This document shows positions 1-22,619 of a DNA stretch of 22,619 nt, piece after piece (positions within the stretch are counted from its first letter, which is position 1; each line of letters starts with the position of its first letter). Where the stretch lies: the IMG/VR virus record IMGVR_UViG_3300034375_010308, positions 1 through 22,619 of that record. One strand, given 5' to 3'. The position numbers were made by a program, and so were the translations under genes. The notes beneath the pieces are model-generated. The model saw only the letters and a program-made list of their open reading frames with translations. It was not told the origin of the DNA and ran no database searches. The DNA comes from a virus.

Positions 1-950
1 GTTCTATATGTGGACTCTTTAGGAATTCTACCTAAAGTATCTTCTTCTCCACCACTCATTTGATCAACACCTGCTAAATCGTCTGCTGGCATATCTGACA
101 TTTCATCTTCTGAATCCATCGCTGGTACTTCACCCATATCTGCATCCATATTAGGCATAGGAGCGTCTCCACTCAAAGACAAAACAGCATTATCTACAGC
201 ATCCTTGGTTTGTTTTAGCATATCCAGCAATGAACTTAATTGTGAATCTACAGAAGAGTTAAACGCTTCTGCTTTATCAGCACCCATTCTTTCTTTCATA
301 GCATCTACTAAAGGCAGTAATTCTTCTACTTGCATACTTGCAGTATCTTCTACCATTTTTTGTAATTTGTCTACTAAATCCTTTGCAGCAAGTAATACTT
401 CTGCTTCTTCTAAATCTGCTTCATACAAACTTTGAAAGCTTTCTAAAGTGGGTGTTTTCTTATATTCAGATCTTAGTGTAACTTCATATGACTCTTTAAC
501 TTCTTTACTGTCAGTAACTTCTTGTTTACCGCCAGTGATTTCTTTTACTTTGCTTAAACTCATGCTTACAGGATAATCTTTTCCATCAATTTTTACGCTT
601 TTTGGCATTTTTCCTGAACTCTTATATGCACTCATAGCTTTACTAGCTATAGCATATGTTAAACTTTCTTGAGTATCTACTGATTCTTTCACCTTGGTTT
701 TAACCCGTCTAGAAGAAGGACTTACCTCACGCAACAACTTTAAAGCTTCTTTCAACAAAAGATTCTTAGCATAATCAGAATCTTGTGCACAGTTTCTTGA
801 TTCAGCTAACGTCTGCTGAATTACAGATATAAGCTGATTTATTTTATTAGGTTCTATATCATCTTTAATAACAACACCGAAATTTTCTTTTAAAAAGTAA
901 TTTACTTTATCATATTGTTGTTTTTTGCTAAAAATACTATCTAATTGCAT
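1..950 (-). CDS. Acidic, helical unknown protein, 3' end cut by window edge
   Basis: I translated this frame directly: it is open from ATG at 950 to the left edge (316 codons) without a stop, so the C-terminus lies outside the window. The N-terminus reads MQLDSIFSKKQQYDKV. The protein is rich in Glu, Asp, Lys and Ser with long helical stretches (for example LYEADLEEAEVLLAAKDLVD), and the visible end is a Met/Asp/Glu-rich low-complexity tail with repeats such as PNMDADMGE and EDEMSDMPADD. No enzyme motif is visible. An AAGGG ribosome-binding site precedes the ATG, and a late-type box AATAAATA lies 19 nt upstream. Being the last visible gene of a late-type block, it could be a scaffold, prohead-core or virion protein, but this is inference from position and composition only. 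I do not recognise the family with certainty. Confidence 0.85.
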   Translation of the reverse strand, partial: MQLDSIFSKKQQYDKVNYFLKENFGVVIKDDIEPNKINQLISVIQQTLAESRNCAQDSDYAKNLLLKEALKLLREVSPSSRRVKTKVKESVDTQESLTYAIASKAMSAYKSSGKMPKSVKIDGKDYPVSMSLSKVKEITGGKQEVTDSKEVKESYEVTLRSEYKKTPTLESFQSLYEADLEEAEVLLAAKDLVDKLQKMVEDTASMQVEELLPLVDAMKERMGADKAEAFNSSVDSQLSSLLDMLKQTKDAVDNAVLSLSGDAPMPNMDADMGEVPAMDSEDEMSDMPADDLAGVDQMSGGEEDTLGRIPKESTYR

Positions 951-969
951 TAGTAAGCCCTTTTTATTT

Positions 970-977
970 TATTTATT
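970..977 (-). promoter_or_regulatory. Late-type promoter box AATAAATA
   Basis: Minus-strand AATAAATA with 19 nt to the ATG at 950 and AAGGG in between. It overlaps the TAA stop (973-975) of the upstream gene. Confidence 0.55.
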
Positions 978-1548
978 CAAAAAGGCAATTTTTTAATTGC
1001 TCTTTTACTTCCAACATTTTATATTTTGCATCACTATATTTAGCTTCCATTATATGTGAATCACCTTTTTTCGCAAATCTCATATCTCTAAGATGCTTAA
1101 TATAATCTTGGTCTAATTTATAAATTCGTTTTGCTTCTGTATATTGTTCTTTAATTAAATTTTTTATTATAAACATTGCACTTTCGAATAATGCCACATT
1201 TTCAAAAACACAATCCCCTGTATGATTGAAAATACTGTAATAATTTTTGTTTTTCTTTTTATTCCAAAATTCTTTTTCTATTTTTATTTCATACAAACCT
1301 TTTACTGTTATACTATCTTGTTTTTTATGGATAGTATCTTTTATATTATCTTCTGACAATATTTTATTTGTAGCTAAATCTGTAGCTGAATGAAAATTTT
1401 CTAAAATCTTAAGCATAGCATCTACATCTGGATTTGCATGAGTTTTTGTGAGTTTTTCTTTAGAATATGAATTTGTAACAGGTAATTCTGAATTATTCAT
1501 AGCATTCATAGCTTTTAACATTGCTTGTTTTTCTTGTTCAGTTACCAT
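973..1548 (-). CDS. Conserved marine T4-like phage hypothetical (191 aa)
   Basis: A 191-residue soluble protein with no membrane segment or catalytic motif. The N-terminus MVTEQEKQAMLKAMNAMNN is helical. A middle part around residues 83-125 (VKGLYEIKIEKEFWNKK, then NYYSIFNHTGDCVFENVALFESA) looks like a small beta sheet followed by a helix, and the C-terminus is lysine-rich and helical. I recall similar proteins of unknown role in cyanomyophages, some annotated as virion proteins, but cannot confirm this here. The start is supported by an AGAGGTG ribosome-binding site. The first 11 nt overlap the end of the 51-residue gene upstream, so the two are probably translationally coupled. Its TAA stop lies inside the late-type box of the next gene. 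Function unknown. Confidence 0.85.
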   Translation of the reverse strand: MVTEQEKQAMLKAMNAMNNSELPVTNSYSKEKLTKTHANPDVDAMLKILENFHSATDLATNKILSEDNIKDTIHKKQDSITVKGLYEIKIEKEFWNKKKNKNYYSIFNHTGDCVFENVALFESAMFIIKNLIKEQYTEAKRIYKLDQDYIKHLRDMRFAKKGDSHIMEAKYSDAKYKMLEVKEQLKNCLFE

Positions 1549-1693
1549 TTAATACACCTCTTTTAATTAAATTACGTTTAATTTCTCTTTCACGCTCATT
1601 AAGCTTTTCACCTCGTTCCAATTTTTCTAGAACAATAACCTCTCTATTATTAACAAAAGTAAAAATTCCGTTTTCTTGTCTAATGTATTTCAT
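1538..1693 (-). CDS. Small basic protein (51 aa), translationally coupled
   Basis: A short gene found by reading the gap between its neighbours. It starts MKYIRQENGIFTFVNNREVI, continues through a charged helix (LEKLERGEKLNERERE) and ends GVLNGN before a TGA. The ATG overlaps the upstream gene's TGA as ATGA (1693-1690), a common coupling arrangement in this window, and the end overlaps the next gene by 11 nt. The frame fills an otherwise unexplained 140-nt interval exactly. The predicted peptide has a short beta-like start and a charged helix, and could be a small regulator or assembly factor; nothing in it identifies a function. Confidence comes from the coupling geometry and plausible composition, not from a recognised family. 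Confidence 0.7.
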   Translation of the reverse strand: MKYIRQENGIFTFVNNREVIVLEKLERGEKLNEREREIKRNLIKRGVLNGN

Positions 1694-2031
1694 GCTATTT
1701 TTGAAAACCTCTTTGCTCTACGCATCATCTGATTTGCTACAACATCATTTTCTACACCTATTTCTTCACCTGTTTCAGGATCTGTTACAACTACATTCTT
1801 TTTAATAGCACTTTTAGGCATACTAGGAACACTTTTTATTGTACTATTACTATATGTTCCTGGATTATCTTGTTGTTTTCTATTACCTGCTATTTTATAT
1901 GGTTCTTGAACTTCAGGATCAGTAGTTGGTTGTGGAGGTTTAACTCTGCTGTTTAATTGACTGCCCTGATATCCACCAGGTTGTGCAGTAGTTGCAGGAC
2001 GATTGGGTAATCGTATTTCATCTATTTTCAT
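1690..2031 (-). CDS. Disordered Pro/Gln-rich protein with MKIDEI start
   Basis: A 113-residue protein that appears mostly disordered: rich in Pro, Gln, Asn, Thr and Ser (RPATTAQPGGYQG, VKPPQPTTDPEVQEPYK). A better-ordered C-terminal third follows, containing KNVVVTDPETGEEIGVEND and a basic helix MMRRAKRFSKIA. Its first residues, MKIDEI, resemble the starts of two other proteins here (MKISEI at 5719 and MKLYEL at 5994). Each contains an (I/L)-x-E motif of the kind cut by T4 gp21 prohead protease. The start overlaps the preceding stop as ATGA, and the end overlaps the next start in the same way, so it sits inside a tightly coupled late-type operon. A virion or head-internal role is possible but unproven. 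Confidence 0.8.
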   Translation of the reverse strand: MKIDEIRLPNRPATTAQPGGYQGSQLNSRVKPPQPTTDPEVQEPYKIAGNRKQQDNPGTYSNSTIKSVPSMPKSAIKKNVVVTDPETGEEIGVENDVVANQMMRRAKRFSKIA

Positions 2032-2306
2032 TTGTTAAGCCTTTGAACTAGTTTACTGATTGGATTATACTTTTTGGTTTTAAGAGACTTTTTAAGCATT
2101 CTGCTTCCTAATTTAGCCTTAGTTTGTTTTAGTTTAAATTTTTTTAAAACGTCTATAGGTAAATGGCATTGAGACGGATCGCCAACAACTCTGCCTGCTC
2201 TTTTACCAGCAACGCATCTAAATTTTCTTACTAATTTGTTTTTTCCTGTTCTAGCCCATACTAACTTGGTTTCAACAACAGGCGTAGGAATATCAAATAA
2301 ATCCAT
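2028..2306 (-). CDS. Very basic small protein, likely nucleic-acid binding
   Basis: A 92-residue, strongly Lys/Arg-rich protein. After MDLFDIPTPVVETKLVW come a conserved-looking core, RKFRCVAGKRAGRVVGDPSQC (residues about 28-48), and a C-terminal run of basic helices (KKFKLKQTKAKLGSRMLKK). Two cysteines about 16 residues apart are visible, too few for a classical zinc site. I recall basic proteins with a similar GKRAGRVV core in marine T4-like phages, of unknown function. The charge suggests DNA binding, for instance packaged with the genome or acting in the prohead core; this is inference. It has the best late promoter of the window (perfect TATAAATA at 2329-2336) and an AAGGG ribosome-binding site, and is the first gene of the block running to 973. 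Confidence 0.82.
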   Translation of the reverse strand: MDLFDIPTPVVETKLVWARTGKNKLVRKFRCVAGKRAGRVVGDPSQCHLPIDVLKKFKLKQTKAKLGSRMLKKSLKTKKYNPISKLVQRLNK

Positions 2307-2328
2307 GCTTGCCCTTATTATATATTAT

Positions 2329-2336
2329 TATTTATA
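2329..2336 (-). promoter_or_regulatory. Late promoter box TATAAATA (perfect)
   Basis: Minus-strand perfect match to the T4 late consensus, 22 nt before the ATG at 2306, with AAGGG between. It contains the TAA stop (2332-2334) of the tail-anchored coiled-coil gene. Confidence 0.75.
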
Positions 2337-2649
2337 ATAATGCAAACACTCCAGCCACAATACTTGCAATTATTGTTACTAGTAGACTTATTAAAATTTT
2401 AATTTGATTGTCGTTTTGTTTAGCTACTTGATCTCTAATACTAGCTATTTCTAAACTTATTTTTTCGTTTGTGAGTTCTAAATTTTTATTTGTTTGTTTA
2501 AGTGACTCTGTGATTTCTCGAAAACTGTCTTTTAACTCTTGGTGATTGCGTTCCATTCGTTCTTCCAATTGTTGATACCTTTGCTGACAAAGATCTACAT
2601 GAGTTTCTAGACTTTGGTATTCTGTTGAAATCTGTTTGGTCACCGCCAT
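2332..2649 (-). CDS. Tail-anchored coiled-coil membrane protein
   Basis: A 105-residue protein with a long charged helix (about residues 8-80, heptad-like Leu/Ile spacing with Glu, Gln and Lys) followed by one hydrophobic segment (about residues 83-105, starting IKILISLLVTIIASIVAG) that reaches the C-terminus. There is no signal peptide, so the expected topology is a cytoplasmic coiled coil anchored by its tail. Small coiled-coil plus single-TM proteins occur in marine T4-like phages and are generally unassigned; a holin, spanin-like or membrane-docking role are options I cannot separate. Its TAA stop falls within the late box of the next gene. No strong ribosome-binding site is seen near the ATG, and a terminator hairpin lies just upstream (2675-2706), so its transcription start is unclear. 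Confidence 0.8.
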   Translation of the reverse strand: MAVTKQISTEYQSLETHVDLCQQRYQQLEERMERNHQELKDSFREITESLKQTNKNLELTNEKISLEIASIRDQVAKQNDNQIKILISLLVTIIASIVAGVFALL

Positions 2650-2674
2650 TTTTTATTCCAGATAAATTTTGGTC

Positions 2675-2706
2675 AAAAAAAAGGAGGCATTTAAATTTGC
2701 CTCCTT
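2675..2706 (-). terminator. Rho-independent terminator
   Basis: On the minus strand, a perfect 9-bp stem (AAGGAGGCA / TGCCTCCTT) encloses an 8-nt AT loop and runs into eight T residues. It lies 14 nt beyond the stop of the 150-residue gene at 2720-3172 and is the only classical intrinsic terminator I found. The A tract on the other side of the stem could let it act on the plus strand too, though no plus-strand gene enters here. Confidence 0.85.
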
Positions 2707-2719
2707 AAACAAAAAAATA

Positions 2720-3172
2720 TTAAGCTAATGCTAAAGCATCAGTAATTGTTAAAGTTGTAGTTGATAAATTAACACTATCAACAACTCTTGCGGTTGTTCC
2801 ACCTGTTTCACTATCTGTATATTTAATCATATTTAATAGATCATTTGTAGTTTTACCCCAACCATGCGGTCCTTCTACAATTATATAAACATTTGCTCCT
2901 GATTGATTTACCACTACAGTAGTAGCTCGTTGTTGCACAATTTGAACAATTTGCGGTAATGTAGATAGTTCACCATTAGCATCTACTCCTCGTTTAGTAT
3001 CTAAACTAGCTGGTGCTGTAATATTAATATAATTAAAATTTGCACCAATAAACTCACCAGCTGCACCTGTGGAATTATGAGTAGCATTGGGTCCTTGGGT
3101 ACCGCCTACTTGTGTAGTTTGACCTGCACTTAATGGTGCTGCAGCACCATCAATATATACTGTTGTTGCCAT
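2720..3172 (-). CDS. Probable virion structural protein (150 aa)
   Basis: A 150-residue protein rich in Thr, Ala, Gly and Val with alternating beta-type segments: MATTVYIDGAAAPLSAGQTT, FIGANFNYINITAP, ATTVVVNQSGANVYIIVEGP. A C-terminal repeat-like stretch (LSTTTLTITDALALA) follows. There is no cysteine, membrane segment or enzyme motif. The composition resembles phage head-decoration, fibre or other virion proteins, and I recall similar small virion proteins in marine T4-like phages. It has a strong AAGGAG ribosome-binding site, a late-type box 29 nt upstream and a strong terminator just downstream, so it is the only gene here with its own promoter and intrinsic terminator. That fits a highly expressed structural gene. 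Which virion part it belongs to cannot be told. Confidence 0.8.
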   Translation of the reverse strand: MATTVYIDGAAAPLSAGQTTQVGGTQGPNATHNSTGAAGEFIGANFNYINITAPASLDTKRGVDANGELSTLPQIVQIVQQRATTVVVNQSGANVYIIVEGPHGWGKTTNDLLNMIKYTDSETGGTTARVVDSVNLSTTTLTITDALALA

Positions 3173-3200
3173 AATCTGTTCTCCTTAAGGCTATTTACAT

Positions 3201-4685
3201 TTATTTATCTTTTGCGTCCGGAATAAGCATATTATCTGTTTGCATGGCCATTACAAAATATTCCATTACATCTAATAATCTTGCATTGTTTTTTAACCAA
3301 AAATAAAGTCTAGTAAAAACAATTCTTTTTTGATTTAAATCTAATATTTGCCATTCCTGTACAAGTCTTCTTAAACTTGTCAACGTATTATTTTTTATAC
3401 CTAATTCTTTTTGTAATCTAAATAAATCACGTCTACTTTCACTAACTTCAATACCATTTTCTAAAATACGAAAATATCGTAATAACAAAATTTTATTTAA
3501 ATTAGATTTTTCCTTTAATATATCTTTCGAAAAATCTTTGCTTTTTCTATTACTACCTATACATCCATGTATATTCATATATAAATCATTATTGGAATAT
3601 AAAGGATTATCAAAACCATTATATTTGATTGTGTTTTTTATATATTTTTTTGCGTAATCTTCTGTAAGATCTTGATGTCTTAAAATATGTATAACCAATA
3701 TATTAACAAATGTAAGTTCTATTAAGTGCTGCCAATTAAATTTATGAGTAGGACTTAATCTATATAATTTGCTTTCCATCAAGCATTGTAAAAAATTAGT
3801 GCTTTTTTGTTCTAAAACTGTGTTTACTGCTTTTATACTTTGTTCTTTTTTGTCTGCTTTTGGTGTTCCAACTTCTCCGCTTTTGACTGAAACCATGCTA
3901 TTAAAAACACCACGAATCCTTTGTTTACTAGTTGGATTTTTAATAATTCTATCAATTTGATACAACAGACTTTCAAATCCTCTATCGAAATTATAACCGG
4001 GTAGCAACCTGGTAACATCGCTCCACCTGGTACTATACCAGTGTATATTACGGGTTCCTTTGACTTCTTGACCTTGTTCGTTTTGTTCATAAGATCTAAA
4101 TTCCAATTTTTGTCCGCTAAGATTAAATTCATATTTTGTATTAGGTTCTTGAGGTAAACTGGTGATGTCAATGTTAAACTCTGATAATAAATTTTCAGCT
4201 TTTCCAGCTGTTTGTGCTTCCTGAAATGCAACTTTAACTAATCCTAAAATTAATCCCTGAATTTCCGCAGGGTAGTCTAAAAATGTTTTTTTAAAATTAC
4301 TCTCATCTTCGTCTAATGCTATTATACAATCTATTTGAACACTTTTTCCTGGATTATTGAATTGAGGATATCTTAAACTTACTAATTCTCCTGCATTATA
4401 TGTCCGCTTTCCTTGATGCTTTCCTGTAAAAGGAATAACTATGCTTTGGGGTAACCTTTCTAAATAATTTTGCAAATCTTTTTTAATTGTTTTTTTATCT
4501 GATCCTTCTATATGAACAATTAAATCTATATCTCCAAAATCTTTTTTTGCACTAGTGTTATAGCTTCCACTAGTTTGTACTGATTTGAAACCAGGAAAAT
4601 TTTGTAGTACTTTATTTCTAAAATCATTTAAAGTAGGTTCTACAAACTCCCTTTCTATTCTGTCTGCACCTGCAACTCCACTCAT
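3201..4685 (-). CDS. Pol-beta superfamily nucleotidyltransferase, copy 2
   Basis: A 494-residue protein whose first ~130 residues form a nucleotidyltransferase head: helix ADRIEREFVEPTLNDF, then GS at 40-41 (TSGSYNTSAKKD), the metal-binding D52-x-D54 (GDIDLIVHI) and a third acidic position D119 (VQIDCIIALDED). These are the three carboxylates expected of an active enzyme of this superfamily. The remaining ~360 residues are helical and charged, with no domain I recognise. It is paralogous to the gene immediately upstream (both have DRI-x-RE followed by PTL, GS, D-I-D-L and Q-I-D) but lacks that protein's basic N-terminal extension. The start overlaps the previous stop as TAATG. The nucleotide donor and acceptor are unknown. 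The GSY...DIDL spacing resembles OAS/CD-NTase enzymes, yet the context gives no effector gene. Confidence 0.8.
   Translation of the reverse strand: MSGVAGADRIEREFVEPTLNDFRNKVLQNFPGFKSVQTSGSYNTSAKKDFGDIDLIVHIEGSDKKTIKKDLQNYLERLPQSIVIPFTGKHQGKRTYNAGELVSLRYPQFNNPGKSVQIDCIIALDEDESNFKKTFLDYPAEIQGLILGLVKVAFQEAQTAGKAENLLSEFNIDITSLPQEPNTKYEFNLSGQKLEFRSYEQNEQGQEVKGTRNIHWYSTRWSDVTRLLPGYNFDRGFESLLYQIDRIIKNPTSKQRIRGVFNSMVSVKSGEVGTPKADKKEQSIKAVNTVLEQKSTNFLQCLMESKLYRLSPTHKFNWQHLIELTFVNILVIHILRHQDLTEDYAKKYIKNTIKYNGFDNPLYSNNDLYMNIHGCIGSNRKSKDFSKDILKEKSNLNKILLLRYFRILENGIEVSESRRDLFRLQKELGIKNNTLTSLRRLVQEWQILDLNQKRIVFTRLYFWLKNNARLLDVMEYFVMAMQTDNMLIPDAKDK
3202..3209 (-). promoter_or_regulatory. Late-type promoter box GATAAATA
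   Basis: Minus-strand GATAAATA, 29 nt before the ATG at 3172, with a strong AAGGAG site between. It overlaps the TAA stop (3201-3203) of the second nucleotidyltransferase gene. Confidence 0.65.
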
Positions 4686-5719
4686 TATGTTTTCCTGTAT
4701 TTTGTTAGATTACTTGTATCAGGTAAAAACTTACCAGTTAATCCAAAATGATCTTGATGCTCTATCCAGTACTCTTGTAAATTATATGGTATGTCTGCAC
4801 GAGTTTTATCTAAAATTCTTAAATATACACTCATTATATCATCAAAATTACTATCGGCTTTAGCAACATCAATAAGTTCATAATAGCTATCTAGTTCATC
4901 TGCTGTTAGATGACTTCCATATAAAGAGTTTATTAGTTTTAGTACTTCTTCTGGTGTATTTGCAACAACTTGATTTGTCTTTTTATCTGTAACTCCTTTT
5001 ACATGATTAAAACTGAATCCTTTTACCTGTAACATACTTAATAAAAGTTGGGTACGATGCAAACCTTTTACATTATCTTCTTTACCATATTCAATGCTTT
5101 TATAACTAAACAACAACCAAGGTAAATGTCCTATCATCCAATCAATTTGTATACCTATACCTAGATTATTTCCTTGTTCATCATACTGAGGAAACATTCC
5201 AAAAGCATTTCCTGGATTTGCTTTTTTTTCGTCCATGTGTATGCTAGGTGCATGGGCATTAACATACTCACTTATTAGCTGTAGGACTGCTTTCATAGCA
5301 ATTTGTTCTTTTGTACTTGTTTTTGCTCTTTTTTGTAATTGATCAAACCGCATTACAAATTCTTCTGGATTAATATTCCATGCTTGAACACTATCAGAAG
5401 TTACACCATTGGGAAACAATTTTGTTCCATCTATTGCTAAATCAATATCTCCACTAGTATCTTTTTTACCAACACTGCCTACAGGATGGAAATCATTAGG
5501 GTTGATAGGAGCTTTAGGAAATACTTTTTTTAGCTCTATAAAATATTTTTGTAATGTAGGAGCTATGTGTTCTCTGCGAATTCTATCTGTAGCCGCACCA
5601 AAAATATTTCCACCTTCAGTAATTTTATTATTAAAATCTAATTGTTTTCTACGAGGTTTCCTGGGTCCTCTTATATCTCTTTTTCTCCATCCAGCTAATG
5701 TAATTTCACTTATCTTCAT
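4685..5719 (-). CDS. Pol-beta superfamily nucleotidyltransferase, copy 1, with basic N-terminal extension
   Basis: A 344-residue protein. Residues 1-37 are an extension that starts MKISEI and contains the basic cluster RKRDIRGPRKPRRKQ. The nucleotidyltransferase head follows: DRIRREHIAPTLQKYF, GS at 81-82 (PVGSVGKKDTSG), D91-x-D93 (DIDLAI) and third carboxylate D193 (IQIDWMIGHLPW). The rest is helical. It is paralogous to the downstream gene and translated with it (TAATG overlap), and it overlaps the 82-residue gene upstream by 14 nt. The I-S-E motif at residues 3-5 matches the consensus cut by T4-type prohead protease, so the extension might direct the enzyme into the head; that is inference. 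The substrate is unknown: tRNA, protein or small-molecule nucleotidyl transfer are all possible. Confidence 0.8.
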   Translation of the reverse strand: MKISEITLAGWRKRDIRGPRKPRRKQLDFNNKITEGGNIFGAATDRIRREHIAPTLQKYFIELKKVFPKAPINPNDFHPVGSVGKKDTSGDIDLAIDGTKLFPNGVTSDSVQAWNINPEEFVMRFDQLQKRAKTSTKEQIAMKAVLQLISEYVNAHAPSIHMDEKKANPGNAFGMFPQYDEQGNNLGIGIQIDWMIGHLPWLLFSYKSIEYGKEDNVKGLHRTQLLLSMLQVKGFSFNHVKGVTDKKTNQVVANTPEEVLKLINSLYGSHLTADELDSYYELIDVAKADSNFDDIMSVYLRILDKTRADIPYNLQEYWIEHQDHFGLTGKFLPDTSNLTKYRKT

Positions 5720-5954
5720 TAAACTTTTTTAAACCTCGCTTAAACTTATTTGGATCTTTGCCCCTTATGCTATTAACAAGTCTGCGTTCTAGCTCATCAG
5801 CTTGTTCTTGAGGATATTCATAATATAGCTGTTCTATTAAATTAATGATGCCATTAATCAAATGATCGCTACGTGTCTCAATAATCATTCGCCTATCATT
5901 ACCAATATAAATTTGGTCAATTTCTTGGAAAAGACTACGAGTTTTTCTTTTCAT
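5706..5954 (-). CDS. Conserved small marine T4-like phage hypothetical (82 aa)
   Basis: An 82-residue helical, charged protein: MKRKTRSLFQEIDQIYIGND, then HLINGIINLIEQLYYEYP, then a C-terminal ELERRLVNSIRGKDPNKFKRG. I recall closely similar proteins of unknown function in cyanomyophage genomes, with the same MKRKT start and IRGKDPNKF-type end. It opens the nucleotidyltransferase block: a late-type box AATAAATA lies 19 nt upstream and an AAAGGAT ribosome-binding site in between. It overlaps the next gene by 14 nt, implying coupling. No catalytic or binding motif is visible. Its position makes it a candidate partner or assembly factor of the two nucleotidyltransferases, though co-transcription is the only link seen. 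Confidence 0.82.
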   Translation of the reverse strand: MKRKTRSLFQEIDQIYIGNDRRMIIETRSDHLINGIINLIEQLYYEYPQEQADELERRLVNSIRGKDPNKFKRGLKKFNEDK

Positions 5955-5973
5955 AGGAAAGATCCTTTTTTTA

Positions 5974-5981
5974 TATTTATT
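5974..5981 (-). promoter_or_regulatory. Late-type promoter box AATAAATA (minus strand)
   Basis: Minus-strand AATAAATA with 19 nt to the ATG at 5954 and AAAGGAT between. It would start the block holding the 82-residue protein and both nucleotidyltransferases, and abuts an oppositely oriented box. Confidence 0.6.
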
Positions 5982-5988
5982 ATAAATA
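5981..5988 (+). promoter_or_regulatory. Late promoter box TATAAATA (plus strand)
   Basis: A perfect TATAAATA on the plus strand, sharing one base with the minus-strand box. If it works with T4 geometry (box at -13 to -6), transcription begins at the A of ATG 5994. The near-palindromic AT sequence means one of the two boxes could be an accident of the other. Confidence 0.5.
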
Positions 5989-5993
5989 TGTAT

Positions 5994-6194
5994 ATGAAAC
6001 TATATGAACTTAATGAGCAATCTGCTCAAGAACCTGAAATAGATGTTAATAAAATTTTAAACATGGTAGAGTTTAGTGGCCTACCCATGGATATAGTACA
6101 AAACGCTCAACAAGCTATTACTACTTTAGCTGACAATAGACCTATACCTTCTGAAAGCCGAAAAGCTTTATTGCAAGTACTAAGCAACATTTAA
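5994..6194 (+). CDS. Small plus-strand protein (66 aa) with MKLYEL start
   Basis: A short plus-strand gene between two minus-strand blocks: MKLYELNEQSAQEPEIDVNK, then helices MVEFSGLPMDIVQNAQQAI and ESRKALLQVLSNI. The frame remains open upstream to 5862, but those codons lie under the divergent gene at 5954 and encode improbable residues, so I place the start at 5994 (an alternative ATG is at 5988). There is no ribosome-binding site. A TATAAATA box at 5981-5988 would place T4-type late transcription at or next to the A of this ATG, implying a leaderless message. Its stop overlaps the helicase stop tail to tail in a shared TTAA. The MKLYEL start matches the MKI-x-EI starts of two other proteins here. 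Function unknown. Confidence 0.72.
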   Translation: MKLYELNEQSAQEPEIDVNKILNMVEFSGLPMDIVQNAQQAITTLADNRPIPSESRKALLQVLSNI

Positions 6195-7561
6195 TTCATT
6201 TTCCGCAATAAATTTTTAAGCCTTTCACTATGATCTACTGGATCTAATTTTGGTGCTTCTTCTACACTTGTTTCAGTTTTACGTTTAATGCTTTCATATA
6301 TGCTTTCCGGCTTTTCTTCTGCTTCATCTTCATCAAGATCACTAATTTTTAAACTGTTTACATCAAATTTTAAATCTAATTTACTGCCAACTCCACTACT
6401 GCTTCTAGTTTTCATAAATTGTATTTGCATTCTTCCACGTTCACGCATTAACTTGCTGCTAAAAATACCTACAACATTGTCTGCTGTTTGTATTTTACTT
6501 AAACCTCCAGCAATATGACTGTGATCAAATTCTACTTCGTCTACTGCACCTCTGTTTAGCTGGCTAGCAGTTGCCATAACTATTTCTAACTCAGTTGCTA
6601 AATTACGTAATTCTTCACTTACAAATTTATCTTTAATAAACAAATCACTGGGAGGAACTTTCCTTTGTGCAGGCATCATCAAATCTAAGTAATCTACCAA
6701 GATAGCTTGTGTCTTTTTTCCTGATTTAGTTTCTAGTTCTTTTAAATAACTGCGAATATCATTTATAGTTACGCCGTTTGGCATTTGTATGATTTGCAAG
6801 TTTCCACTTTTTTTCCCTTTCATTTTAACATTTAATTCAACATCGTCCATGTTTTTAAAAATGTCTTTTGTACCGTAACCAGTAAGCATGCTATCCATTC
6901 TCATGCTGCACAATCCTTCACTAAGTTCTAAGCTTACATAAACAACATTAATACCTGCTAATGCCCAATTAAGAGCTAAATTTTGTAAGAATAAACTTTT
7001 ACCTGCGCCACTCCCTCCAGCAAATATATTAAGCTCTCCCCTATTAAATCCTCCATATAATACCCGATCAAAACTTTGCCACCCAGTACTAGTTGTTCCA
7101 TTATTGTCTTTTATTTTTTCCAGTCTAGATCTAGGATCTTCAAAATATTGTGTTCCCATATTCTTGGGAAGTCCTAACTGGACTGCTTCTTTGATAATTC
7201 TTTCTACTTCTCCATATTTGTCCTCTTGTAACAAATCTGTAGATTCCAAAATTGCCAAAGCAAGTGCTTTATGTCTGCAAAATTTTTCGTATTCTTCAAT
7301 AAACCATTTTTTGTGTTGTTCTTTTGCATCCAGTATATCATGCCAATCAAAATCATAGATACCTATTAGTTGCTCTCTTGTTGGTAAAACTTGATAAACA
7401 CTGACATGTTCATCTAGAAACTCTACAATTTCTTGTAAATGATTATCAAAAAAATCTTTGCGTGTTATACTTTGACATCTTGTAAAAAGCTCAGTGTCAC
7501 TTGCTAAAAATTTTACAAAAAGTTCTTGTAATTGTTTATTGTACTCTAATTCTTGAGCCAT
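6191..7561 (-). CDS. 41: Replicative DNA helicase, gp41-like (DnaB family)
   Basis: A 456-residue DnaB/gp41-type helicase that would unwind the fork ahead of the phage polymerase and, with the adjacent primase, form the primosome. Residues 1-150 are a helical N-terminal domain. The RecA-like motor follows, with Walker A GGSGAGKS (182-189), the acidic motif VYVSLELS (about 208-215) and Walker B ILVDYLDL with D290. Further motifs include ATASQLNRG and a late arginine-rich stretch (LMRERGRMQIQFMKTRS). The length is close to T4 gp41 (475). The C-terminal ~60 residues are acidic and probably disordered, a possible loader or primase contact. The start overlaps the primase gene by 16 nt, so the pair is co-translated. 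The end meets the plus-strand gene tail to tail with no room for a terminator. Confidence 0.95.
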   Translation of the reverse strand: MAQELEYNKQLQELFVKFLASDTELFTRCQSITRKDFFDNHLQEIVEFLDEHVSVYQVLPTREQLIGIYDFDWHDILDAKEQHKKWFIEEYEKFCRHKALALAILESTDLLQEDKYGEVERIIKEAVQLGLPKNMGTQYFEDPRSRLEKIKDNNGTTSTGWQSFDRVLYGGFNRGELNIFAGGSGAGKSLFLQNLALNWALAGINVVYVSLELSEGLCSMRMDSMLTGYGTKDIFKNMDDVELNVKMKGKKSGNLQIIQMPNGVTINDIRSYLKELETKSGKKTQAILVDYLDLMMPAQRKVPPSDLFIKDKFVSEELRNLATELEIVMATASQLNRGAVDEVEFDHSHIAGGLSKIQTADNVVGIFSSKLMRERGRMQIQFMKTRSSSGVGSKLDLKFDVNSLKISDLDEDEAEEKPESIYESIKRKTETSVEEAPKLDPVDHSERLKNLLRKMN

Positions 7562-8544
7562 AATTTTGCTTGTACTTCTGTTTTTATAGGATTTGATACA
7601 ATATTTGATAATATACTATTTACAGTAAAAAGTCGACCATACTCTATAACTGCACTATTTGCATCTTTTATTTTATCATTCCATTTAGGAAAGCTAACTG
7701 TATAGCCGTATTTTATAGCTGATTTTATAAAGCTCATACTTGAAATATCTCTATCAGGAACAACTACAATTTGTTTGCGTAATTTATTTAAAATTTCAGC
7801 CTGAGTATCATTAATTGTATTTCCTATTGCTGCTACTCCTTTGCAGCAAATTGCATCGAAAGGACCTTCAAAAACCAAAACATATTTATATTCAGGCAAT
7901 ATTGTATCTAACCCATATATAAAATGCTTTGGCATATTATTAATATACTTAGGTTGTCGCTTATTATTTTTTATAAGCTCTGGAATAGATCTAGCAGTAT
8001 AACCAACTAATTTATTTTTATATTTAAATGGTAAAATAATTCTATTTTTAAAGTGTTGGTAGGTACTATAATGCCAATCAGCTAAATCTAGCAACTCTCT
8101 TTCTGCCAAATATTCTACTGCTGCAACATATTCTGTTGATACTTCAGCATCTACAATACTTTTTGTATTTGGAGGAAATTCTTTAGCTTCCCAAACAGGT
8201 AAAGTATTTGTCTTTTTAGTTTCTGTTTTAATTAATGGTTTGTCGTCCATTAATTGGAGATTTACTAATTGTATTTCATTTTTAGGAGTACCAAAGGTAA
8301 GTAATAATTCTCGTAGACTTTTGGTTATGTTTTTTCCTGGACTCCATCCAGTTTTGTATCCGCAGTTAAAACAATTATAAGTTATACTATTATCCTCATT
8401 AAAACGCAATCCTCCCCTACGTTTACTATCTGGACGCCTTTCGCCTCTAGTAGTACACATAGGACAATTAAAGCTAATCCATCCACTGGGATTACTTCGA
8501 GAACCTAGAGGTAGATATCTTGAGACTAAATCATGTACTATCAT
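7546..8544 (-). CDS. 61: DNA primase, gp61-like
   Basis: A 332-residue primase of the T4 gp61/DnaG type that makes RNA primers for lagging-strand synthesis with the gp41 helicase encoded next to it. The N-terminal zinc-binding domain has C27-x2-C30 (NCPMC) and C58-x2-C61 (NCFNCG). The TOPRIM core has E226 (YVLVFEGPFDAIC) and the D-x-D at 264-266 (VVVPDRD), which bind the metals used in catalysis. The length matches T4 gp61 (342). A near-consensus sigma-70 promoter (TTGACA, 17 nt, TAGAAT) lies directly before the ATG, and the expected transcription start is only about 3-6 nt upstream. With no ribosome-binding site in that space, the message looks leaderless. The pair therefore appears to be transcribed independently of the late-type gene upstream. 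Confidence 0.93.
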   Translation of the reverse strand: MIVHDLVSRYLPLGSRSNPSGWISFNCPMCTTRGERRPDSKRRGGLRFNEDNSITYNCFNCGYKTGWSPGKNITKSLRELLLTFGTPKNEIQLVNLQLMDDKPLIKTETKKTNTLPVWEAKEFPPNTKSIVDAEVSTEYVAAVEYLAERELLDLADWHYSTYQHFKNRIILPFKYKNKLVGYTARSIPELIKNNKRQPKYINNMPKHFIYGLDTILPEYKYVLVFEGPFDAICCKGVAAIGNTINDTQAEILNKLRKQIVVVPDRDISSMSFIKSAIKYGYTVSFPKWNDKIKDANSAVIEYGRLFTVNSILSNIVSNPIKTEVQAKLWLKN

Positions 8545-8553
8545 AATAGTATT

Positions 8554-8582
8554 ATTCTAGCCTCTAAATAGTATTTTGTCAA
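8554..8582 (-). promoter_or_regulatory. Sigma-70 promoter of primase-helicase operon
   Basis: Minus strand -35 TTGACA (consensus), 17 nt, -10 TAGAAT. The -35 lies in the last codons of the virion gene at 8557-9351, and the first three bases of the -10 are its TAG stop codon. The expected start is 3-6 nt before the primase ATG at 8544. Confidence 0.8.
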
Positions 8583-9351
8583 CAGTTCCAGATGTGGTTT
8601 CTAACCTAAATCTTACAAAATTTGCAAAACAAACCAAGTTATGAGGATCGATACCACTAAAATTCTGATATTCATAGTGAGGATGACTCCAATAAAGAGG
8701 TACGGAAAACCAATTTGTTTGACTATTAGGATGTAATTCTAATGTACCATCTAAATATAAATTACCAGTAAAACCAGTTGCATAGACAGCTATTGTTGCT
8801 AAACCTCCCCTGTTAAGTAATTGAGTTGCTTGTGCCTCAACAGGTTCACTAATTGTAATATTTGGATCTGTAGTGGGATAAAATAAATTTATTTCTTGTG
8901 CTGTATAAGTTATACTACCACCTTGTAAAATTTCAACTGTCAAATTTGTATCATAAGTTCTATTGTTATATAAGACAGTATTATTTTGCTGTGATCCCAT
9001 GCTTATATATAAGTTATATAATCCAGGTTCAAAATCCTGAATATCGTTTGGAGTAAATACAAGTGTTGCTATTCCTTTTGCTAAATCAGTATTTAGTAAA
9101 GGTTTTTCTATTAGTAGTACTGTTTGATCAACATTATATAATCTTGCTACTAAATTTAAACCAGCAACATTTTTAATTTTTTTATTTTCGTCTCTAACAT
9201 GAAAAGTAACATTACTAGTATAACCCTTGTTTATAGGGATAGTTTTTGCTCTAGGAAAAAGTATTTCACTCACTGGGCTTCCACTTGTACTAGAGCTTAT
9301 GACAATTTCTTGTATGATCGGAATATCATAAATATCTTGAGTGAAATTCAT
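8557..9351 (-). CDS. Probable virion protein, beta-rich (264 aa)
   Basis: A 264-residue protein dominated by beta strands. The first half resembles the N-terminal domain of baseplate or fibre-associated proteins: INKGYTSNVTFHVRDENKK, NLVARLYNVDQTVLLIEKPL, then DFEPGLYNLYISMGSQQNN. The second half (from about residue 175) has GGLATIAVYATGFTGNLYLDG and ends in FVRFRLETTSGTVDKILFRG, with Trp, Tyr and His-rich loops. There is no signal peptide or enzyme motif. A late-type box GATAAATA lies 19 nt before the ATG with AAGAGAG between, as expected for a structural gene. It sits next to the replication genes, yet its last codons carry the primase promoter, so the two are regulated apart. The assignment to tail, baseplate or fibre is inference from composition. 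Confidence 0.78.
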   Translation of the reverse strand: MNFTQDIYDIPIIQEIVISSSTSGSPVSEILFPRAKTIPINKGYTSNVTFHVRDENKKIKNVAGLNLVARLYNVDQTVLLIEKPLLNTDLAKGIATLVFTPNDIQDFEPGLYNLYISMGSQQNNTVLYNNRTYDTNLTVEILQGGSITYTAQEINLFYPTTDPNITISEPVEAQATQLLNRGGLATIAVYATGFTGNLYLDGTLELHPNSQTNWFSVPLYWSHPHYEYQNFSGIDPHNLVCFANFVRFRLETTSGTVDKILFRG

Positions 9352-9370
9352 AAAGCTCTCTTTTTTAAAA

Positions 9371-9378
9371 TATTTATC
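9371..9378 (-). promoter_or_regulatory. Late-type promoter box GATAAATA
   Basis: Minus-strand GATAAATA with 19 nt to the ATG at 9351 and AAGAGAG between, in the 35-nt divergent gap with the plus-strand gene at 9387. Confidence 0.6.
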
Positions 9379-9386
9379 AAATTAAT

Positions 9387-9740
9387 ATGAAGTTCGAAGA
9401 GTATCCATTTTTAAGTGTAATAAAAGTAAATAAGAACGAATATGTTGGTATTATACAACATACAGATCAAAATTTTGTAAGTTTTTATGATTATAATGTT
9501 TTAACAGTAAATCTAGATAAAAAAGAATTTATAAAATGCGGAGAAGAATGGTGGTGGGAAAGTAATAGAATTATGCCTATTAACTTATTTTTAGGAAAAA
9601 GATTTAGTATATTTTCTAAAACATTGCGAGTATTTCATAGTAAAGATTATGAGATATTACAAGGACCCAGTGTAAGTTTAAAAAATATATTTCAAAAACG
9701 TGTTAAAAGACGTCAAGTAAAATTAATAAGGAAAATGTAA
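9387..9740 (+). CDS. Conserved marine T4-like phage hypothetical (117 aa, plus strand)
   Basis: A 117-residue plus-strand gene diverging from the virion gene at 9351. The sequence starts MKFEEYPFLSVIKVNKNEYV, has a striking aromatic motif CGEEWWWESNRIMPINLFLG (residues about 52-71) and ends basic (QKRVKRRQVKLIRKM). I recall proteins with the same EEWWWESNR..PI core and basic end in cyanomyophages, without known function. The basic tail suggests contact with nucleic acid or membrane phospholipid, which is inference. There is no clear ribosome-binding site or recognisable promoter in the 35-nt divergent gap. The last 18 bases overlap the end of the PolIII-like gene on the opposite strand, so the two transcripts would be antisense to each other there. 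Confidence 0.8.
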   Translation: MKFEEYPFLSVIKVNKNEYVGIIQHTDQNFVSFYDYNVLTVNLDKKEFIKCGEEWWWESNRIMPINLFLGKRFSIFSKTLRVFHSKDYEILQGPSVSLKNIFQKRVKRRQVKLIRKM

Positions 9741-10307
9741 ATTTAATTGCATTACAATTGTTAGTGCATATCCTATAGCATGACTTTTTTTAAAAAAATA
9801 TTCTTCATTTTCTGGTTTCGTCCATACTTGTTCTAAAACCTCTGACCAAGATTTACCTAATAAATATCTTTTGCTAGGCCTAATAATAGCCAATACTGCT
9901 GCTAATTGTTCTACATTACTAGGCTTCATTTCATTTAAAATATTAAAATGATTGTGAATATGAAATAATTGTTTTACAATATCAGGATCTTGTAATTTAG
10001 TCCAATCAGGGTCTTTGTTAATTAAGTCATAAATACAATCATTAGATTCTAAATCTGATAACACATTCACATTTAAAAAATCTACTTTAAAGTACCCTAA
10101 ATCATATGCTTTTTTATGGTCTACACTACAGTATCCGCTTAGAGGATCTATAGGAACAGATTGAAAATATACGCCTGTTTTATGTTTAGAAAGATTATTT
10201 TCTTCTATTATACTTGCAGGAATGTTGTCTATTTTACTTAATAAAGTATTTCTATCAGCAAGATCTATATCAATGTCTGCATCTACGAAAACAAATTGTT
10301 CATCCAT
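9723..10307 (-). CDS. Miniature DNA polymerase III alpha-like protein (194 aa)
   Basis: A compact relative of the catalytic part of bacterial DnaE. Residues 9-19 (DADIDIDLADR) align without gaps to the DnaE palm motif DFDVDFCMEKR, placing D11 and D13 on catalytic D401 and D403 of E. coli. GYFKVDFLNV (71-80) matches GLVKFDFLGL, putting D76 on D555. Further DnaE marks are NVEQLAAVLAIIRP (131-144) and FFKKSHAIGYAL (171-182). The PHP nuclease, most of the fingers, the beta-binding region and the OB fold are absent; DnaE is about 1160 residues. I recall similar short proteins in other marine T4-like phages. Whether it polymerises, removes nucleotides or only binds is unknown. It is last of a four-gene block and overlaps the zinc-finger gene by 25 nt. 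Confidence 0.82.
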   Translation of the reverse strand: MDEQFVFVDADIDIDLADRNTLLSKIDNIPASIIEENNLSKHKTGVYFQSVPIDPLSGYCSVDHKKAYDLGYFKVDFLNVNVLSDLESNDCIYDLINKDPDWTKLQDPDIVKQLFHIHNHFNILNEMKPSNVEQLAAVLAIIRPSKRYLLGKSWSEVLEQVWTKPENEEYFFKKSHAIGYALTIVMQLNLHFPY

Positions 10308-10948
10308 AGTAAGTCTTGATTTTTAATTTTCCTTTGAAAAACATTTGCTATTGCTTCTAACCAACCCAGTACTAATTCTAATTGTTCCTGATTTAGTCTA
10401 CCTAACATTTCTTTTCCTACATCACTACCCAAGTAAATCCATGGACTAATCACTCCCATTTGTATTTTATGACAAATCCAGTTTGTGTTTGCTTTTGTAA
10501 AAATCTCTTGCCAGTAATTATTGGTATCTATAGCCCATTCTTCTGCAAGAATTACAAATCTCTCTACGGCTCTTTCTGGAGTTTCTGTTTGTAAAAAATT
10601 ATATATAAAATTTTGATAGGTAGTTTCCTTATTCCAATTATTTAAATTTACACTATTTTTAATCAACCAATCAATATACTCTTGAGAATTATATAACTTA
10701 TTTTCTTTAATCCAACGAACCATTTTTATTAAACTCGTATAAAGTTTATTATATATAAATTTATCAAAATGTATTTTTTTATTTCCTGCAGGATCAACAA
10801 TTTTTTTGTATATTGTAAAAGCTAAAATTACATCTGGGTTTTCTTTGTCTTGATATCTTGATCTATAAATACAACTATGTGTAAGTAAGGTCTGTTCTCT
10901 ACTAAAAGTTTTTTTACAAAAATTACATCGAAATTTTTTCTTAGTCAT
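10283..10948 (-). CDS. Zinc-finger protein conserved in marine T4-like phages (221 aa)
   Basis: The N-terminus carries a C2H2-like finger: C8-x2-C11 (RCNFCKKTFSREQTLLTH), then H24 and C26. The second ligand pair is unusually close (H-x-C), so this is a variant finger. The rest of the protein is helical with many aromatic residues: TPERAVERFVILAEEWAIDT and ICHKIQMGVISPWIYLG are the most distinctive stretches. I recall proteins of the same layout, with the finger followed by an ISPWI-type segment, in cyanomyophages, always uncharacterised. It overlaps the upstream gene by 8 nt and the PolIII-like gene by 25 nt, linking it to a probable replication cluster. A role in DNA recognition during replication or late transcription is plausible but only inferred. 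Confidence 0.85.
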   Translation of the reverse strand: MTKKKFRCNFCKKTFSREQTLLTHSCIYRSRYQDKENPDVILAFTIYKKIVDPAGNKKIHFDKFIYNKLYTSLIKMVRWIKENKLYNSQEYIDWLIKNSVNLNNWNKETTYQNFIYNFLQTETPERAVERFVILAEEWAIDTNNYWQEIFTKANTNWICHKIQMGVISPWIYLGSDVGKEMLGRLNQEQLELVLGWLEAIANVFQRKIKNQDLLWMNNLFS

Positions 10949-11408
10949 TTAAGATTTTACTAAGCTCTTTTAATTTTTTATCTGTACATCCTTGATGTTC
11001 AGCATATTCTAATATTTCATTTTTTTCTGATAACTGTACAAGAACTTCTAAATTGTTAATTTTTTCATTCCTAAAATTATTTTTAAACCACTCTAATAGC
11101 TGATCTTTTTTTACTCTTTTACCTGGACTGATCCAGGGATGATAAGAAACTTTTCCTGTGCCTACACATGTCAATAGTTTCCACTGTAATTCTGGATGTT
11201 TTGTTAAGCTATTAAAATTTACATTAACAATTTCATTTGTTAAATATAATCCTAACTCGTGTTCATTGTCTTTTACATTTGCACTAATAAAACGCATGGT
11301 TTTCCATGCACTAAATTCAGTTTTTTCAGCTTCTGATAATTCATTGTACCAATTAATATCTTTAGTATCAACGGCTCTAGTTAATTCTTTTATATGTATC
11401 ATAGCCAT
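10941..11408 (-). CDS. Possible clamp-loader small subunit, gp62-like (155 aa)
   Basis: A 155-residue protein I tentatively match to T4 gp62, the non-ATPase subunit of the gp44/62 sliding-clamp loader. The supporting segment is PELQWKLLTCVGTGKVSYHPW (residues about 73-93 of the chain). It follows the gp62 pattern in which an aromatic-Leu helix is followed by G/R/K-rich residues and a Tyr or Phe three residues before a Trp (T4 HFNYLMAAVPRGKRYGKW). The C-terminal helix ends LKELSKIL as in cyanophage gp62 proteins. Length is near T4's 187 and marine versions of about 120-150. The ATPase subunit gp44 and clamp gp45 are not in the window, which weakens the call. It overlaps both neighbours in the operon. 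If not gp62, it is an unknown soluble protein. Confidence 0.55.
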   Translation of the reverse strand: MAMIHIKELTRAVDTKDINWYNELSEAEKTEFSAWKTMRFISANVKDNEHELGLYLTNEIVNVNFNSLTKHPELQWKLLTCVGTGKVSYHPWISPGKRVKKDQLLEWFKNNFRNEKINNLEVLVQLSEKNEILEYAEHQGCTDKKLKELSKILND

Positions 11409-11899
11409 AATTGATCTATCTGTATTACATCATTTATTTTAGTCAAATCCTTTGCAAAAAACACACACAAACTATCAGGACTTAACTCTAAAGGGATTGC
11501 TAACATATGTCCAGTTTTTAATTTAGGCAAATACCATTTCTTTTCATTATATACTGTTTTTAAATTAATTGGTAAAAATTCAGGTTTTACATGATCTGGA
11601 TTAATTGAAAATGCACTAAAACCTCTGTCAGCTATTTGCATGATACTGATTATTTCACTTTGCCCTAAAAATTGATCAGCAATAATTACACTCCAATCCA
11701 GTGGAACTTCTAGATTATATTCTCCTATTTGCAACAAAGCGCATGGTGCATTAAAGCTTTCTAAAAAAACTAGTGGTGTGTAAATGTAATCTAATTCAGG
11801 TTGATTGGTAAAATCCAAAACCATAAAACGTATATCTTCTTCTATTTCATCAGAAATAAAATTAAGATCCATATTTTTATCTATTGTGTTTATAAGCAT
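11399..11899 (-). CDS. Conserved hypothetical, first gene of replication-type cluster (166 aa)
   Basis: A 166-residue protein with no membrane segment. After an acidic start (MDLNFISDEIEEDIRFMVLD) comes a mainly beta region: YIYTPLVFLESFNAPCALLQ, YNLEVPLDWSVIIADQFLG, FSAFSINPDHVKPEFLP. A likely conserved stretch, KKWYLPKLKTGHMLAIPLEL, precedes CVFFAKDL. I recall proteins with this Y-LPxLKTGHxLxxPL pattern in marine T4-like phages without assigned function. An alternative start at the internal Met at residue 10 is possible; I keep the first ATG because an AGGTT ribosome-binding site precedes it. A sigma-70-like promoter lies upstream (11920-11948), diverging from that of the plus-strand gene. 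It overlaps the gp62-like gene by 10 nt. Confidence 0.82.
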   Translation of the reverse strand: MLINTIDKNMDLNFISDEIEEDIRFMVLDFTNQPELDYIYTPLVFLESFNAPCALLQIGEYNLEVPLDWSVIIADQFLGQSEIISIMQIADRGFSAFSINPDHVKPEFLPINLKTVYNEKKWYLPKLKTGHMLAIPLELSPDSLCVFFAKDLTKINDVIQIDQLWL

Positions 11900-11919
11900 G
11901 ATAACCTCATTTAACTCTT

Positions 11920-11948
11920 ATATTAGCAAACATATTTACAAAAATCAA
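11920..11948 (-). promoter_or_regulatory. Sigma-70-like promoter of the 11899-9723 operon
   Basis: Minus strand TTGATT, 17 nt, TAATAT, giving a start near 11913 and a leader of about 14 nt that holds an AGGTT ribosome-binding site. Its -35 lies next to that of the divergent plus-strand promoter. Confidence 0.6.
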
Positions 11949-11964
11949 CTAAATACTTTATAAG
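11935..11964 (+). promoter_or_regulatory. Sigma-70-like promoter of the 12036 gene
   Basis: Plus strand TTTACA, 18 nt, TATAAG. The predicted start, about 11971, coincides with the first base of the G+C-rich hairpin leader. Confidence 0.65.
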
Positions 11965-11971
11965 TTTGTGC

Positions 11972-12005
11972 CGCACAGGGGCGGACTTATGCTGTCCCCA
12001 CAGCG
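11972..12005 (+). promoter_or_regulatory. G+C-rich hairpin at the 5' end of the 12036 leader
   Basis: CGC-ACA-GGGG pairs with CCCC-ACA-GCG around a 14-nt loop, giving a 3-bp and a 4-bp stem separated by a symmetric ACA/ACA internal loop. An alternative inner pairing GGAC/GTCC exists. It is a rare G+C-rich patch in this AT-rich sequence, at the very start of the predicted transcript, and fits an mRNA-stabilising or regulatory leader. It matches no riboswitch I can name. Confidence 0.6.
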
Positions 12006-12035
12006 TAGACCTAGAACGTCATTAAGGAGAAAAAA

Positions 12036-12467
12036 ATGGGAAGACCAATTAACAAAAAATATTTCGGACCTCCTACAGCAGCAGGTAATGAAATCAAAGT
12101 AAGATTTTATGATGGTAGCACAGCAAAACCTGGTTGGATTATTAAACAATTAGGAACCAAAAAATTTAGAGTAACTGATGGTGTTACTATTAAAGATTGT
12201 AAACTAGTAACAGAAGATGCAGCTCAAATTAATGCTGAAGGCGAAATGTCTATTACAGTAAAAAATGATGCTGGTAATGCAGTTCAGGTAGCTAAAATTA
12301 CTGCTCATTTAATTGTGGACGAAAATGGACAAACAATTCCTTGGGGATTTGCTGACTTTAATGCTGTTAGTGGACAAGTAGAAATGGAAGAAGCTGGAGA
12401 TGATACAACAATGACTTCAGCTACAAATGATGAAGACGATTTTGAATCTGCAGATCCTGCACCTTAA
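12036..12467 (+). CDS. Probable virion protein MGRPINKKYFG family (143 aa, plus strand)
   Basis: A 143-residue plus-strand gene with a strong AAGGAG ribosome-binding site. The N-terminus MGRPINKKYFGPPTAAGNEI is a pattern I remember from marine T4-like phage virion proteins. The middle is beta-rich (VRFYDGSTAKPGWIIKQLG, KFRVTDGVTIKDCKLVT, ISVTVK-type strands), and the last 25 residues are an acidic Thr/Ser-rich tail (EAGDDTTMTSATNDEDDFES). There is no enzyme motif. It is preceded by a sigma-70-like promoter and a G+C-rich hairpin leader, unusual for this AT-rich genome. Its stop overlaps the UvsW stop tail to tail within TTAA. Being the only G+C-rich-leader plus-strand gene among minus-strand operons, it is probably an independently controlled, well-expressed transcript. 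Confidence 0.82.
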   Translation: MGRPINKKYFGPPTAAGNEIKVRFYDGSTAKPGWIIKQLGTKKFRVTDGVTIKDCKLVTEDAAQINAEGEMSITVKNDAGNAVQVAKITAHLIVDENGQTIPWGFADFNAVSGQVEMEEAGDDTTMTSATNDEDDFESADPAP

Positions 12468-13933
12468 TACTTCATCTTTTTAATTGTAAACGGATAACGT
12501 GCCTCATTGTAAAACTTTTTCCTTTCAGTGAGGTGCCGTTTACTAAATTTAGCTGTACTAGCTATATCCCATATTTCCACATGTTCTTTATCCTCAGCTT
12601 TTCTAATTCCCCTACCAATGCTTTGAATAACTCTAACAAAGCTTTTTCCTGGCTCTACTAGTACAAGGTTAAATATCCTTGGAATGTTGATACCAACACT
12701 AGCAACGCCATAAGTAGCCACAATAACTTTGCCATCCGCCGTTTGAACATCAGCGTATGTTTCTTGTCGCATTTTAGATTTAGTAGATCCAGATACAAAT
12801 ACGCACTCATCTCCTAACCTTTCTAATAGCATGTCTCCAGCTTTAATCCTATCAACTAACACAAGTGTGTTTCCACTGTCTTTTATATTGCTAATCATTT
12901 TTGCTAGGTAATCCATTCTTTCAGAATTACTTGTTAAAAACTTTAATTCACTCTGATAATCATTGTAGACAACATTGTCTTCTAGCTGTATAACATTTAC
13001 TTGGCATTCTGCTAAGACGCCCTTGTCTTGCAGTTCAGCAGCACCCAGACGCCTGCTGACAGGCCCTATACTGGCTTTGAGTGCTGCATATGCCCAGTCG
13101 TCCTTTGGCACTGTTCCTGTCAATCCAAAACGCAAAGGAATACTGGCAAATGGGCCTGTCAGCAATTGCTTTAACACATCAGCTTTTGCTTGATGAACTT
13201 CATCAATAATTATACACACAACATCTTCTGCAAAATCTGCCAAACTTAAATCACTCTCAGCATCTTTGAACTTTTTATTAATTACATTTAAACTTTGCCA
13301 TGTGCAAATAGTGTGAGTTTTCCCTAGGTCTTTTTTATCTCCAAAATAAACACCAACATCTAAACCCAGATTTTCATAGTCTTTAAATGTTTGTGTGACT
13401 AAGTCTTTGTTAGGTACTACAACAATTGTTCTACCATAGGGCTCTACTAAATTACTCAGTGTTGCTGTAATAATAGTTTTACCTGCACCAGTTGCAACTT
13501 CTTGTAAACACTGTGGTTGCTCTAAAAACTGATTAATGATATCTACCTGATAATCACGTAACACAATATCTGCACCTGCGTTTACATGACCTTCAGGCCA
13601 AGTTTTTCCATTATGATAGTTTACGTCAATTTTGGGAAATTTAAAACTGTGATCAGTTCTCCTGTCTTTTATGTCAATTGTGTAATTATTTTTTTCTAGA
13701 ACATCTAGGATATTGTCCAACATGTTTATGTAAGTTCCTCCACCTGGAGTGAAATAACTCACACAACCATCCCAACGTCCTAGTTTGTATGCAGGAGTAT
13801 GATAGGCATGAGGCATGAAATACTTTAATTTCTTTTCGCATTCACGCCTTGTAGCTAGATCTAAATTATGTATTTTACAGTTTACTTCATCACGTATTTC
13901 TATTGTGCATTCTGGCATTCTATTCCCGTACAC
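12464..13933 (-). CDS. uvsW: UvsW-like recombination/replication helicase
   Basis: A 489-residue superfamily 2 helicase of the T4 UvsW type, which branch-migrates recombination intermediates, remodels stalled forks and removes R-loops to move the phage from origin-dependent to recombination-dependent replication. Motifs in order: an N-terminal domain with AYKLGRWDGCVSYF (48-61, the UvsW Y-x-x-G-x-W-D-G mark); LRDYQ (125-129); Walker A ATGAGKT (147-153); DEVH (244-247); motif III LTGTVP (271-276); and motif VI QSIGRGIRK (437-445). The length is near T4 UvsW (about 500). M1 or M6 could be the start; both lie inside the 14-nt overlap with, or just past, the upstream membrane-protein gene, so translation is coupled. 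It is last in the operon begun by the AAA ATPase. The end overlaps the convergent gene by 4 nt. Confidence 0.94.
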   Translation of the reverse strand: MYGNRMPECTIEIRDEVNCKIHNLDLATRRECEKKLKYFMPHAYHTPAYKLGRWDGCVSYFTPGGGTYINMLDNILDVLEKNNYTIDIKDRRTDHSFKFPKIDVNYHNGKTWPEGHVNAGADIVLRDYQVDIINQFLEQPQCLQEVATGAGKTIITATLSNLVEPYGRTIVVVPNKDLVTQTFKDYENLGLDVGVYFGDKKDLGKTHTICTWQSLNVINKKFKDAESDLSLADFAEDVVCIIIDEVHQAKADVLKQLLTGPFASIPLRFGLTGTVPKDDWAYAALKASIGPVSRRLGAAELQDKGVLAECQVNVIQLEDNVVYNDYQSELKFLTSNSERMDYLAKMISNIKDSGNTLVLVDRIKAGDMLLERLGDECVFVSGSTKSKMRQETYADVQTADGKVIVATYGVASVGINIPRIFNLVLVEPGKSFVRVIQSIGRGIRKAEDKEHVEIWDIASTAKFSKRHLTERKKFYNEARYPFTIKKMKY

Positions 13934-14597
13934 CTAATAGGTGCATAAAAGCTGTGAAAAGATTTAAAAAGTTAATATAAAGTCCCACACTGCTCATAAT
14001 AGCCATACCTTCGTCATCACCTTCTTGTAATGCTTGCTGCTTTATTTGTTGATGATCGTATGCATTAAGAGCTGAAAATACCAATATAACCAATATACTG
14101 AGAATAAAATGGAATGTCGAGCTATAAAAAAAGATGTTAATAATGCTTGCAATTACTAATCCAATTACAGCAAACATTGCAAATTGACCTATTGCACTCA
14201 AATCTTTTTTGGTTTTATAACCTACATAACCTGTAACAGCATATGTCAATCCAGTTACAAAAAAAGCTTCTACAATACTTTGACTAGTGTAATACATTAA
14301 GTAACTACTTAACATTATACCATTACAAGCAACAAGAGCAAAATACAAATTTTTAGCAAGTGTATTATTGCCGTTATTAACTGCATTAGCAATAACAAAT
14401 ATAAGCGCCAAAGGTGCAAATAATACAACCCATTTTAACCAACTACCCATAAAAAAAATGTAAATGTCTGGTATACTATATACTACATATGCTGTTACAG
14501 CACTAATAAACACACCTAGGCTCATGTAATTATATACTCTACGTATATAATCATGCACATCAGCATTACCAAAGTTTAAACTATTAACTGCTTGCAT
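13920..14597 (-). CDS. Bax inhibitor-1/YccA-family membrane protein
   Basis: A 225-residue polytopic membrane protein with seven predicted segments (about 22-42, 53-71, 81-101, 107-126, 136-156, 161-180, 203-221) and the BI-1 family signatures: VFSALNAYDHQQIKQQ (Y180-D181-x-Q183) and a C-terminal LYINFLNLFTAFMHLLG. In bacterial YetJ and human BI-1 two aspartates at these positions form a pH sensor for calcium leak. Here the first is kept (D181) but the second is Asn (N209). Bacterial relatives include E. coli YccA, a substrate and inhibitor of the membrane protease FtsH. A phage copy could modulate host FtsH or membrane ion balance, which is inference. It overlaps the zinc-ribbon gene and uvsW by 14 nt each, so it is expressed with recombination genes, not with a lysis cassette. 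Confidence 0.9.
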   Translation of the reverse strand: MQAVNSLNFGNADVHDYIRRVYNYMSLGVFISAVTAYVVYSIPDIYIFFMGSWLKWVVLFAPLALIFVIANAVNNGNNTLAKNLYFALVACNGIMLSSYLMYYTSQSIVEAFFVTGLTYAVTGYVGYKTKKDLSAIGQFAMFAVIGLVIASIINIFFYSSTFHFILSILVILVFSALNAYDHQQIKQQALQEGDDEGMAIMSSVGLYINFLNLFTAFMHLLGVRE

Positions 14598-14901
14598 ATT
14601 CTTTTTCCTTAATCAAATCTTCTAGATTTTCTACCATTACAGATTGGATCGTACTTCCTATAGGTACTTCTGTTTTAACTGCCAATCTAAATTGACCTGG
14701 TTTAGTTATCTTATTACAATTGTGACAGTGTTGGTATTCTTTTAATGTACTAGGTCCTCCATAGTGTGCTTGTTTTTCTGGGTCTAGTGTTTCATAATAC
14801 TGATTAAAATTTTCAATATTATTTTTACAAACTTCAGGTGTTAATCCTATATGCACCCAACCACAATCTGCACAAGTAACTTGAATTGCTTCTACCATCA
14901 T
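14584..14901 (-). CDS. Zinc-ribbon-like small protein (105 aa)
   Basis: A 105-residue protein with two CxxC pairs, C10-x2-C13 (VTCADCGWVHIG) and C59-x2-C62 (HCHNCNKITKPGQFRL), spaced as in a zinc ribbon with a long inserted helix (NNIENFNQYYETLDPEK). The C-terminus is acidic and helical (VENLEDLIKEKEY). Two adjacent ATG codons (14901 and 14898) follow an AGGAG ribosome-binding site at 5 and 8 nt, so the second may be the true start. A 7-bp G+C-rich hairpin lies just upstream. It is the second gene of the AAA ATPase to uvsW operon and overlaps the BI-1 gene by 14 nt. A transcription- or nucleic-acid-related role is typical of zinc ribbons, but nothing specific can be assigned. Confidence 0.85.
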   Translation of the reverse strand: MMVEAIQVTCADCGWVHIGLTPEVCKNNIENFNQYYETLDPEKQAHYGGPSTLKEYQHCHNCNKITKPGQFRLAVKTEVPIGSTIQSVMVENLEDLIKEKEYASS

Positions 14902-14916
14902 AAAAACTCCTAAATA

Positions 14917-14933
14917 GGGGAGCTGGGCTCCCC
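14917..14933 (-). promoter_or_regulatory. G+C-rich hairpin between AAA ATPase and zinc-ribbon genes
   Basis: A perfect 7-bp stem GGGGAGC / GCTCCCC with a 3-nt loop sits in the 40-nt gap between the AAA ATPase stop (14942) and the next ribosome-binding site. It is followed by TATTTAGGAGTTTTT, so the T tract is interrupted by the ribosome-binding site. It may be a weak or partial terminator, or an mRNA-stabilising 3' end that lowers expression of the downstream genes relative to the ATPase. Confidence 0.6.
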
Positions 14934-14941
14934 GTTAATAT

Positions 14942-15970
14942 TTACCGCTTAATACAAGTACTTTCAGCAAGTGATTGCCATCTGTTAGGATTCATTTTGT
15001 ACAAATCCGCAAGCTTGGTAACCATACGCAAACTTACTTCACGCAATCTACCTGAATTCTTCTGCATAAAGTTTACAATCTCATCTTCACCTTCTTGATC
15101 AATCTTGTAATCTTTAAGCATACCATCAGCAACAATCTGCTTTACACGTAGGATACGCTCACGCATGGTATCCATTGTCAAGTCCAAGTAATGGCAGCGG
15201 CTCATAATAGCTTCCAAGTGGTCCTTGATCTTGCCCTTGGTCTTGTCAAATTTTAGGTTAGTAATAAAAATGATGCTACCACGGAATTCAAACTTTTCTG
15301 GAATTCCTTCTCGGCGCAATGCTGAACTTTCTGCCTTCCAGCTAATCATACGCTTCTTGCCACTGTCTAGAGCTGCTTTCAGCAAATTTAAACTAATTTC
15401 ATCAAACAAAATACTGTCACAGTCATCTAATACCAATACTGACCCTTCATCAGCGTAGCGGAACAACAACATGTACAGCCCAATAGCACTTGCCGCACCT
15501 TTTTCTACACCATATTTTTCTGGTCTACCAGCAAGTTTATCAAACATAGACGCTTTTTCTAGTACCTTCTCAACTCCAAAAGTCTTGCCTACTCCTGGAG
15601 GTCCTGTAACAACCATACCACGTACAACACCATCTACTGATGCTTGTGACATTTCATTCAAAATTTCAAAACGCTCTCGCAAACGCTCAATAACTTGCTC
15701 ATCTGTTTCTTCCACTACTGGCTCCTCAATCTCAGTTGTCTGTAGGGCCATAATATTTTGGGTCATTGCAACATCTCCGGAAACAGTTTTATATCCTTTA
15801 GTGCCTTGTACTTTGACTCGGACAACATCAGCACCAACTTTAATGGTAACAAAACCTGCATAACCTGTCATTGGCTTTGCAAATCTTTTGTAGGGCTTTA
15901 CTAGCTGACCTACAACTCCTGCCATCTGCTGTCCTCTGTAGTTACCTTCAACAATTTGCACCTGTGACAT
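14942..15970 (-). CDS. AAA ATPase conserved in marine T4-like phages (342 aa)
   Basis: A 342-residue AAA-type ATPase. Residues 1-75 are a beta-rich domain (GNYRGQQMAGVVGQLVKPYK, FVTIKVGADVVRVKVQGTKG), residues 80-105 an acidic linker, then the motor: Walker A GPPGVGKT (123-130), Walker B VLVLDDCD (178-185), sensor-1-like IIFITNLKFD, and a late helical lid with arginines (SGRLREVSLRMVTKLADLYK). I recall near-identical proteins in cyanomyophages, of unknown role. It is not gp44 or gp41. It heads an operon with a zinc-ribbon protein, BI-1 and UvsW, has its own strong sigma-70 promoter and an AGGAG ribosome-binding site. Its base composition is unlike its neighbours: 30 of 60 bases at 15181-15240 are G or C. 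High expression or a different history could explain that. Confidence 0.9.
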   Translation of the reverse strand: MSQVQIVEGNYRGQQMAGVVGQLVKPYKRFAKPMTGYAGFVTIKVGADVVRVKVQGTKGYKTVSGDVAMTQNIMALQTTEIEEPVVEETDEQVIERLRERFEILNEMSQASVDGVVRGMVVTGPPGVGKTFGVEKVLEKASMFDKLAGRPEKYGVEKGAASAIGLYMLLFRYADEGSVLVLDDCDSILFDEISLNLLKAALDSGKKRMISWKAESSALRREGIPEKFEFRGSIIFITNLKFDKTKGKIKDHLEAIMSRCHYLDLTMDTMRERILRVKQIVADGMLKDYKIDQEGEDEIVNFMQKNSGRLREVSLRMVTKLADLYKMNPNRWQSLAESTCIKR

Positions 15971-16021
15971 ACTGTCTCCTGTGTGTTGTTATTAAACTGT
16001 CTACCTAACCAACATAATAAT

Positions 16022-16049
16022 ATTATACAGCCTTGACTAAAAAAGTCAA
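16022..16049 (-). promoter_or_regulatory. Sigma-70 promoter of AAA ATPase operon, with inverted repeat
   Basis: On the minus strand, -35 TTGACT and a perfect -10 TATAAT are separated by 16 nt, giving a transcription start near 16015 and a leader of about 45 nt. The -35 forms one arm of a perfect inverted repeat, TTGACT-5 nt-AGTCAA (16033-16049), which could be a repressor or activator site. It drives 15970 to 12464. Confidence 0.8.
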
Positions 16050-16060
16050 CAATTTTTTTT

Positions 16061-16519
16061 CTATAAAGTTATATCATCTAGCCCTGCAACACGCAATTTT
16101 ATAACGTTGTTTATTTGAAATTGCTTGCTTTCCAGTGCTTTGATAATTCCCATAAATTTATTTCTAGTTAAACTGAGCTCATTTATCAAGTGCTGGAGAT
16201 CTATTATTTCACTATCGCCATCTGAATATTTTTCAGCATCTCTGCTAGACAAAGCTCTGTTATAATGCTCCAAATATTTCTGGAACTTTTCAGATCTTTT
16301 TTGTCTCATTAAAATATTTAGATGCTCTAGTATAGCTTCTAGATCTTGTAATTGATTAAAACGGTAGGCTACTATTCCTGGTATTTCTCTACTTAATTTT
16401 TCTACATTTCCTTTGATTGAGCATTCTAGAACTGCTGTTTCCAGTTCTAGTTCATAATGCTCAATTGCTTCAGGTAAATGTGTTAAACTTTGTTGTACTT
16501 GTCTATACCAGTTTGACAT
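16061..16519 (-). CDS. uvsY: UvsY-like recombination mediator
   Basis: A 152-residue helical protein matching T4 UvsY (137 aa), which loads UvsX recombinase onto gp32-coated single-stranded DNA. Supporting segments are KYLEHYNRALSSRDAEKYSD (81-100), corresponding to the T4 region around KARLDYYSGRGDGDEFS, and the C-terminal IIKALESKQFQINNVIKLR, corresponding to T4 LDAIKSRGFAIKHIQDMR. Basic helices before the first segment (MRQKRSEKFQ) fit DNA binding. It is the last gene of the gp32-uvsX-uvsY cluster, which by itself supports the call. Its ATG overlaps the stop of the small acidic gene upstream as TAATG. Sequence similarity in this family is low, so the gene order carries part of the weight. 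Confidence 0.85.
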   Translation of the reverse strand: MSNWYRQVQQSLTHLPEAIEHYELELETAVLECSIKGNVEKLSREIPGIVAYRFNQLQDLEAILEHLNILMRQKRSEKFQKYLEHYNRALSSRDAEKYSDGDSEIIDLQHLINELSLTRNKFMGIIKALESKQFQINNVIKLRVAGLDDITL

Positions 16520-16752
16520 TACTCGTCATCATTTTCTACAAGGTCATTTTCAAAATAATTTTTTATTGCAGCATCTAAATATTTGTCCTCTCCTGCTATA
16601 CCATTAATTGCAAGTTCTACTTCAAATCCTGCATTTTCCCAACGCTCAATATAACTTTCTGCAAATAAAGTTAATTCTTTTTTATCAATAAATTCTTTAC
16701 CCAATAAATAACACTCTATAAATAACTCAACATGTTGATCATTCATTGTCAT
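16519..16752 (-). CDS. Small acidic protein between uvsX and uvsY
   Basis: A 77-residue acidic protein: MTMNDQHVELFIECYLLGKE, then SYIERWENAGFEVELAINGI and an acidic end NYFENDLVENDDE. The open frame extends to an ATG at 16770, but an AAAGGA ribosome-binding site 9 nt before 16752 favours the start given here; ATG 16746 is also possible. It overlaps the end of uvsX and is coupled to uvsY by a TAATG overlap, so all three are likely translated together. I do not recognise the family. An acidic peptide in this place could be a UvsX or UvsY modulator, but only co-location supports that. Confidence 0.75.
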   Translation of the reverse strand: MTMNDQHVELFIECYLLGKEFIDKKELTLFAESYIERWENAGFEVELAINGIAGEDKYLDAAIKNYFENDLVENDDE

Positions 16753-17833
16753 CTGATTCAATCCTTTCATCTAGATTTGATTCTGTGTTATTTACCATTT
16801 CTGTAATATTTTGTGTGTTTTTCAAATCATCAATGACCGACTGTAATTTTTCTCCTGTCCATCCTTTTCTAAACTCTTTGATTTCTTCACCTGCAGGAGT
16901 AATGTATTTTAATTTATTTCCATCTTTTTGTATCTTTCCTGACTTTTCAAATAAATCTAAACATCCACTATAAGGATCTAGTCCTGTTTCATATGGTATT
17001 TTGAGTTGTACACTTTCAAAAGGTTTTGCATATCTGGTTTTCATTACTTTACATGCACTACGAATACCACTTACCTCAGAAGTTTTATTTCCATCCTCAT
17101 CTTCTTTTAGTTTGAGTTTTTTCATTGCAACTACAATACTACTTGCATAGATAAAACCTTGTCCGCCTGAAATCTTGTCATCTGGATCAAACATATCTTG
17201 GCTAGCATATGTATGATTAGTTGCTACAAGTCCTACAGGATTTCCAGCAATTAAGTTTACACAATTCCTTACAAGAGCTGTAAGGGCTTTGGGTTTTCTA
17301 CCCATATCACCTTTTAAATCTCCTTTACCAAACTGATCAACATCTGTAGGAGTAAGTAACATACCTAAACTGTCAATAACAAACAATACTTTTTGTCTGT
17401 CTTCATATGGTACTCCATCATAATCTGATCTATATCCTTTCATGAATTCACTAATTAACTTTGCAACATCATCAATCATTGCTACATTAATTTTTAGTAA
17501 TTTTGCAGGATCAGTATCTACTCCTAAAGCTTTTAACCAATCTTCGTCTAGAGCATTTTCACTATCAATAATTATAGGCAAAATACCTTGCTCTTGTGCT
17601 TGCCTAGCAATATTACCTGAGCACAAGTAACTTTTACCTGAACCTGATTCACCTGCAAATGTTGTAACTTTTCCTAATGGAATTCCTTTGTTAAAATCTC
17701 CGCTAATTAGATAATTCAATGCATAATTTCCTGTGCTAATCCAATCAACAGGATCAAAAAATCCAGTGCTCATACCCGGAACACTTTTTGTAATACTTTG
17801 TCTAAATTTTGCTATATCAAAAGGTTTTGTCAT
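16739..17833 (-). CDS. uvsX: UvsX-like RecA-family recombinase
   Basis: A 364-residue RecA/UvsX strand-exchange protein that forms filaments on single-stranded DNA with help from UvsY and gp32. Visible motifs: Walker A GESGSGKS (61-68), IDSENALDEDWL (89-100) with the catalytic-type Glu, Walker B KVLFVIDSLGML with D154, and NHTYASQDMF followed by the glycine-rich KISGGQGF (loop 2 region). GLDPYSGCLDLFEK matches the T4 IDPYSGLLDM region. The C-terminus is acidic and Asn-rich (NNTESNLDERIESDDNE), as in T4 UvsX. The Walker A is closer to bacterial RecA than T4's GPSKSFKS. No ribosome-binding site precedes the ATG; a strong 11-bp hairpin sits 23 nt upstream, so initiation may depend on readthrough from gp32 or on structure. 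Confidence 0.95.
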   Translation of the reverse strand: MTKPFDIAKFRQSITKSVPGMSTGFFDPVDWISTGNYALNYLISGDFNKGIPLGKVTTFAGESGSGKSYLCSGNIARQAQEQGILPIIIDSENALDEDWLKALGVDTDPAKLLKINVAMIDDVAKLISEFMKGYRSDYDGVPYEDRQKVLFVIDSLGMLLTPTDVDQFGKGDLKGDMGRKPKALTALVRNCVNLIAGNPVGLVATNHTYASQDMFDPDDKISGGQGFIYASSIVVAMKKLKLKEDEDGNKTSEVSGIRSACKVMKTRYAKPFESVQLKIPYETGLDPYSGCLDLFEKSGKIQKDGNKLKYITPAGEEIKEFRKGWTGEKLQSVIDDLKNTQNITEMVNNTESNLDERIESDDNE

Positions 17834-17856
17834 TTATTTTATTCACGAGATAGAAG

Positions 17857-17879
17857 TGCAGGAGCTACTAGCCCCTGCA
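17857..17879 (-). promoter_or_regulatory. Strong hairpin between gp32 and uvsX
   Basis: On the minus strand an 11-bp stem (one G-U pair), beginning TGCAGGGGCTA and closing TAGCTCCTGCA, spans the middle of the 62-nt gap. The sequence after it (CTTCTATCTCG) is T-rich but not a clean T tract. It could be an imperfect terminator that limits uvsX relative to gp32, a processing site, or a 3' stabiliser of gp32 mRNA. Confidence 0.6.
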
Positions 17880-17895
17880 TTACAGTTTAGGTCTA

Positions 17896-18855
17896 TTAAG
17901 AAGCTGATTTACGTTGTCGAATCATTTCCAAAATTTCATTCGCACTAGGCTTGTTATCGCCACTTGTGATTGGTTGTGATTCTTCTTTTTTAGGTTCAGC
18001 AACAGGTTCAGATTTTTTAACAACTACAGTTTCTTCATAGTCACTGTCAGATGTTCCATTTGTTCCATTATCTGTTCTGATTCCTGGAGGAGCGTAATAA
18101 GATGCAAACCTTGCAGGATCATAAAGCTCACCCTGTACACTAGATTCAAACAATTCCATAATCACCTTAAGCTCAGTGTCGCCTGGCTTTTTAGGCATAA
18201 AATCATTTAAATTGTTCAAACCATATTGATCAATAGCATCTCGTTCTACTTGATTAAGTGAACGTTCTCGTCTAGCCCAACTTGATGTTGTATAATCTGC
18301 ATACTGACCTTTCTGAGTTTTAACAAGTTTAAAGTCAGTACCTTGATCAAAGTCAGTAGGCACCTCAACGAAGTCAGGGTCCATAAGTGCTGCTGAAATA
18401 ATCTTGTAGATGCTTGAATTGATGACAAAACGACGAATTGGATTTTCAGGTTCATTCTCTTCCTTGAGAGGGTTTTCTACTACAAATCCTTGAAAAATAT
18501 AGCTCCGCTTTTTCCAATACTTTCTTGCTTCTTCTTCCAACTTAGGATCCTTAAACCACGGACGAATCTCCTGATGAATTGGACAAGTATCTCCCCACAT
18601 TTCTACACAAGGAACTTGTACTGCTACAGGTTTTCTTTCGTCCTGACCCATTACTCCACTAAATGGAATACGAATCATTTGACGTTCTCTCCAAAAGAAA
18701 ACATTTTCTTTATCTGCATCTGGTAAAAATCTAATAGTTGCAGTAGATCCTTCAGGCGCATTCCAAAAAGGAAAAATACTGTTGTCTCCGGAACCTGGAG
18801 TTGCTTGCTGTTGTTGTTGAAGAAGTTTTGCTCGAATTTCTGCTAGTGAGGGCAT
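17896..18855 (-). CDS. 32: Single-stranded DNA-binding protein, gp32-like
   Basis: A 319-residue T4 gp32-type protein that coats single-stranded DNA and coordinates replication, recombination and repair proteins. The N-terminal helix (MPSLAEIRAKLLQQQQQATP) corresponds to the cooperativity domain. The core has FPFWNAPEGSTATIRFLPD and a metal-binding stretch C83-x7-C91-x2-H94 (PCVEMWGDTCPIH), three ligands of the expected four; the remaining ligand is not obvious. RSYIFQGFVVENP follows as in marine gp32 proteins. The C-terminal ~80 residues are acidic and disordered (DSDYEETVVVKKSEP), ending in a short helix SANEILEMIRQRK, the usual partner-binding tail. T4 gp32 is 301 residues. It has its own strong promoter and a remarkable leader (18867-18961), and likely also supplies transcription to uvsX and uvsY. 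Confidence 0.93.
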   Translation of the reverse strand: MPSLAEIRAKLLQQQQQATPGSGDNSIFPFWNAPEGSTATIRFLPDADKENVFFWRERQMIRIPFSGVMGQDERKPVAVQVPCVEMWGDTCPIHQEIRPWFKDPKLEEEARKYWKKRSYIFQGFVVENPLKEENEPENPIRRFVINSSIYKIISAALMDPDFVEVPTDFDQGTDFKLVKTQKGQYADYTTSSWARRERSLNQVERDAIDQYGLNNLNDFMPKKPGDTELKVIMELFESSVQGELYDPARFASYYAPPGIRTDNGTNGTSDSDYEETVVVKKSEPVAEPKKEESQPITSGDNKPSANEILEMIRQRKSAS

Positions 18856-18866
18856 ATTTAATCTCC

Positions 18867-18906
18867 TGTGTTAGCCTATATTAGCCTGTGTTAGCCTATG
18901 TTTGCC
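18867..18906 (-). repeat. Four 10-nt tandem repeats in the gp32 leader
   Basis: In mRNA order the units are GGCAAACATA, GGCTAACACA, GGCTAATATA and GGCTAACACA, directly followed by GGAG, the gp32 ribosome-binding site, in the same register. Units 2 and 4 are identical; units 1 and 3 resemble each other, giving a 20-nt period as well. The repeat has little self-complementarity, so the RNA should be mostly single-stranded, as expected of a gp32 binding site. Confidence 0.9.
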
Positions 18907-18910
18907 TGGA

Positions 18911-18932
18911 TCATGAACACCATTGTTCATGA
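18911..18932 (-). promoter_or_regulatory. Perfect 9-bp inverted repeat at the gp32 transcription start
   Basis: TCATGAACA and TGTTCATGA flank 4 nt. The expected transcription start (about 18928-18930) falls within the first arm, so the full hairpin would not form in RNA from this promoter. That favours a DNA operator, though a shortened stem of about 6-7 bp could still form at the 5' end of the mRNA. Confidence 0.75.
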
Positions 18933-18935
18933 ACT

Positions 18936-18964
18936 ATACTAACAGGGTTTTAACACCCTGTCAA
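18936..18964 (-). promoter_or_regulatory. Sigma-70 promoter of gp32 with inverted repeat in the spacer
   Basis: Minus strand -35 TTGACA (consensus), 17-nt spacer, -10 TAGTAT. The spacer and the end of the -35 hold a perfect 7-bp inverted repeat ACAGGGT-6 nt-ACCCTGT (18942-18961), well placed for a repressor that blocks polymerase. The upstream gene ends at 18981, so this promoter serves gp32 and probably the recombination genes that follow. Confidence 0.82.
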
Positions 18965-18980
18965 TACTTTATTTACAGTT

Positions 18981-20276
18981 TTATGCTGTAAAAAATACTG
19001 ATTCATCAACCATTGCGTTGACGTTTTTCTTAATTTTATTTATCATTGACTCTGATAAATCTCTAGATTTATTTTGCTCATTTACTGTAATTTTTCCTAA
19101 TATATTTTGAATAATAGAATTTTTTTGATCACTATCATACAATGGATAATTTAACGCAATACTTTCTAACATATTACGTTGATCTTCTGCCACTACATGT
19201 TTTGCAAAATAGTTAATCAATTGCTGTGCTTGCAAATCGTTAGACTCAAAAGTAAAATTATTAGGATTGTCTGGATCGTTATTTTTTATTTTCTTTACTA
19301 TAATAGAATTTTCTTCTAATTGTGTCAAGAAATTATTATACAAATTTTGTCTTTTATTTGATTCACTTATTTCTTGTGCAATTTGAGCTACTAATGGTAA
19401 GGTATCTGCAACTGTTTCATCTATTGTTCTAACAGTAAACATTTCTTCTAATTCTGAAGTATCTTGAGTTTCACTAATTGTGGGAGCAAAATTTTCTTTA
19501 GATTCTGAGTAACCTTTTTTAGTTACAATTTTCTTTAAATTTTCTCTCATTTTATGTTTTTTACTAGCACAAGCTTCTATAATATCTTGACTATTTTCAT
19601 TAACTAAATTATTTGTTACACTGTACTTAACAAATCTATTTAAATTATTAATGTTTTTAATTGTTTCAGTAATATGGTTTCCGAAGTCATCGTAAACATA
19701 ACCACCTTCAGAAACGTGTCTTAACATTGCCTTAGCAGCAGTTAAATTGTTAAATGGTAGCTTATTTCTTTCACCATTAGATTCAATAAAAATTTGATGA
19801 ATGTTTCTACTTCTTGATCCACGTAGTTCTTCATTGACTTCCGTTTTATGTTTTATAATTAGTCTAGCAGATTCACAAGTAATGTAACTTGTTTTAGTAG
19901 ATCCAAAAGGTTTTTGAAAAGCTTCGTTTAAATCATTCATAGTATATGTATCCTGTTTTATTCTAAAAGCAAAATCTTTGGGAACTAAATGCCTACCATA
20001 TTGTTTGACTTGCCATTTGTAACCAAATTTTTTAACTGTTTTTTTGATTTTATTGATCATTTCTTTTACATCTTGATAATCAGCTTGTCTACCTAAATAC
20101 ATTCTTACTGACTCTGGTTCTATAATAATCATACTACCAAGATCTGTAATATAAATATGTGCAGCATCCAAAGGATCAACAGTGTATTTTCCTTGATCTG
20201 TAAATATCTTTACAGAATGAGAAAAACTTTTTACTATATCAAAAACATGTTTACTTACAATATCTTGTGCTGCCAT
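18981..20276 (-). CDS. Conserved marine T4-like phage protein downstream of terminase (431 aa)
   Basis: A 431-residue protein, mostly soluble. The first half has mixed strands and helices: PLDAAHIYITDLGSMIIIEP (35-54), then a lysine-rich helix (KEMINKIKKTVKKFGYKW, 71-88). A likely conserved core spans 124-200: FGSTKTSYITCESARLIIKH, NEELRGSRSRNIHQIFIES, AAKAMLRHVSEGG. The second half is helical and charged with long Asn/Glu stretches. I recall proteins with a similar RGxRSRNI..IFxE core in cyanomyophages, location unknown. It is not the tail sheath that follows gp17 in T4. A late-type box GATAAATA lies 19 nt upstream with AAAGGAT between, so expression should be late and a virion role is likely but unproven. 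Confidence 0.82.
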   Translation of the reverse strand: MAAQDIVSKHVFDIVKSFSHSVKIFTDQGKYTVDPLDAAHIYITDLGSMIIIEPESVRMYLGRQADYQDVKEMINKIKKTVKKFGYKWQVKQYGRHLVPKDFAFRIKQDTYTMNDLNEAFQKPFGSTKTSYITCESARLIIKHKTEVNEELRGSRSRNIHQIFIESNGERNKLPFNNLTAAKAMLRHVSEGGYVYDDFGNHITETIKNINNLNRFVKYSVTNNLVNENSQDIIEACASKKHKMRENLKKIVTKKGYSESKENFAPTISETQDTSELEEMFTVRTIDETVADTLPLVAQIAQEISESNKRQNLYNNFLTQLEENSIIVKKIKNNDPDNPNNFTFESNDLQAQQLINYFAKHVVAEDQRNMLESIALNYPLYDSDQKNSIIQNILGKITVNEQNKSRDLSESMINKIKKNVNAMVDESVFFTA

Positions 20277-20295
20277 ATAAAATAATCCTTTAAAT

Positions 20296-20303
20296 TATTT
20301 ATC
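20296..20303 (-). promoter_or_regulatory. Late-type promoter box GATAAATA
   Basis: Minus-strand GATAAATA, one mismatch from the T4 late consensus TATAAATA, with 19 nt to the ATG at 20276 and AAAGGAT in between. It overlaps the TGA stop of the terminase gene (20302-20304). Confidence 0.65.
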
Positions 20304-21837
20304 ATATCATTGCAATTGGCATAGGCATAACAATATCATCATCAGCAATACTATCAGCTAATTTACTATAAACATCTGCTTCAAAGTTCATTACATAATT
20401 TATTATTATAGTAATTAACAAAGTACTCATAACCAAATCATCATGTTCTCCTTCTTTTGCAGCAAAACTGGGACCATGTGCAACAAATGTTTTTATTTCT
20501 TTAGTTAAATTTCTACTTAATATTTTTATTTTTTCATGCTCTACAAAATACTTTAATCTAGCACAAGCATCAACTTTTGTTTTTAGTGTAGTTGTCAGCC
20601 CCCGTGCTTTCCGGGGATTATCATGTACCCAACTACCAGGAAAATTTTCTTCTCCCATTTCCATTAACATTTTAACTACTGCTCTACCTACACCATTGTT
20701 TTCCAAACTCCAATACACATGATTTTCAGGTATAGTTTCATTTAATTTTTGCAGAATTAATTGCAATACTTTTAGCTGACCCTTCATGTCAGTTTTGTTG
20801 TTTTGCCATTCTGCAACTTGTACCATGTCAGGTAAACTAAAAACTTCTATAGCAGCATAATCACTACCAGTTCCAAAACTAGGATCAAGAGCAACAGCAT
20901 AAATTTTATCTTTATAGATATCTTGATACCACCTAATATTTGCATCAACTCTAACAGGGTCAACTCCTTCCATTGTAACTAATTTTAATGGATTTATAAG
21001 CGTTTCATCTGCTGTAATAAACTCACAATTATGCTCACGTCTGAAACGTTCTTCTCCTATTTTTTGGCGCTCATTTTCTGCCCAATCATCATCTCTATCT
21101 GGATGTTCACTCCAGTGACACATATATCTCTTAAAACCGTTTTTACCTAGTTCGGTTATATTTCCATATTCATCTTCCGGATTGCTTGCTTTCCATATTT
21201 GTGCAAATTGATCATTGTCTTGATTGGGTGTGCTAGTGATAATACATTTACCGCCAGTTGCTAAAGTAGGACTAAGTGAAGTCCAAAACTCATTAGCTAT
21301 TCTAGGAGGAACAAATGCAAACTCGTCTAAGTAAACTAATGTCAAACTCATACCACGTCCAGTGTTTTCTGTTGTAGCTTGAGCAACTATTCTGCTACCA
21401 TTATCAAATTCTATACTACCTTTGTTGTAACTTGTAGCACCTGCTTTAATCCATTCAGGCAATGTTTCGTATGCAAACCTTAATCTTGTCATAATTTCGC
21501 TAGCACCTAAATATTTGTTACTAGCTACCAAAATAGTACTATCAGGTTTAAACATGGCATACCATAATAGATATGCAGCGGCTGTAGTACTTTTACCAGT
21601 TTGCCTAGGCAACATTGCTATGCTATATCTAAAATCATTATAAACTTCTATTAGTTCTTTTTGAAATGGATATAGATGAAACTTCATCCTGCCTTTTACA
21701 GGATGCTGAACATTACAATATGTTTCTATAAAGTAGATAGGATCAGTCATACATCGTGCAAGCTCTTGGACTTGCACGTTTGTAAAGTTTTGAGTTAAAT
21801 GAGGTTTTTTAACAAGAACTGTATCAGCCACTCTCAT
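20302..21837 (-). CDS. 17: Large terminase subunit, gp17-like
   Basis: A 511-residue DNA-packaging motor and nuclease. ATPase domain: adenine-binding region YPFQKELI, Walker A LPRQTGKST (76-84), Walker B LVYLDEFA with D171 and the catalytic E172, and coupling motif TSTP (201-204). Nuclease domain, RNase H fold: D318 in VALDPSFGTGSDYAAIEVF, E379 in YWSLENNGVG, and D466 or D467 in GEHDDLVMSTL, matching T4 D401, E458 and D542. It is shorter than T4 gp17 (610), the difference being at the termini. During packaging it would dock on the portal and cut concatemeric DNA. The start overlaps the upstream stop as ATGA. The gene upstream is not a recognisable small terminase (gp16), and the one downstream is not the tail sheath, so T4 gene order is broken here. 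Confidence 0.96.
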   Translation of the reverse strand: MRVADTVLVKKPHLTQNFTNVQVQELARCMTDPIYFIETYCNVQHPVKGRMKFHLYPFQKELIEVYNDFRYSIAMLPRQTGKSTTAAAYLLWYAMFKPDSTILVASNKYLGASEIMTRLRFAYETLPEWIKAGATSYNKGSIEFDNGSRIVAQATTENTGRGMSLTLVYLDEFAFVPPRIANEFWTSLSPTLATGGKCIITSTPNQDNDQFAQIWKASNPEDEYGNITELGKNGFKRYMCHWSEHPDRDDDWAENERQKIGEERFRREHNCEFITADETLINPLKLVTMEGVDPVRVDANIRWYQDIYKDKIYAVALDPSFGTGSDYAAIEVFSLPDMVQVAEWQNNKTDMKGQLKVLQLILQKLNETIPENHVYWSLENNGVGRAVVKMLMEMGEENFPGSWVHDNPRKARGLTTTLKTKVDACARLKYFVEHEKIKILSRNLTKEIKTFVAHGPSFAAKEGEHDDLVMSTLLITIIINYVMNFEADVYSKLADSIADDDIVMPMPIAMI

Positions 21838-22619
21838 GCGGCCTCAGGTTGTATTTCCTTTCCCAAATCAGCTTTAATTCTATTAGCTAATGTAAGGTCA
21901 TTGGTGATTATATCAAGTAGTTTACCAAGAACATCAGCTAAAACTTTGCGTTGTTCCATTCCTGGTTTTATACCTTTTTCAAATTGATTAATTGCTGATC
22001 TAAATGTAGATAATTGTTCATCATTTAACAGTCCAGCTTTTACTAATGGCATCATCCTATTAATAATAGTTTGTACATTATTAGGATTCATTTCAGGCTG
22101 TGCTGTTAAAGGGCCTGTTATATCTGTTTCTGGAGCTTCATTTGCTCTTTTTTTTAAAGCTACAAGTGGATCAACATCTTCCATATATTTTGCTAGCTCA
22201 TCATATGCAGCATCAGACTTTTTTCTATCTTTTGGCTTCATTTTTTTTCTAGCATCTTTTTCTTGCTGAGATAAAAATTTTTCCATGTCTTGTTTACCTG
22301 CTTTTGTAGCATTATCTAATTCTGCATAAGGATCTGATTCTTGTATAGACTCTTGTTTTTTCTTTTTGCTTTTGAAAAAATCAGAAATATCGTCTAAACT
22401 AACACCAACACTTAAAGGTCCTTTTCCTAAACTTAAACTAGGACTTACACGAGTTTTGTTATCTTTTCCTTTACTTACTCTTCCTCCTAAACCTACATTC
22501 AAACCACTATTTCCCATTGCCTTTTTAAAAAGGTCTAGTCCTACACTCCAATCTGCTTCGCAAAATTCTTGATATCTCTTGTGCATATCAGACTCTTTTA
22601 AAGGATTATCTCCATATTG
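21834..22619 (-). CDS. Unknown protein upstream of terminase, 5' end cut by window edge
   Basis: The frame stays open from the stop at 21834 to the right edge. An ATG at 22586 could be the start (251 codons with stop), but eleven sense codons lie before it (…YGDNPLKESD) and no good ribosome-binding site is present, so the gene probably begins outside. Visible parts: a Gly-rich beta stretch (GLNVGLGGRVSKGKD, SPSLSLGKGPLSVGVSLD), a lysine-rich linker (FFKSKKKKQES, ARKKMKPKDRKKSD) and a helical C-terminal domain (NPNNVQTIINRMMPLVKAGL, then FRSAINQFEKGIKPGMEQR). I do not recognise it. It occupies the position of small terminase gp16 in T4 but does not resemble it. It ends with an ATGA overlap into the terminase gene. 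Confidence 0.82.
   Translation of the reverse strand, partial: QYGDNPLKESDMHKRYQEFCEADWSVGLDLFKKAMGNSGLNVGLGGRVSKGKDNKTRVSPSLSLGKGPLSVGVSLDDISDFFKSKKKKQESIQESDPYAELDNATKAGKQDMEKFLSQQEKDARKKMKPKDRKKSDAAYDELAKYMEDVDPLVALKKRANEAPETDITGPLTAQPEMNPNNVQTIINRMMPLVKAGLLNDEQLSTFRSAINQFEKGIKPGMEQRKVLADVLGKLLDIITNDLTLANRIKADLGKEIQPEAA

What the first reader, a model, noticed from the sequence alone, without database searches (positions are those of the whole stretch)
18856..18964. Gene 32 leader with decamer repeats ending in the ribosome-binding site: candidate autogenous control element
Four tandem 10-nt units (consensus GGCWAAYAYA) run directly into the GGAG ribosome-binding site of gp32, in register. 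T4 gp32 is known to repress its own translation by binding cooperatively to an unstructured leader next to its ribosome-binding site. The sequence elements here are unlike T4's, so this would be an independently built version. The identical units 2 and 4, and similar units 1 and 3, suggest selection on spacing. Repeats seen directly; function inferred.
Basis: partly seen in the sequence, partly recalled or inferred. Interest (0 to 1): 0.8.

Follow-up and report, generated by a model that had tools for sequence, protein, structure and literature searches.

The report
Ten-base repeats before phage SSB gene
Four 10-base repeats run into the ribosome-binding site of this phage's single-stranded-DNA-binding protein gene, and the same repeat, in varying number, sits before that gene in about a hundred related uncultured phages, so it is very likely a real control element through which the protein limits its own production, as in phage T4 but built from different sequence.

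Summary
Four 10-nt units (minus strand 18907-18868) run in register into the AGGAG Shine-Dalgarno (SD) of gp32. In 101 leader clusters (250 gp32 leaders, mostly IMG/VR) lag-10 self-similarity is 22.6 SD above shuffles; 128 of 213 core spacings are exactly 10 nt; unit number ranges 0-7 and changed at least 22 times on the gp32 tree. Leaders of uvsX, terminase and the upstream structural gene show no lag-10 signal. A scan of 2.9 million viral contigs for two units plus SD gave 157/157 examined sites before gp32. In four long contigs the best site before a gene is always gp32's. The layout recurs: sigma70-type promoter, 5' hairpin with compensatory changes, repeat array, SD. This parallels T4's operator (5' pseudoknot, then UUAAA repeats over the SD), with different sequence and no pseudoknot found. 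Best explanation: a gp32 autogenous translational operator of new design. Repression by gp32 is inferred, not shown. Weak points: the array is not less structured than its composition predicts, one clade spaces units 12-14 nt apart, and a few other genes carry similar units.

The parts
17896..18855 (-). gp32 single-stranded-DNA-binding protein gene, 319 aa
   Evidence: PF08804 above cut-off; phrog_1192 E 2.8e-60; fold Z 13.2-13.4 to T4/RB69 gp32 cores
18863..18867 (-). Shine-Dalgarno AGGAG, 7 nt before the ATG; acts as the start of a fifth unit
   Evidence: sequence; AGGA SD found in 99 of 101 leader clusters
18868..18877 (-). unit 4, AGGCTAACAC (proximal unit)
   Evidence: proximal unit carries 12.0 bits across 99 leaders
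18878..18887 (-). unit 3, AGGCTAATAT
   Evidence: second unit carries 7.1 bits across leaders
18888..18897 (-). unit 2, AGGCTAACAC
18898..18907 (-). unit 1, AGGCAAACAT
18911..18932 (-). 9-bp hairpin TCATGAACA-ATGG-TGTTCATGA at or across the predicted 5' end of the transcript
   Evidence: three of ten pairs changed on both sides among 7 relatives, 92% of cells paired, 0/500 shuffles
18936..18941 (-). -10 element TAGTAT (17-nt spacer)
   Evidence: a TTGAC-type promoter is found in 96 of 101 leader clusters, 88 with 17-nt spacer
18942..18961 (-). inverted repeat ACAGGGT-gttaaa-ACCCTGT in the promoter spacer
   Evidence: sequence; relatives have a different but still symmetric repeat there
18959..18964 (-). 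-35 element TTGACA

Best explanation
The leader is the translational operator of gp32, through which gp32 limits its own synthesis. Transcription starts next to a 5' hairpin (promoter and hairpin seen in the sequence; start site inferred). Downstream lies an array of 10-nt units with core CUAAYA that ends in the SD (shown). When gp32 exceeds the available single-stranded DNA it is proposed to load along the array, about one monomer per unit, cooperatively toward the SD, and so block 30S binding; when single-stranded DNA appears, gp32 leaves the RNA and translation resumes (inferred by analogy with T4 and RB69). The number of units, which changes often in evolution, would set the repression threshold (inferred).
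For: Conserved register: lag 10 z=22.6; 128/213 spacings exactly 10; last core exactly 7 nt before AGGA in 75 of 98 leaders. Profile aligned on the SD alone: proximal unit AGGCUAAUAU 12.0 bits, second unit 7.1, third and fourth 2.6 and 1.9. Copy number labile, at least 22 changes on the gp32 tree. Largely gene-specific: 157/157 two-unit+SD sites before gp32 (one of them, L107, read by eye); 17 of 18 exact sites in 20 long contigs; best pre-gene site in four long contigs. Controls: uvsX (n=120), terminase (36) and the upstream gene (66) show no lag-10 signal and 0.06, 0 and 0.03 GGC[AT]AA motifs per leader against 2.05 for gp32. RNA level: fixed to the SD and the gene's strand, not to the promoter. 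Layout like T4: 5' part of the predicted transcript structured (mean z -2.17), array not (mean z -0.24); compensatory hairpin changes. T4 and RB69 gp32 repress through a 5' pseudoknot plus a repeat-bearing segment over the SD and tolerate diverged operators (PMC535899). T4 gp32 occludes about 7 nt (PMC10484735), so one monomer could sit on each unit. RegA, the other T4 repressor, is absent from complete cultured relatives, with T4 as positive control.
Against: No binding or translation data exist. The array is no less structured than dinucleotide shuffles (0.596 vs 0.599 unpaired). No pseudoknot: only about 2 nt would bridge the stem (sequence reasoning). A 7-nt site size is not 10. Two-unit arrays also precede a few other genes, such as the AAA+ ATPase phrog_1250 in some relatives. 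L034 and L015 space units 12-14 nt apart, and three clusters have no core in the last 90 nt. Cultured jumbo relatives lack the decamer. The likely start site lies within the hairpin's 5' arm, so the full hairpin may not be transcribed from this promoter.
Confidence: 0.6

Rival explanations
1. Translation enhancer: the repeats are ribosome standby or protein S1 sites, or spare AGG mini-SDs, that raise gp32 output; no repressor is involved.
For: Each full unit starts with AGG, the last one is the SD, and the leader is A-rich. gp32 is needed in large amounts (general knowledge).
Against: In the second unit AGG is weakly kept (A 67%, G 29%, G 28%) while CUAAYA is kept (C 77%, A 79%, A 80%, A 89%). 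In four long contigs no other gene has a site of comparable score, although these should include highly expressed virion genes. The array is not unusually open.
Confidence: 0.15
2. The units bind another trans-acting RNA-binding protein of the phage (RegA-like or unknown) that controls gp32 and, in some relatives, a few other genes.
For: Two units plus SD also precede AAA+ ATPase phrog_1250 in L003, L006, L230, L233, L257, and similar units precede a DNA polymerase III alpha-like gene and a small coiled-coil gene in other contigs. RB69 RegA selects UAA triplets (reference title in PMC3014915), and UAA is in the core.
Against: PF01818 (RegA) has no match in complete genomes of Atu_ph07, a PA5oct-like phage and RaK2 or in four long contigs, while T4 scores E 2.3e-75; a highly diverged RegA could be missed. 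RegA has many targets; this element has essentially one per genome.
Confidence: 0.16
3. DNA-level element: transcription-factor sites or replication-origin iterons with about one helical turn spacing.
For: 10-nt spacing is near the helical repeat; tandem short repeats mark some phage origins (general knowledge).
Against: Register is fixed to the SD, the strand is always that of gp32, and the distance to the promoter varies (5'UTR mostly 55-117 nt). gp32 does not lie at a cumulative GC-skew extreme in two long contigs, a weak test since they may be incomplete.
Confidence: 0.05
4. Neutral tandem duplication by polymerase slippage with no function.
For: Period-20 duplication in the window; copy number labile.
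Against: Units persist in leaders that are otherwise unalignable, with gp32 identity down to about 55%; control genes lack them; the same pattern read backwards gives 4 stretches in IMG/VR against 114.
Confidence: 0.04

Closest known systems
T4 gene 32 translational operator
   Same: Upstream of gp32; structured 5' element, then a repeat-bearing segment that reaches into the SD; core shares UAA; gp32 of the same fold.
   Different: T4 uses UUAA repeats at positions -31, -27, -22, -17 (4-5 nt apart) and a 28-nt pseudoknot (PMC535899); here 10-nt AGGCUAAYAY units and a plain hairpin; no sequence match; own sigma70-type promoter close by.
RB69 gene 32 operator
   Same: Demonstrates that the operator can diverge while autogenous repression is kept (PMC535899).
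   Different: RB69 keeps a predicted pseudoknot and UUAAA/UUAA; about 70% identical to T4's region. This one is unrelated in sequence.
RB49 gene 32 leader
   Same: Reported to lack the pseudoknot (PMC535899, PMC3014915), so pseudoknot-free gp32 leaders were already known; whether they are repressed was left open.
   Different: No decamer array is reported there.
TAACTGA heptamer repeats of Beggiatoaceae and Cyanobacteria (PMC4679880)
   Same: Short tandem direct repeats just upstream of start codons, proposed as sites for an RNA-binding translational regulator.
   Different: Heptamers before 169 gene sets of all functions and mostly without SD; here decamers joined to a good SD and essentially one gene.
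Atu_ph07 gp32 leader (cultured relative)
   Same: A 9-nt repeat (AGCACAATT) ends near the SD of its gp32.
   Different: Different unit and length; lag-9 signal only 11 of 2,000 shuffles, uncorrected for lags tested.

Membership tests
gp32 autogenous translational operator (T4/RB69 type) | Lies in the 5' leader of a gp32-family gene | tested here: met
   PF08804 and phrog_1192 hits; gp32-core fold Z 13.2-13.4
gp32 autogenous translational operator (T4/RB69 type) | Repeat-bearing segment overlapping or abutting the SD | tested here: met
   Array runs in register into AGGAG; conserved in about 100 leader clusters
gp32 autogenous translational operator (T4/RB69 type) | UUAAA/UAAA repeat elements | tested here: not met
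   Units are AGGCWAAYAY; T4's leader has no C[AT]A[AT][CT]A core
gp32 autogenous translational operator (T4/RB69 type) | 5' RNA pseudoknot as nucleation site | tested here: inconclusive
   A hairpin with compensatory changes is present; a pseudoknot with the loop is sterically unlikely by inspection, but no pseudoknot program was run
gp32 autogenous translational operator (T4/RB69 type) | Segment over the SD intrinsically unstructured | tested here: inconclusive
   Not structured beyond composition (mean z -0.24), but not more open than shuffles
gp32 autogenous translational operator (T4/RB69 type) | gp32 binds the leader RNA and represses translation | not testable with these tools
   needs gel shift and translation assays
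RegA target site | Phage encodes RegA | tested here: not met
   No PF01818 match in complete relatives Atu_ph07, PA5oct-like and RaK2, or in four long contigs; T4 control positive. The window's own genome is only a 22.6 kb fragment
Known Rfam RNA family | Covariance-model match | tested here: not met
   No match at gathering threshold in the window nor at E<=1 in 18800-19000

The most novel reading that the evidence does not exclude
A class of phage single-strand-binding-protein operators in which the number of 10-nt sites acts as an evolvable dial: each unit seats one gp32 monomer, lineages add or drop units to set the free-gp32 threshold, and in some phages the same module was copied to a second replication/recombination gene (AAA+ ATPase phrog_1250), making a small gp32 regulon.
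Probability: 0.3. Interest if true: 0.78.

Novelty: new variant of a known kind. Interest (0 to 1): 0.62.

Why it matters
Autogenous control by gp32 is a textbook case, but the two phages examined in the papers found here (T4, RB69) are close relatives, and the papers themselves say that operators in more distant relatives are unknown or lack the pseudoknot and need study (PMC535899, PMC3014915). This element gives a conserved, sequence-defined candidate in a large uncultured jumbo-phage clade. Its natural copy-number series (0-7 units at fixed 10-nt spacing) is close to a ready-made test of how a general single-strand-binding protein recognises its own mRNA and how repression scales with the number of sites.

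Tried and rejected
Pseudoknot like T4's: the loop of the window hairpin (AUGG) could pair with the downstream CCA, but the connecting loop is too short and the pairing is not kept in L257, L214 or L006 (by inspection). RegA as the repressor: no PF01818 match in relatives; the first search had no positive control and was repeated with T4. Replication origin: gp32 is not at a GC-skew extreme in two long contigs (weak). Known RNA family: no Rfam match. Close DNA relatives among cultured phages: none. Greater openness of the array than expected: not found. MAFFT alignment A2 of the second hairpin group was not stem-consistent and was not used. Clade C hairpins were chosen for full pairing, so their pairing rate is circular; only the variety of pair types, and the 65% pairing when arms are swapped between leaders, is informative. 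A PDB sequence search with the gp32 alignment found nothing, although the fold search did. One paper search failed on a too-short term.

Full report
Observation. On the minus strand the gp32 leader reads promoter TTGACA-17 nt-TAGTAT, a 9-bp inverted repeat, then AGGCAAACAT AGGCTAACAC AGGCTAATAT AGGCTAACAC AGGAG-ATTAAAT-ATG. The four units are real and not chance: lag-10 self-match 0.54 against 0.27 in shuffles, 0 of 20,000 as high; TRF calls period 10 and, with a higher score, period 20, so units 1-2 and 3-4 look like a duplicated 20-mer. Elsewhere in the window the motif occurs only with two mismatches, at chance frequency. The gene is a bona fide gp32 by Pfam, PHROGs and fold (RB69 core Z 13.4, T4 core Z 13.2), followed by uvsX and, further on, uvsY, the same order as in cultured jumbo phages.

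Conservation. A protein-based scan of IMG/VR gave 80 relatives, and pattern scans gave more. From 250 gp32 leaders 101 clusters under about 80% leader identity were kept. Across them the mean lag-10 self-match is 22.6 SD above dinucleotide shuffles and no other lag from 3 to 30 exceeds 6 SD; 128 of 213 spacings between successive cores C[AT]A[AT][CT]A are exactly 10 nt; the last core is exactly 7 nt before AGGA in 75 of 98 leaders; 311 cores are seen against 71 expected. The clusters are related, so the z-value is not a probability; the stronger point is that copy number changed at least 22 times on the gp32 tree while spacing and core stayed. A profile aligned only on the SD, with no selection on content, gives AGGCUAAUAU for the proximal unit (12.0 bits) and a weaker second unit in which CUAAYA is kept better than AGG (7.1 bits); units three and four are optional. 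L211 has seven chained cores.

Specificity. A looser two-unit pattern gave 114 stretches; of 83 distinct contexts held, 64 precede gp32 (59 by script plus 5 read by eye), 5 a small coiled-coil gene, 4 the AAA+ ATPase phrog_1250, 2 a DNA polymerase III alpha-like gene and 8 no recognisable gene family. The same pattern read backwards gave 4 stretches. In 20 long contigs 17 of 18 exact single-unit sites are at gp32 (positions compared). In four contigs with 140-243 kb searched, the best site before a gene is gp32's; G022 has one further strong site not followed by an ORF within 130 nt. Leaders of uvsX (120), terminase (36) and the upstream structural gene (66) have no lag-10 signal and 0-0.06 units each, against 2.05 for gp32; the upstream gene shows an unexplained lag-9 signal, z 5.3.

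Anatomy. 96 of 101 clusters have a TTGAC-type promoter, 88 of them with a 17-nt spacer, and a predicted leader that is mostly 55-117 nt long. The part between the predicted start and the array is more structured than shuffles (mean z -2.17, promoter excluded), the last 50 nt are not (mean z -0.24). In the window's own clade the hairpin has changes on both sides at 3 of 10 pairs, 92% of cells paired, 0 of 500 shuffles as high, and slid controls fall to 14-42% (only seven sequences). In a second clade a 6-bp hairpin at the same place has a different stem in nearly every lineage (chosen for pairing, so only the variety of pairs counts). In the window alone the predicted start lies inside the hairpin's 5' arm and would leave 7 of 9 pairs, and the array is not predicted to be unusually open.

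Mechanism. T4 gp32 represses its mRNA by binding a 5' pseudoknot and spreading over an A+U-rich segment with UUAAA repeats that contains the SD, when gp32 exceeds single-stranded DNA; RB69 gp32 does the same on a diverged operator, and either protein represses either operator (PMC535899; PMC3014915). The layout here (5' structure, repeats, SD, gp32) is the same while the sequence is unrelated: T4's leader has UUAA at -31, -27, -22 and -17 and no decamer core. The most likely working is therefore autogenous repression by gp32 loading on the units. The occluded site of T4 gp32 is about 7 nt (PMC10484735), so a 10-nt unit could seat one monomer; this is inference. Steps shown: repeats, register, gene specificity, conservation, promoter and hairpin in sequence. 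Steps inferred: transcription start, gp32 binding, repression, and unit number as threshold.

Rivals. A pure translation enhancer is less likely because distal units keep CUAAYA rather than the SD-like AGG and because no other gene in four long contigs has a comparable site. Another RNA-binding repressor remains possible since a few other genes carry the module; RegA itself is not found in complete cultured relatives while T4 is recovered. A DNA-level role fits poorly with the fixed relation to the SD and the variable relation to the promoter. Neutral slippage is excluded by conservation.

Novelty. No Rfam family matches, and the open-access paper searches found no description of this element; subscription papers were not searched. 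It is filed as a new variant of a known kind: it works like the T4 gene 32 operator, but it lacks the UUAAA elements and no pseudoknot was found, so it is not claimed as a member of that specific operator family.

Noticed in passing
window 18961-18942 (minus strand); L001, L002, L035, L228 promoters: The gp32 promoter holds an inverted repeat whose sequence differs between relatives but stays symmetric (ACAGGGT/ACCCTGT, ACAAAT/ATTTGT, ACAAAATTT/AATTTTGT, ACATT/AATGT, ACAATG/CATTGT). It could be an operator or a read-through hairpin.
   Followed up: partly
L003:6116, L006:3605, L230:4112, L233, L257: Two decamers plus SD precede the AAA+ ATPase phrog_1250 gene, a cluster neighbour of gp32; the window's copy (14942-15970) lacks them.
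   Followed up: partly
L219, L224 (DNA polymerase III alpha-like gene); L203, L206, L208, L221 (small coiled-coil gene): AGGCAAAYAY decamers sit directly before start codons of other genes in contigs where no gp32 was found nearby.
   Followed up: partly
L344:1499 and L345:199, minus strand: A different decamer (CGGATATAAT, 2-3 copies) abuts the SD of a small membrane-protein gene; found only because it matched the backwards control pattern.
   Followed up: no
L293 (Atu_ph07 gp32 leader), 1446-1500: Cultured relative has a 9-nt repeat (AGCACAATT) ending near the gp32 SD; possibly an independent version of the same design.
   Followed up: partly
L034 and L015 gp32 leaders: Three AGGC units before the SD spaced 12-14 nt instead of 10.
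   Followed up: partly
L307 (G022 103353, minus strand): AGGCAAACATAGGCAAACATAG just downstream of a promoter-like TTGACC, with no ORF and no Rfam or tRNA/tmRNA match; possible non-coding transcript.
   Followed up: partly
leaders of the structural gene upstream of gp32 (homologues of window 18981-20276): Lag-9 self-similarity z 5.3 in 66 leader clusters; not examined.
   Followed up: no
window 12036-12467 (+ strand): Lone plus-strand ORF of 143 aa with a clear SD among minus-strand genes; no Pfam or PHROG match.
   Followed up: no
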